DNA of 50,624 nucleotides from Candidatus Cloacimonadota bacterium (GCA_029553545.1 JAKPKU010000192.1:1-50624); one strand, 5' to 3'; shown: positions 1 through 50,624, counted from the stretch's first letter. A program made the numbers and translations. Notes: a model not told the origin generated them from the sequence alone.

Positions 1-2
1 TC

Positions 3-140
3 CAAATTTTGGATAGACCAACAAAAGGGAGGTAAAAAAGCTCCAAAATACATAGATTTCTGACAAAAAAGTACAGATTTAGCTTAAATTAGGGTATTAT
101 ATTCTCACTTTTTTTGTAAATTTCTAAATCAAAAGTCTCA
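3..140. repeat. Left copy of 138-bp terminal inverted repeat
   Basis: Positions 3-140 are the exact reverse complement of 50487-50624; I compared them base by base and found no mismatch. The match stops sharply at 140/50487, while the outer edge coincides with the window end. No open frame of useful length lies inside. It is the outer module of a longer repeat whose other parts lie at 141-352. The simplest reading is that assembly stopped at a multi-copy element, but that is inference. Confidence 0.95.
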
Positions 141-230
141 AATCCAGGTTTACAGACTTTAATAATACTGAAAACTGATATCTTAGGGCTGAAAAGCAGC
201 TGATCTGAACCAACTAAGGATAGTTGCTGA

Positions 231-352
231 TACAAAAAAAAAATCGCCTGTAGATCCGCTTGTAGTAGGCATCTGCTGATTTAGATGAAAATAGTTTTTG
301 AAAAACCCCATTTTATAAGCCCTATATATATAGAGGGTCACTTTGTTTTTTA
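231..352 (-). repeat. Dispersed repeat body, copy 1
   Basis: Read on the minus strand, this stretch aligns with 16996-17116 at roughly 80-85% identity. Both contain the palindrome-like CCCTCTATATATATAGGG core, the block AAATCAGCAGAT-CCTACTAC and a T-run after GG(T/C)GATTT. A short frame (183-383 minus, 66 codons) crosses it and shares the peptide NYFHLNQQ with the internal copy. The frame has no convincing ribosome site or family, so I treat this as a non-coding repeat rather than a gene. The rest of 1-428 shows no other feature I can support. Confidence 0.8.
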
Positions 353-428
353 AAAAGTGAACAGATGAATGAGGCAATCGCATATCTTAATCTATCAAAA
401 GAAATATACCGTGTCAATAAAAAATCAT

Positions 429-457
429 TTGACATAATTCATAAATTTGTATAATAT
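429..457 (+). promoter_or_regulatory. Probable sigma70-type promoter for the 496-3457 genes
   Basis: TTGACA at 429-434 is followed after 17 bases by TAATAT at 452-457, with an alternative TATAAT at 450-455 and a 15-base spacer. It lies about 40 bases before the first start codon, in AT-rich DNA just inside the repeat. Confidence 0.5.
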
Positions 458-495
458 ACATTATTATATTTTCAATAAATGAAATAGGAGTTAGT

Positions 496-1368
496 ATGAA
501 ACGTTTAATTATAATAAGTCTGATGATACTTTTAGTAATGTTTGCAGTGTCTTGCAGTAAAAAAGAAAAGATACAGTCAATCAAAATTGCTTATGGTAAT
601 AATTGTTACGATATTGCAGTTGCAAACCTTATTCAAACAATTGTCTCATCTCAAACAGACTTGGATGTAGAATTAGTGGGTGTTCATGAAGATGATATTG
701 CAAAATCATTGGCAGATGGACGAGCAGATATCAGCTTTTCTCTTTGGTTCCCGCATACCAGTGCAGAACAATTTGAAGCATATAAAGATAGCCTTGAGTT
801 TTTGTCAGAGTATTTTGATGAAATTAAAATTGGTTTGGCTGCTCCTGCTTTTATGGATGTAAATAGTATTGATCAGCTCAAATCAAAGAGTATTGAAGGA
901 GAAAAAATCATCGCTGTATTTGATACCAGTTGTGTCTTGACAAAGAGCGTCTATGACTGTATAGACAAATACTCACTCACTGATTTTAAGGTCAAAATAT
1001 TTGAGACTGAATCTGAAATGCTGACATATGTAAACGAGAAAATACAGAAAAATGAGCCTGTCTTATTCACTTCTTATTTCCCACATTGGTTGCCATCAAT
1101 AATGAAAGTTAACTTTTTGACAGACAATCTAAAAGTATTTGGTGAAAATGAAAAGGCAACAATCTATACCAGAAAAGGTTTTTCAAAAGATTTGAAGCAA
1201 ATAAGTGCTTTTTTAAAACAAGTTAAACTCACAACAACAGATATAACTGAAATGATGAGAGAAAATGAAAAGGCTGATGCAGACTCAAAAGAAATTGCCA
1301 ATCAGTGGATTAATGATAATGTTGACAGGATCAATCTTTGGATTAATAAGGCAAATGAGTCCCAATAA
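496..1368 (+). CDS. Glycine betaine/choline-type ABC transporter substrate-binding lipoprotein (OpuAC/ProX family)
   Basis: This 290-residue protein has a lipoprotein signal peptide ending in an A-V-S-C lipobox (Cys20), so it is probably anchored to a membrane on the periplasmic side. The mature part matches the OpuAC-type binding fold. The blocks SLWFPHTSAEQF (about residues 81-92) and SYFPHWLPSIM (about 193-203) correspond to the aromatic ligand-binding segments of quaternary-amine binding proteins. An AGGAG-like site precedes the ATG. Family knowledge predicts delivery of glycine betaine or a related osmolyte to an ABC permease, but no permease or ATPase gene is nearby. The ligand is therefore unproven, and a role other than transport is possible. 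The next gene starts 7 bases downstream. Confidence 0.8.
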   Translation: MKRLIIISLMILLVMFAVSCSKKEKIQSIKIAYGNNCYDIAVANLIQTIVSSQTDLDVELVGVHEDDIAKSLADGRADISFSLWFPHTSAEQFEAYKDSLEFLSEYFDEIKIGLAAPAFMDVNSIDQLKSKSIEGEKIIAVFDTSCVLTKSVYDCIDKYSLTDFKVKIFETESEMLTYVNEKIQKNEPVLFTSYFPHWLPSIMKVNFLTDNLKVFGENEKATIYTRKGFSKDLKQISAFLKQVKLTTTDITEMMRENEKADADSKEIANQWINDNVDRINLWINKANESQ

Positions 1369-1375
1369 CTGAGAT

Positions 1376-1939
1376 ATGAAAAAGTTTTTATTACTAATAT
1401 CTTTGATGCTTTTAACAACTTTACAAGTTGCAAAAGAGTATCAGGTAAGCCCAGATCAAACAAAACCCATTAATAAAATTGAAATGGATTTTCGATCTTT
1501 TAAAGCAGATAAAGGTGAAGTTAATTGTATTGAATTGAAAAATACCGATCTACAAAACTGGAAATTTGATAAGTTTGCAAACCAATATATTAATAGCAAT
1601 ATACAGAGCACTATTGTCTATAAGAGCAAAAGGGGCTATAATAATCCCGTTAAGTTGAATGTTTATTGTGAAGCTTTGGAAGAGGGGATGGAGATTGAGG
1701 TTTATTGTGATGATCTTGAAACGGCAGAAGTAAAAAGTAATAAAAATACATTTCGTTATAAAGATTATAATCAAGGCAACTTAACACACAAGAGGCTGAG
1801 CTTGGAAAGCCAAAAGAAAACATTAATTGAAGATATATATAATTGTGAAGTTAGGCTTGGGTTGAATTTTACCGTTCGTTTTGACACACGAATACCCGCA
1901 GGTAAAACCGTAATAATTAAATATGAAATATCAGAGTGA
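1376..1939 (+). CDS. Secreted protein of unknown function
   Basis: This 187-residue protein starts with a short basic stretch and a hydrophobic segment (residues 1-19), consistent with a Sec signal peptide; there is no clear lipobox. The remainder is hydrophilic and probably beta-rich, with many Lys/Asn/Tyr residues and two cysteines close together (about 102 and 111). I recognise no family. It begins 7 bases after the binding lipoprotein and is probably cotranscribed with it, which weakly suggests an envelope role. Confidence 0.6.
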   Translation: MKKFLLLISLMLLTTLQVAKEYQVSPDQTKPINKIEMDFRSFKADKGEVNCIELKNTDLQNWKFDKFANQYINSNIQSTIVYKSKRGYNNPVKLNVYCEALEEGMEIEVYCDDLETAEVKSNKNTFRYKDYNQGNLTHKRLSLESQKKTLIEDIYNCEVRLGLNFTVRFDTRIPAGKTVIIKYEISE

Positions 1940-1984
1940 GGCTGTGAATAGCCATAATCATATTTTAAACAAAAAGGAGATTAT

Positions 1985-3457
1985 ATGAAAAAGATAGTGT
2001 TGTTAGCGGCAATTATCATGCTTGTAAGCATTTTATCTGCACAAGAAATCAATTTATGGCATAATTTTCGCTATAGCGGAAAAACCCCTACAAATGTATA
2101 TCATCTTCAATGGGAAGGACTATCTACACCCTTTACTTCATTGAATATGATTTATAAGAAGAACAATCAATTACAGACAGTCCAGGTTGACAATCCAGAT
2201 GGTTTGAATTATTATGCTTGTGTCCCAGAACCTGATGCTGACGCCCCATGTATAGCATTGTCGACACAAACAGACTATTTTGGAATATTATCTCCTCTAA
2301 AGCTTGCTAATAATAATTTTGTTCGCTCAATTATGGTGGAAGCAAGCACGGACTCCCTTTATGAAAATAGTAATAATGGTGATAATACAATTGATTTAAA
2401 GAGCTTTCATTTTGCCTATAGTAACGATCAATTAGCCGCTGGAATGGTGAACATAGTAGGAAATTATCCAAATTATGGTACCATTTTAGGTCCTTATTAT
2501 GCCTATGGCGTTGGATTGTTAAACCCTGAAAACATCGCAGATTCTACAGTTTATGCACTGATTAATGCGAATGTAATCGGTGTGGTTACACCAGGACTAT
2601 ATAAACTAAATGCTGGTGGTATTGATGATATTCAGAATATTGATTTGTCTGATATTCAAAATGTGGGGTCTATAACTGTAACAACAAATAATAATATGCT
2701 AATTATGAAATGCGATTGGAACACTTTGCTTAATGACCCGAACTTTGGTTCATGGCCCAGCTATTCAAAATCTCTCATAATGGTTCCTTTTATTGCAAAA
2801 ATACCTTCTTTGAGTGATCTGACCCCTGTAATAGATGTCGGTACACCAGCGGTAATTAATTTTACAGATTTGTCCTTTAATATGTCTGACAATACACCTC
2901 CTTTCCTTTATCAACCCGAAGTAATCGCTAATGGAGGCAATACCGAGGTAAAAATAAGCTATGTGGATTATCAATATCAATACCCTATTATTGCAAAATT
3001 TGTTATTGGTGATATTGAATATGAGATGATACCAAACAGTCATGACTTTCATGAAGCAGTTGTATTTTCTACAATAATACCAAATAATAGCTGGGTGCGT
3101 GGAGAATGTGCTTTTTCAGATGACAGCTTGCATGTTGTTAATTATCAGATAGATAATAATGTTGGAACAAATGATTGTGTGGAGATTGAAAAGAGTTTTG
3201 TGATATACCCTAATCCCATGAAACCAAGTGATCAATTTATGAAGATAGAAAATTACAGCGCTGACCCTCTTAGAAGAATATCCATTTATAATATTAAAGG
3301 TCAGAAAATTAAAGAGATAAAGCCACAAAAAGGCGAGCATATTCATAAGATAAGTATTAAAGATTTAACAGGCAAATCATTAAGCGATGGCATTTATTTT
3401 GTACGTGGTGAATATGATAAAAACATGATAGTTAAAAAAGTCTTGCTGCTAAAATAG
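1985..3457 (+). CDS. Secreted protein with C-terminal type-A (T9SS-like) sorting domain
   Basis: This 490-residue protein has a clear Sec signal peptide (MKKIVLLAAIIMLVSILSAQ) and a good AAAGGAG ribosome site. The central part is not recognisable but looks beta-rich. The last 85 or so residues form a FlgD-like immunoglobulin/sorting domain: VIYPNPMKPSD, then SIYNIKGQKIKEI, LSDGIYFVRGEY and a basic-hydrophobic end VKKVLLLK. In FCB-group bacteria this domain directs export through the type IX system and surface attachment. The same domain type ends the protein at 18786-22250. No secretion machinery genes are in the window. The substrate or binding role is unknown. Confidence 0.75.
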   Translation: MKKIVLLAAIIMLVSILSAQEINLWHNFRYSGKTPTNVYHLQWEGLSTPFTSLNMIYKKNNQLQTVQVDNPDGLNYYACVPEPDADAPCIALSTQTDYFGILSPLKLANNNFVRSIMVEASTDSLYENSNNGDNTIDLKSFHFAYSNDQLAAGMVNIVGNYPNYGTILGPYYAYGVGLLNPENIADSTVYALINANVIGVVTPGLYKLNAGGIDDIQNIDLSDIQNVGSITVTTNNNMLIMKCDWNTLLNDPNFGSWPSYSKSLIMVPFIAKIPSLSDLTPVIDVGTPAVINFTDLSFNMSDNTPPFLYQPEVIANGGNTEVKISYVDYQYQYPIIAKFVIGDIEYEMIPNSHDFHEAVVFSTIIPNNSWVRGECAFSDDSLHVVNYQIDNNVGTNDCVEIEKSFVIYPNPMKPSDQFMKIENYSADPLRRISIYNIKGQKIKEIKPQKGEHIHKISIKDLTGKSLSDGIYFVRGEYDKNMIVKKVLLLK

Positions 3458-3493
3458 GTTTTTATTACCTTTGCTTTTTCGTTTTAATATATC

Positions 3494-3522
3494 TTGACTA
3501 TAAAAGGCATAAAAAAACTATT
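3494..3522 (+). promoter_or_regulatory. Possible promoter upstream of adk
   Basis: The block AATATATCTTGACT is identical to the one before the gene at 16401. TTGACT (3494-3499) is followed after about 17 bases by a weak -10 candidate (ACTATT). The downstream hexamer is poor, so confidence is low. Confidence 0.35.
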
Positions 3523-3548
3523 GATTTATAGATAAAAAAGGAGTAGTT

Positions 3549-4181
3549 ATGATTGTAGTATTGATGGGTATTCAAGGGTGTGGAAAAGGGACTCAAGCTA
3601 AATTGCTCGCAAAACATTATTCTTGGCAACATATCAATCTTGGAGGTTTGTTTCGTAAAGAGATTGCAAAGAACACAAAAAAAGGAAATGAAATAAAACA
3701 TTATATAGATAATGGCAATTTGGTTCCAGATGAGATTGTCTATCATACAATAGAGAAGGTATTAGGTGGCAAAAAAAGGGGGTTTATATTTGATGGATTC
3801 CCTCGTACATTGGCTCAAGCTCACTATCTTGTCGAAAACCACAATATCAATAAAGTCATATTTTTTGATTTAGAAGATGATATTGCCCGTGCCAGAATGG
3901 ATGCACGGCGAGTATGTTCTAATTGTAATAGAGATTATAATATTCTATCAAAACCACCTAAAAAAGAAGGTATTTGCGATGACTGCGGGCATGAATTAAT
4001 ACGCAGAACTGATGACTCATTAGAGGGAATAAATCAAAGAATAAACCTTTTTCATGAACAAACAAAGCCTCTTTGTGACTTTTTTAAAGAGCGTGGACTG
4101 CTTTTTGTAGTAAATGCTAATCAAGGAATTCAAGAGATTAATGACCAGGTCAGAGGAGTATTAGACCTAATAAAAGAATGA
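3549..4181 (+). CDS. adk: Adenylate kinase
   Basis: This cytoplasmic enzyme interconverts ATP + AMP and 2 ADP. At 210 residues it has the usual long-form length. The P-loop is GIQGCGKGTQ (residues 7-16), with Cys and Gln where GPPGAGKGTQ is commoner. FDGFPRT (81-87) is the AMP/ATP-binding signature. The lid holds four cysteines (C123, C126, C143, C146) in a CxxC...CxxC zinc-binding pattern, and RRTDD follows. A strong AAAGGAG ribosome site precedes the ATG. Its stop overlaps the start of trkH by 4 bases, so the two are probably translationally coupled. Confidence 0.95.
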   Translation: MIVVLMGIQGCGKGTQAKLLAKHYSWQHINLGGLFRKEIAKNTKKGNEIKHYIDNGNLVPDEIVYHTIEKVLGGKKRGFIFDGFPRTLAQAHYLVENHNINKVIFFDLEDDIARARMDARRVCSNCNRDYNILSKPPKKEGICDDCGHELIRRTDDSLEGINQRINLFHEQTKPLCDFFKERGLLFVVNANQGIQEINDQVRGVLDLIKE

Positions 4182-5857
4182 AAAGACTTATAGCAGCTTT
4201 TGATTTTCTACTACTGTTAACAGCATTAATAAATTTGTTTTTAATAATGCTTGTGCCAGAACATGCCAGTACTGAGATAGGGCATTATAATAATATATAT
4301 ACTTATAGCTTGATAGTGCTGCTTTTATTGCGCACTGTGCTTGCTCTGACGAGAGATAGCTTTTCTAATCAGTCGATACGAAGGCAAATTATAGACCTGT
4401 TTTTTATCTGTATTAGCTTTTTTGTGATGCGTTATTCTTTAAAGTTTGTTCAATTCTACTTTTTGGTAAGAGAAACAGTCATAATATTGCATAAGTTTTC
4501 TGCAAAGAAGACAAATACAAATAAATATAATAATCTCTTTAAGTACCCTGCTTTGTGGGTTGTGATGAGCTTTTTTACAGCAATAATGATCGGCTCATTT
4601 GTCTTATTATTACCAAAAATGCAGATAATGGGCGTTAACTTAATGTATGTTGATACTCTGTTTACAGCTACATCAGCCGTGTGTGTAACAGGTTTATTGA
4701 CAATAGATATCAGCACAAATTTTTCTGGTTTTGGGCAAATGGTGATCCTGATGTTGATCCAAATGGGTGGTTTAGGGATTATGACAATTTCAAGTTCTTT
4801 AGTACTTGTCTTGAGAGATAAGCTATCTTTGAGGAGCGGACTATTGATGCAAAATGTTTTAGATCGTAGCTATTCTGTCGACTTTGCTCTGCTTTTAAAA
4901 AGAGTTTTGCTCTTTACTTTTAGTGTTGAATCTCTCGGTGCAGTGTTTTTAGTTTATCCTTTTTATCGGGAGTTAAATAGTTTTACTAAAGCAGTGTATT
5001 ATGCAATATTTCATTCTATATCCGCATTTTGCAATGCTGGAATGTCTTTGTTCCCTGACAATCTAATACGATTTCAGTCAAACCCAATTGTAAATATTGT
5101 CATTACCACTTTGATCATAATTGGTGGATTGGGCTTTATCGTTATTAACGACTCAAAAAAGCTCTTTCAACATAGAGGCCACTTTTCACAGTTAAAACTT
5201 CACTCAAAAATTGTAATCATTACCACTGCATGGATTGTACTTTTAGGAACACTCTTTTTCTTTATTTCAGAGTACAATTATACTATCAAAGCATTAAACT
5301 TCTTTGAAAAAGTACTTGCTTCTTACTTTCAATCAGTCACAGCAAGAACAGCTGGTTTTAGTACGATCGATTTTGCAAATATAAACTTTGCAACTGTACT
5401 ACTGACAGTGATTTTGATGTATATTGGTGCCTCGCCAGGCTCTACAGGTGGTGGAATCAAAACAACAACTTTTGCAATTATTGTCTTATCTGTGATATCT
5501 GTTATCAGGGGCAACCGAGATTTAGTGATATTTAATAGGCATATCTCAGAAACGACCCTCCTGAAGGCAATGGCATTAATAGCATTATCACTATTTTTTG
5601 TTTTAAGCATCTTTTTTATCTTAACATTTATTGAACCTTTTAGCTTTGAGAAGCTATTTTTTGAAGTCTTTTCAGCATTTAGTACATCTGGCTTGAGCAT
5701 GGGTATCACAAGCCTTTTTTCATCTGTCGGAAAGCTATTGCTGATCACATTAATGTTTATTGGAAGAGTTGGACCATTAACTTTGGTATTTCTCCTGTCA
5801 GAGCATGTTACACCATTAAAATATGCAGTTCCACAAGAGAACGTAGAAATTGGATAA
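4178..5857 (+). CDS. trkH: TrkH/KtrB-type potassium uptake membrane subunit
   Basis: This 559-residue polytopic inner-membrane protein forms the K+ pore. All four pore loops of the superfamily are visible: TSAVCVTGL, HSISAFCNAGM, SVTARTAGFST and SAFSTSGLSMG, each with the filter glycine. The GASPGSTGGGIKTTTF segment before the third transmembrane unit's end is also typical. An N-terminal extension with several hydrophobic helices (about residues 1-120) makes it longer than KtrB and closer in size to larger TrkH proteins. It overlaps adk by ATGA and is followed by its regulatory partner. Whether it is Na+- or H+-dependent cannot be told. Confidence 0.92.
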   Translation: MKRLIAAFDFLLLLTALINLFLIMLVPEHASTEIGHYNNIYTYSLIVLLLLRTVLALTRDSFSNQSIRRQIIDLFFICISFFVMRYSLKFVQFYFLVRETVIILHKFSAKKTNTNKYNNLFKYPALWVVMSFFTAIMIGSFVLLLPKMQIMGVNLMYVDTLFTATSAVCVTGLLTIDISTNFSGFGQMVILMLIQMGGLGIMTISSSLVLVLRDKLSLRSGLLMQNVLDRSYSVDFALLLKRVLLFTFSVESLGAVFLVYPFYRELNSFTKAVYYAIFHSISAFCNAGMSLFPDNLIRFQSNPIVNIVITTLIIIGGLGFIVINDSKKLFQHRGHFSQLKLHSKIVIITTAWIVLLGTLFFFISEYNYTIKALNFFEKVLASYFQSVTARTAGFSTIDFANINFATVLLTVILMYIGASPGSTGGGIKTTTFAIIVLSVISVIRGNRDLVIFNRHISETTLLKAMALIALSLFFVLSIFFILTFIEPFSFEKLFFEVFSAFSTSGLSMGITSLFSSVGKLLLITLMFIGRVGPLTLVFLLSEHVTPLKYAVPQENVEIG

Positions 5858-5951
5858 TTAAAATGAAAGCGCATAGTATGATTATTAAGAAAAATAGGCT
5901 ATTTAACATGTTGGTAATATACCACAATTCACAGAAAATATGAGGTAAAAA

Positions 5952-6644
5952 ATGGCAAGATTTGCAGTAATAGGCTTAGGCAAGTTTGGAATGACAGTAG
6001 CAACTACTCTCTATAAACATGGCGCAGAGGTGGTGGCAATTGATAATAATCAAAATCTTGTTGATGAAGCTCAGAGCTTGGTGACAAGCGCATATAAAGT
6101 AGATTCTACCGATGAAATAGCAGTAAAACAGCTGCAATTACATGAAATGGATGCAGTAATTTTGGCAATTGGTCAGAATATCGAGGTAAGTATTTTAACC
6201 AGCGCAATTCTCAAGAAAATAGGTGTTGCATACATACACGCTAAAGCAGATAATAAGCTGCATGCTAAGATATTAGAGATAATTGGTGTGCAAAATATAG
6301 TCTTTCCTGAAGAACAAATAGGTATGCAATTGGCAAATACTCTTTTATCAAAGAATATTGAAAACTATATCGATTTAACAAGCGGGCATAGCATTGTCGA
6401 ATTAATTGCACCAAAAGATTATGTGGGAAAATCATTGCAGGAATTAGCTTTGCCCTCTGAAAAAAATATCAATATCATTGCAATTAAATCAGAAAGATTA
6501 GTTGTTACAGAAGATGGCGATAACTCAATAGAAAGGCGAATCAATGACTTGCCAGGTGCAAATGATATTATTCATGAGGGTGATGTTTTGGTATTGCTGG
6601 GTCCAAAAAACAGAATTAATGATCTGATTATTCAAACTACATAG
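5952..6644 (+). CDS. trkA: KtrA/TrkA-type potassium channel regulatory (RCK) protein
   Basis: This 230-residue cytoplasmic protein has one RCK_N Rossmann domain starting AVIGLGKFGMTVA, with the glycine-rich nucleotide loop and an acidic strand end (AIDNN). A C-terminal TrkA_C domain follows (about 140-230). The single-RCK size matches KtrA rather than the doubled TrkA. It gates the TrkH-like pore encoded just upstream in response to nucleotides. A GAGGT site lies before the ATG. Confidence 0.92.
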   Translation: MARFAVIGLGKFGMTVATTLYKHGAEVVAIDNNQNLVDEAQSLVTSAYKVDSTDEIAVKQLQLHEMDAVILAIGQNIEVSILTSAILKKIGVAYIHAKADNKLHAKILEIIGVQNIVFPEEQIGMQLANTLLSKNIENYIDLTSGHSIVELIAPKDYVGKSLQELALPSEKNINIIAIKSERLVVTEDGDNSIERRINDLPGANDIIHEGDVLVLLGPKNRINDLIIQTT

Positions 6645-6652
6645 GAGGGCTT

Positions 6653-7399
6653 ATGAAGCTCGGATTATCTTCAAAAATAAGACTATTTATACTCATCATT
6701 TTAGCGATAAATATTATTACAAGCACCGCTTTACTCTTTTATATCTCAAATAGCAATATAGACTATGCCCTCAAAAACGATCTATCCAATATTATTTGGG
6801 GCTCTTTAATATTGATATTTGGATTTTCACTTTACTTTATGACACGGCTGAATAATATGTTTGTCAGAGGGCTTGCAGCAGTGAGGTTTTTGATTAAAGA
6901 GATATCAAAAGGAAACTATAATGTTCTTGTAGATATGCCTTTAGATGCCGATCCCGAGATATCAAAGACTTTTAATTCATTGATAAAAATGCAAGAAATC
7001 ATTTTGCATTATGATAATCTAAAAAAAGAGAAAATCGTGGAGAATCGTAATAGAATTCAAAGTATGATCAACCTCTCAGAAAGTGGCTTTATAATAATCA
7101 ATATACGCGGGCAAGTTATTTATATTAGCGATATTATTAAGAATCATTTTAAATATATTGAAGAGAATATTGATATTGTAAATACACACTTTCAACCAGA
7201 TTTTGAGCTATCCATCAAAAAACACCTGCTTGAAATTATAAAGACACATACAAAAAGTGATGCGCAGGCATATTATATTAGCTCTTTGAAAAAGCATATC
7301 AATATAAAAAGTAGCTTGATTCGTGACTCAAGAGGTGTTCCTATCGGCGCTGTCGCTTGTGTCAGCAACTTGCATCCAAGTGAAAAAAGTAGTAAGTAA
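6653..7399 (+). CDS. Membrane HAMP-PAS-like sensory protein lacking an output domain
   Basis: This 248-residue protein has two N-terminal transmembrane helices (about residues 10-30 and 45-65) with only a short loop between them. A HAMP-like linker (about 65-120) and a PAS-like region (about 132-240, SESGFIIINIRGQVIYIS) follow. No histidine kinase, GGDEF or methyl-accepting domain follows. An AGGAGG site precedes the ATG, and the stop directly abuts the next start. It sits between the K+ uptake genes and a response regulator-phosphatase, so it may sense membrane or cytoplasmic state for one of these; that is inference from position only. Confidence 0.65.
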   Translation: MKLGLSSKIRLFILIILAINIITSTALLFYISNSNIDYALKNDLSNIIWGSLILIFGFSLYFMTRLNNMFVRGLAAVRFLIKEISKGNYNVLVDMPLDADPEISKTFNSLIKMQEIILHYDNLKKEKIVENRNRIQSMINLSESGFIIINIRGQVIYISDIIKNHFKYIEENIDIVNTHFQPDFELSIKKHLLEIIKTHTKSDAQAYYISSLKKHINIKSSLIRDSRGVPIGAVACVSNLHPSEKSSK

Positions 7400-8398
7400 A
7401 TGGAAATAATCAATCACACAGTCAGATTAGATGATGGCGTATTTGGTATGCGGATTGACAAATATTTATCCAAAATAGATAGTGATTTGCTTTATTCACG
7501 AGCCTTTATCGAAAGGTTAATCGATGATGAGAAGATTACAATAAATGGCAAAATAAATAAGAAAAAAAGTACAGAAGTGCTTGAAGGAGATATTCTTGAA
7601 ATAAGAATTGAAGAATCAGTTATTAATCAAGCAATAAATAATCCTCAAGCAGAAGATTTGCCTTTAAAAATCGTCTATGAAGATGAATGTATGATGGTAA
7701 TTGATAAACCTGCTGGTATGGCTGTTCACCCAGCACCAGGCAATTATACAGGCACCTTAGTTAATGCCTTGATTCATTATGCCAGCGGTGAGTTGTCAGA
7801 CTGCGTAGAACCTTTTAGACCTGGAATTGTGCACCGCTTGGATAAAGATACTTCTGGTTTGCTTTTAGTGGCTAAGACAAATAAAATACACGCTCAGCTT
7901 GCGAATCTTATCCAAAATCGAGAGATTGTCAAAAAGTATAAGGCAATTTTAGTTGGAAAATTACCAAATGAAAACGGTGTGATTGAATTACCTATTGCTC
8001 GTAGTAAACAGAATCGAAAAAAGATGGCTGTAAGTGCAGATGGCAAATTGGCAATCACCAAGTATAGCTTAATTAAAGATTATGAATACTTTTCTTATGT
8101 TGATATAGAACTTATTACTGGTCGCACACATCAGATACGCGTCCATTTTGCACACAATAATTCGCCTGTTTTGGGAGATGACGTATATAATAGTCTTGCC
8201 ATTACCTTATCTAAAGCACCGCAAGCACTGCAGAAAAGGCTAAAAGCTTTTTTGACTAATTATCTGCATAGACAGGCATTGCACGCTTATAAACTTGAGT
8301 TTGTCCACCCTAAAACAAACGCACATTTATGCTTCAATTCGCCGCTTCCAACTGACATGGTTCAAGTTTTAGATTATTTAGATAAAGATTTTACTTGA
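7400..8398 (+). CDS. rluD: RluA/RluD-family pseudouridine synthase
   Basis: This 332-residue enzyme isomerises uridine to pseudouridine in structured RNA. An N-terminal S4 RNA-binding domain (about residues 15-75) precedes the catalytic domain. The signature RPGIVHRLDKDTSGLLLVAK (about 141-160) includes the catalytic Asp in HRLDKDTSG, and GRTHQIRVHF is also present. Two-domain organisation and length fit RluD, which modifies 23S rRNA helix 69, but RluC-like specificity cannot be excluded. Translation starts with the base after the previous stop. Confidence 0.88.
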   Translation: MEIINHTVRLDDGVFGMRIDKYLSKIDSDLLYSRAFIERLIDDEKITINGKINKKKSTEVLEGDILEIRIEESVINQAINNPQAEDLPLKIVYEDECMMVIDKPAGMAVHPAPGNYTGTLVNALIHYASGELSDCVEPFRPGIVHRLDKDTSGLLLVAKTNKIHAQLANLIQNREIVKKYKAILVGKLPNENGVIELPIARSKQNRKKMAVSADGKLAITKYSLIKDYEYFSYVDIELITGRTHQIRVHFAHNNSPVLGDDVYNSLAITLSKAPQALQKRLKAFLTNYLHRQALHAYKLEFVHPKTNAHLCFNSPLPTDMVQVLDYLDKDFT

Positions 8399-8423
8399 TT
8401 AAAAAAGCGGTTTTTATTATATT
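8395..8423 (+). promoter_or_regulatory. Probable promoter for the response regulator gene
   Basis: TTGATT (8395-8400, overlapping the rluD stop codon) is separated by exactly 17 bases from TATATT (8418-8423). The start codon follows at 8442. Confidence 0.5.
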
Positions 8424-8441
8424 GTATTGAGAGGTGTTTTA

Positions 8442-9587
8442 ATGATTATAGGAAAGCCAGTAGTTTTAATAGTTGACGATGAACCAGTAAACAGACTGAT
8501 TCTTTCAAGATCATTCTATGAAGAGGAATACAGTTTGTTTGAGTGCAGCTCTGGATTTGAAGTAATGGAATTTATAGAACATACTGTACCTGATATTGTG
8601 CTTCTTGATATCATGATGCCAGGCATGGATGGGTTTGAAGTATGTGAAAAGATAAAAAATAATCCAAAAACATTTGATGTGCCTATCCTGCTTATTACCG
8701 CCTTAAATGATAAAATATCTAAACTAAAAGGACTTCAACTTGGAGCTAATGACGTGATAACAAAGCCTTATGATATATTTGAAGTCAAGCTGAGGGTGAG
8801 GCAATATTTAAAGATGCGAGATCTTTTTTTACAAGTAAAAGAAAACAATAATCGCATGAAAAGAGAAATATTAGCAGCAAGAAAGATTCAAATGAACATG
8901 CTTCCCTTGTCTAATCAAGAAGTGAAAAATAGGTATTGCTTTAATTATGAGTATTATCCATGTGAAGACTTAGGCGGAGACTTTCTTGATTTTATCAAAA
9001 TATCTGAATCACAGTATCTTTTTTATCTTGCTGATGTGTCAGGGCATGGGGTTGCATCATCTCTGGTAACAGTTTTTCTTAAAGAATTCTTTAATCAATA
9101 TCTAAAGAAAATTGCTATAAGCCCACGTCCAAGTAATATACTTGAACAATTGAATAAGGCATTGATCAATGTCAATTTTGTTGATAAGTATTTGACTATG
9201 TTTTTAGGTATTTTGAATGTTAAAGATAATACATTAAATTGGAGCTCTGCAGGTCCAAATGTGTTTCCAGTAATGTTTAATAATGAGGAATTTGTCGAAT
9301 TAGAAAACTCAGCCTTAGCTTTAGGCTGGTGGGAAGATGCTGAATTTGAAGATTATTGTATTAGTTTTCCTGAAAAAGGAGCGCTAATTTGCTACTCAGA
9401 TGCTGCAATTGAAATAAAGAATTCAGAAGGTGAGCAGTTGGGTAGAGAAGGCTTGATTGAAGTGTTAAAAGCCAATAAATCTTATGAAAATTTGGATTTT
9501 CAAAACGTCTTGCATAGCTTATTAGACTATGGTAATTCATTGGCTCTTGATGATGATTTGACCCTTGTTGGTATAAAAAGGAGATAG
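8442..9587 (+). CDS. Response regulator with C-terminal PP2C/RsbU-type serine phosphatase
   Basis: The receiver domain (about residues 1-120) has the acidic pair VDDEP, the phosphoacceptor in [12 protein letters not shown] (D56), the Thr position in LLITA and the conserved Lys in TKPYD. A short coiled linker leads to a SpoIIE/RsbU phosphatase domain (about 150-381) with metal-binding DLGGDFLDF and [11 protein letters not shown]. Family knowledge suggests dephosphorylation of an anti-sigma-factor antagonist or similar phosphoprotein, controlled by an unidentified kinase. I chose the ATG at 8442 over the in-frame TTG at 8427 because GAGAGGTG lies between them at the right spacing. No sensor kinase gene is in the window. 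Confidence 0.87.
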
Positions 9588-9592
9588 AAGAT

Positions 9593-9784
9593 ATGGAATG
9601 TAACAATGTTCAACCATGTAATTGTACATATCCATGCCCAAGACATGGCAAATGTTGTGAATGTATAGCTTCGCATAGAGTAAATGGCGAATTACCAGCT
9701 TGCTATTTTCCAGCTGAAGCAGAGAAAACTTATAACCGCTCGATAGAATATTATATGCAATTAAAAAAAGAAGGTAAATTATAA
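9593..9784 (+). CDS. Small cysteine-rich DUF6485-like protein
   Basis: This 63-residue protein has eight cysteines, clustered as [20 protein letters not shown] and ECIASHR, with a further Cys before [17 protein letters not shown]. The pattern suits zinc or other metal binding. It resembles the short DUF6485 family common in anaerobes. That match is from memory of the family pattern and the function is unknown. It lies 5 bases after the phosphatase gene and 1 base before ribBA, so it is almost certainly cotranscribed. Confidence 0.75.
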
Positions 9785-9785
9785 A

Positions 9786-10997
9786 ATGGGTGAATTTGAA
9801 TTTTCAAGTATTGAATATGCTGTTGAAGAACTTAAAAAAGGTCGATTAATCATCGTCGTCGATGATGAAGGTAGGGAAAATGAAGGTGATTTAGTTGGAA
9901 TAGCCGAGCTAATGACCCCAGAAAATGTCAATTTTATGATTAGTCAGGCAAAGGGACTTTTGTGTGCACCAATAACAAAAGCAACTGCCCAAAGGCTCGA
10001 TATTAACTTAATGACTGAAAAGAATACCGATCGACATGGGACAAAGTTTACCATCAGTGTTGATGCATCACATGGTACAACAACAGGGATCTCAGCATTT
10101 GAGCGCTCAATTACCTTGCGAGAGCTTGCCAAACAAAGTGCTACAAAAGAAGACTTTATCAGACCAGGACACGTTTTCCCTCTTATTGCAGAAGATGGTG
10201 GAGTGTTAAAACGTGCAGGGCACACTGAAGCTGCTGTAGATTTGGCACGAATTGCACAGATGCAGCCAGCAGGAGCTATTTGTGAAATAATTAATCAAGA
10301 TGGGACTATGGCAAGACTGCCTGAGCTTTATGAATTTTCTAAAAAGCATAGTTTGCCCCTGATTACTATAAAAGATTTGATATCATATAGGCTTAATCAT
10401 GAAAGCCTTGTTAAAATGGCTTCAGAAGCTAATCTCCCAACAGAATATGGCGAGTTTATTATTAGAACTTACGAAAGTACAGTAAGTAATGAATATCATA
10501 TTGCACTGATTATGGGAGATGTAAATCATGATGAACCGACCTTGGTTCGTGTGCACTCTGAATGTTTGACTGGCGATGCACTACATTCATTACGTTGCGA
10601 TTGTGGTCAGCAACTTGCCTCTGCTATGAGAACAATTGCCAATGAAGGCAAGGGCGTCCTTCTTTATATGAAGCAAGAGGGCAGAGGTATTGGGCTTATC
10701 AATAAAATTCGTGCATATCACCTGCAAGATAATGGCAGAGATACTGTGCAGGCTAATATCGAGCTGGGCTTCAATGCGGATTTGCGTGATTATGGTATTG
10801 GTGCACAAATATTAAAAGCTATAGGTTTAAATAAAATTCGTTTACTTACAAATAACCCCAAAAAGCTCGTTGGGCTTGATGGATATGGACTTGAAATTGT
10901 CGAAAGGGTTCCAATAGAAATACATCCTAATGATGTTAATCATCACTACTTAAAAACTAAAAAAGACAAGATGGGGCATATACTGAATGAAGTTTAA
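9786..10997 (+). CDS. ribBA: Bifunctional 3,4-dihydroxy-2-butanone-4-phosphate synthase / GTP cyclohydrolase II
   Basis: This 403-residue riboflavin-pathway enzyme has two domains. The N-terminal RibB domain (about 1-200) has the acidic loop [24 protein letters not shown] and RPGHVFPL...[11 protein letters not shown]. It makes the four-carbon unit from ribulose 5-phosphate. The C-terminal RibA domain (about 205-400) has the zinc ligands in [14 protein letters not shown], then KQEGRGIGL and LLTNNPKK; it opens GTP. No other rib genes or FMN riboswitch are seen here. Flavin supply is relevant to the flavin-rich Nqr-type complex of this genome. Confidence 0.96.
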
Positions 10998-11706
10998 AAA
11001 ACACTTTTTATTTCTATGTTTGTTGATCATTCCTTTATTGTTATTGGCAAAAGTCACATATCCCAAACCTGTAGGTTTTGTTAATGACTTTGCAGGAGTG
11101 TTAAGCTCTGAAACGAAGCTTGAATTAGATAATCTACTGACAGAGCTGCGAGAAAAAACAAATGTAGATATTGCAGTTGTCACTGTAGATAATATGCAGG
11201 GCTTGGACAGAGATACTTATGCTGTCGAGCTTTTTAAAGAGTGGAAAATTGGTTCTAAGAATGACGAAGGTTTGCTGTTCTTATTAGCAAAAGAAGAAAG
11301 GCAGACAAAGGTCGAAGTTGGATATGGGCTTGAGGGCTTGATTAATGATGCAAAGGCAGGCAGAGTGCTTGATGAATATGCAGTGCCTTTCTTCAAGAAA
11401 AATGACTTCGATAGTGGATTGAAAAGTGCAACAATTGTTTTTAGTGAGATCATTGCTAATGACAAAGGTGTAACCCTTACTGGTGTGGCAGAAGTAACGC
11501 AAGTAGATGAAAAGTCTTCATCAAGCACAGGTCTGCTCGTAGTATTAGGAATAATTATTTTTCTTACTATAATTACCAGAGGGCGATTCTTGTTTTGGCT
11601 GCTATTATTATTGAGTCGTGGTGGTGGTGGATCATCAAGAGGTGGTGGTTTTGGTGGCTTTGGTGGTGGTTCATCAGGTGGTGGCGGTGCTGGTCGTAGT
11701 TTTTAA
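10987..11706 (+). CDS. TPM-domain (YgcG-like) exported membrane protein
   Basis: This 239-residue protein has a signal peptide (residues 1-22). A TPM/Psb32-like domain (about 25-150) shows [42 protein letters not shown] and [14 protein letters not shown] hydrophobic segment (about 180-205) and a Gly/Ser-rich tail ending GGGGAGRSF follow. Related proteins are periplasm-facing and linked to membrane-protein quality control or phosphatase activity; function here is open. It overlaps ribBA by 11 bases. Confidence 0.82.
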
Positions 11707-11742
11707 TAATTGATTTAACATAGATATTAATAAGGAGTTTTT

Positions 11743-12339
11743 ATGTTTTTTCTTATAGGTTTACTAAAATTTATTATCATATTATTGGCAAATATTGGCA
11801 TTGGATATTTGATTAATTCTGCATTCTACTGCTACTTCTTTTGTGAAAAGCAGAAATATTTATTCGGATACAAAATCCCTTTTACACCTGGTTTAATTAT
11901 AAGAAAAAAGAAATGGTTGATAAAAAAGCTGACAGAATTAGTCGAGCAATACCTGGATTATGCTATTGATGAAGATGATCGCAATAACTACTTAGCAAGA
12001 TTTGAGGATAAGCTGTTTGAAACAATGCATGACTCTATTAATCAGTTTTTTTCAAATAAAAAGATCCCAGGCTTTATGAAAAATCTATTGGCTAATTGGT
12101 CTGAAAAACTCGCTAAAGCACTGGTGAAGAAGATAGCAAGAGAGTTTATTCCTTTCTTGATTTTTAACATGGATATTAAAGGTAAAATAGATTCTCTCAA
12201 TGAGAAAATTGATATTAGCATTATCAAAAGTTACTTTAAAGAATATGTGTATAAATACGTTTTATACTTCTCTTATACATGTTTTGGGCTGATAGGTATC
12301 TATAATGCTATACTATACGCTGTTCTTAGATTATTTTAA
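11743..12339 (+). CDS. DUF445-like membrane protein
   Basis: This 198-residue protein has an N-terminal transmembrane helix. The segment YLFGYKIPFTPGLIIRKK, centred near residue 50, resembles the region of DUF445/YheB-family proteins where FRP-x-GLIPK is usual. A mainly helical, charged middle and a C-terminal transmembrane helix (about 172-196) follow. AAGGAG precedes the ATG. The family has no firm biochemical role. The assignment rests on pattern and topology only. Confidence 0.6.
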   Translation: MFFLIGLLKFIIILLANIGIGYLINSAFYCYFFCEKQKYLFGYKIPFTPGLIIRKKKWLIKKLTELVEQYLDYAIDEDDRNNYLARFEDKLFETMHDSINQFFSNKKIPGFMKNLLANWSEKLAKALVKKIAREFIPFLIFNMDIKGKIDSLNEKIDISIIKSYFKEYVYKYVLYFSYTCFGLIGIYNAILYAVLRLF

Positions 12340-12362
12340 AAAATATAATAAAAGGAGTATTT

Positions 12363-13010
12363 ATGCCACAGATTATTGATGCAAAAACTGCAGCATCTTT
12401 GATTAAAGAAAATGAGCGCATTATGTTCGGCTCTTTTCTTGCTGTTGGATGTGCAGAAACAATTATTGATGAGATTGTCAAGCTTGGAACTAAAGACTTG
12501 CACCTTATTTGTATAGCATCTGATTATGAGGATAGGGGTGTTGGCAAGTTGTTGTCAAAGAAACAATTTAAGTCTGCACAAGTATCACATCTCGGTACAA
12601 ACAAAGCAATACAAGATCAGTATAACAATGGTGAAATCCAAGTTGAAATGATCCCTCAAGGAACATTAATGGAAAGAATTCGTGCAAAGGGCGCAGGACT
12701 TGGCGGTGTATTAACCCCAACAGGCTTAGGAACCGTGGTTGAAGAAGGAAAAGATGTGCTGACAATCGATGGCAATCAGTTTATTTTAGAAAAACCTATC
12801 AGTGCTGATTGGGCAATTATCAAGGCAGAAAAGGCTGATAAAATGGGTAACTTGGTCTATAGTAAAACAGCAAGAAACTCTAATCCCGTTATGGCAACTG
12901 CTGCAGAAAAAGTGATAGTTGAAGTTAGCGAGATTGTTGAAATTGGTGATATTAATCCAGAAGATGTTGTTACACCTGGCATCTTTATAGACTATATTAT
13001 CAAAGCTTGA
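12363..13010 (+). CDS. 3-oxoacid/acetate CoA-transferase subunit A
   Basis: This 215-residue alpha subunit belongs to the class I CoA-transferases (AtoD/ScoA/CtfA type). GSFLAVGCAETIIDE near the start replaces the usual GGF-x-x-G-x-P glycine motif. LTPTGLGTVVEEGK and ADWAIIKAEKADKMGNLVYSKTARN are family blocks. With the beta subunit 10 bases downstream it would move CoA between acetate or acetoacetate and butyrate or related acids, fitting amino-acid fermentation. Acyl specificity cannot be read from the sequence. It has a good AAGGAG site. Confidence 0.9.
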   Translation: MPQIIDAKTAASLIKENERIMFGSFLAVGCAETIIDEIVKLGTKDLHLICIASDYEDRGVGKLLSKKQFKSAQVSHLGTNKAIQDQYNNGEIQVEMIPQGTLMERIRAKGAGLGGVLTPTGLGTVVEEGKDVLTIDGNQFILEKPISADWAIIKAEKADKMGNLVYSKTARNSNPVMATAAEKVIVEVSEIVEIGDINPEDVVTPGIFIDYIIKA

Positions 13011-13020
13011 GGAGGAAACA

Positions 13021-13692
13021 ATGGATCGAAATGATAAGAATTATAAAAGAACATTAATCGGAAAACGCATTGCTAAAGAATTAAAAGATGGCGATTGGTG
13101 TAATCTCGGTATTGGCTTGCCAACAGAAGTGGCAAACCATATACCTGAAGGCACTTCTGTTTTTTTTCAAACTGAAAATGGTATGATGGGCGTTGGACCT
13201 GCTCCTGCACAGGGCGAAGAAGATAAGGATTTGATTAATGCAGGTGGTGGCTTTATTACCGCTATCCCTGGTGCTTGCTATTTTGACTCTTGTATTAGCT
13301 TTGGCATTATTCGCGGCGGTCATCTTGATATGACTGTGCTTGGTGGATTGCAAGTGGATGAACAAGGTAATCTTGCAAACTGGATGATACCTGGGAAAAT
13401 GGTGCCAGGAATGGGTGGCGCAATGGATTTAGTGACTGGCGCAAAAAAAGTTGTTGTTGCAATGGAACATACTGATAAACATGGCAATGCAAAACTTCTC
13501 AAGAATTGCTGTCTTCCCCTTACTGCTAAAGAAAAGGTTAACCTTATTGTTACAGATATGGCTGTTATAGAGATTAAAGACAAAAGAATGCACTTGATTG
13601 AAATAGCTGAAGGACTAACTGTTGATGATGTGATTAAGGCAACTGAACCTGAACTTGTCTTACCAAAAGAAATAAAGTACTTTAGTATTTAA
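13021..13692 (+). CDS. 3-oxoacid/acetate CoA-transferase subunit B
   Basis: This 223-residue beta subunit carries the catalytic glutamate in TENGMMGVGPAP (E52), where SENG(I/L)xGxGP is usual. GGGFITAIPGACYFDS, RGGHLDMTVLGGLQVDEQGNLANW and GAMDLVTGAKKVVVAMEH are highly typical. AGGAGG lies at ideal spacing before the ATG. It forms the active enzyme with the adjacent alpha subunit. A strong terminator follows at 13704, so this is the last gene of its transcript. Confidence 0.93.
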   Translation: MDRNDKNYKRTLIGKRIAKELKDGDWCNLGIGLPTEVANHIPEGTSVFFQTENGMMGVGPAPAQGEEDKDLINAGGGFITAIPGACYFDSCISFGIIRGGHLDMTVLGGLQVDEQGNLANWMIPGKMVPGMGGAMDLVTGAKKVVVAMEHTDKHGNAKLLKNCCLPLTAKEKVNLIVTDMAVIEIKDKRMHLIEIAEGLTVDDVIKATEPELVLPKEIKYFSI

Positions 13693-13703
13693 AGAAACAA
13701 TAA

Positions 13704-13733
13704 AAAGAATGCCATCAGGCATTCTTTTTTTTT
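13704..13733 (+). terminator. Rho-independent terminator after CoA-transferase genes
   Basis: A perfect stem AAGAATGCC / GGCATTCTT with an ATCA loop is followed by a run of T residues. Confidence 0.92.
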
Positions 13734-13756
13734 ATATTTGAAAGCATAGATAGAAG

Positions 13757-14287
13757 ATGAATAATCAATTTATTCTTATAGGCTTTATGGGAGCAGGAAA
13801 AAGCTATTTAGGTAGTAGATTGAGTTATCTATTTAACTATAATTTGGTAGATATTGATTTGGAAATAGAAAAAGATGAGGGTATTAGAATACCAACCATT
13901 TTTGCAAATTATGGAGAAGATTATTTTCGAACAAAAGAAAGTGAACTCTTTAAGTATTTTATTCAGAAAAACCATACTATTCTATCTTGTGGTGGCGGTC
14001 TAACCGAAAACATTGAGAATAGAAAAATTATCAAAGCATCTAACTCTATTGTTATTTTTCTTGACCCTGAATGGGACATTATTTGGGAACGAATAAAAAG
14101 ATCTGATCGCCCTTTTGTGCGGGGTAAAAACAAGAATGATGTATATCAATTGTGGGAAAAGAGAATACCTAATTATCTTGACTGTGCTACAGTAAGATTT
14201 CAAAACCAAAATGCAATCGATGTACTATTGGAGCAGCTTGTTGACTGTCATGACGCCGTACAGTTTATTAATTATTTATTACAATGA
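13757..14287 (+). CDS. aroK: Shikimate kinase
   Basis: This 176-residue enzyme phosphorylates shikimate with ATP in chorismate synthesis. The P-loop is GFMGAGKS (residues 9-16). DIDLEIE supplies the Mg2+/shikimate Asp, and YFRTKE and SCGGGL are the shikimate-binding signatures. RSDRPFVRG is the lid arginine segment. The other shikimate gene here, aroB, is about 9 kb away on the opposite strand. The start overlaps nothing upstream; the stop overlaps the Nudix gene by 4 bases. Confidence 0.93.
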   Translation: MNNQFILIGFMGAGKSYLGSRLSYLFNYNLVDIDLEIEKDEGIRIPTIFANYGEDYFRTKESELFKYFIQKNHTILSCGGGLTENIENRKIIKASNSIVIFLDPEWDIIWERIKRSDRPFVRGKNKNDVYQLWEKRIPNYLDCATVRFQNQNAIDVLLEQLVDCHDAVQFINYLLQ

Positions 14288-15042
14288 TGACAAAGCTATT
14301 TGAATTATCGTTTATTAATAATTGGAAGCCACAGGATATTGTGCTCAAACAAATTGAGGGTAAAAGAGAGTTTCCCGCATCTATACGAGAAATGATTGAA
14401 AAAGAATGGGCAATTGTTAGTAAGAATAATCCTCACATTTATGATGGCGAATGCTATTCATTGATTGATGCAAAAACACTAAACAAGCAACTAATTTGTA
14501 TAGTTCAAGAGTGCTCGTACAAAGACTTTATCGGCACAAATATCAAGAATATTGAGAGTATTAAAGACATGTCTCTGCTGGCAAATGCCTTAGCAGCTTG
14601 CGTGATTATTAAAACAGCAGATGATTGTATTGTCGTCGGTAAAAGGAGCGGGCTATTGGCTGAAAACAAAAGCGAATGGCATATCATTGGCGGGACTTTA
14701 GAATCAAAGAATAATATGCCTGAAAGCCCATTTGAATTGATTCATAAAGAAATAAATGAAGAATTGGGCATGCCTGAGAAGTATATAATAAACTTGCGCT
14801 GTATCGGAATGGGCAGGGCTTTCCATAATAATAAGCCTGAGTTTTTGATGGCATGTGATACACCATTATCAAATACACAAGTTGCAAAACTTTACCAAAA
14901 TGCAAGCCATAAATACGAACATGACTGTATTGAGTTTATAAAACCAGCAGACATTAATCAATTTGCTGAGAATAATAGGTTTTCGCCTATTGGATTAGCA
15001 GCACTTGCTTGCGCAGAGATTTATAAAATTAAGGAGATGTAA
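14284..15042 (+). CDS. Nudix hydrolase (NUDT22-like)
   Basis: This 252-residue protein has an N-terminal region of about 95 residues and a Nudix domain. The Nudix box is recognisable in GGTLESKNNMPESPFELIHK and EINEELGM. The terminal core fits E-x7-(R/K)E-U-x-EE-x-GU with Lys for Arg, and there is a small insertion after the glycines. Domain order and size recall UDP-sugar hydrolases of the NUDT22 type, but the substrate is unknown. Translation may start at 14284 or the adjacent ATG at 14287; the overlap with aroK implies coupling. Confidence 0.75.
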   Translation: MMTKLFELSFINNWKPQDIVLKQIEGKREFPASIREMIEKEWAIVSKNNPHIYDGECYSLIDAKTLNKQLICIVQECSYKDFIGTNIKNIESIKDMSLLANALAACVIIKTADDCIVVGKRSGLLAENKSEWHIIGGTLESKNNMPESPFELIHKEINEELGMPEKYIINLRCIGMGRAFHNNKPEFLMACDTPLSNTQVAKLYQNASHKYEHDCIEFIKPADINQFAENNRFSPIGLAALACAEIYKIKEM

Positions 15043-15043
15043 A

Positions 15044-16336
15044 TTGGATAACGAGTTTAAATATCTGCCATTATCAGAAAAGTATAGACCGAAGAACCTT
15101 GAAAGCGTAATAGGGCAAAATCATCTACTACAGCAAGATTCAATACTAAAATCGATGATTTCTTCAGGTATTTTTCACTCATTAATTTTATGGGGACCTC
15201 CAGGATCAGGAAAAACTACTATTGCAAGGCTTATCGAAAGCTATACAAACTTTCCTTTTATCGCTTTTAGTGCCGTATTATCAGGCATTAAAGAAGTAAA
15301 AGAAGTGATGAAAACAGCCGAAATACATATGAAAGAAAACCACCAGCCAACTATTCTTTTTATTGATGAAATACATCGCTTTAATCGCTCTCAGCAAGAT
15401 GCTTTCTTGCCTTTTGTTGAGTCTGGGGCAATTATTTTAATCGGTGCTACAACAGAAAACCCTTCTTTTTTTATTATTTCTGCCCTTCTTTCTCGTTGCC
15501 ATGTTTTAGTATTAAATGGGCTTTCAGAAGATGAGATAAGGACAATAATCCTAAATATCCTTAATGCAGAAAACAAGATGGATGATTTTACAGATGATGC
15601 AATTGATTTAATTGTCGCCTTATCTGGTGGTGATGCGCGAAAAGCTCTTAATATAATAGATATTCTTTTTAAGCAGGATAACTTAGCAAAGCCTTATCAG
15701 CGCAGCTTTTTAGAAAAGTATTTAGCAAAAAAGGCTATGCTCTATGATAAATCAGGTGAGGAACATTATAATTTAATCTCCGCACTGCATAAATCACTGC
15801 GTGGCTCAGACCCACAAGCTGGGCTGTATTGGTTAGCTCGTATGCTTGAATCAGGCGAAGATCCTATGTATATAGCTCGTCGCTTAACACGGTTTGCTTC
15901 TGAAGATATTGGTCTGGCTGACCCTCAAGCATTAGTGCAAGCAATTGCTGTAAAAGAAGCTGTGCATTTTATAGGCATGCCAGAATGTACGGTACATCTG
16001 TCGCAGTTAGTGGTGTATTTAGCCACTGCTCCCAAAAGTAATGCAATTTATAAAGCATATTTACAGGTAAAAGAAGACGCAAAAAAGACAGGTCATTTGC
16101 CAGTTCCCCTTCATATTAGAAATGCACCAACAAAATTGATGAAAGATTTGGACTATGGAAAAGAATATCAATATGATCATGATTTTAAATATAAGTATTA
16201 TTATCAAAAGTATTTTCCAGATCAAATGCCTGAAAAGCAATACTATACACCTTCTTCATTTGGCTTTGAAAAAGACATCCAAAAGCGTATTGCTTGGTGG
16301 AAGAAACTAAAAGATGAACAAATTAAAGAAAAATAA
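15044..16336 (+). CDS. rarA: Replication-associated recombination AAA+ ATPase RarA/MgsA
   Basis: This 430-residue cytoplasmic ATPase acts at stalled replication forks. It has PLSEKYRPKNLESVIGQNHLL at the start, Walker A GPPGSGKTT, Walker B LFIDEIHRFN, the sensor block GATTENPSF and C-terminal tetramerisation and MgsA domains (LYWLARMLESGEDPMYIARR). I chose a TTG start at 15044: AAGGAG at 15031-15036 sits 7 bases upstream, inside the end of the Nudix gene. The longer in-frame alternative from 15005 adds a basic stretch not typical of the family. The gene closes the aroK-Nudix-rarA run. Confidence 0.9.
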   Translation: MDNEFKYLPLSEKYRPKNLESVIGQNHLLQQDSILKSMISSGIFHSLILWGPPGSGKTTIARLIESYTNFPFIAFSAVLSGIKEVKEVMKTAEIHMKENHQPTILFIDEIHRFNRSQQDAFLPFVESGAIILIGATTENPSFFIISALLSRCHVLVLNGLSEDEIRTIILNILNAENKMDDFTDDAIDLIVALSGGDARKALNIIDILFKQDNLAKPYQRSFLEKYLAKKAMLYDKSGEEHYNLISALHKSLRGSDPQAGLYWLARMLESGEDPMYIARRLTRFASEDIGLADPQALVQAIAVKEAVHFIGMPECTVHLSQLVVYLATAPKSNAIYKAYLQVKEDAKKTGHLPVPLHIRNAPTKLMKDLDYGKEYQYDHDFKYKYYYQKYFPDQMPEKQYYTPSSFGFEKDIQKRIAWWKKLKDEQIKEK

Positions 16337-16344
16337 AATATATC

Positions 16345-16373
16345 TTGACTTTATTATTGGTCTTTGATATATT
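16345..16373 (+). promoter_or_regulatory. Promoter of the DUF3332-like lipoprotein gene
   Basis: TTGACT (16345-16350), an exact 17-base spacer and TATATT (16368-16373) form a near-consensus sigma70-like promoter 28 bases before the start codon. Confidence 0.7.
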
Positions 16374-16400
16374 TGTACAAAAATAAAATGGAGGTTTCTA

Positions 16401-16898
16401 ATGAAACGAATCAAAAAACTCGTAGTCGTACTCTTACTGATCAGCATTTTATCAGTAACATTGTCAGGTTGTTATGGCAAGTTTGCGCTTACAAGAAAAA
16501 TCTATCAAATCAACGGTAGTGTCAGCGGTGACAAATTCATCCAATCTATTGTTATGTGGGTATTATTCTTTGTGCCTGTATACCAAGCATGTGGATTCTT
16601 GGATTATGCATTACTTAATGTAATTGAGTTCTGGACAGGTTCAAATCCTCTCGCTATGAATGAGACAGAGCAAGAGATTAAGTATTATGCTGAAGATGGA
16701 AGAAATATCAAAGTCGTTACAACTCAAAATCGCTATGATATCTATGACTTAGATAATGAAACAAACAATGTTTCTTTCGTATTCAATACAGATAATGAGA
16801 CTTGGATGCTTGAAAAAGATGGCAAATTAATCACAATCGTTGATGGTAACAAATTCTTTGATGTTGATGGTAGTTTAGTAAACATCGCAAGAATGTAA
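16401..16898 (+). CDS. DUF3332-like lipoprotein
   Basis: This 165-residue protein has a lipoprotein signal peptide ending LSGC (Cys24). The following block GKFALTRKIYQINGSVSGDK, the hydrophobic stretch SIVMWVLFFVPVYQACGFLDY and NVIEFWTGSNPLA match the small DUF3332 family of envelope lipoproteins as I remember it. The function is unknown. It is a single-gene unit between a clear promoter and terminator, with a strong GGAGG site, which suggests high expression. Confidence 0.75.
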   Translation: MKRIKKLVVVLLLISILSVTLSGCYGKFALTRKIYQINGSVSGDKFIQSIVMWVLFFVPVYQACGFLDYALLNVIEFWTGSNPLAMNETEQEIKYYAEDGRNIKVVTTQNRYDIYDLDNETNNVSFVFNTDNETWMLEKDGKLITIVDGNKFFDVDGSLVNIARM

Positions 16899-16916
16899 AT
16901 TATTAGAAATTTTAGC

Positions 16917-16943
16917 AAAGGCAGGATATTCCTGCCTTTTTTT
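16917..16943 (+). terminator. Rho-independent terminator after the lipoprotein gene
   Basis: The stem AAAGGCAGG / CCTGCCTTT with a small loop is followed by a T-run. Confidence 0.92.
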
Positions 16944-16981
16944 ATTTCATTTAAATTCTTAATAACTTATAGCAGAATAAA

Positions 16982-17116
16982 ACAGAATCATAAATAAAAA
17001 ACAACAGCCTCTATATATAGGGCTTAGAAAATGGTGTTTTTCGAAAACTATTTTCACCTAAATCAGCAGATACCTACTACGAACGGGTTTAGAGGTGATT
17101 TTTTTTACTGTACCAA
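16982..17116 (+). repeat. Dispersed repeat body, internal copy
   Basis: This stretch matches the minus strand of 231-352 over its whole body, and its first 38 bases match 50449-50486 at the right end with about two changes. The 138-bp outer module of the end copies is absent. A short frame from 17029 keeps the peptide FFENYFHLNQQIPTT. The gap 16899-17366 otherwise holds only the lipoprotein terminator and AT-rich DNA. Confidence 0.8.
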
Positions 17117-17366
17117 AATGTGTCCTTAGTTTATCCAAATCAATTACATCTCATTTTTCAGCATTCTTCAACTTTGTAAAACTAAATTATATATATTTTA
17201 ATATGAAAAAAGGCACACCGCAGCTTTATTTTTTTTTACAAATTGCAATAATTTATTGTCCAATAGTTCCCTAAAAATTAAAATATCATAGAATTAGTAA
17301 AAAATGGTTGACTTTTTTTTAAAAAATGTTTTTATCAACATAATATTATTTTATGGAGAGTGTATT

Positions 17367-18722
17367 ATGAAAAGATATATTATTAATGGTAGTGTTTGCT
17401 TGCAAAATGAAGTAAAGAAAATTGATATTGAAATAACAGATGAAGTTATTTCTGCTTTAGGTCAAAAATTACCTCGACAAAGCGATGCAGAGGTTATTGA
17501 TGCTGCAGGGCTAACAATAATTCCAGGCATAGTTGACTTTCATACACATTTAGAAGAAAAAGGACAATATTTTGATCAGAGTGATACCTACAAAAGTGGA
17601 ACAAAACTCGCTATTCAAAATGGTATTACCACTGTAAATGCCTTTATTGTACAGAACTTTAATCAATCATTATCGCAAGCAATTAGTGCTGTCGCAGATC
17701 AAGCAGACAATAATTCATATTGTGATTATCGTTGGCACCTCACTCCAACTCGCTTTTCTGATATAAACTTTTATGATATTTCAAAATGGATTGAAAAGGG
17801 GTTTAAGACATTCAAGTTTTATACTACATACAAAACCGCAAACTTATATTTATCTTATGACAAAATAAATGAAATTGTTAGACGTTTGAAAAAATTCGAA
17901 CCACAAATAATCATTCACTGCGAAGACGAGGCTATTTTGAGTCAAATGGGTAGAAGCGTAAACTATCGTGATATAACACAATTCCCAAAAATCCATACCG
18001 AAGAAGCAGAGCTTAATGCTGTCGAAAAAATCATTGGTCTCTGCCAAAATATCCAAACGCCAATTCATATAGCCCACTTAACGTCTGCAGATGCAATAGG
18101 GCAGATTGAACTTGCAAAAAGAGATTGCCCTATAACCAGCGAGACAACGCCTCATTATGTGTTCTTTAATGATGAGAAATTTCTTGGAGAAAGAGGTGCA
18201 CATTATTTGACGACACCTCCATTGAGAAGTGAAGACTGTAGGAAATTGATGGAAATTAAAACATCTATGGGTTATCCTGAAGTACTTTGCTCAAATCACA
18301 GAGCTTTTAGTGACACTGCATATCAAGCGGCAAGCAGTGATTTTAGAAATATCCCAAGCGGAATGCCTGCATTAGGAGCTTTATTTCCAATGTTTTATGA
18401 TTTACTTGTAGGAAAGTATAAATGGGATCTCCCAAGGCTTATGAATAGTTTGTCTTTTAACCCCGCTAATTTAGCACAAATATACCCCAGAAAAGGGGTC
18501 ATCTCCGTTGGCTCTGATGCTGATCTTGTAATATTTAACCCCAATGGAAAAACAAGAACAATACCCTCATCATATACACAAAATGTGAATATTTGGGAAG
18601 AATATTCAACTAATGTAGAGATAAAAGAAGTATTATTAAGGGGAAATACAGTCGTTAAAAATGGTAACCTTATTGATGAAAATATTTGTCAAGGTAAGCC
18701 CTTATGTATAACAAGTACCTAA
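17367..18722 (+). CDS. Cyclic amidohydrolase (dihydroorotase/hydantoinase-like) with an altered catalytic site
   Basis: This 451-residue protein has the amidohydrolase barrel order: DFHTHLEE (H59, H61), GFKTFKFYTTY (K150, the likely carboxylated lysine), IIHCEDE (H184) and IAHLTS (H237). SETTPHYVFF and the C-terminal VGSDADLVIFNP follow. At the fifth metal/catalytic position it reads LCSNHRAF (N310), where active relatives have S/T-D-H. This may reduce or change activity. I chose the ATG at 17367 because TGGAGAG precedes it. The extra upstream frame from 17304 overlaps a promoter-like TTGACT and encodes a low-complexity stretch. Its substrate cannot be assigned; no pyrimidine genes lie nearby. 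Confidence 0.8.
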   Translation: MKRYIINGSVCLQNEVKKIDIEITDEVISALGQKLPRQSDAEVIDAAGLTIIPGIVDFHTHLEEKGQYFDQSDTYKSGTKLAIQNGITTVNAFIVQNFNQSLSQAISAVADQADNNSYCDYRWHLTPTRFSDINFYDISKWIEKGFKTFKFYTTYKTANLYLSYDKINEIVRRLKKFEPQIIIHCEDEAILSQMGRSVNYRDITQFPKIHTEEAELNAVEKIIGLCQNIQTPIHIAHLTSADAIGQIELAKRDCPITSETTPHYVFFNDEKFLGERGAHYLTTPPLRSEDCRKLMEIKTSMGYPEVLCSNHRAFSDTAYQAASSDFRNIPSGMPALGALFPMFYDLLVGKYKWDLPRLMNSLSFNPANLAQIYPRKGVISVGSDADLVIFNPNGKTRTIPSSYTQNVNIWEEYSTNVEIKEVLLRGNTVVKNGNLIDENICQGKPLCITST

Positions 18723-18785
18723 TATTTACTACTTTTATTAATCTTTTTTGATATTGTGCCGATAAAACAGTAAGGAGTACTATTT

Positions 18786-21700
18786 ATGAAGAGATTGGTT
18801 ATAATATTTACCTTGCTGTTAATTTTTACGTGCAGTTATGCACAAATTGCAGATCCATGGAGCGAACCTGTTATTTATGGATCTGGTATGACAATAAGCG
18901 CAAGAGTAAAAATAAATGGTGTAAATGCTACCACTGATGATATTCTAATTGCACAAGTTGGAAATCAAATACGTGCGAAGACCAATTTAATCAATAATAC
19001 AGGCGCTGGCGGAGGGGTGGTTAGGACATTTCTCATACAAACAGTTCAACCAGGCGAGGAAATAGTCTTTAAGGTATGGGATTATTCTGATCAAAGAATT
19101 TATCAAGCCACAGCTACATTGCTTTCCAGCCCTGGTGGGACAATCGGCTCAAGCCCTAATTTGTTTTATGAAATAAATGCCAATATTACTACTCACACTA
19201 TCTCTGGAAAGGTGATGAATGAAGATCTGATCCCTTTACCGAATATTTCGATTAATATCTCATCTATTAGCCCCGCTCAAAGCTTTAATATGTTTACAAC
19301 CCTTAAAACAAACTTTATGGGTGAATATATGATTCCTGGCGTGATGGGAGGCGCTAATATTACTTTTTCTCCTATTAGTGTGGCATACACTTTTAACCCA
19401 GCTCAACAAACTCTAACAAATATAAATGCAAACCATACTTGTAATTTTATCGCATTTGTCATACCGCTGTATACTGTTAGTGGTATTGTTTTAGCAGAAG
19501 GGCAGCCTCTTGCAGGGGTTAATGTCTATACAGGCACATATTCAGCGATAACTAATGCTCTTGGAGAGTATTCTCTCAACTTACCCGGTATGTCAAGTTA
19601 TGTTATCACACCTGAAAAAGAAGGTTGGGTGTTTGATCCGCAAAACTATACTCTCAACAATTTGAACTATAATCAAACAAATATTAACTTTAATGCCACA
19701 CCAGTTTATTTTTCTATTACGGGTAATGCAGATATTGCAAGTACAACTATTACTATTAGCAGCACCTTAGGTAATACTTATCCAAGTGTCGTTTCAGACG
19801 CAGCTGGTAATTATTCAATCCAAGGTATTGCTTTTCATGATACAATCACACTTACACCAATAAAAGAGGGGTATACTTTTGTCCCAAGCTCAAAGACAAT
19901 AAATCAAATCTCTACTAATCAAATAGTTAATTTCTCAGCTGTAATTCAATCTTTTACAGTATCTGGCACAGTTACTGAGGGTGCTATTGGGCTAAGCGGG
20001 GTTATTATTAATTACCAAACAGGCTCGGTTCTTAGCGATGCAAATGGTGACTTTAGCTTCAATCTATCTTGGTATACATCAACTACCATTTCTTTTAGTA
20101 AAAATGGCTATAGATTTATACCTGCTACGATTAATATTACTAATATCGATCAAAATATGAATCTCAATATTAATGCATTCCCTCTGCAAGTTTTTACTAT
20201 ATCGGGTACTGTTTTAGAGACAAATCTCAGCCCCTTAAGCAATGTTGTAATAAACTATGGCAATAATGCAGTTACAACAGATGCGCTTGGTTTCTATAGC
20301 TTTAATGCATTAGAGGGGCAAGATATTACACTAATACCCCAAAAAACGGGTTATTCATTTACTCCAGAGCAAATAACTTTTCAAGATATTTCAAGTAATT
20401 TGGTTCAAAATTTTAATGCAATTGTAGCACAATACACAGTTAGCGGAACAATTACTTCAAATGGTATGCCAATAGTTAATTGCGAAGTTATAGCAGGGAG
20501 CAACTCGGTTTTTACAGATAATAATGGATATTATTCTTTTATTGCAACACATGGAACCCATTTATTTATCACTCCAACAAGCCCAGCCTACACATTTACG
20601 CCTCCTTCCAGAGAAATAACAATAACTCAAAATATGAGCACACAAGACTTTCAAGCTACTATGAAGACTTTTATCGTGAGTGGCACAGTCACGTACAATG
20701 GACAGGGGCTGGCAGGCGTAATTATAAGCACAAATAATACAAGAAACACTGTGCAAACAAATGCTTTGGGTTATTATGAACTTAATATTCCTTATGGAAC
20801 TACGTGCACAGTAAAGGCTTATAAAGAGTATTTTAGTTTTTCTCCAGTATCTTATCCTATTGAAAATATTATTGCTGATATTATAAATAGAGATTTTATC
20901 GCTACTGAGCATGTGAGAGATCCAGAATTCTCACCTTCACCTGGTATCTTTACAAGTCAACAACAAATCACAATTGCATCGCAAACACCAAATGCAATAA
21001 TCCGCTATACATTAAATGGTAGTGATGTGGATTTGACTTCACAAACTTATACAGAGCCTATTATTGCACCAGAAGATAGTACAATAATAATCAAAGCTAA
21101 AGCATATAAAGCAGGGTTGAACGATTCTCAGCAGGTAACAGCTCAATATATTATAACAGGACAGATACCAGATCCAATAATTAATTATGCATCTGGAATA
21201 TATAATAATGCCATTTATGTCAGCATTGAGTCTGATTCTAATGCTGTTGTTTATTTCACAAAAAATAATGAAGAACCAACCATCCACGATAATGTATATT
21301 CAGCGCCGCTTTTCATAAATAGTAATTGCACATTGAAAGCAAAAGCCTTTAGAAACAACTATTTGCCAAGCAATACCAGTGAGCGAAGCTATCAATTTAA
21401 TCATATTATTAGTTTTGATCTGCCAGACTCTTTGATTATTAATGAAAACACACAAATAACTTTGAACATGCTAAATTACATTGAAGACTCTGTTGAAGGA
21501 ACCACAGCCTATTCTTTTGTTGCATTTATTAGCGATAACTTTAATCTTATTATGAATAATAATTTCCTGACAATTATCCCTCAACAAGGTTGGACAGGCA
21601 CAGGGAAGCTTTTTGTAAACGGGTCATTTGATAATGTTGTTACATTCAATGATAGTGCCAAAGTTATAGCCCGCAAGCTGAATTTAGCGCCAATTATTGA

Positions 21701-22250
21701 ATCTTTCTTTCCCGAAGATAGCATTATTACAATGGGTGTAGACGAGTATATGAACTTTTATGTTAATGCTTTAGACTATGATGATGATAATATTTATTAT
21801 AGCTGGTATGTCGACGCTGTTAATCAGCATGTTAGCAATAATTATTTCAGTTTTAGCCCGTCCACTACAGGACAATATGAAATAAAGTGCAGTGTTACAG
21901 ACTTTAATTCTATTGTTAATCAAACATGGTCTGTACATGTAGGACTGGCAAATGAGGAGATAGCAAAACCTCATATTAATCTTTTGAGCCAAAACTATCC
22001 CAATCCCTTCAATCCAAATACCACTATTGATTTTAGTATCGCCAACAGAGATTATGTCAATTTAGCAATTTATAATATCAAAGGACAATGTATTAAAACT
22101 CTTGTCGATGGCTTTATGCCTTCAGGTACGCATTCTGTGACCTGGGATGGAACAAACGAGCAAGGTAAAAAACAGAATTCTGGAATTTATCTTTACAAAA
22201 TAACAAGCTCAAATTTTCATGATTTTAAGAAGGCTATCTTATTAAAATAA
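18786..22250 (+). CDS. Giant secreted repeat protein with sorting domain
   Basis: This 1154-residue protein has a signal peptide ending CSYAQ. An N-terminal domain (about 20-135) is followed by seven carboxypeptidase-regulatory-like repeats starting near residues 137, 229, 309, 390, 470, 550 and 629. Each opens with a (T/I)(V/I)SG-type strand and carries a (N/D)xxGxYS turn about 30 residues on. Two chitobiase C-terminal-like domains follow (about 713-795 and 797-870), then a cadherin/PKD-like region. A FlgD-like type-A sorting domain begins at NYPNPFNPNTTIDFS (about 1070) and ends in KKAILLK. It is probably a surface fibre or adhesin exported by a type IX-like system. TAAGGAG precedes the start. 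Confidence 0.82.
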   Translation: MKRLVIIFTLLLIFTCSYAQIADPWSEPVIYGSGMTISARVKINGVNATTDDILIAQVGNQIRAKTNLINNTGAGGGVVRTFLIQTVQPGEEIVFKVWDYSDQRIYQATATLLSSPGGTIGSSPNLFYEINANITTHTISGKVMNEDLIPLPNISINISSISPAQSFNMFTTLKTNFMGEYMIPGVMGGANITFSPISVAYTFNPAQQTLTNINANHTCNFIAFVIPLYTVSGIVLAEGQPLAGVNVYTGTYSAITNALGEYSLNLPGMSSYVITPEKEGWVFDPQNYTLNNLNYNQTNINFNATPVYFSITGNADIASTTITISSTLGNTYPSVVSDAAGNYSIQGIAFHDTITLTPIKEGYTFVPSSKTINQISTNQIVNFSAVIQSFTVSGTVTEGAIGLSGVIINYQTGSVLSDANGDFSFNLSWYTSTTISFSKNGYRFIPATINITNIDQNMNLNINAFPLQVFTISGTVLETNLSPLSNVVINYGNNAVTTDALGFYSFNALEGQDITLIPQKTGYSFTPEQITFQDISSNLVQNFNAIVAQYTVSGTITSNGMPIVNCEVIAGSNSVFTDNNGYYSFIATHGTHLFITPTSPAYTFTPPSREITITQNMSTQDFQATMKTFIVSGTVTYNGQGLAGVIISTNNTRNTVQTNALGYYELNIPYGTTCTVKAYKEYFSFSPVSYPIENIIADIINRDFIATEHVRDPEFSPSPGIFTSQQQITIASQTPNAIIRYTLNGSDVDLTSQTYTEPIIAPEDSTIIIKAKAYKAGLNDSQQVTAQYIITGQIPDPIINYASGIYNNAIYVSIESDSNAVVYFTKNNEEPTIHDNVYSAPLFINSNCTLKAKAFRNNYLPSNTSERSYQFNHIISFDLPDSLIINENTQITLNMLNYIEDSVEGTTAYSFVAFISDNFNLIMNNNFLTIIPQQGWTGTGKLFVNGSFDNVVTFNDSAKVIARKLNLAPIIESFFPEDSIITMGVDEYMNFYVNALDYDDDNIYYSWYVDAVNQHVSNNYFSFSPSTTGQYEIKCSVTDFNSIVNQTWSVHVGLANEEIAKPHINLLSQNYPNPFNPNTTIDFSIANRDYVNLAIYNIKGQCIKTLVDGFMPSGTHSVTWDGTNEQGKKQNSGIYLYKITSSNFHDFKKAILLK

Positions 22251-22266
22251 TGAATTAGGAGTTTGA

Positions 22267-22695
22267 ATGGATAAAAGATTACAGCAAGCACTTGAAGATT
22301 TTAATAATAACTATAATTGTTCACAGACAGTATCAAGACAATTTGCAGAGGATTACGGTTTAACAAAAGACCTTATCAGTCGCTTAAATGCTGGTTTCGG
22401 TGGCGGTATGTGCATTGGCTATACTTGTGGCGCAATAACAGGTGCTATTATGGTTTTAGGCTTAAAATATGCTAAAACAGATCCTACTGCCGAAGATAAA
22501 AAAGAGTTCTATGCAGTAGTCCATAAGTTCTTAAATGAGTTCAAAGTCGTTCATGGTGCTTTAAACTGCCATGAGCTCATTGGCTATGAAGCTGGAAATG
22601 AAATTCAAAAAGAACAAGCTCGTGAAAAAGGAATATTCAAAGACAATTGCCCAAAATACATTAAAACAGCTATTGAGCTTGTACTCAACTATTAA
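22267..22695 (+). CDS. C_GCAxxG_C_C family protein
   Basis: This 142-residue protein carries the named family pattern: an early Cys in NNNYNCSQTV, then GGGMCIGYTCGAITGAIMVLG, and later Cys in ALNCHEL and DNCPKYI. Such proteins are often found in anaerobes and may bind a metal or redox centre; no reaction is established. It starts 16 bases after the giant secreted protein with an AGGAG site, so cotranscription is likely. Its end overlaps the tail of aroB on the other strand by 11 bases. Confidence 0.87.
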   Translation: MDKRLQQALEDFNNNYNCSQTVSRQFAEDYGLTKDLISRLNAGFGGGMCIGYTCGAITGAIMVLGLKYAKTDPTAEDKKEFYAVVHKFLNEFKVVHGALNCHELIGYEAGNEIQKEQAREKGIFKDNCPKYIKTAIELVLNY

Positions 22696-23764
22696 GTTTT
22701 ATTCTTTTAAACTCAGCTATAATAAATCTTTCCAGTGATTCGATACTCACTTCAGTATAAATAGACGTATCTAAATGCTCAAATAGTACCAGTTTTATTG
22801 CATTTTCATTCTTTTTATCATTCAGTATTAAGTGTCTTAATTTGCTCCCAATAATGTCGTCATTAAACAATATCTTTTTGTAATTCAGGCTTTCATTATT
22901 TATCATTAGTAGCTTGTTTATCAGGCTTTCGAGTATAGTCTTATCTTCGACATTAAGCAGCTGTTTTTCATAACTATAATTCACTGCAAATGACAATCCC
23001 CACGCAACAGCAATGCCGTGCGGTAACACATAATTACTAATTGATTCAAATATATGTGCAAAGCTGTGCCCCAGATTTAGCAGCCTTCTCTCACCTTTGT
23101 CATGTAGGTCTCGCTGGCAAATACCAAGTTTAGCTCGAGCTATGTATTCAATATCATGGTCTGTGATGGTCTTGGTGTTTAAGATTCTTTCTGCTCTTTG
23201 GAACTCTTTTAAAATGATAAGTGTCTTTATTCCCTCTACCAGACCATTGTAGTACTCTCTTTCATCTAATGTTTTCAGAAAGTCTGAACATATTATAATT
23301 CTTTCAGCAGGGTAAAAACAACCTAAGACGTTTTTTAATTCCTGATAGTTCACTGCAGCTTTGCCGCCAATGCCAGCATCAACCATTGACAATAGTGTTG
23401 TTGGTACAAGCCACAACTTTACTCCACGTTTGAATGTACTTGCGACCCATGCTGCCAAATCAGTCGTAATCCCACCACCTATTGCTATAATTGTATTGCT
23501 CCGCGAACAGTTATTCTTCAATAAAAAGCTATAAATGGCTTCACTTTGCTTTAGGCTTTTTTCCTGTTCATTTGCTTTGATCAAAAAGTATGGTCTATCA
23601 AGAGTGCGACCTTGAAAGTATAATCTAAACACATTTTCATCTATTAAGAAAAAGGCATCAGAGATGGATGCTGCTTTATCTATCAAGTTATTTGCCTCTA
23701 TTGAAGCAAATTCTATGATGCTCTCAAATTCAGTTGAGAAATGGCAAGAGTATTCTGCAGACAC
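22685..23764 (-). CDS. aroB: 3-dehydroquinate synthase
   Basis: This 359-residue NAD- and metal-dependent enzyme makes dehydroquinate in the shikimate pathway. Family blocks are IAIGGGITTDLAAWVAST, RGVKLWLVPTTLLSMVDAGIGGK, FYPAERIII and the metal-binding segments LVEGIKT, NLGHSFAHIFES and LPHGIAVAWG. DLAAW stands where DLAGF is commoner. It is the last gene of the minus-strand unit led by the nitroreductase and nqr genes, 3 bases after the preceding hypothetical gene. Relatives of the sugar-phosphate cyclase family cannot be wholly excluded. Confidence 0.9.
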   Translation of the reverse strand: MSAEYSCHFSTEFESIIEFASIEANNLIDKAASISDAFFLIDENVFRLYFQGRTLDRPYFLIKANEQEKSLKQSEAIYSFLLKNNCSRSNTIIAIGGGITTDLAAWVASTFKRGVKLWLVPTTLLSMVDAGIGGKAAVNYQELKNVLGCFYPAERIIICSDFLKTLDEREYYNGLVEGIKTLIILKEFQRAERILNTKTITDHDIEYIARAKLGICQRDLHDKGERRLLNLGHSFAHIFESISNYVLPHGIAVAWGLSFAVNYSYEKQLLNVEDKTILESLINKLLMINNESLNYKKILFNDDIIGSKLRHLILNDKKNENAIKLVLFEHLDTSIYTEVSIESLERFIIAEFKRIKLNS

Positions 23765-23767
23765 TGT

Positions 23768-24220
23768 TTAAAATAGAGCTTTTATGATTGTTTCGGGGTC
23801 TATTCTATGTTTTGATCCTTTACCTTCAAAGAAGCCATGTTCTTCAATAAAGTGAATATTCAAAGGAGTCCAACTAATTTCTATGTTATTTTCAATGTTT
23901 TTTAGATGAATATCAGCCTTGGTATATAGTCCCTTATGTGGGAACGGGCAAACAACTTTACCGCGCCAAATATCTTGCTGTACAAGGTACTTTTGATCGA
24001 TGAGAATAGGCTCTTCATAAGCTTCTTTCGACCTTTCTGTAAAGTATCTCATCCGTTTGCCAATATCTTCAGCGGTGTATCCATAAGCCTCAATTGTCTC
24101 AGCATCTTCTTGTAATATCTCATGTAAATTGCGCGTATCATTACCTAAAAATCCATCTACAGTTAGTATTCCAGGTTGCATTTTATCCATTATTCTTTTT
24201 TCTTCAGGACTTAGTTTCAT
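23768..24220 (-). CDS. Conserved hypothetical protein in the nqr unit
   Basis: This 150-residue soluble protein has no signal or membrane segment. Striking blocks are PGILTVDGFLGNDTRNLHEI near the start, DIWRGKVVCPFPHKGLYTKA in the middle and IHFIEEHGFFEGKGSKHRID near the end. I associate this pattern with an uncharacterised family in anaerobes and spirochaetes but know no function. The strict GFLG, CPF and HGF-x-EGKGS motifs look like active-site or ligand-binding loops. It lies between nqrF and aroB with an AGGTTAT site before the ATG. Confidence 0.7.
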   Translation of the reverse strand: MKLSPEEKRIMDKMQPGILTVDGFLGNDTRNLHEILQEDAETIEAYGYTAEDIGKRMRYFTERSKEAYEEPILIDQKYLVQQDIWRGKVVCPFPHKGLYTKADIHLKNIENNIEISWTPLNIHFIEEHGFFEGKGSKHRIDPETIIKALF

Positions 24221-24247
24221 AATAACCTCATTAATATTTTATTTCAA

Positions 24248-25342
24248 CTAAAAGCTATCAAAATAGATTTTATCTTTAGCCACCCCTAAATTAATTAATT
24301 CTTTTTCGACAGCAGCTATCATGCCTGGGCTACCACACAAATATGCTTCTGTATTGAGTGGATCTCTGATATAATCTTTAAAGTATGGAGGGATAAAGCC
24401 TGTTTTGCCTGTCCAGCCATCATCTGGTGATGGTGCTGATAAAACGGGCACATAAGTAAAGTCTGGCATTGTTTTCTCATATTCTTGAAATTCTTCTGTT
24501 AAATAGAGGTCTTTTGTTGTTCTTGCTCCAAAGAAATATGTCATCTTGCGGGTGCTTTGATACTTGGCAAAATGTTCTATCATTGACTTAATCGGTGCTT
24601 TACCAGAACCTCCCGCAACATAAATTATGTCTGCCTCTGTATCTCTGATATAGAAATCGCCAAAAGGACCAACAAGGTTTACGATGTCGCCCAATTTCAT
24701 ATAATCATGTACCCACGTTGTACAAATGCCATCAGGTACTCTTCTGATAATCAGTTGAATAGAGTCTTTTATGTCTGGTATACTCGAAATAGAGTATGCC
24801 CGGCTGATAACTTGTTTACTCTTTTCATATTTTGGGGTTTCCAATTGCATATATTGTCCAGCTTTAAAGTCCACAGTATTTGGCTCCAGCAACTGGAAAG
24901 TAATACCTTTTATATCATAAGTATAGTCAATAATCTCGACAATCTTTGCCTTAAACTTTTTGATATTAAAAAGCTCTTCTGGTATATGAATCTTAATGTC
25001 TTGTCTCACTTTTATCTGGCAGGATAGGCGAATACTGTCTTTCAGCTCGCTGGCAGAGAGATATGGCTTTTCTGTTGGCAAAACAGGTCCTGCGCCATCA
25101 AGTGCTTTTACCTTACAAAAACCACATGATCCACGCCCACCACATGCTGACGGTATGAATATCTTGTTTTCTGCTAAAGCATTTAGCAGATTACCACCGC
25201 CTTTAACAACAATTTCTTTTTTATTATTAACCGTTATTTTACAATCTCCATAATTGGCAAAGAAGTACTCGGCAATAACTAATATTATCGACAAAGAGCC
25301 ACTTATAATCGTAGCAGTTAGTATATTATATAGTATTTCCAT
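24248..25342 (-). CDS. nqrF: NqrF-type NADH:acceptor oxidoreductase subunit (2Fe-2S/FAD)
   Basis: This 364-residue protein has one N-terminal transmembrane helix. A plant-type ferredoxin domain (about 34-125) has cysteine ligands in SACGGRGSCGFCKV and RLSCQ. The FAD domain shows RAYSISS (about 202-208), and the NADH domain shows VAGGSGKAPIKSMIEH and YLCGSPGM. In Na+-NQR this subunit takes electrons from NADH and passes them to the membrane core. Rnf complexes use RnfB/RnfC instead, so this subunit marks the cluster as Nqr-like. It is slightly shorter than typical NqrF (about 400). Confidence 0.9.
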   Translation of the reverse strand: MEILYNILTATIISGSLSIILVIAEYFFANYGDCKITVNNKKEIVVKGGGNLLNALAENKIFIPSACGGRGSCGFCKVKALDGAGPVLPTEKPYLSASELKDSIRLSCQIKVRQDIKIHIPEELFNIKKFKAKIVEIIDYTYDIKGITFQLLEPNTVDFKAGQYMQLETPKYEKSKQVISRAYSISSIPDIKDSIQLIIRRVPDGICTTWVHDYMKLGDIVNLVGPFGDFYIRDTEADIIYVAGGSGKAPIKSMIEHFAKYQSTRKMTYFFGARTTKDLYLTEEFQEYEKTMPDFTYVPVLSAPSPDDGWTGKTGFIPPYFKDYIRDPLNTEAYLCGSPGMIAAVEKELINLGVAKDKIYFDSF

Positions 25343-25352
25343 AATATTTCCT

Positions 25353-25943
25353 TTATTGAATAATTACTGAGCCAGAAAAGCCCACAAATGCCAAAGCCAT
25401 AATGCCTGTAATGATTAAAGTAATTCCTGCACCTTGAAGCCCTGCAGGTACCATTTTTTCTTTTATTCGTTGACGAATACCGGCTAATGCCATTATAGCA
25501 AGCAACCACCCAATGCCACTACCTGCCGCAAAGCCTATAGTCTGCATAAAAGTGTATTTTCTGATTATCATGAAGAGAGCCACACCAAAGATAGCGCAAT
25601 TAACTGTAATTAAAGGTAAAAAGATACCGAGTGAGTAGTAAAGTGCTGGAGAAAATCTTTCAATAAATATCTCTGTCAACTGTACAGTCGCAGCAATAAC
25701 TATGATGAAGATAATGTATTGTAAATAAACGATTTCAAAGGGTACAAGTATTTGGTAGTAAACTACATAATTTACTGCAGCTGTCAATACAGTGACAAAC
25801 ACAACTGCCATGCCAAGTCCAAGCGATGCCTCAACTTCTCTTGAAATTGATAAAAACGAACACATGCCAAGGAAGTTGCTAAGCAGGATATTAGATGTAA
25901 ATATAGCTGCTAAAAATATTATAAAGGGATGAATATCTATCAT
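25353..25943 (-). CDS. nqrE: Na+-NQR subunit E (RnfA homologue)
   Basis: This 196-residue membrane protein has about six helices. The two cysteines that share the intramembrane [2Fe-2S] cluster with NqrD are present: LLSNFLGMCSF (C28) and LPLITVNCAIFG (C116), on the inverted half-repeats typical of the family. It lies 8 bases after nqrD and 10 before nqrF, so all are on one transcript. Confidence 0.93.
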   Translation of the reverse strand: MIDIHPFIIFLAAIFTSNILLSNFLGMCSFLSISREVEASLGLGMAVVFVTVLTAAVNYVVYYQILVPFEIVYLQYIIFIIVIAATVQLTEIFIERFSPALYYSLGIFLPLITVNCAIFGVALFMIIRKYTFMQTIGFAAGSGIGWLLAIMALAGIRQRIKEKMVPAGLQGAGITLIITGIMALAFVGFSGSVIIQ

Positions 25944-25951
25944 AAATTCTC

Positions 25952-26551
25952 CTATTTCTTAACTTGGATATAGTATTTTTGGTGTATATACCAGAACAGT
26001 ATCGACAGCATAAAGAAAGCGCTGGGAGCCATTGCCATAATTGACCAACGGGGCCACCAATCGCCAAGGAAAGTAAATCCAAATACTGACCCAAAGCCGA
26101 GCACCTCTCTAAACAGAGAAATTATTAGTAAAACAAAGGTATATCCAAAGCCTGCACCAATACCATCTACCATGCTGTCAAGCGGCGTATTTTTTGCTGC
26201 AAATGCTTCTGCGCGCCCCATAAGAATACAGTTGGTAATGATTAAGCCTACATATGGTCCAAGTTGCTTGCTGGCATCGGGGATATACGCTTTCAAAAAC
26301 AAGTCTACGATTATCACCCATGACGCAATAATCAGCGTCTGTACCATCATTCTGACGCTTCGTGGGGTATGGTTTCTAATTAATGAAATTGTAAAGCCTG
26401 ATAATGCAAGAGAAAACATGACGCCCAGCCCCATTATAAGGCTATTTCTCATAAAGTTTGTAACAGCCAAAGCAGAACAAATGCCCAAAACTTGCCGCCA
26501 GACAGAGTTCTCTTTAAATGCTGCTTCTCTGAAAATATCTATTTTTGTCAT
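25952..26551 (-). CDS. nqrD: Na+-NQR subunit D (RnfE homologue)
   Basis: This 199-residue membrane protein is paralogous to NqrE. It holds LGICSALAVT (C25) and GLIITNCILMGRAEA (C108), the other cysteine pair for the central iron-sulfur cluster through which electrons cross the membrane in this family. The start overlaps the end of nqrC by 4 bases. Confidence 0.93.
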   Translation of the reverse strand: MTKIDIFREAAFKENSVWRQVLGICSALAVTNFMRNSLIMGLGVMFSLALSGFTISLIRNHTPRSVRMMVQTLIIASWVIIVDLFLKAYIPDASKQLGPYVGLIITNCILMGRAEAFAAKNTPLDSMVDGIGAGFGYTFVLLIISLFREVLGFGSVFGFTFLGDWWPRWSIMAMAPSAFFMLSILFWYIHQKYYIQVKK

Positions 26552-27192
26552 AATGCCTCTTTTAATGTTTGAATTATTCTTTGACTTTCATTAGTAATCA
26601 TATCAAGGACTGCTCTTGACGATAGCGATGCTCCTGTAATCTGCTTAACTTGCGTGCTTGTAATATTATCTGCATTTTCTGCTACCATATCGAATTTATT
26701 TACTTCATTGCCTGTCATTATTTGCTTGTCTGAAAACTGCCGTGTAAACCATTCTTCAGTTATACGACCGCCCAAGCCAGGCGTCTCGCTTTGATTGATT
26801 ATTGCAAAGTTAATTATATTTTGGTAATCAGGCGTATAGGCGATTAATGCTGTGATGCCACCCCAAAGTCCTTTGCCAAAAATAATAAAAGCGTTTCCCA
26901 AAGTCTCTTCATCTTTTGTGGCTTGATAATAAGTAATTTCTTCTTCTTGCCCTTCTTGTTTAAAAGACAGCTCTTTTATATACGCCTCATAATTTTCTTG
27001 TACATTGTCTGTTGGTAGATTAAAAGCATTCAAAACAGCCTTCTGCAACTCTATTCTCTCACGTTGCTCAACTCTTCCCTTCGTCGAGTGATAAAATACA
27101 GCCAAAATCCCTACAAATATAATAGTAATTACTATCATGAAGATAACAGGGTAAGCACGTGTTTCTTTGAATTCAACTTTTTCTTTTTCCAT
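26548..27192 (-). CDS. nqrC: Na+-NQR subunit C (RnfG homologue), covalent-FMN subunit
   Basis: This 214-residue protein has one N-terminal transmembrane helix (about 14-35) and an FMN-binding domain outside the membrane. GLWGGITALIAYTPD and ETPGLGGRI are typical. The covalent FMN motif, normally (S/T)GAT-x-(S/T)S, reads ITGASLSS here, putting Ser189 at the acceptor threonine. The codon is TCG on the coding strand, so it is a clear serine. ApbE-type flavin transfer to serine is plausible but not shown. It lies 2 bases after nqrB. Confidence 0.9.
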   Translation of the reverse strand: MEKEKVEFKETRAYPVIFMIVITIIFVGILAVFYHSTKGRVEQRERIELQKAVLNAFNLPTDNVQENYEAYIKELSFKQEGQEEEITYYQATKDEETLGNAFIIFGKGLWGGITALIAYTPDYQNIINFAIINQSETPGLGGRITEEWFTRQFSDKQIMTGNEVNKFDMVAENADNITSTQVKQITGASLSSRAVLDMITNESQRIIQTLKEAL

Positions 27193-27194
27193 AC

Positions 27195-28130
27195 TTAAGC
27201 CCCCTGTTTTGCTGGTTTAGTTTTGAGTTTTTGAATACCCAAGTCAATAATTGGCATAAATGTATTTCCTAAAAGAAGGGCAAACATGAATCCTTCTGCA
27301 AAGAGTGAGAACTTACGAATAAAGACCGCTGTAAAGCCAACAATCAAGCCGTAAATCCATACGCCAATGTCTGTCTTTGCCATAGTAATCGGATCTGTAA
27401 TCATAAAAACTGTGCCAAACAAAACACCGCCTGATAGAAGATATGTTAAGGTTAGTGGCGCATCAAAAATAGCAGTGAAAATAGCTAAAGATAAGATGCA
27501 AGATAGCATTGCTTGCCACTTTGCTGTCTTGGTGATAATCAGATAAATGGCTGCCAAGATAATCAAAAACGCTGATGTCTCTCCAATTGACCCAGGTATA
27601 AAGCCCCAAAAGAGCTCATCAAGATTAGAATAAGCACCGCTCTCTTTGATAATTCCTATTGGGCTTGCTGATGTGATTTTTTGAAAAGCATCAACAGTCT
27701 GATAGTGAACAAATCCCCCAGGTAAGCTGGTAAAAGGCTTTACCCACGAAATAGTCATCTCCTTTGGAAATGAAATATAGACAAATGCTCTACCTACAAT
27801 AGCAGGGTTAAAAATATTAACTCCAAAGCCTCCAAAAACCATTTTGCCAAAAAGCACACCTATTACAGCAGATACTCCAGCTATCCAGAGGGGTATAGTT
27901 GGTGGCATAGTTAGCCCTAAAAGTGTACCTGTAACAAAGACTGCCATTGATACTTTTGGCACTGCTTTTTTCCTTACCATGAGAAATTCAGTTAAAAAAG
28001 CAATACAATTAGTAAATAATATTACTACCATGCTTCTCCAACCAAACAAAAACACAGAAAATAGAATTATTGGCAGTAATGCATATAATACTCTATTCAT
28101 TACTGGCTGTTTTAAGATATAATTCTTCAT
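27195..28130 (-). CDS. nqrB: Na+-NQR subunit B / RnfD-type membrane subunit
   Basis: This 311-residue polytopic protein carries the family block FGGFGVNIFNPAIVGRAFVY (about 99-118) and FMITDPITMAKTDIG. It is shorter than classical NqrB (about 400) and lacks its N-terminal extension, so it is close to RnfD in size. The covalent FMN motif, normally SGATPL, reads TSASPIG with Ser156 at the acceptor position. It is the first membrane subunit of the cluster. No nqrA precedes it; the upstream gene is a nitroreductase 7 bases away. Confidence 0.88.
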   Translation of the reverse strand: MKNYILKQPVMNRVLYALLPIILFSVFLFGWRSMVVILFTNCIAFLTEFLMVRKKAVPKVSMAVFVTGTLLGLTMPPTIPLWIAGVSAVIGVLFGKMVFGGFGVNIFNPAIVGRAFVYISFPKEMTISWVKPFTSLPGGFVHYQTVDAFQKITSASPIGIIKESGAYSNLDELFWGFIPGSIGETSAFLIILAAIYLIITKTAKWQAMLSCILSLAIFTAIFDAPLTLTYLLSGGVLFGTVFMITDPITMAKTDIGVWIYGLIVGFTAVFIRKFSLFAEGFMFALLLGNTFMPIIDLGIQKLKTKPAKQGA

Positions 28131-28137
28131 CTTTACC

Positions 28138-28722
28138 TCATTCTTGAATATTAAAATCTATAATAATGTCTTCAAGTTTTCTTTTAGGAACATGATGATC
28201 CCCAATTTCATCGCGCCAATAGCGGATATCTCCTTCTTTGTCAACCTCTTCTAATATCACTCTTTCATCTGGTTTACCAATTGCTATTGTGAGCAAGATC
28301 TCGTAATAATTAGGTATTTTAAGAATTCTTCGTAATTTGCTTTTATTAACTGAGCTGATCATACAACCACCAAGGCCCATTTCTGTCGCTCCTAATAAGA
28401 TTGTTTGGGCTGATATACCAGGGTCTACATTGACATGTGGCGCTATTTGCAACTCAGTAATCATTATTAGATAAGCAGTAGGTCTTTGATTTGGTTCTGG
28501 ACCTTTCCAATCCTGCAAATAAGCTGCCCAACCAATACAAGCAAATACTTTATCCAACTCTTCTTTTTCATTTACAATCACATATTTTATTGGTTGTCTA
28601 TTCGCAGCGGAAGGGGAGAGGCGTGCAAGGTTTACTAATTCAAATAATTCTTCTTTACTAATTGAACGAGTGGCATCATATCGTCTGATACTTCTATTCA
28701 TGCAGACTAAATCCTTTAACAT
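28138..28722 (-). CDS. Nitroreductase-family flavoprotein
   Basis: This roughly 194-residue FMN enzyme has the family N-terminus MNRSIRRYDATRSISKEEL, the FMN-binding SPSAANRQPIKYVIV, GISAQTILLGATEMGLGGC and a C-terminal AIGKPDE. It leads the nqr unit, just after a promoter. An AAGGAG site at 28733-28728 fits the ATG at 28722; the GTG at 28728 overlaps that site and is unlikely to be the start. The electron acceptor is unknown. Location suggests a link to NADH/flavin redox balance, but that is inference. Confidence 0.87.
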   Translation of the reverse strand: MLKDLVCMNRSIRRYDATRSISKEELFELVNLARLSPSAANRQPIKYVIVNEKEELDKVFACIGWAAYLQDWKGPEPNQRPTAYLIMITELQIAPHVNVDPGISAQTILLGATEMGLGGCMISSVNKSKLRRILKIPNYYEILLTIAIGKPDERVILEEVDKEGDIRYWRDEIGDHHVPKRKLEDIIIDFNIQE

Positions 28723-28749
28723 GGTCACTCCTTAAACTTTATTTTTGAA

Positions 28750-28778
28750 ATCATAGTATTTACTGATAAATAAGTCAA
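28750..28778 (-). promoter_or_regulatory. Promoter of the nitroreductase-nqr-aroB unit
   Basis: On the minus strand TTGACT (28778-28773), an exact 17-base spacer and TATGAT (28755-28750) form a near-consensus promoter 28 bases before the nitroreductase start. Confidence 0.75.
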
Positions 28779-28795
28779 GACTTTTTTATTATTTT

Positions 28796-29422
28796 TTAAT
28801 TAATAAATGGATTTTCCTGTTTTTCTTTGCCAACCGTCGACGAACCACCGTGTCCAGGCAGCACGATAGTACTATCAGGCAATGAAAAAATCTTTTCTTT
28901 TATGGAGTCTGAAAGCTGTTTGCTATCACCACCTGGCAAGTCAGTTCTACCAACACTTAAATCAAAAAGCGTGTCGCCTGAAAAAAGATAGGGCTCAAAA
29001 TAAATAACAACACCACCTTTGGTATGCCCTGGTGTGTGAAAGACTGTTCCTTTAAACTCACCAAGATAAATACTGTCTCTATCTTTTAATAAAAAGCTCG
29101 CGGCAGGTGAAATAATTGGTGTGTACATAAAATCGCTCAAGTTAAGAGCTGAGTTGAGAAGCATATCTGCATCGTATGGGTGTATCCCTATCGGGCAATT
29201 ATAAAGTCTATGAAAGTATTCATTACCACCAATGTGGTCTCCATGCCCATGAGTATTAAAAATATGCACAATTTTCAACTTCATGGCTGATATCGCATTG
29301 GCTAAGTTTTCGCTTGGAGCAGAGGGGTCGATGATAATTGCTTCATTACTCTCGGTATCCCAAACGAGATATGTATTTGTCTCAAAGTTCTCTAACAAGT
29401 TGAAAATCTTATATTTAATCAT
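28796..29422 (-). CDS. Metallo-beta-lactamase-fold hydrolase (glyoxalase II-like)
   Basis: This 208-residue protein has the di-metal motif THGHGDHIGG (about 56-65), then a later His in HTPGHTKGG, the bridging Asp in FSGDTLFD and a final His in LPGHGG. Size and motifs fit the small hydroxyacylglutathione-hydrolase-like group that cleaves thioesters. The substrate is unknown. It has an AAGGAG site and lies 12 bases after the PP-loop gene, so it is likely cotranscribed with it. Confidence 0.88.
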   Translation of the reverse strand: MIKYKIFNLLENFETNTYLVWDTESNEAIIIDPSAPSENLANAISAMKLKIVHIFNTHGHGDHIGGNEYFHRLYNCPIGIHPYDADMLLNSALNLSDFMYTPIISPAASFLLKDRDSIYLGEFKGTVFHTPGHTKGGVVIYFEPYLFSGDTLFDLSVGRTDLPGGDSKQLSDSIKEKIFSLPDSTIVLPGHGGSSTVGKEKQENPFIN

Positions 29423-29434
29423 TTTATTCTCCTT

Positions 29435-30427
29435 TTAATTAATCCTATATTTCTCTAATTCTTCGTCACTTATTCTACTAATCTCAACATCATTATGAAG
29501 TTCAAATGCCTTACCCCACGACACAATATCTTGCTCATTAGCTTTGCTATTATATTTTAAAAGGATAGATGCAGACAACTGAATAGTGTCAAGGGTTATT
29601 TCTTTACGAGATTGTATGATGCCTAATGGACCTGGCACGCTTTTGCATTTCAAGACCAGCTCTTTATCTTCTAATTTTGGTGTAATTATATCCGATTCAG
29701 ACTTGATACGTGTAATAATCAGCTTTGTATCTTGATCAATTCTAAAGTGTCTACCAAAAGCTAAAAACTTAACAAAGAAAGAGTTCATCATTTCATACTT
29801 TAGCAGATCTTTAAGGCGTTTTGTATAACCATTATCTGTTAAAAGGCAACCTCCTCCAGCATTTGGATATTCTTTTACTCCAAGCTCTTCTGCCATCTGT
29901 ATTTGTATTGTGCGAGTTCTTCCATTAATACTGAGCATATCTTCTTTTTTGACCCAACCCTCACGAATGGGCAATGTGTCTACTAAAAGCTTTTGTGAGA
30001 GGGGTCTGACTATTAAATCACCTACTGTACTTGCTTTTCTCACAGCAGATAAGGCATTTTTGTTTTGCGACATTGGTCTCTGTTGCAATACTTCTCCAGA
30101 GATTAAAAAGTCAGCATCGTATTTTTCCAGATATCTGTGTAATATTTTAAACATTAGTCCATGGCAGTCTATACATGGGTTTAGGTGCTTGCCATAGCCA
30201 TAATGTGGGTTTTTGAGCATTTCCAAATGCTCTTCAGTGATATCTATTATTTCGATCTTAATATTATTGGCTTCTGCCATTTTGATCGCTTTATCATCTT
30301 GAAAGAATGGCGTTGAGAAATAGATTGGGATAATCTCATAGCCAAGTTTTTCCATAAACTTGACTACAATTATACTATCTAATCCACCTGAAAAAAGTGA
30401 TAGTGCTCTATTTTTATCTTTAGACAT
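29435..30427 (-). CDS. PP-loop ATP pyrophosphatase related to tRNA thiolases (MnmA/ThiI-like)
   Basis: This 330-residue protein starts with a PP-loop LFSGGLDSIIV (about 11-21) that activates a base or carboxylate by adenylylation. NPCIDCHGLMFK resembles the catalytic-Cys segment of MnmA, and GGGCLLTD offers a further Cys that could form the relay disulfide. It lacks the full MnmA C-terminal domains. The last roughly 100 residues look like a separate domain with PGPLG. This is an uncharacterised tRNA-thiolation-like family in my reading; the target is unknown. Confidence 0.72.
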   Translation of the reverse strand: MSKDKNRALSLFSGGLDSIIVVKFMEKLGYEIIPIYFSTPFFQDDKAIKMAEANNIKIEIIDITEEHLEMLKNPHYGYGKHLNPCIDCHGLMFKILHRYLEKYDADFLISGEVLQQRPMSQNKNALSAVRKASTVGDLIVRPLSQKLLVDTLPIREGWVKKEDMLSINGRTRTIQIQMAEELGVKEYPNAGGGCLLTDNGYTKRLKDLLKYEMMNSFFVKFLAFGRHFRIDQDTKLIITRIKSESDIITPKLEDKELVLKCKSVPGPLGIIQSRKEITLDTIQLSASILLKYNSKANEQDIVSWGKAFELHNDVEISRISDEELEKYRIN

Positions 30428-30451
30428 TAACTCTCCTTAATACTTTTATAC

Positions 30452-30480
30452 AATTTAACAGAATTTATACTTTTTGTCAA
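30452..30480 (-). promoter_or_regulatory. Promoter of the PP-loop/hydrolase unit
   Basis: On the minus strand TTGACA (30480-30475), a 17-base spacer and TAAATT (30457-30452) precede a GGAGAG ribosome site and the ATG at 30427. Confidence 0.7.
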
Positions 30481-30526
30481 TTATAATTATTGAATTATTA
30501 ACATATCCTGAAAAATTATTAAAAAT

Positions 30527-30797
30527 GACTCAACAAATTCTGTGTTATTTGAGTCTTTAAAAATCTTAAATAGTTGTTTAGTAATATGAACTTAAAATTG
30601 CCTAAATTTTTCAATAAATGGGGCTGTTAAAAAAACTAATAATCATGTTCTCAGATCCTTTTTTTCTCTTTTTTAACTAACTTTTTAATCAATGTTGTAT
30701 ATGACTATTTAACAATAATATGCCTATGTGATTCCCTTTACATTCCCCTTGCTATCTTGGAGAATGAAAGGTAATCTTATAGGAATCTAAAGGGAGT
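30527..30797. other. Gene-free 30428-31053 region with two hairpin-forming segments
   Basis: This divergent AT-rich gap holds no supported gene. GACTCAA (30527) pairs with TTGAGTC (30549-30555). A longer imperfect hairpin pairs 30731-30746 with 30782-30797 (13 of the 15 central positions), enclosing about 35 bases with a GGAGAATGAAAGG stretch. The second could be a small RNA or a leader element for the 31054 gene. I recognise no known riboswitch class. Confidence 0.3.
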
Positions 30798-31053
30798 GAA
30801 AAGGAGATTTTTTGCGAATTATTAGGAGATAAAAAAAGATGCTTTTGTTGTTCTAATTTTCTTTGATCTGTAGAGAATATACAGAAGAAAAAGTGTCGTC
30901 TAATATCTTGATAAAAATCAAAGAGCTTTCAATTCATACATTCAAATATTATTTTGGGTATGCTAATTATTTCTATATCAAATTTTACTTGACAGAAATT
31001 TGCTGAATAAGAAAATGCTAATCAATTAAAAATTACTAAAATAGAGGTTTTTT

Positions 31054-31341
31054 ATGTACTTAGAAGAGAAACATTTGGAAAAAGCAAAAGAGATAGTCCT
31101 TAAACACAGAAAAAAAAGATCATGTAAAAAGTGTTATGATAGAGGGTATGTTGGTTTAACCCTTGAAAACACTCTTGTGGTGTGTGATAAATGCATTGAC
31201 ATTGACCAGGCAATGGATGAGTGGAAAGAATATGTAAAGCTCGATGAAAAGCTGGTGGAAGACTTTCATGACTTATTTGAAGAAGAGCCGCAAGAAGAGG
31301 GTGCAGAAGAAGAAAATAAAGAGCATGAAGGCGAAGAATAA
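31054..31341 (+). CDS. Small zinc-ribbon-like protein with acidic tail
   Basis: This 95-residue protein has a CKKCYDRGYVG segment and a later CDKC, a CxxC...CxxC zinc-binding pattern reminiscent of DnaJ-type or rubredoxin-like ribbons. It ends in a glutamate-rich tail (about 74-95). No family is recognised. A TTGACA at 30989-30994 could be its -35 box, but no good -10 lies at 17 bases. It ends 13 bases before ileS and is probably cotranscribed, hinting at a translation-linked role; that is only positional. Confidence 0.65.
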   Translation: MYLEEKHLEKAKEIVLKHRKKRSCKKCYDRGYVGLTLENTLVVCDKCIDIDQAMDEWKEYVKLDEKLVEDFHDLFEEEPQEEGAEEENKEHEGEE

Positions 31342-31354
31342 TACAGGAGAAATA

Positions 31355-34300
31355 ATGTATAGAGGGATCAATCTAAAGGAAAAAGCGTCAGAATTTGAAA
31401 AGAGGGTCAAAGATTATTGGCAAGATGGTAAAATCGCAGATAAAAGTATCACCAATAGAGAGGGTGCAGAGAAGTTTGTATTTTTTGAAGGACCTCCAAC
31501 AGCAAATGGAAAGCCAGGTATTCACCATGTTATCGCAAGGGCTATAAAAGATTCAGTTTGCCGTTATAAAACTATGCGCGGCTATCAAGTTAAAAGAAAA
31601 GCAGGCTGGGATACACATGGTCTGCCCGTCGAAATCGAGGTTGAAAAGAAACTCGGCTTGAAGAATAAAAAAGAAGTCGAAGAATACGGCATTGAAAAGT
31701 TTTGTAATGCTTGTCGTGAATCAGTCTTTTCTTATGAAAAAGAATGGCGTAATATGACAGAGACAATGGGGTATTGGATCGATTTAGATAATCCATATAT
31801 CACCCTTGAAAATAATTATATTGAAAGCGTTTGGTGGATTTTAAAAGAGATCTTTGATAAAGGCTTGATTTATAAAGGTCATAAAATTGTACCTTATTGC
31901 CCAAGCTGTGGCACACCTCTTTCTTCTCACGAAGTGGCGCAAGGATATGAAGATGTCGAAGATCCGTCTGTTTTTGTGAAATTTAAACTTGAAGATAAAG
32001 AAGATACCTACTTTCTTGCTTGGACAACAACGCCCTGGACGCTTATTTCTAATGTGGCATTGGTTGTAAATCCAGATGAAAAGTATGTAAAAATAAAGAT
32101 TGTTAAAGATGAAAAAACTGAGTGTTTGTACCTTGCAAAGGCAAGACTAAGCGTTATTGATGAGCCTTATGAGATAATCAAAGAAATGCCAGGTATAGAT
32201 TTGCAATTTATGAAGTACAAACCCTTGTTTACTTATATAGAGCCCGACAAACAAGCTTATTATATCGCTTGCGGAGATTATGTATCTATGGAAGACGGTA
32301 CGGGTATTGTTCACACTGCACCAGCTTTTGGGCAGGATGACTATATGATAGGGCTTAAGTACAACTTGCCTTTTATTCAGCCAGTCGATGATGCGGGGAA
32401 GTTTACTGAAGAGATTACTGACTACAAAGGCATGTTTGTTAAAGATGCAGATAAAATGATTATTCGCCACTTGAAAGACGAAGGCTTTTTGTATAAACGT
32501 GCTCAAATAATTCACTCATATCCGTTCTGCTGGCGTTGCAAAAGCCCATTGATCTATTATGCACGTTCCACTTGGTATATCAAGACAAGTAAGTATAAGA
32601 ATCAAATGATTTTGAATAATCGCAAGGTTAATTGGTATCCGAGCTTTGTAGGCGAGAAAAGATTTGGTGAATGGCTGGATAATAATGTAGATTGGGCATT
32701 ATCACGTGACAGATTTTGGGGTACACCACTTAATATCTGGAAATGTGATGACTGCGATGAAATGATTAGCATTGGTTCAATTGAAGAATTACGTCAAAAA
32801 GGTAAGATGGAAGATGGAAGCGAGGTACCTGAAAATATCGAATTACATAGACCATTTATCGATCGAGTAAAGATTCCATGCCCAAAATGTAATAAAGAAC
32901 TACAACGCACACCAGAAGTGATTGACTGCTGGTTTGATAGTGGTTCAATGCCTTTTGCTCAATGGCATTATCCTTTTGAAAACAAAGATATCTTTGAAAA
33001 AGAATTATTCCCTGCTGACTTTATCAGCGAAGGTATCGATCAGACACGTGGTTGGTTTTATACTCTTTTAGCAATCTCTACAATCTTGAAAGATGAAACA
33101 CCATATAAAAATGTTTTAGTAAATGATTTAATCTTAGATAAAAATGGACAAAAAATGTCTAAAACACGCGGCAATTCAATCGATCCAATGGAGCTGATGG
33201 ATAAATATGGTGCAGACGCTGTAAGATGGTATCTCTTGCATGTAAGCCCACCTTGGACGCCTACAAAATTCGACGTCAAAGGCGTTGAAGAGATATATGG
33301 AAAGTTTGTCGGAACCTTGAAGAACGTTTATTCTTTCTATGCAAGTTATGCTAATATCGACCAGTTTCACCCAAAAGATCATAAAAACCACACCAAACGT
33401 GATTCAACACTCGATCAGTGGATATATTCCAAATTGCACAACTTGATAGCGTTGACATTAGAAAATAATGAAAAATATGATTTTACCAGAAGCTTGAGAG
33501 CAATACAAAAGTTTGTCGTTGATGACTTGAGTAATTGGTATGTGCGTCGCTCTCGTCATAGATATTGGGCTATGGAGCTGACCGATGATAAGATCGAAGC
33601 GTATTTGACTCTGTATGAAGTGCTGATTGATTTATCAAAAATAATTGCACCTTTTGCACCATATATTGCAGATGCTCTTTACCTTGACTTAAAAGAAGCT
33701 GAAGAGAAGAACGGTATTAGTGTTCACCTCGAAGATTATCCAACAAGCGACGAATCAAAGGTTAATGCAAAGCTTGAAAAAGATATGGATACCATGATAG
33801 ATTTTGTTATTATGGGGCGTGCAGCAAGAAATCAAGTGCAGATAAAAGTGAGACAAACTCTGAATGCAATCTACCTGCCAAGCAAATATAAAGAGCTTGC
33901 TGAACGTATGAAAGAGCTGATTTTGGAAGAGATAAATGTTAAAGAGCTTTTGTATCTTGAAGAAAACAATGAGCTGATAAAATGGCAGGCAAAAGTTAAC
34001 TTTAAAACTGTCGGACCTAAATATGGTAAGGATGTTCAAACTATTTCCAAAGCATTGGATAATATTGCTGTAAGTGAAATTCTTGAGGCATTGGAAACAA
34101 ATAAGCTTTACACTTTAGTTGTTAATGAGAATAGTTTTGAATTGAGTCAAGAAGACTTGATTATTTCAATTGCACCTAAAGAAGGCTTTGCTTTTGAAAA
34201 TAACAGACAGATGTTTGTGGCGCTTGATGTTGTGCTTACTCCGGAATTAGTTTTGGAGGGGCATGCACGTGAAGTGGTAAATAAGGTTCAGTTCACTCGT

Positions 34301-34507
34301 AAAGAGATGAATTTTGAGATTATGGATAAGATTAATCTATATTATTATTGCCCAGAAGAAGTCTGCCAATCAATCAAAACTTATAGTGACTATATTATGA
34401 GCGAAACTTTAACAAATAAAATTGTTAAAACCGAAAGCATTGAAGCTGATATGAAGGATTGGGATATCAATGGACATACATTGTATCTCAAAATTGAAAA
34501 GAATTAA
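31355..34507 (+). CDS. ileS: Isoleucyl-tRNA synthetase, type 2
   Basis: This 1050-residue class I synthetase charges tRNA-Ile. The HIGH element is in FFEGPPTANGKPGIHHV (about 44-59) and the KMSKT loop is in GQKMSKTRGN (near residue 600). CWFDSGSMPFAQW and zinc-type CPSCGTP and CWRCKSP pairs are present. The form of the HIGH region and the long C-terminal part fit the eukaryote/archaeal-like type 2 enzymes rather than common bacterial type 1; in other bacteria this type is often mupirocin-tolerant. The ATG at 31355 follows CAGGAGA. A longer frame from 31244 runs through the previous gene and is rejected. Confidence 0.95.
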   Translation: MYRGINLKEKASEFEKRVKDYWQDGKIADKSITNREGAEKFVFFEGPPTANGKPGIHHVIARAIKDSVCRYKTMRGYQVKRKAGWDTHGLPVEIEVEKKLGLKNKKEVEEYGIEKFCNACRESVFSYEKEWRNMTETMGYWIDLDNPYITLENNYIESVWWILKEIFDKGLIYKGHKIVPYCPSCGTPLSSHEVAQGYEDVEDPSVFVKFKLEDKEDTYFLAWTTTPWTLISNVALVVNPDEKYVKIKIVKDEKTECLYLAKARLSVIDEPYEIIKEMPGIDLQFMKYKPLFTYIEPDKQAYYIACGDYVSMEDGTGIVHTAPAFGQDDYMIGLKYNLPFIQPVDDAGKFTEEITDYKGMFVKDADKMIIRHLKDEGFLYKRAQIIHSYPFCWRCKSPLIYYARSTWYIKTSKYKNQMILNNRKVNWYPSFVGEKRFGEWLDNNVDWALSRDRFWGTPLNIWKCDDCDEMISIGSIEELRQKGKMEDGSEVPENIELHRPFIDRVKIPCPKCNKELQRTPEVIDCWFDSGSMPFAQWHYPFENKDIFEKELFPADFISEGIDQTRGWFYTLLAISTILKDETPYKNVLVNDLILDKNGQKMSKTRGNSIDPMELMDKYGADAVRWYLLHVSPPWTPTKFDVKGVEEIYGKFVGTLKNVYSFYASYANIDQFHPKDHKNHTKRDSTLDQWIYSKLHNLIALTLENNEKYDFTRSLRAIQKFVVDDLSNWYVRRSRHRYWAMELTDDKIEAYLTLYEVLIDLSKIIAPFAPYIADALYLDLKEAEEKNGISVHLEDYPTSDESKVNAKLEKDMDTMIDFVIMGRAARNQVQIKVRQTLNAIYLPSKYKELAERMKELILEEINVKELLYLEENNELIKWQAKVNFKTVGPKYGKDVQTISKALDNIAVSEILEALETNKLYTLVVNENSFELSQEDLIISIAPKEGFAFENNRQMFVALDVVLTPELVLEGHAREVVNKVQFTRKEMNFEIMDKINLYYYCPEEVCQSIKTYSDYIMSETLTNKIVKTESIEADMKDWDINGHTLYLKIEKN

Positions 34508-34531
34508 CTAAGTAAATTAGACTCAGACAAT

Positions 34532-34563
34532 AAAAAAGCCCGAATCATTCGGGCTTCTTTTTA
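34532..34563. terminator. Bidirectional terminator between ileS and gap
   Basis: The stem AAGCCCGAA / TTCGGGCTT has A-rich sequence on the left and T-rich on the right, so it can end both convergent transcripts. Confidence 0.92.
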
Positions 34564-34577
34564 TAATCAAATGTGAA

Positions 34578-35816
34578 TTACATGTTTTCGTATACGTATT
34601 TGGTAAGCTTGCCCAAAGAGTAAACATAAGAGCCAAGCTCATTGTCATACCAAGCAAATATTTTTGCATGAGTAACAGGTATCTCAGGTATTTGTGCTTG
34701 ATTAGCTTCTTCGTTTTTGCCTGATAGATTGATAAATCCAGTGCGAGTATGAGTCTCATGTCCTTCAATAACGCAAGAAGCAGGTTCGCCCATTACATCA
34801 GTTGAGACATTTTGTCTTTCAGAAAAGACCAATAAGTCTTTTTGTATTCCCTCACTTGCCTTTTTGTAAATGTTGTTGAGGTATTCTCTATCAATAATTA
34901 CTTTTTCATTTTCTTTTGTACAGTTTCTAAAGGTAATGTTTAAAACAATTAAAGAGACAGTTGCAGTTGGAATACGGACAGAATCAGCTAAGAAGCCGAT
35001 ATTATTAATTGCAGGTAATACTTGTGATAATGCTTTTGCTGCACCAGTAGTGGATAGGATGATATTATTTGTAATACCTCTTGATTTTCTTAAATCGCTG
35101 GCACCTGTTTTTGGAACAGAGTCAAGAATGCTTTGTGTATTGGTCATCGCATGAATTGTGGACATTGAAGCAGTGATGATATCAGAAGCATATTTGTCGT
35201 CCAAAAGAGGCTTCATCATATGAGCCAAGCCCGTTGTAGTACAGGACGCAGCAGAGATGATATTGTGCTTTGAATGGTCAAAATCTAAGTGATTAATGCC
35301 ATACACAAACATACCAGCATCAGCAGGCATTTTCTTTTCTGCATCAGATATTTTGAAAGGAGCTGAAAGGATGACTTTCTCTGCACCAGCTTCAATATGA
35401 CCGCGTAGGGAGCCTTTTGCATTGTCTGCAGCAGCACATGGGTCGACAAATGTACCTGAGCAGTCAACTACCAAGCGTACGCCTTCATTTGCCCAGTTGA
35501 TATCTTTTGGGTTTCGAGCAGTACGTAATATTTTAACTTTTTTACCATCGATAGAAAAGATTTGCGCTTCTTTATCTACAACTTTAATTTCGACCTTTTC
35601 ATTATTATAGCCTTTTAAAAAACGATGAATGCTTCCATAAGTAGAATCTGTTTCTAAGACCTGTAATAAATCGTCTAACTTTTTACCAACCTCTCTTCCA
35701 CAATTGATTACAAAAGAATCGAAAAAATTCATTTGAAGGTGATTCCAAAGTGATAACTTACCAATTCTTCCCAGGCTATTAATGCCTAACGTTCTTTCTC
35801 CTAATGGCTTTTTCAT
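34578..35816 (-). CDS. gap: Glyceraldehyde-3-phosphate dehydrogenase, long form
   Basis: This 412-residue enzyme oxidises glyceraldehyde 3-phosphate in glycolysis. The NAD fold starts GINSLGRIGKLSLW. The catalytic cysteine is in SAASCTTTGLAHM (C192) and the paired histidine in STIHAMTNTQ (H222). WYDNELGSYVYS near the end is typical. It is about 75 residues longer than common bacterial GAPDH, with extra sequence in the NAD domain and after residue 300. It lies 28 bases after the dikinase-like gene in the same direction and ends at a shared terminator. Confidence 0.93.
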   Translation of the reverse strand: MKKPLGERTLGINSLGRIGKLSLWNHLQMNFFDSFVINCGREVGKKLDDLLQVLETDSTYGSIHRFLKGYNNEKVEIKVVDKEAQIFSIDGKKVKILRTARNPKDINWANEGVRLVVDCSGTFVDPCAAADNAKGSLRGHIEAGAEKVILSAPFKISDAEKKMPADAGMFVYGINHLDFDHSKHNIISAASCTTTGLAHMMKPLLDDKYASDIITASMSTIHAMTNTQSILDSVPKTGASDLRKSRGITNNIILSTTGAAKALSQVLPAINNIGFLADSVRIPTATVSLIVLNITFRNCTKENEKVIIDREYLNNIYKKASEGIQKDLLVFSERQNVSTDVMGEPASCVIEGHETHTRTGFINLSGKNEEANQAQIPEIPVTHAKIFAWYDNELGSYVYSLGKLTKYVYENM

Positions 35817-35844
35817 GACATTCTCCTTTATTTTTTATTTAAAA

Positions 35845-38800
35845 TTATATAATACTGATCGGCGCATCGGACTGTATAGTCTCAAAATGAGTATTCCAAA
35901 TGCTGCCTGTTAGGGGATCTATAGCGAGATTATCGCCAGCTTTGATGCTAATATCATCAAAATAGCATGTTTTTTCTTTATCGTTGACTTTGAGGTTTCT
36001 ACAGTTGACGATACCTGTTTTGCCAAGTCTGGCAGCAGTAACAGCTGCATGTGAGCTGACGCCACCACGCGCAGTAATGAGCCCCTCGCTTTCAAATATC
36101 ATTGGCATATCGTCTGGGACGGTATCTGGTCTGATGAGTATTCGTGGGGTATTTGGGTATTGTTTTTTCAGTTCTATCAGGTCGTTCATATTGAAAGCGA
36201 CTTTGCCATTTAGTACATTTTGACCGATGCCCGTACCGTGTGAAATTGCTTTTTGTTTTAATACATTTTTGAACCTTAAGAGTCTTTGTTGCTTTTGTAT
36301 TGCCTGATTACGAGTTTGTAAAATATACAAATCCGATGCAGCAGGAGACTCAAAAGTGAACTCTATTTCTTGATGATTAAAAGTATAATTCTCAAGTAAA
36401 ACATGTGCATAGTGTAAAAGCTTATTGTAAATATGCGGGAACTTTACTTCGAGTGACATTTCAAGTTCTTGCTCTGTGTGAGTGTTTGTCTGAGATTTTG
36501 AGATGGGTAGAGTATTGACAAGCCCTCCAACAATATCCTCGCCCTGACTGCATAATGTGTAATCACCATAAAGATTAATACCAGAAGATTTTAAAAATGG
36601 ATTGTGAGTAAAAAGCACGCCTGAACCAGCACTGAGGCTGATATTACCAAAAGCCATTTTTTGAATAATAACAGCAGTTCCCCATTCATTAGCTATCTCC
36701 ATCTGCTTTCTATAGAGAATTGCACGGTCTGAATCCCATGATTTGATCACATTTCTTACTGCAACCCTTACTTGTTTGTAAAGGTCTTGCTCAAGATAAA
36801 CATTGTTTTCATTTAATACATTTTTGTATGCATAGGCTATGTCACGCATTTGACGCGGTGTGAATTGAGTTTTTAAGTCAACAGAACACTTCTTTTTAAA
36901 ATCTAAAATAACTTGATCAAATAGGTCCCTGTCAACCCCAAATGCCATACCCCAGCTTTGAATCAGTCTGCGATAGCAATCCCATGCTGTCCATCTGAAG
37001 TTGTGATGTTGACCTAATGCCTCTGTTAATTCATCATTCATGCCAATATTGAGAAAAGTGTTCATTGCACCAGGCATGGAGAGAGGGGCACCAGAGCGGA
37101 CTGAAAGTAATAAAGGATTTTCAAAGTTGCCAAACCTCTGTCTTGTTTTCTGCTCGAGTATATGTATATTTCTTTTTATGAGATTGTCAATATCTCTGGA
37201 GATAGCTTGATGTTTAAGGGTCGCTTCACGATATCTAAAGAGCTCTGTGCTAAATACAAACCCATTGGGTACAGGAATATTTCTCTTGATTAATTGTTTG
37301 AGAAAGTATGCTTTTGCACCGAGAAAGGCTTGATTGTCAAGCCTGGTAGACTTTTCATCAAGATGAGTAACGAGCTTTTCTGCATCATAATGCATCACCA
37401 AGTTGATGATGTTTTCTGGAAGAGTGTCCTGCATAGTATTTATCGCATCGATGATCTTCGCAATAAAGTTATCGAGTGTTTGAATAATAAACGCAGAACT
37501 AAGTAGTTCGCGATAAAAGAATTCTGATTTTTTATGGTAGAATAGCTTATAATCGGTTTCTTCAGTTTGTTTCTTGAAAAAAGATGGCATGATCTCTTTT
37601 AAAACAGGGTCAAAGTTTCTAAAGAAGAACTCATTGATGATTTCACGGACATTGTCTTGCATGAATTTTAAGATGTTTTTGTATTGCTCCATCGAAAAAG
37701 TCTCAGAGGTCAAGCTATACTTTAGCATATTGATATTTGAGGCAAAAGATTCGTTCTCTATACCATCAGCAGAGAGCCCTTCATTGATGATTTCAAGTAT
37801 TCTTAATATTCTTTTCAAAGTCCCTGCTGTAACGTATTCTAAAGGTAGCTTTTCTATCATTTTCTGGATAAGAGCAGCAGTAGTCTGTTCCAATCTTAAT
37901 GATAAACCCAAAGCGTCAAACTTACTTTCAAAGTACCTACCGTACATTGATGGAATGCCAGCAGCAATATGCCTTTTGTAGTATATTTCTTCTCTTCCTT
38001 CGCTCTTTTCTTTTTGTAAAATAACTCTCTTCAGCTTTTGTAGCATGTTGATCGTTAGCGAAAGAGTGTGTACATAGTCGTTTTTATTTAGGGCAAAGGA
38101 GAGGTCTTTTATCTCTTTATTACTAAAGAAGACATATTTTTTCAAATGGGTAATTAATTCTGTAGAATCAAAGGCATATTTCATTCTTAATAGTTGAAAG
38201 ATCTTTATTAATAGTACAATACGTGATCTGGATATTTCAGAGAAATCCATACTCTCAATTGTGCTGATTTTATCTTTTGAGATCAGCAAAACCTCTCTTG
38301 CTGTGAGATTATATTTCTCCTTGATGTGTTGCAATAAAGCATGCGTATTTCTATCTTCTTCTGTAATGTCTGCTTGGCTAACCACATGATTTGGGTAGCT
38401 ACCAGTGAGTACATTAAATTCAAGCACATCCCAAAAATCGATTATTCTTGCACAAAGATCAATATGTGTATTATTGCTTTCAGTATGGATCTGTTTTCTT
38501 AAAAAGTGGATAATTATATCGCGGGTATTTGTTAGCTCATCGAGCTTTGTAGAGCACTCTCTCAGCTCACCTTCGGCACCAATTTCATTAAAATAAACTG
38601 GGAATATGCGGCATAGCTGTTTTAATAGCTTAAAGTGGTTTTGAATTGGTGAGTTTAGTAGTTTACTAATATCTTTTTGAAACAAGTCTGTGTCAGAAAT
38701 AAAGATGCCACCAAGCTTCAAATATGCTATCAGAGCAGAAAGTACAGATTTGCATGACTCTGGTGATGACATGTATATTTCCAGATACAGCCTTATATAT

Positions 38801-39954
38801 TGAATGTGTTTGGGATTGTAGATTAATTGCCAATCTTCGCTGACTTCCACATGATCAACAAATTCAAACCCAAAGCGGAGAAGCTTTTTGATAAATAAGT
38901 CTGTTATCTCAGGGATATTAAACCGAATAATCGCTTTGCCCAAGCTTGCTAAACTATCTGGCATACTATCGGAAAACTGTTTTCTCAACTTTTCAAAAAG
39001 AGTGAAGATGTTTTCCAGAAAATCTAATAAATCTTGGATATTTGATGATGTATCAATTGTTCTAATTGCCTTATCTAAGTCGTAAATAAGATGACGATAT
39101 AAAGATTGCATCGCAGGGTGATTAAGCAGATAAATCAGAAAGTAAATCTGTTCAAACGGCGAATGCAATTGGGATGTATAGTTTCTAAAAGTGGTTGCTA
39201 TTTCATTTTGTGAGGGGATCTTTTGCAGTTCTGTGAATGAACTGCACTCCTCAGTTTCTTTTAATAGGTTTTGTAAATAGATATGTCCAATTTCTTCAAA
39301 TAACTGAGTATAATCATTTTTAAATATATTTAGATTGTGCTTGTACCAATTTAACAAATCAGTGTGTTGAAGCCAAAAAGATAGATTTTTCATGACAACA
39401 TTTTTAACCCAAACAAACAATACATCATTGTCTAATAGACTGCTCCAATTAGAGTAAAATGACTTAATATTTGAACAAAATGAATTAGGGCTTTCCATGG
39501 CAAACACTTTTAGAATCTCACTGAATTTTTGAATAAAGCTATCTCTCTGTGGGTGATTTACTTTAAGAATTAATGGCGTATAGCTGATAAGTGTGTGTAT
39601 GACTGATTCAGTTACAGGTATACTGAGTTTGTATTTTGAATTATTATTCTCAATAAGGATTTCAAAATATCTGATGAAGCGTGCTTGAGATTGCTCAAAA
39701 ATTGACTCATTGAAATAGAAATGATAGTCTTCTAAAACAATTTGCCTTAAAGATTTGATGATAAATTCATTATTCGGGTATGGATGATATAGCTCTTTTA
39801 AAAAGGCATTTAACCTCTTATGAATCCCGAATACAGCCTCGCATTGGTTGAGAAAAGCAATGTCTTCAGGAGGAATGACTATTTCTTTTTTCCGTGTCAG
39901 TAAGAGATTTTGTTCAAGCGCTTTAGAATCAATCGACTTAATCATAAATTTCAC
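35845..39954 (-). CDS. PPDK-like dikinase lacking the PEP/pyruvate barrel
   Basis: This 1369-residue cytoplasmic protein has about 860 N-terminal residues that are mainly helical, leucine- and charge-rich and not recognised. From about residue 871 it matches the pyruvate phosphate dikinase nucleotide domain: NQAFLGAKAYFL, SVRSGAPLSMPGAMNTFLN (near 955), GVLFTHNP, CSQGEDIVGG and EIEFTF...LYILQTR. The phosphohistidine domain follows with TARGGVSSHAAVTAARLGKTG (H1302). The protein ends 67 residues later, with no C-terminal TIM barrel. It could therefore autophosphorylate from ATP but must pass the phosphate to an unknown substrate, as glucan water dikinase and rifampicin phosphotransferase do. 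GAGGTG precedes the ATG. Confidence 0.85.
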   Translation of the reverse strand: MKFMIKSIDSKALEQNLLLTRKKEIVIPPEDIAFLNQCEAVFGIHKRLNAFLKELYHPYPNNEFIIKSLRQIVLEDYHFYFNESIFEQSQARFIRYFEILIENNNSKYKLSIPVTESVIHTLISYTPLILKVNHPQRDSFIQKFSEILKVFAMESPNSFCSNIKSFYSNWSSLLDNDVLFVWVKNVVMKNLSFWLQHTDLLNWYKHNLNIFKNDYTQLFEEIGHIYLQNLLKETEECSSFTELQKIPSQNEIATTFRNYTSQLHSPFEQIYFLIYLLNHPAMQSLYRHLIYDLDKAIRTIDTSSNIQDLLDFLENIFTLFEKLRKQFSDSMPDSLASLGKAIIRFNIPEITDLFIKKLLRFGFEFVDHVEVSEDWQLIYNPKHIQYIRLYLEIYMSSPESCKSVLSALIAYLKLGGIFISDTDLFQKDISKLLNSPIQNHFKLLKQLCRIFPVYFNEIGAEGELRECSTKLDELTNTRDIIIHFLRKQIHTESNNTHIDLCARIIDFWDVLEFNVLTGSYPNHVVSQADITEEDRNTHALLQHIKEKYNLTAREVLLISKDKISTIESMDFSEISRSRIVLLIKIFQLLRMKYAFDSTELITHLKKYVFFSNKEIKDLSFALNKNDYVHTLSLTINMLQKLKRVILQKEKSEGREEIYYKRHIAAGIPSMYGRYFESKFDALGLSLRLEQTTAALIQKMIEKLPLEYVTAGTLKRILRILEIINEGLSADGIENESFASNINMLKYSLTSETFSMEQYKNILKFMQDNVREIINEFFFRNFDPVLKEIMPSFFKKQTEETDYKLFYHKKSEFFYRELLSSAFIIQTLDNFIAKIIDAINTMQDTLPENIINLVMHYDAEKLVTHLDEKSTRLDNQAFLGAKAYFLKQLIKRNIPVPNGFVFSTELFRYREATLKHQAISRDIDNLIKRNIHILEQKTRQRFGNFENPLLLSVRSGAPLSMPGAMNTFLNIGMNDELTEALGQHHNFRWTAWDCYRRLIQSWGMAFGVDRDLFDQVILDFKKKCSVDLKTQFTPRQMRDIAYAYKNVLNENNVYLEQDLYKQVRVAVRNVIKSWDSDRAILYRKQMEIANEWGTAVIIQKMAFGNISLSAGSGVLFTHNPFLKSSGINLYGDYTLCSQGEDIVGGLVNTLPISKSQTNTHTEQELEMSLEVKFPHIYNKLLHYAHVLLENYTFNHQEIEFTFESPAASDLYILQTRNQAIQKQQRLLRFKNVLKQKAISHGTGIGQNVLNGKVAFNMNDLIELKKQYPNTPRILIRPDTVPDDMPMIFESEGLITARGGVSSHAAVTAARLGKTGIVNCRNLKVNDKEKTCYFDDISIKAGDNLAIDPLTGSIWNTHFETIQSDAPISII

Positions 39955-39963
39955 CTCAATTAC

Positions 39964-39992
39964 AATTTATTAAATACATGATAAATAGTCAA
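39964..39992 (-). promoter_or_regulatory. Promoter of the dikinase-gap unit
   Basis: On the minus strand TTGACT (39992-39987), a 17-base spacer and TAAATT (39969-39964) lie close before the start at 39954. Confidence 0.65.
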
Positions 39993-40169
39993 GTATTTTT
40001 CAGGTGGTATTTGAAAAGGCAAAAGTTAATAGAAAACTTTTCAGCAATCGCATATGAGATTACTATGTTTTTATAATGCTTTTATTACTGGATCATTGAA
40101 TTTTTCAGGGTATGCTAAAAATATATAAATATTGATTGACAAATAATTGATTATTTAAAAAATAAAATC

Positions 40170-40790
40170 ATGGATATGAAAAAAGCCTTTTATACGTATT
40201 TAGAGAAGATTGGTAAAGCTGATGAACGGGTAATTCAGCAGCTGGAGATGTATAGCCAGTTGTTGATTGAAGAGAACAAAAAGATTAATTTGTTTTCTCG
40301 CCAAATGACAGCGGAGGAGATTTGGTCTGTTCATTTTATGGACTCCATATCTTTAGCTGAAGTATACCCAAACATTTCTGATGAAATAATACTCGATTTT
40401 GGGACAGGTGGTGGGCTACCAGGTATTCCAATAAACATTATTTTTCCTGAGAATAAGCTTGTTTTTCTTGATTCAAAACAGAAAAAGATGAGTTCTGTAA
40501 AAAATATTTGTAAAAAGCTTGACTTAAAAGAGGTAAATTTTGTTTGCTCTCGTATAGAAGAAATTGATAGTGTGTGGTATGGAAAATTTGATCGTATTGT
40601 GTGCAGATCAGTAAAGATTAAACCATTGTATGCTCAGTTTTTAATGAAGTTGTTAAAAAAAGAAGGCATCATAAATTTATACAAAGCAAAGCAACTCGAT
40701 GATGTGCTTCAGTTTAAAAGTTATCAAATTTTCAATGTTTCAAATGAAATATTAGGCGAAAGAAGGATTGTAGAGATAAAGCATGATTAG
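40170..40790 (+). CDS. rsmG: 16S rRNA (guanine-N7)-methyltransferase RsmG
   Basis: This 206-residue SAM-dependent enzyme methylates G527 (E. coli numbering) of 16S rRNA. The N-terminal helical part has NKKINLFSR (usual NxxxNLT), followed by HFMDSISL, the SAM motif LDFGTGGGLPGIP (about 74-86) and VFLDSKQKKMSS. There is no clear ribosome site before the ATG at 40170, and a second ATG at 40176 is possible. TTGACA at 40136-40141 is a possible -35 box. The gene opens the long unit running to atpC, and the parA start overlaps its last codons. Confidence 0.92.
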   Translation: MDMKKAFYTYLEKIGKADERVIQQLEMYSQLLIEENKKINLFSRQMTAEEIWSVHFMDSISLAEVYPNISDEIILDFGTGGGLPGIPINIIFPENKLVFLDSKQKKMSSVKNICKKLDLKEVNFVCSRIEEIDSVWYGKFDRIVCRSVKIKPLYAQFLMKLLKKEGIINLYKAKQLDDVLQFKSYQIFNVSNEILGERRIVEIKHD

Positions 40791-41541
40791 AATTATAACA
40801 ATTGTTAATCAAAAAGGTGGAGTAGGTAAGACAACTACTTCTGTAAATTTAGCAGCAGCTTTGGGAATATATGAAAAGAAAACACTGCTAATTGATTTAG
40901 ACCCTCAGGGTAATGCAACCAGCGGGATAGGAATAGATAAAGATAAACTCAAATACAATTCTTATGAAGTGTTGATCGGTAGAATTGACCCCAAAACCGC
41001 AGCAATAAAAACTGATGTGCCTTGCCTCGATGTAATTGGCAGTAATATTGATTTGACTGGCGCAGAAGTTGAGCTCGTGCATGAGTTTGCTCGCGAACAT
41101 AAACTGAAAGAGGCTTTGGCAACTTTTACCGATGAATATGAATATATTATTATTGATTGCCCACCATCGCTTGGTTTGCTAACAGTCAATGCTATGACAG
41201 CTTGTACAGATTTGATTATACCCATTCAATGTGAATACTATGCGCTTGAAGGGGTTAGTCAGTTGCTAAACACCATAAGACTAATTCAAAAGAATTTAAA
41301 TCCTGACATGAATATTATGGGCATTGTACTAACCATGTTTGATAAGAGGCTCAATTTGTCAAATCAAGTGGCTATCGAAGTAAAAAATTATTTTAAAGAA
41401 AAAGTCTTCAAAAGTGTGATTAGTAGAAATGTAAAAATATCTGAAGCACCAAGCTTTGGAAAATCAATTATGCACTATGACATCAAGTCTTTAGGTGCAC
41501 AAAATTATTTGCAATTAGCAATGGAAGTGATAGAAAGATGA
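40783..41541 (+). CDS. parA: Chromosome partitioning ATPase ParA/Soj
   Basis: This 252-residue deviant Walker ATPase has NQKGGVGKTTTSVNLAAALG (residues 7-26), DLDPQGNATSGIG and IIIDCPPSLGLLTVNA. It moves ParB-parS complexes during segregation. It overlaps rsmG by 8 bases and parB by 4. The rsmG-parA-parB order is usual near the bacterial replication origin. Confidence 0.96.
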   Translation: MIRIITIVNQKGGVGKTTTSVNLAAALGIYEKKTLLIDLDPQGNATSGIGIDKDKLKYNSYEVLIGRIDPKTAAIKTDVPCLDVIGSNIDLTGAEVELVHEFAREHKLKEALATFTDEYEYIIIDCPPSLGLLTVNAMTACTDLIIPIQCEYYALEGVSQLLNTIRLIQKNLNPDMNIMGIVLTMFDKRLNLSNQVAIEVKNYFKEKVFKSVISRNVKISEAPSFGKSIMHYDIKSLGAQNYLQLAMEVIER

Positions 41542-42389
41542 CAAGATTAGGAAAAGGCTTATCTGCTCTTATAAAAGATGATGTTTCAATCAATACAAGC
41601 TCAGGTAATATTACTAAGATTAAAATTGGCTTAATAAAACCAAATGAGTATCAACCACGCAAACAGTTTGACCCAGAGAAATTACAAGATTTGGCTCAAT
41701 CTATCAAAGAAAATGGACTTATTCAGCCAATAATTATCTCGAAAATAAACGATCAAGAATATGAACTGATTGCAGGCGAACGAAGATTAGAAGCCTCTAA
41801 ACTGGCAGGATTATTAGAAATACCTGTAGTTATTAGAGAAGTCTCTCCTCGCGAAAAACTGGTATTTGCCATTATTGAAAACGTACAAAGAGAAGATTTA
41901 ACAGCTCTGGAAGAAGCAACAGCCTACCAACAATTAGTCGATGAGTTTGAGTTTACCCATGCTGATATCTCTAATATTATGGGTAAAGATAGGGCAACAA
42001 TAAGCAATTCTCTCCGTTTGTTAAAACTCTCAGATCCCGTGAAAGATCTGCTCGATAAGAGATTGATCACTGCAGGACATGCACGCGCTGTATTGCAAGT
42101 CGATGAAAAAAAACAATTAGAATTTGCAGAGCTAATAGTCAAAAATGGCATGACTGTGAGGCGTGCAGAGAAAATGGCTACCCAGTTTGGCACTATAAAA
42201 ACAAAATCCACCAAACAAACAGATTATTCAACAGATTCAATATCGCAATATGAAAACGATTTAAAGAATATTTATGGTAGAAGCACGAAAATTAAGGCTA
42301 AGGCGAAAGATAGAGGAGAACTGATAATTCCTTTCAAAAATCAAGAGGAATTGGACCAGATAATAAAGTTATTATTAAATAATAAATGA
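41538..42389 (+). CDS. parB: Chromosome partitioning protein ParB/Spo0J
   Basis: This 283-residue CTP-dependent DNA clamp family member begins RLGKGLSALI. The ParB/Srx domain has NEYQPRKQFDPEKL, ENGLIQPII and the CTP-binding GERRLEASKLAG. ENVQREDLTALEEA and a helix-turn-helix (DISNIMGKDRATISNSLRLL) follow, and a C-terminal dimerisation region ends the protein. I saw no 16-base parS palindrome in the window by eye. It ends 4 bases before the first atp-associated gene. Confidence 0.95.
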   Translation: MTRLGKGLSALIKDDVSINTSSGNITKIKIGLIKPNEYQPRKQFDPEKLQDLAQSIKENGLIQPIIISKINDQEYELIAGERRLEASKLAGLLEIPVVIREVSPREKLVFAIIENVQREDLTALEEATAYQQLVDEFEFTHADISNIMGKDRATISNSLRLLKLSDPVKDLLDKRLITAGHARAVLQVDEKKQLEFAELIVKNGMTVRRAEKMATQFGTIKTKSTKQTDYSTDSISQYENDLKNIYGRSTKIKAKAKDRGELIIPFKNQEELDQIIKLLLNNK

Positions 42390-42393
42390 AAGA

Positions 42394-42675
42394 ATGAGCA
42401 TAAAGTTGAATAAAAAAGGTTTTTTAGAAAAGAATAATCTGAGCTATAAAGTTGATAAAGGGATTTTGTCAGCAATTGTCTTACTAACACAGTTAGGACT
42501 AACAATGGCATTATCTATTTTATTATGGGTCTTAGTCTTTTTCTATCTTAAACGTACTTATCAACTACATGATTTCTTTTTAATTATTGGTGCAATTTTA
42601 GGTATTATTACAGGATTTATTGCTGATTATCGCATTATAATGCAATACTTTAAAAAAGAGGATTTGAATAAATGA
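42394..42675 (+). CDS. AtpZ/AtpI-like small membrane protein
   Basis: This 93-residue protein has two transmembrane helices (about 26-51 and 60-80) linked by LKRTYQLHD, with a G-rich second helix (IIGAILGIITGFIADYR). Location right before the ATP synthase genes and this hairpin topology fit the AtpZ (AtpQ) family of Fo accessory proteins. Some members have been linked to Mg2+/Ca2+ transport with AtpI. The start 4 bases after parB and the 4-base overlap with the next gene show tight coupling. Confidence 0.75.
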   Translation: MSIKLNKKGFLEKNNLSYKVDKGILSAIVLLTQLGLTMALSILLWVLVFFYLKRTYQLHDFFLIIGAILGIITGFIADYRIIMQYFKKEDLNK

Positions 42676-43070
42676 CAAATAAGCAATATGTGAATAGGAT
42701 TTTATTTATAATTTTCTTGACAGTTTTGCCTCTTTTAATTGTAATGCCTTTGTTGTTTATAGATGTTATAGGGTGGATGCTCGGATCTGTGGCAAGCGCT
42801 ATTAATTTTTATTGGTTGTTTCGACAAACAGAACGTTTCAACCCTGAAGATGAAAAAGCTTGCTCCAAAAATGCGTTTATTGGTTTCAATATCAGGTATT
42901 TATTCTTAATACTTTGGTCAATTGCTGTGATGTTGATTTTAAAACCGAACATTTTTTTGTACGGCGTAGGCTTGCTGAATGCACAAGTGGCAATTTTCAT
43001 TAATACAACGTACGAAACAATAAAAAATAGTCGTTGGGCTAAATATTATAGGGGTAATGATGATGAGTAA
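42672..43070 (+). CDS. atpI: AtpI-like ATP synthase accessory membrane protein
   Basis: This 132-residue protein has four hydrophobic segments (about 11-31, 33-50, 70-90 and 94-112). Size, topology and position between the AtpZ-like gene and subunit a match AtpI, which helps assemble the c ring in some bacteria. Sequence resemblance is weak, as is usual for this family, so the call leans on context. The end overlaps the start of atpB. Confidence 0.7.
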   Translation: MTNKQYVNRILFIIFLTVLPLLIVMPLLFIDVIGWMLGSVASAINFYWLFRQTERFNPEDEKACSKNAFIGFNIRYLFLILWSIAVMLILKPNIFLYGVGLLNAQVAIFINTTYETIKNSRWAKYYRGNDDE

Positions 43071-43974
43071 AAAAATGTCTCTAAAGACGATATTACTAAT
43101 CTTCTTTGTTGTTGAACTTATTATTGCTTTTTTCTTCTTAGGTAAAACACTTCATTTTGGAAGTCAAAAAGACACAGGGAAAAAGATCTGGTTTGAAGAA
43201 AAGACAGAGACCATGAATCAAGAAATTGATTTTGATATTCAACCTGACCTTTATGTAAAAAAGAACAACGTTGATGAACCATGGGAATTTACTTATGGGA
43301 GTAAATGGCTCTATGGAAAGTTTGTCAAGATGTTTGGAGATGGTTCTGCAATCTTGAACTTTAGACTTTGGAGAATGCTGCTTTATCTTGATATTTTTAT
43401 CATTTTGGTTGCAGCTTTTATTAGGGCTAAATCTTCAAAGCTACCTTCTAAAATCCAGCTTATTTTTGAAATGATATATGGATTTATCGATGATTTGGTC
43501 ATTGAAACACTTGGCGAAAACAGAAAACACTTTACGCAATTCTTTTTTACAATATTCTTGTTTATTTGGCTTTCAAACTGGACCGCCCTCTTGCCAATAC
43601 CTGGTATCAGTGAGCCAACCAGAAACCTCAACGTACCTTTAGGACTGGGTTTTATGAGTATTGCATTGGTACATTTTATGTCATTAAGAAAAAGAGGCAT
43701 TGTCGATTATGTAAAGGGCTTTTGTGAACCAATCTTCATCATGGCACCTTTAAACATTGTCGGTGAAGTATCAAAAGTTATCTCAATTTCTTTCCGTCTT
43801 TTTGGTAATATATTTGGTGGTGCAATCATTACACTTGTTGTTTCAAGTTTGACACATTATGTAATTGTACCAGTTGGTTTGAATATGTTCTTTACAATGT
43901 TTGCAGGAACTATTCAGGCTTTTGTTTTTACAATGCTTTCTTTAACATATCTTTCTATGGAAATAGTCGATTAA
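43057..43974 (+). CDS. atpB: F-type ATP synthase subunit a
   Basis: This 305-residue Fo stator protein has LSNWTALLPIPGISEPTRNLNVPLGL, and the essential arginine in SISFRLFGNIFGGAI (near R247). An N-terminal segment precedes the first helix, with a hydrophilic stretch (about 28-85) longer than in many bacteria. Three successive ATG codons (43057, 43060, 43063) are possible starts; AGGGGT at 43050-43055 best suits the later ones. It forms the ion half-channels facing the c ring encoded next. Confidence 0.94.
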   Translation: MMMSKKMSLKTILLIFFVVELIIAFFFLGKTLHFGSQKDTGKKIWFEEKTETMNQEIDFDIQPDLYVKKNNVDEPWEFTYGSKWLYGKFVKMFGDGSAILNFRLWRMLLYLDIFIILVAAFIRAKSSKLPSKIQLIFEMIYGFIDDLVIETLGENRKHFTQFFFTIFLFIWLSNWTALLPIPGISEPTRNLNVPLGLGFMSIALVHFMSLRKRGIVDYVKGFCEPIFIMAPLNIVGEVSKVISISFRLFGNIFGGAIITLVVSSLTHYVIVPVGLNMFFTMFAGTIQAFVFTMLSLTYLSMEIVD

Positions 43975-43983
43975 GGAGGATTA

Positions 43984-44736
43984 ATGGTCTTAGAAGCAGA
44001 TATTTTAAAAGTATTTCTTTATACAGGTGCAGCGCTTAGCACAGGTATTGCGTCTCTTAGCGCAGGTTTTGGCGAAGGATATGCCGCAGCACATACAGCA
44101 CGCTCAATCATGAGACAACCAAATGCAAGTAGTGTGCTCACACGAACAATGCTCATCAGCCAGGCAGTAGTTGAATCAGGTGCTATTTTTGCTTTAGTTA
44201 TCTCTATGCTTTTACTCTTTGGTGGTTTTACTCAAGGTGGTGCTGATTGGGCAAAAGCCTTTAGTTTACTCGGCGCAGGGCTTGCAATAGGGCTTGGTTG
44301 CACAGGACCAAACTTTGGCTCAGGTTATTCTGCAGCAAGGGCAATAGAAGGTATTGGCAGAAATCCATCAAAAAGTGGTAGAATAACTGCTAATATGCTA
44401 ATAGGTCAAGCTATTACAGAGTCAGGAACAATCTTTGCTCTTGTCGTTTCACTATTATTATTGTATACCGTTCCAGCACAAATGTCTGAACCGTCTTTAG
44501 CTAAGATGATCATGAAGGCATGTGCATATATCACAGCAGGCATAGTTATTGGTATTGGTACTTTTGGACCAGGAACAGGTATCGGTTATGTTGCTGGAAA
44601 AGCGAACATTTCAATTTCAAAGCATTCAAAAGATCAGGGTGTTATTACACGAACAATGTTCTTGGGTGCAGCAGTCTCTGAATCAACCGCAATTTATGCA
44701 TTAGTAATATCATTTTTACTGATATTTGTATCATAA
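43984..44736 (+). CDS. atpE: Triple-hairpin F-type ATP synthase c subunit
   Basis: This 250-residue protein is three tandem c-type hairpins (about 1-80, 86-162 and 172-250), each homologous to the 87-residue c subunit next door. Each second helix keeps the ion-binding glutamate: QAVVESGAIFALV (E64), QAITESGTIFALV (E146) and AAVSESTAIYALV (E233). At the first-helix site that is Gln32 or Glu32 in Na+-type c rings, the residues differ: GFGEGYAA (E31), NFGSGYSA (S113) and GTGIGYVA (I200). A GGAGG site precedes the ATG. Multi-hairpin rotor subunits are known mostly from V/A-type and Acetobacterium-like enzymes, so this is unusual in an otherwise F-type operon. Confidence 0.93.
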   Translation: MVLEADILKVFLYTGAALSTGIASLSAGFGEGYAAAHTARSIMRQPNASSVLTRTMLISQAVVESGAIFALVISMLLLFGGFTQGGADWAKAFSLLGAGLAIGLGCTGPNFGSGYSAARAIEGIGRNPSKSGRITANMLIGQAITESGTIFALVVSLLLLYTVPAQMSEPSLAKMIMKACAYITAGIVIGIGTFGPGTGIGYVAGKANISISKHSKDQGVITRTMFLGAAVSESTAIYALVISFLLIFVS

Positions 44737-44758
44737 AATAAAAAAAGAAATCTAATAA

Positions 44759-45034
<276 letters not shown>

Positions 45035-45075
45035 TGTAACTCCATTAAGATAGTAATTTTTTATAAGGAGTCGTT

Positions 45076-45555
45076 ATGACAGTAGATTTTACACTTGTTT
45101 TAGTAATTCTGAACTTCATCTTATTGATGATTGTGCTGAACAATCTTCTTTATAAACCTTTGAAAAAGTTTTTAGTAGATCGTCAGTCACAGATCAAAAC
45201 TGATATGGAAGAGGCACAGAAGTCAATTGAAGTGGCACAAGAGCTTGCTAAGCAAAGAGAAACAGAGCTAAAAAGCGCTATGGACGAGGCTCGCAAGCTG
45301 AAAGATTCTATCCGATTAGAAGCTGAAAAACAAGCCGTAAATCTTATAGAAACAGCCAAAATTCAGGAAAAAGAGATCCTAAAACAAGCAGAAACAAGAT
45401 TGAAGCAAGAAGTAAAACTTGCCGTGAAAACTTTAGAAACAGAAGTGTCACAAATGGTTATTGATTTATCTGAACAATTTGTGAAGGGTAAAATGGATAA
45501 AGAAACAGATAAAATCATCATTGATAAAATGATATCCGAACGGAGTACGTCGTGA
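45076..45555 (+). CDS. atpF: F-type ATP synthase subunit b
   Basis: This 159-residue protein has one N-terminal membrane helix (about 5-26), the usual YKPLKKFLVDRQ boundary and then a long charged coiled coil. It forms the peripheral stalk with delta. There is a strong AAGGAG site and a 4-base overlap with atpH. Confidence 0.93.
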   Translation: MTVDFTLVLVILNFILLMIVLNNLLYKPLKKFLVDRQSQIKTDMEEAQKSIEVAQELAKQRETELKSAMDEARKLKDSIRLEAEKQAVNLIETAKIQEKEILKQAETRLKQEVKLAVKTLETEVSQMVIDLSEQFVKGKMDKETDKIIIDKMISERSTS

Positions 45556-46097
45556 AAGATATTATAGTAGCAAAGCGCTATGCACTATCTGTTCTTTATA
45601 ATATTGGTGAAGACAATCTGGCAGCATTTATTGATGAAGTAAAATACATAAAAGCTGTACTTGATCAAAACACTGAATTATACAACCTCTTAAAATCAAA
45701 AATAGTGTCTATTCATGATAAACTTGAGTTCTTTGAAACAATTGTTAATGATCTTGAACATAAGGAAATATGGCTTTCTTTCTTTCTTGTGCTGATGCCA
45801 AAGCAAAGAGGCGATATTTTACAACAAATATTAGATGAAATCATTAAGAATGCTTATTTATCAAAGAATGCAAAAGCTGTAAAGCTGACCTTGGCATATG
45901 ATCATGATGAAGATACTATTTTAAAAATCGCAAAATCAATTGAAAAACAGATTGGGTATAAAATTATATATCAGGTTTCAATTGATAAAAGTATTATTGG
46001 TGGTTTTATTGCTAAATCAGAGGATTTTTGTATAGATGCCTCTGTGCTTGGCAATTTAAACAAATTTGTAAATCAATCTATCACAGATAAAGTATGA
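45552..46097 (+). CDS. atpH: F-type ATP synthase subunit delta
   Basis: This 181-residue protein joins the b stalk to the top of F1. It has the N-terminal [14 protein letters not shown] helix and a C-terminal part with [19 protein letters not shown], where family members have GGxxxxxGDxxxDxS. It uses a GTG start (GTGAAAGAT) overlapping the end of atpF. Confidence 0.9.
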
Positions 46098-46104
46098 GGA
46101 ATAT

Positions 46105-47607
46105 ATGAATATTCACCCTGAAGAAATAAGTTCAATTATTAGAAATAAGATTGACAATTTCAAATTTGATATTGATGTAAATGAAACAGGAAAAATCGTT
46201 CAAGTGGGTGATGGTATTGCTCGTGTTTATGGCTTGGAACACGTAATGGCAGGCGAAATGGTGCTTTTCCCTAATGATATATATGGAATGGCACTCAATC
46301 TTGAACAAGAAAATATCGGCTGTATTGTGTTTGGCGACTGTAAATACATCAAAGAAGGCGATATCGTTAAAAGAACTGGACGTATTTTAGAAGTTCCTGT
46401 TGGTGAAGCAATGTTAGGTCGCGTTGTTGACCCTCTCGGACAACCAATTGATGGAAAGGGCGATATTAAAACAGATAAATATCTGCCTATCGAGCGAAAA
46501 GCTTTGGGGGTTATTGATCGACAACCTGTTAAAGAGCCGTTGCAAACAGGTATTAAGCCTATTGACTCAATGATACCAATTGGGCGTGGACAAAGAGAAC
46601 TGATCATTGGCGATAGACAAACAGGTAAGACAGCAATTGCAATTGATACAATTATTAACCAAAAAGGCAAAGATGTAGTATGCGTTTATGTTGCTATAGG
46701 TCAAAAACGCTCTACAATTGCAAAATTGGTTGACACACTTGATAAAAATGGGGCTTTAGCATACACAATCGTTGTGTGCGCAAGCGCATCAGACACACCA
46801 TCCATGCTTTATGTAGCACCTTATGCTGGCTGTAGTATGGGAGAATATTTCCGCGATAAAGGACAACATGCATTAATTATCTATGACGACTTATCAAAGC
46901 ACGCTGCAGCATATCGTGAAATATCATTATTGTTACGTCGTCCACCAGGGCGTGAAGCATATCCTGGTGATGTGTTTTATTTGCACTCACGTTTGTTAGA
47001 ACGTGCGTCAAAGCTTACTGATAAATTAGGTGGTGGCTCATTAACCGCATTGCCTATTATTGAGACCAAGGCAGAAGACATTTCTGCATACATTCCGACT
47101 AACGTGATATCTATTACTGACGGACAGATATACCTAAGCTCTCGATTGTTTTACTCGGGTATTAGACCTGCAATCAACCCAGGTTTGTCAGTATCACGTG
47201 TGGGTGGTAATGCTCAGATTAAGGCTATGAAAGGTGTAGTAGGGCAGCTTCGTCTTGACCTTGCACAGTATAATGAGCTGGAGGCATTTTCAAAATTTGG
47301 CTCTGATCTTGATAAAACAACTCGATCACAATTAAGACGTGGCGAACGCTTAATAGAGATTTTAAAGCAAGATATATACAATCCATTACCAGTTGAAAAG
47401 CAAATATTTATAATATTTATGGCAAATGAGGGGTATTTAGATGAATTTGAACTGAATAAAGTTGCACTCATCGAAGAAGATTTGTTTACCCTTTTAGACT
47501 CAAAATATAGTGAATTTACAGCTGAAATGATTAAATACAAGATAACCGACCAGACCAAAGAAAAAATGCATGAAATCTGTAAAGAAGTCATTGCGCATTT
47601 TAATTAG
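46105..47607 (+). CDS. atpA: F-type ATP synthase subunit alpha
   Basis: This 500-residue non-catalytic F1 subunit has P-loop GDRQTGKT (about 170), the [15 protein letters not shown] segment, [30 protein letters not shown] and the signature [14 protein letters not shown]. Length is normal. Confidence 0.97.
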
Positions 47608-47626
47608 AAATTGATCGGAGACTTCA

Positions 47627-48484
47627 ATGGCTAATTTAAGAGATTTAAGAACTCGCATTGACTCAATCAAAAACACAAAGCAAATTACCAATGCAATGAA
47701 AATGGTTGCAGCAGCAAAATTAAGAAAATCTCAAGATTTGTGCATTAATTCAAGACCTTATGCTGATTATGTCGAAAAAATATTGCATACAGTGCAGGTA
47801 AAAAATAGAAATAGCACACATAAAATGCTTGTTTCTCCCAACTCAAATGGTAAAATCTTACTGGTAATCGTTACTGGAGATAGGGGTTTATGTGGATCTT
47901 TTAACTCCAGCATTATTCGATATGCAAATCAATATATTAAAAATCACCCAGATAAGACATTTGATTTATTCTGTTTAGGGCGCAAAGGATACGATGCGTT
48001 TAAAAAGAATAGTAATGTTGTGCAGCATTATTACAATATTACAGAAGACATTACTATTTCAAGTATTTATTCAAGGCGTGATGCATTACTTGATTTGTAT
48101 AATAGTGGCGAATACGAGAAGGTAGAAGTTGTGTATAATGAGTTCAAATCTGCAATTCAACAAGAATTACAATGCAAACAGCTACTTCCAATCCTGTCAC
48201 AGGAAACTGAAAGTATTTCAACAATTGATTTTCTTTATGAACCAGATGAAGAAAGCTTGATTGAAGAATTGTGCATAAAATACATCAATGTCGAAATATG
48301 GAGAATTTTGTTGGAGTCAAATGCTGCTGAGCAAGGTGCAAGAATGACAGCTATGGATAGCGCAACAAACAATGCAATAGAGCTGATCGACCAATTGAGT
48401 TTATTGTATAATCGCATGCGTCAAGCTCAGATAACAACAGAAATAATCGAAGTTGCTTCAGGTGCTGAAGCAATACAACAGTAA
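47627..48484 (+). CDS. atpG: F-type ATP synthase subunit gamma
   Basis: This 285-residue central rotor shaft has terminal helices typical of the family: LRTRIDSIKNTKQITNAMKM at the start and ARMTAMDSATNNAIELI with YNRMRQAQITTEI at the end. GDRGLCGSFN is the conserved core segment. A CGGAG site lies before the ATG. Confidence 0.95.
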   Translation: MANLRDLRTRIDSIKNTKQITNAMKMVAAAKLRKSQDLCINSRPYADYVEKILHTVQVKNRNSTHKMLVSPNSNGKILLVIVTGDRGLCGSFNSSIIRYANQYIKNHPDKTFDLFCLGRKGYDAFKKNSNVVQHYYNITEDITISSIYSRRDALLDLYNSGEYEKVEVVYNEFKSAIQQELQCKQLLPILSQETESISTIDFLYEPDEESLIEELCIKYINVEIWRILLESNAAEQGARMTAMDSATNNAIELIDQLSLLYNRMRQAQITTEIIEVASGAEAIQQ

Positions 48485-48524
48485 AGGTAAAGATTGTGGC
48501 TTTTATATCCACTGAAAAAAATAA

Positions 48525-49928
<1,404 letters not shown>

Positions 49929-49933
49929 GAGAA

Positions 49934-50344
49934 ATGGATAGCCTAATGAAGAAAATCCATGTTGAACTTATACAACCATCAGGTAAAACTGTCGATTTAT
50001 TAGCTGAATCAATAATAATACCTGGTAGTGAAGGTGACTTTGAAGTCCTTGCTGACCACACGCCATTTGTTACAAAAATTAGACCTGGCACCATCTCTAT
50101 ACATGTACATGATAAAACAGAGAAATATGCTATACACGACGGATTTGTTACAATTGACGATAATAAAGTAGTCATAGTGTGCGAACTCTGTGAACCTAAA
50201 AGCATGATTGACTTAGAAAGAGCAAAAAGTGCTAAGGAAAGAGCTGAAAAAAGGTTGTTTTCTGATAAAGATGAAAACACTGATTACAGAAGAGCTGAAG
50301 TCGCATTACATAAGGCTGTAGCAAGAATAAACACTTTAGCTTAA
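49934..50344 (+). CDS. atpC: F-type ATP synthase subunit epsilon
   Basis: This 136-residue protein has the beta-sandwich (VELIQPSGKTVDL, IIPGSEGDFEVLADHTPFVT, IHDGFVTIDDNKVVIV) and a helical C-terminal hairpin (about 95-136). The start may be ATG 49934 or the in-frame ATG 49946, which gives the more typical MKKIHVEL opening. A strong terminator follows, ending the rsmG-to-atpC unit. Confidence 0.93.
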   Translation: MDSLMKKIHVELIQPSGKTVDLLAESIIIPGSEGDFEVLADHTPFVTKIRPGTISIHVHDKTEKYAIHDGFVTIDDNKVVIVCELCEPKSMIDLERAKSAKERAEKRLFSDKDENTDYRRAEVALHKAVARINTLA

Positions 50345-50362
50345 TATATCTTTTAAATATTT

Positions 50363-50396
50363 GCACCACTTAATGATTATTAGGTGGTGCTTTTTT
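50363..50396 (+). terminator. Rho-independent terminator of the atp operon
   Basis: GCACCACTTAAT pairs with ATTAGGTGGTGC (one G-U pair) around a GATT loop and is followed by TTTTTT. Confidence 0.92.
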
Positions 50397-50448
50397 ATGT
50401 TAAAATATGTTGTTGCATCGTATCCAAAAGAACTTAAAAAAGAATAAA

Positions 50449-50486
50449 GCAGAATCATAAATAAAAAACAACACCCTCTATATATA
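50449..50486 (+). repeat. Truncated repeat body at right end
   Basis: These 38 bases match 16982-17019 with about two differences, ending at CCTCTATATATA. The sequence then jumps straight into the 138-bp outer module. Compared with the left copy about 190 bases of body and middle are missing, so this copy is an internal-deletion form. Confidence 0.75.
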
Positions 50487-50624
50487 TGAGACTTTTGATT
50501 TAGAAATTTACAAAAAAAGTGAGAATATAATACCCTAATTTAAGCTAAATCTGTACTTTTTTGTCAGAAATCTATGTATTTTGGAGCTTTTTTACCTCCC
50601 TTTTGTTGGTCTATCCAAAATTTG
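50487..50624. repeat. Right copy of 138-bp terminal inverted repeat
   Basis: This is the exact reverse complement of 3-140 and runs to the window end. It holds no gene. Confidence 0.95.

Follow-up and report, generated by a model that had tools for sequence, protein, structure and literature searches.

A PPDK-derived dikinase that lacks the PEP/pyruvate barrel and carries an all-helical N-terminal region of 866 residues is encoded in Candidatus Cloacimonadota directly upstream of gapX, the gene for a divergent GAPDH paralogue, and the two genes occur together in four phyla with very few exceptions. We consider it highly probable that the protein is a barrel-less dikinase with a partner other than pyruvate and that it is functionally coupled to GapX. 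It is best read as a transferase that passes phosphate from ATP through a histidine to an acceptor other than pyruvate and that is coupled to GapX. What is new here is a large added domain with a candidate second invariant site, together with a near-unbroken association with an unusual GAPDH across four phyla whose members are mostly uncultured. The window analysed is the whole stretch of 50,624 nucleotides (GCA_029553545.1 JAKPKU010000192.1:1-50624), and a literature search for the long-dikinase family in Cloacimonadota found no report.

A long dikinase gene precedes gapX

The sequence-only reading had placed a dikinase-like protein of 1369 residues, with its phosphohistidine at H1302, at 35845-39954. 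On the minus strand this frame is open for 1369 codons, and full-length homologues in four phyla show that it is real, which excludes a chance ORF or an assembly fusion. Stop-free frames of 1340-1410 codons were found at nearly all complete dikinase loci. Because the listed start, GTG at 39954, sits within the Shine-Dalgarno sequence GAGGTG (39957-39952), we moved the start to ATG 39945, the likely start of a protein of 1366 residues. Size and numbering are thereby corrected to 1366 aa and H1299, and the histidine itself stands. The features of the locus are as follows.

35845..39945, minus strand: long dikinase CDS, 1366 aa, stop included; ATG start, full-length homologues in four phyla
39952..39957, minus strand: GAGGTG, likely Shine-Dalgarno sequence of the dikinase, containing the listed GTG
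34578..35816, minus strand: gapX, divergent GAPDH paralogue, 412 aa, 28 nt 3' of the dikinase stop
35823..35827, minus strand: AGGAG, likely Shine-Dalgarno sequence of gapX
34536..34556, strand unassigned: terminator-like hairpin at the operon end, common to the convergent ileS; T run seen on the minus strand

Dikinase and gapX most likely form a two-gene operon, and the 5' neighbour of the dikinase is a divergently oriented gene. The nearest named relative of the dikinase (81% identity), from a Cloacimonadota MAG, has the same next gene. The region yielded no Rfam element, and a promoter scan gave sites no more numerous than in shuffles.

The C-terminal core retains the PPDK catalytic residues

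Two domains make up the C-terminal part of the chain.

36298..37335, minus strand: PPDK-type ATP-grasp domain, residues 871-1216 (K878, R950, E1193/E1195, Q1210, R1212), from Pfam, PPDK alignment, structure and conservation
35878..36246, minus strand: swivelling phosphohistidine domain, residues 1234-1356, from Pfam, PPDK alignment and structure
36049..36051, minus strand: codon of the phosphohistidine H1299, aligned to the PPDK catalytic His and invariant

Pfam placed PPDK_N at residues 911-1224 (3.7e-29) and PEP-utilizers at 1270-1346 (4.4e-13), and PPDK structures (1KBL and others) aligned to residues 876-1362 only. PPDK was also the top PDB match of a predicted structure of residues 400-1366 (pLDDT 82.6). 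In the alignment to Clostridium symbiosum PPDK, K22, R92, D321, E323, Q335, R337 and H455 correspond to K878, R950, E1193, E1195, Q1210, R1212 and H1299, to which we assign the catalytic roles that these positions have in PPDKs. The sole mapped difference from the canonical catalytic set is E1193, where PPDK has D321. None of these dikinase residues varies among 24 homologues from four phyla, and the phosphohistidine motif GG-x-(S/T)-S-H is present as GGVSSH. The proposal that the ATP-binding and phosphohistidine domains are intact was thus borne out, the mapped residues being invariant or conservatively replaced, and the alignment showed no degenerate ATP-site residue at the mapped positions.

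The PEP/pyruvate barrel (PEP-utilizers_C) was not detected in the dikinase by Pfam, and the chain stops 67 residues past H1299. This agrees with the earlier claim that pyruvate chemistry is impossible within the chain. Compared with PPDK (TIGR01828; C. symbiosum 1KBL), the long dikinase has the same order of ATP-grasp and phosphohistidine domains, ∼30% identity over 486 residues and the same catalytic residues, but it lacks the barrel, has 866 extra N-terminal residues and coexists with a canonical PPDK. Its score against TIGR01828 is 343.6 bits, under the family cut-off of 843.45. In a tree of the core, the seven PPDKs and two truncated PPDKs included were separated from all 13 long dikinases, which grouped together with support 100/100; the tree is midpoint-rooted and so shows separation, not direction. 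The truncated PPDKs fell on the PPDK side on long branches and their placement is unsure; VadK is not in the tree.

Barrel-less dikinases have repeatedly shown new chemistry or regulation, as in rifampin inactivation, phenol activation and VadK. VadK (Rv1127c) of Mycobacterium tuberculosis is a barrel-less PPDK that autophosphorylates on a histidine and binds enzymes of the methylcitrate cycle, and the role ascribed to it is that of a regulatory kinase, not of a metabolic enzyme (PMC13400623). It resembles the long dikinase as a PPDK-derived, barrel-less ATP-grasp and His-domain protein acting beside carbon metabolism (PMC13400623). In contrast to the long dikinase, which has 866 more residues and is linked to a GAPDH, VadK is short (∼50 kDa), has no added domain, is methylcitrate-linked and is actinobacterial. 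In rifampin phosphotransferase and the two-component dikinases HpeHI, CreHI and PpsAB, another substrate-binding domain replaces the barrel, and a swivelling histidine moves the phosphoryl group from ATP to a small molecule (PMC12167813). The ATP-grasp and His domains of rifampin phosphotransferase and HpeHI are present in the long dikinase, with the N-terminal region as a candidate substrate domain. However, the ATP-grasp motif of these enzymes, like that of CreHI and PpsAB, has been described as PEP-synthase-like, whereas the long dikinase scores as a PPDK, and the domain order differs. The substrate-binding domain of rifampin phosphotransferase had no sequence match to the N-terminal region and was not among its best fold matches. 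A further candidate was rejected: in Methylocella a DUF47/PhoU-like protein partners a barrel-less dikinase and looked like a possible split version of the N-terminal region, but profile comparison showed no relation.

The N-terminal region carries two blocks of invariant polar residues

The N-terminal region and its conserved parts are as follows.

37348..39945, minus strand: all-helical N-terminal region, residues 1-866, of no known family; AlphaFold2 pLDDT 85.8, no Pfam family, no clear PDB match
38470..38724, minus strand: conserved block A, residues 408-492 (FISDTDLFQKD...EIGAEGELR...DEL...HFLRKQ.H.ES); invariant polar residues in 24 sequences from four phyla
37876..37992, minus strand: conserved block B, residues 652-690 (E.IYYKRHIAAGIPSMYG...ALG), predicted beta hairpin; AlphaFold2 model and conservation in 24 sequences

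Pfam gave nothing significant or consistent for residues 1-866, either in the dikinase itself or in 26 homologues, and the family profile, searched against PDB sequences, matched nothing for the region, in line with the earlier view that it lacks a known family. In the AlphaFold2 model the region is nearly all helix and solenoid-like, with a single beta hairpin at 651-672 providing its only longer strands. The fold search that the sequence-only reading had proposed returned no informative or enzyme-like match: Foldseek found weak matches to HEAT/ARM-type and other helical repeat proteins with TM-scores of 0.1-0.2, which at best reflect a common architecture of the predicted model, not homology. 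Large helical repeat proteins are often scaffolds, and protein binding is common among solenoid-like helical regions. Fusion of the N-terminal region to the core was seen in all homologues whose locus is intact.

Conservation across the N-terminal region is uneven, and in 24 sequences blocks A and B hold most of its invariant residues, many of them D, E, H, K or R. The window of residues 451-500 has 15 invariants (11 polar) and that of 651-700 has 16 (7 polar). As the ATP-grasp domain has at most nine invariant polar residues per 50-residue window, these windows are comparable to its best. Because invariant polar residues are so dense there, blocks A and B plausibly mark a second ligand or catalytic site, which makes the region a candidate substrate domain and lends plausibility to the earlier suggestion that it may bind an acceptor, whether glycan, metabolite or protein.

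Dikinase and gapX are nearly always inherited together

A single-sequence scan of genome contigs gave one close relative; the wider reach came from searches of genome collections. Of 99 Cloacimonadota genomes sampled, 44 had the dikinase and the same 44 had gapX, which lay directly downstream on the same strand for 43 of 45 dikinase copies, the other two being at contig ends. Among 387 genomes of wide kinship, 54 had both genes, three had gapX only and one had the dikinase only. Two of the gapX-only genomes (G037 and G067) nevertheless contain dikinase fragments, and in the third (G104) gapX lies ∼110 bases from a contig end.

Outside Cloacimonadota, where phyla were counted by the groups of the search tool, the dikinase family was present in all seven genomes of one phylum (that of G223). 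In a second (that of G343) it was found in four of eight genomes; gapX was present in those same four and absent from the other four, with G343 itself covered by the wide-kinship search and left out of the gapX search of this phylum. In a third phylum (that of G217) the dikinase occurred in 19 of 28 genomes, all 19 belonging to family f106, and gapX in 18 of these 19 and in none of the nine others, the exception being a 59% complete genome. In part of family f106 (G217 and G355), the two genes lie apart and both are retained. One genome (G005) has a short dikinase remnant only, and its gapX is gone.

Overall, about 425 genomes were searched for both genes; ∼80 had both, ∼340 had neither and four were exceptions. 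Of these, G104 and G050 had gapX alone, in G050 as a partial gene where a contig begins, and G005 and G423 had the dikinase alone. In two of the four the locus lies at a contig end; one has a gene remnant and one is an incomplete genome. Hypergeometric figures for the co-occurrence overstate the evidence, as kinship among the genomes violates independence; the observations that count as independent are the occurrence in four phyla, the retention of both genes where f106 has separated them, and their joint loss in G005. The comparison of orthologue neighbourhoods that had been suggested thus identified gapX as the conserved partner. Viral contigs contained no relatives of the dikinase, and plasmids matched its core only, through PPDKs. 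As a side observation, one gapX (L043) has glgP and pgm nearby but no long dikinase.

GapX is a divergent GAPDH beside a complete standard set

The earlier description of the dikinase as transcribed ahead of gap, and so tied to central carbon metabolism, held in that the pairing is kept in four phyla, but the neighbour is a divergent 412-aa paralogue and not the housekeeping, glycolytic GAPDH gene. Like type I GAPDH (TIGR01534), GapX has the Rossmann motif, the catalytic Cys of SCTT, the His and the TGAAKA and R-(I/V)-P-T motifs. It differs in its length with several insertions, in having N-x-G-R in place of the IND motif, with its acidic NAD-ribose residue (ND), in 14 of 14 aligned GapX sequences, and in a score of 297.1 bits against the GAPDH-I model TIGR01534, below the curated cut-off of 367.2. 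The N-x-G-R motif could favour NADP use.

The same genome encodes PGK and a canonical 337-aa GAPDH (G000:C216). PEP-utilizers_C was found there in only two proteins, one of 912 aa that also has PPDK_N and is a canonical PPDK, and one of 575 aa, which is EI-like and of PTS Enzyme I size. Searches for barrel and ATP domains revealed no free-standing barrel, the result of looking for a separate partner protein as proposed earlier. As canonical PPDK, PGK and GAPDH are all present, the dikinase and GapX add to standard glycolysis and do not replace it. Cloacimonadota have been reported to have PPDK instead of pyruvate kinase (PMC13082233).

A proposed phosphate-transfer step and its alternatives

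The pairing of dikinase and GapX suggests that a phosphate-transfer step not yet described operates at the triose level. As a specific mechanism, we propose a PPDK-derived phosphohistidine transferase in which the all-helical N-terminal region has replaced the barrel and which forms an obligate pair with GapX and acts on a small-molecule acceptor; we put this at somewhat less than an even chance. The ATP-grasp domain would phosphorylate H1299 from ATP; by analogy with PPDK, AMP would be formed and Pi converted to PPi. The His domain swivels in PPDK (PMC5371819), and here the C-terminal His domain may swing to an acceptor site built by blocks A and B, where the phosphoryl group would leave or, were the direction reversed, enter. 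The product or substrate would be shared with GapX. Such an obligate pairing with GapX would make the probable acceptor a small compound, phosphorylated or open to phosphorylation, at the level of triose phosphate and phosphoglycerate. Should it be a triose or glycerate, the reaction would add a new step to the most thoroughly studied node of metabolism. Two points weigh against this mechanism: Foldseek gave the N-terminal region no enzyme-like match but weak ones to large helical repeat proteins, often scaffolds, and the nearest functional precedent, VadK, is regarded as regulatory.

A regulatory histidine kinase like VadK is quite possible, although on balance we doubt it. Here the core would autophosphorylate and the helical region would dock GapX or other glycolytic enzymes, with phosphorylation or binding switching GapX by energy state; if the acceptor is GapX itself, VadK would no longer be the only known PPDK to have become a regulatory kinase. 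The precedent of VadK, a barrel-less PPDK that autophosphorylates on His and binds methylcitrate enzymes (PMC13400623), the dedicated pairing with GapX and a solenoid-like region whose weak Foldseek matches are helical repeat proteins of a commonly protein-binding kind all speak for it. However, the invariants of the N-terminal region cluster in two short stretches of polar residues, a pattern that suggests a catalytic or ligand site more than an extended docking surface, and their density is why we favour a small-molecule acceptor. The two truncated PPDKs also fall outside the long clade, with their placement unsure and VadK not in the tree. The VadK-like and small-molecule readings share their first half, phosphorylation of H1299, and the partner GapX.

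We regard as improbable the more specific proposal of a phosphoglycerate dikinase, an enzyme that would shuttle a phosphoryl group between 1,3-bisphosphoglycerate/3-phosphoglycerate and ATP by way of H1299 and, in parallel with the PEP/pyruvate reaction of PPDK, involve AMP and PPi. Together with GapX, it would provide a second route between glyceraldehyde 3-phosphate and 3-phosphoglycerate, linked to PPi and possibly to NADP, alongside that of GAPDH and PGK.

A degenerate paralogue or pseudo-enzyme retained as a scaffold for GapX is very unlikely: the canonical PPDK does cover the housekeeping role, but the catalytic residues are invariant or conservatively replaced in four phyla and long stop-free frames persist at nearly all complete loci. 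Still harder to credit is a split or cooperating PPDK, in which the chain would borrow the barrel of the canonical PPDK or the EI-like protein and make PEP in trans. Both candidate donors are in the same genome, but each barrel is part of a complete protein (912 and 575 aa), the neighbourhoods read show no conserved gene link to a barrel protein, the partner being gapX, and the N-terminal region with its conserved blocks would be left without explanation. Equally far-fetched is a glycan dikinase with a polysaccharide-binding N-terminal region, like the plant glucan, water dikinase (GWD), a very long ATP- and His-domain dikinase that also has a large N-terminal region: the gapX near glgP and pgm would fit, but Pfam found no carbohydrate-binding family, the N-terminal region is all-helical, the domain order is unlike that of GWD and across genomes the partner is a GAPDH instead of a glycan enzyme.

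Genomic context of the long dikinase and gapX

In some genomes of family f3 and in genome G343, a second GAPDH-like gene (~332-343 aa) lies immediately upstream of the dikinase gene, so that the operon at these loci reads gap-like, dikinase, gapX. Among the aligned f3 copies, this upstream gene has a changed TGAAKA motif.

L009, L019, L024 and L048: GAPDH-like gene upstream of dikinase
L056, 7661-8659: GAPDH-like gene upstream of dikinase

In genome G005, we detected a dikinase remnant (L061, 2824-3462), in which a segment from around residues 142-314 is fused to one from around residues 901-991. This genome lacks gapX: dikinase and gapX were lost jointly.

Locus L043 (G061:C203, 46-14422) is a cluster of glycolytic genes that runs glgP, gap, pgk, pgi, ppdk, a gene for a 272-aa protein, gapX and pgm-like. 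By eye, the 272-aa protein looks like a PPDK regulatory protein of the DUF299 type. This contig carries gapX without the long dikinase, and another gapX copy in G061 adjoins the dikinase of that genome; the contig may be foreign to G061.

Other observations

Barrel-less PPDK-like proteins were also found on plasmids. A Methylocella tundrae plasmid (L084, 553-4021) encodes one of 526 aa, whose gene overlaps a 631-aa DUF47/PhoU-like gene. The two genes may encode a distinct dikinase and its helical partner; the partner is unrelated to the N region of the long dikinase. The truncated, barrel-less protein of Rhodococcus opacus plasmid pROB02 (570 aa; L083, 2336-4048) is encoded between genes for cytochrome P450, aldehyde dehydrogenase and ferredoxin.

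Elsewhere in the window, an apparent F-type ATP synthase operon includes a gene for a 250-aa c-subunit-like protein (43984-44736). Read by eye, it apparently forms three hairpins with one carboxylate apiece (VES, TES and SES), and is possibly a triplicated c subunit.
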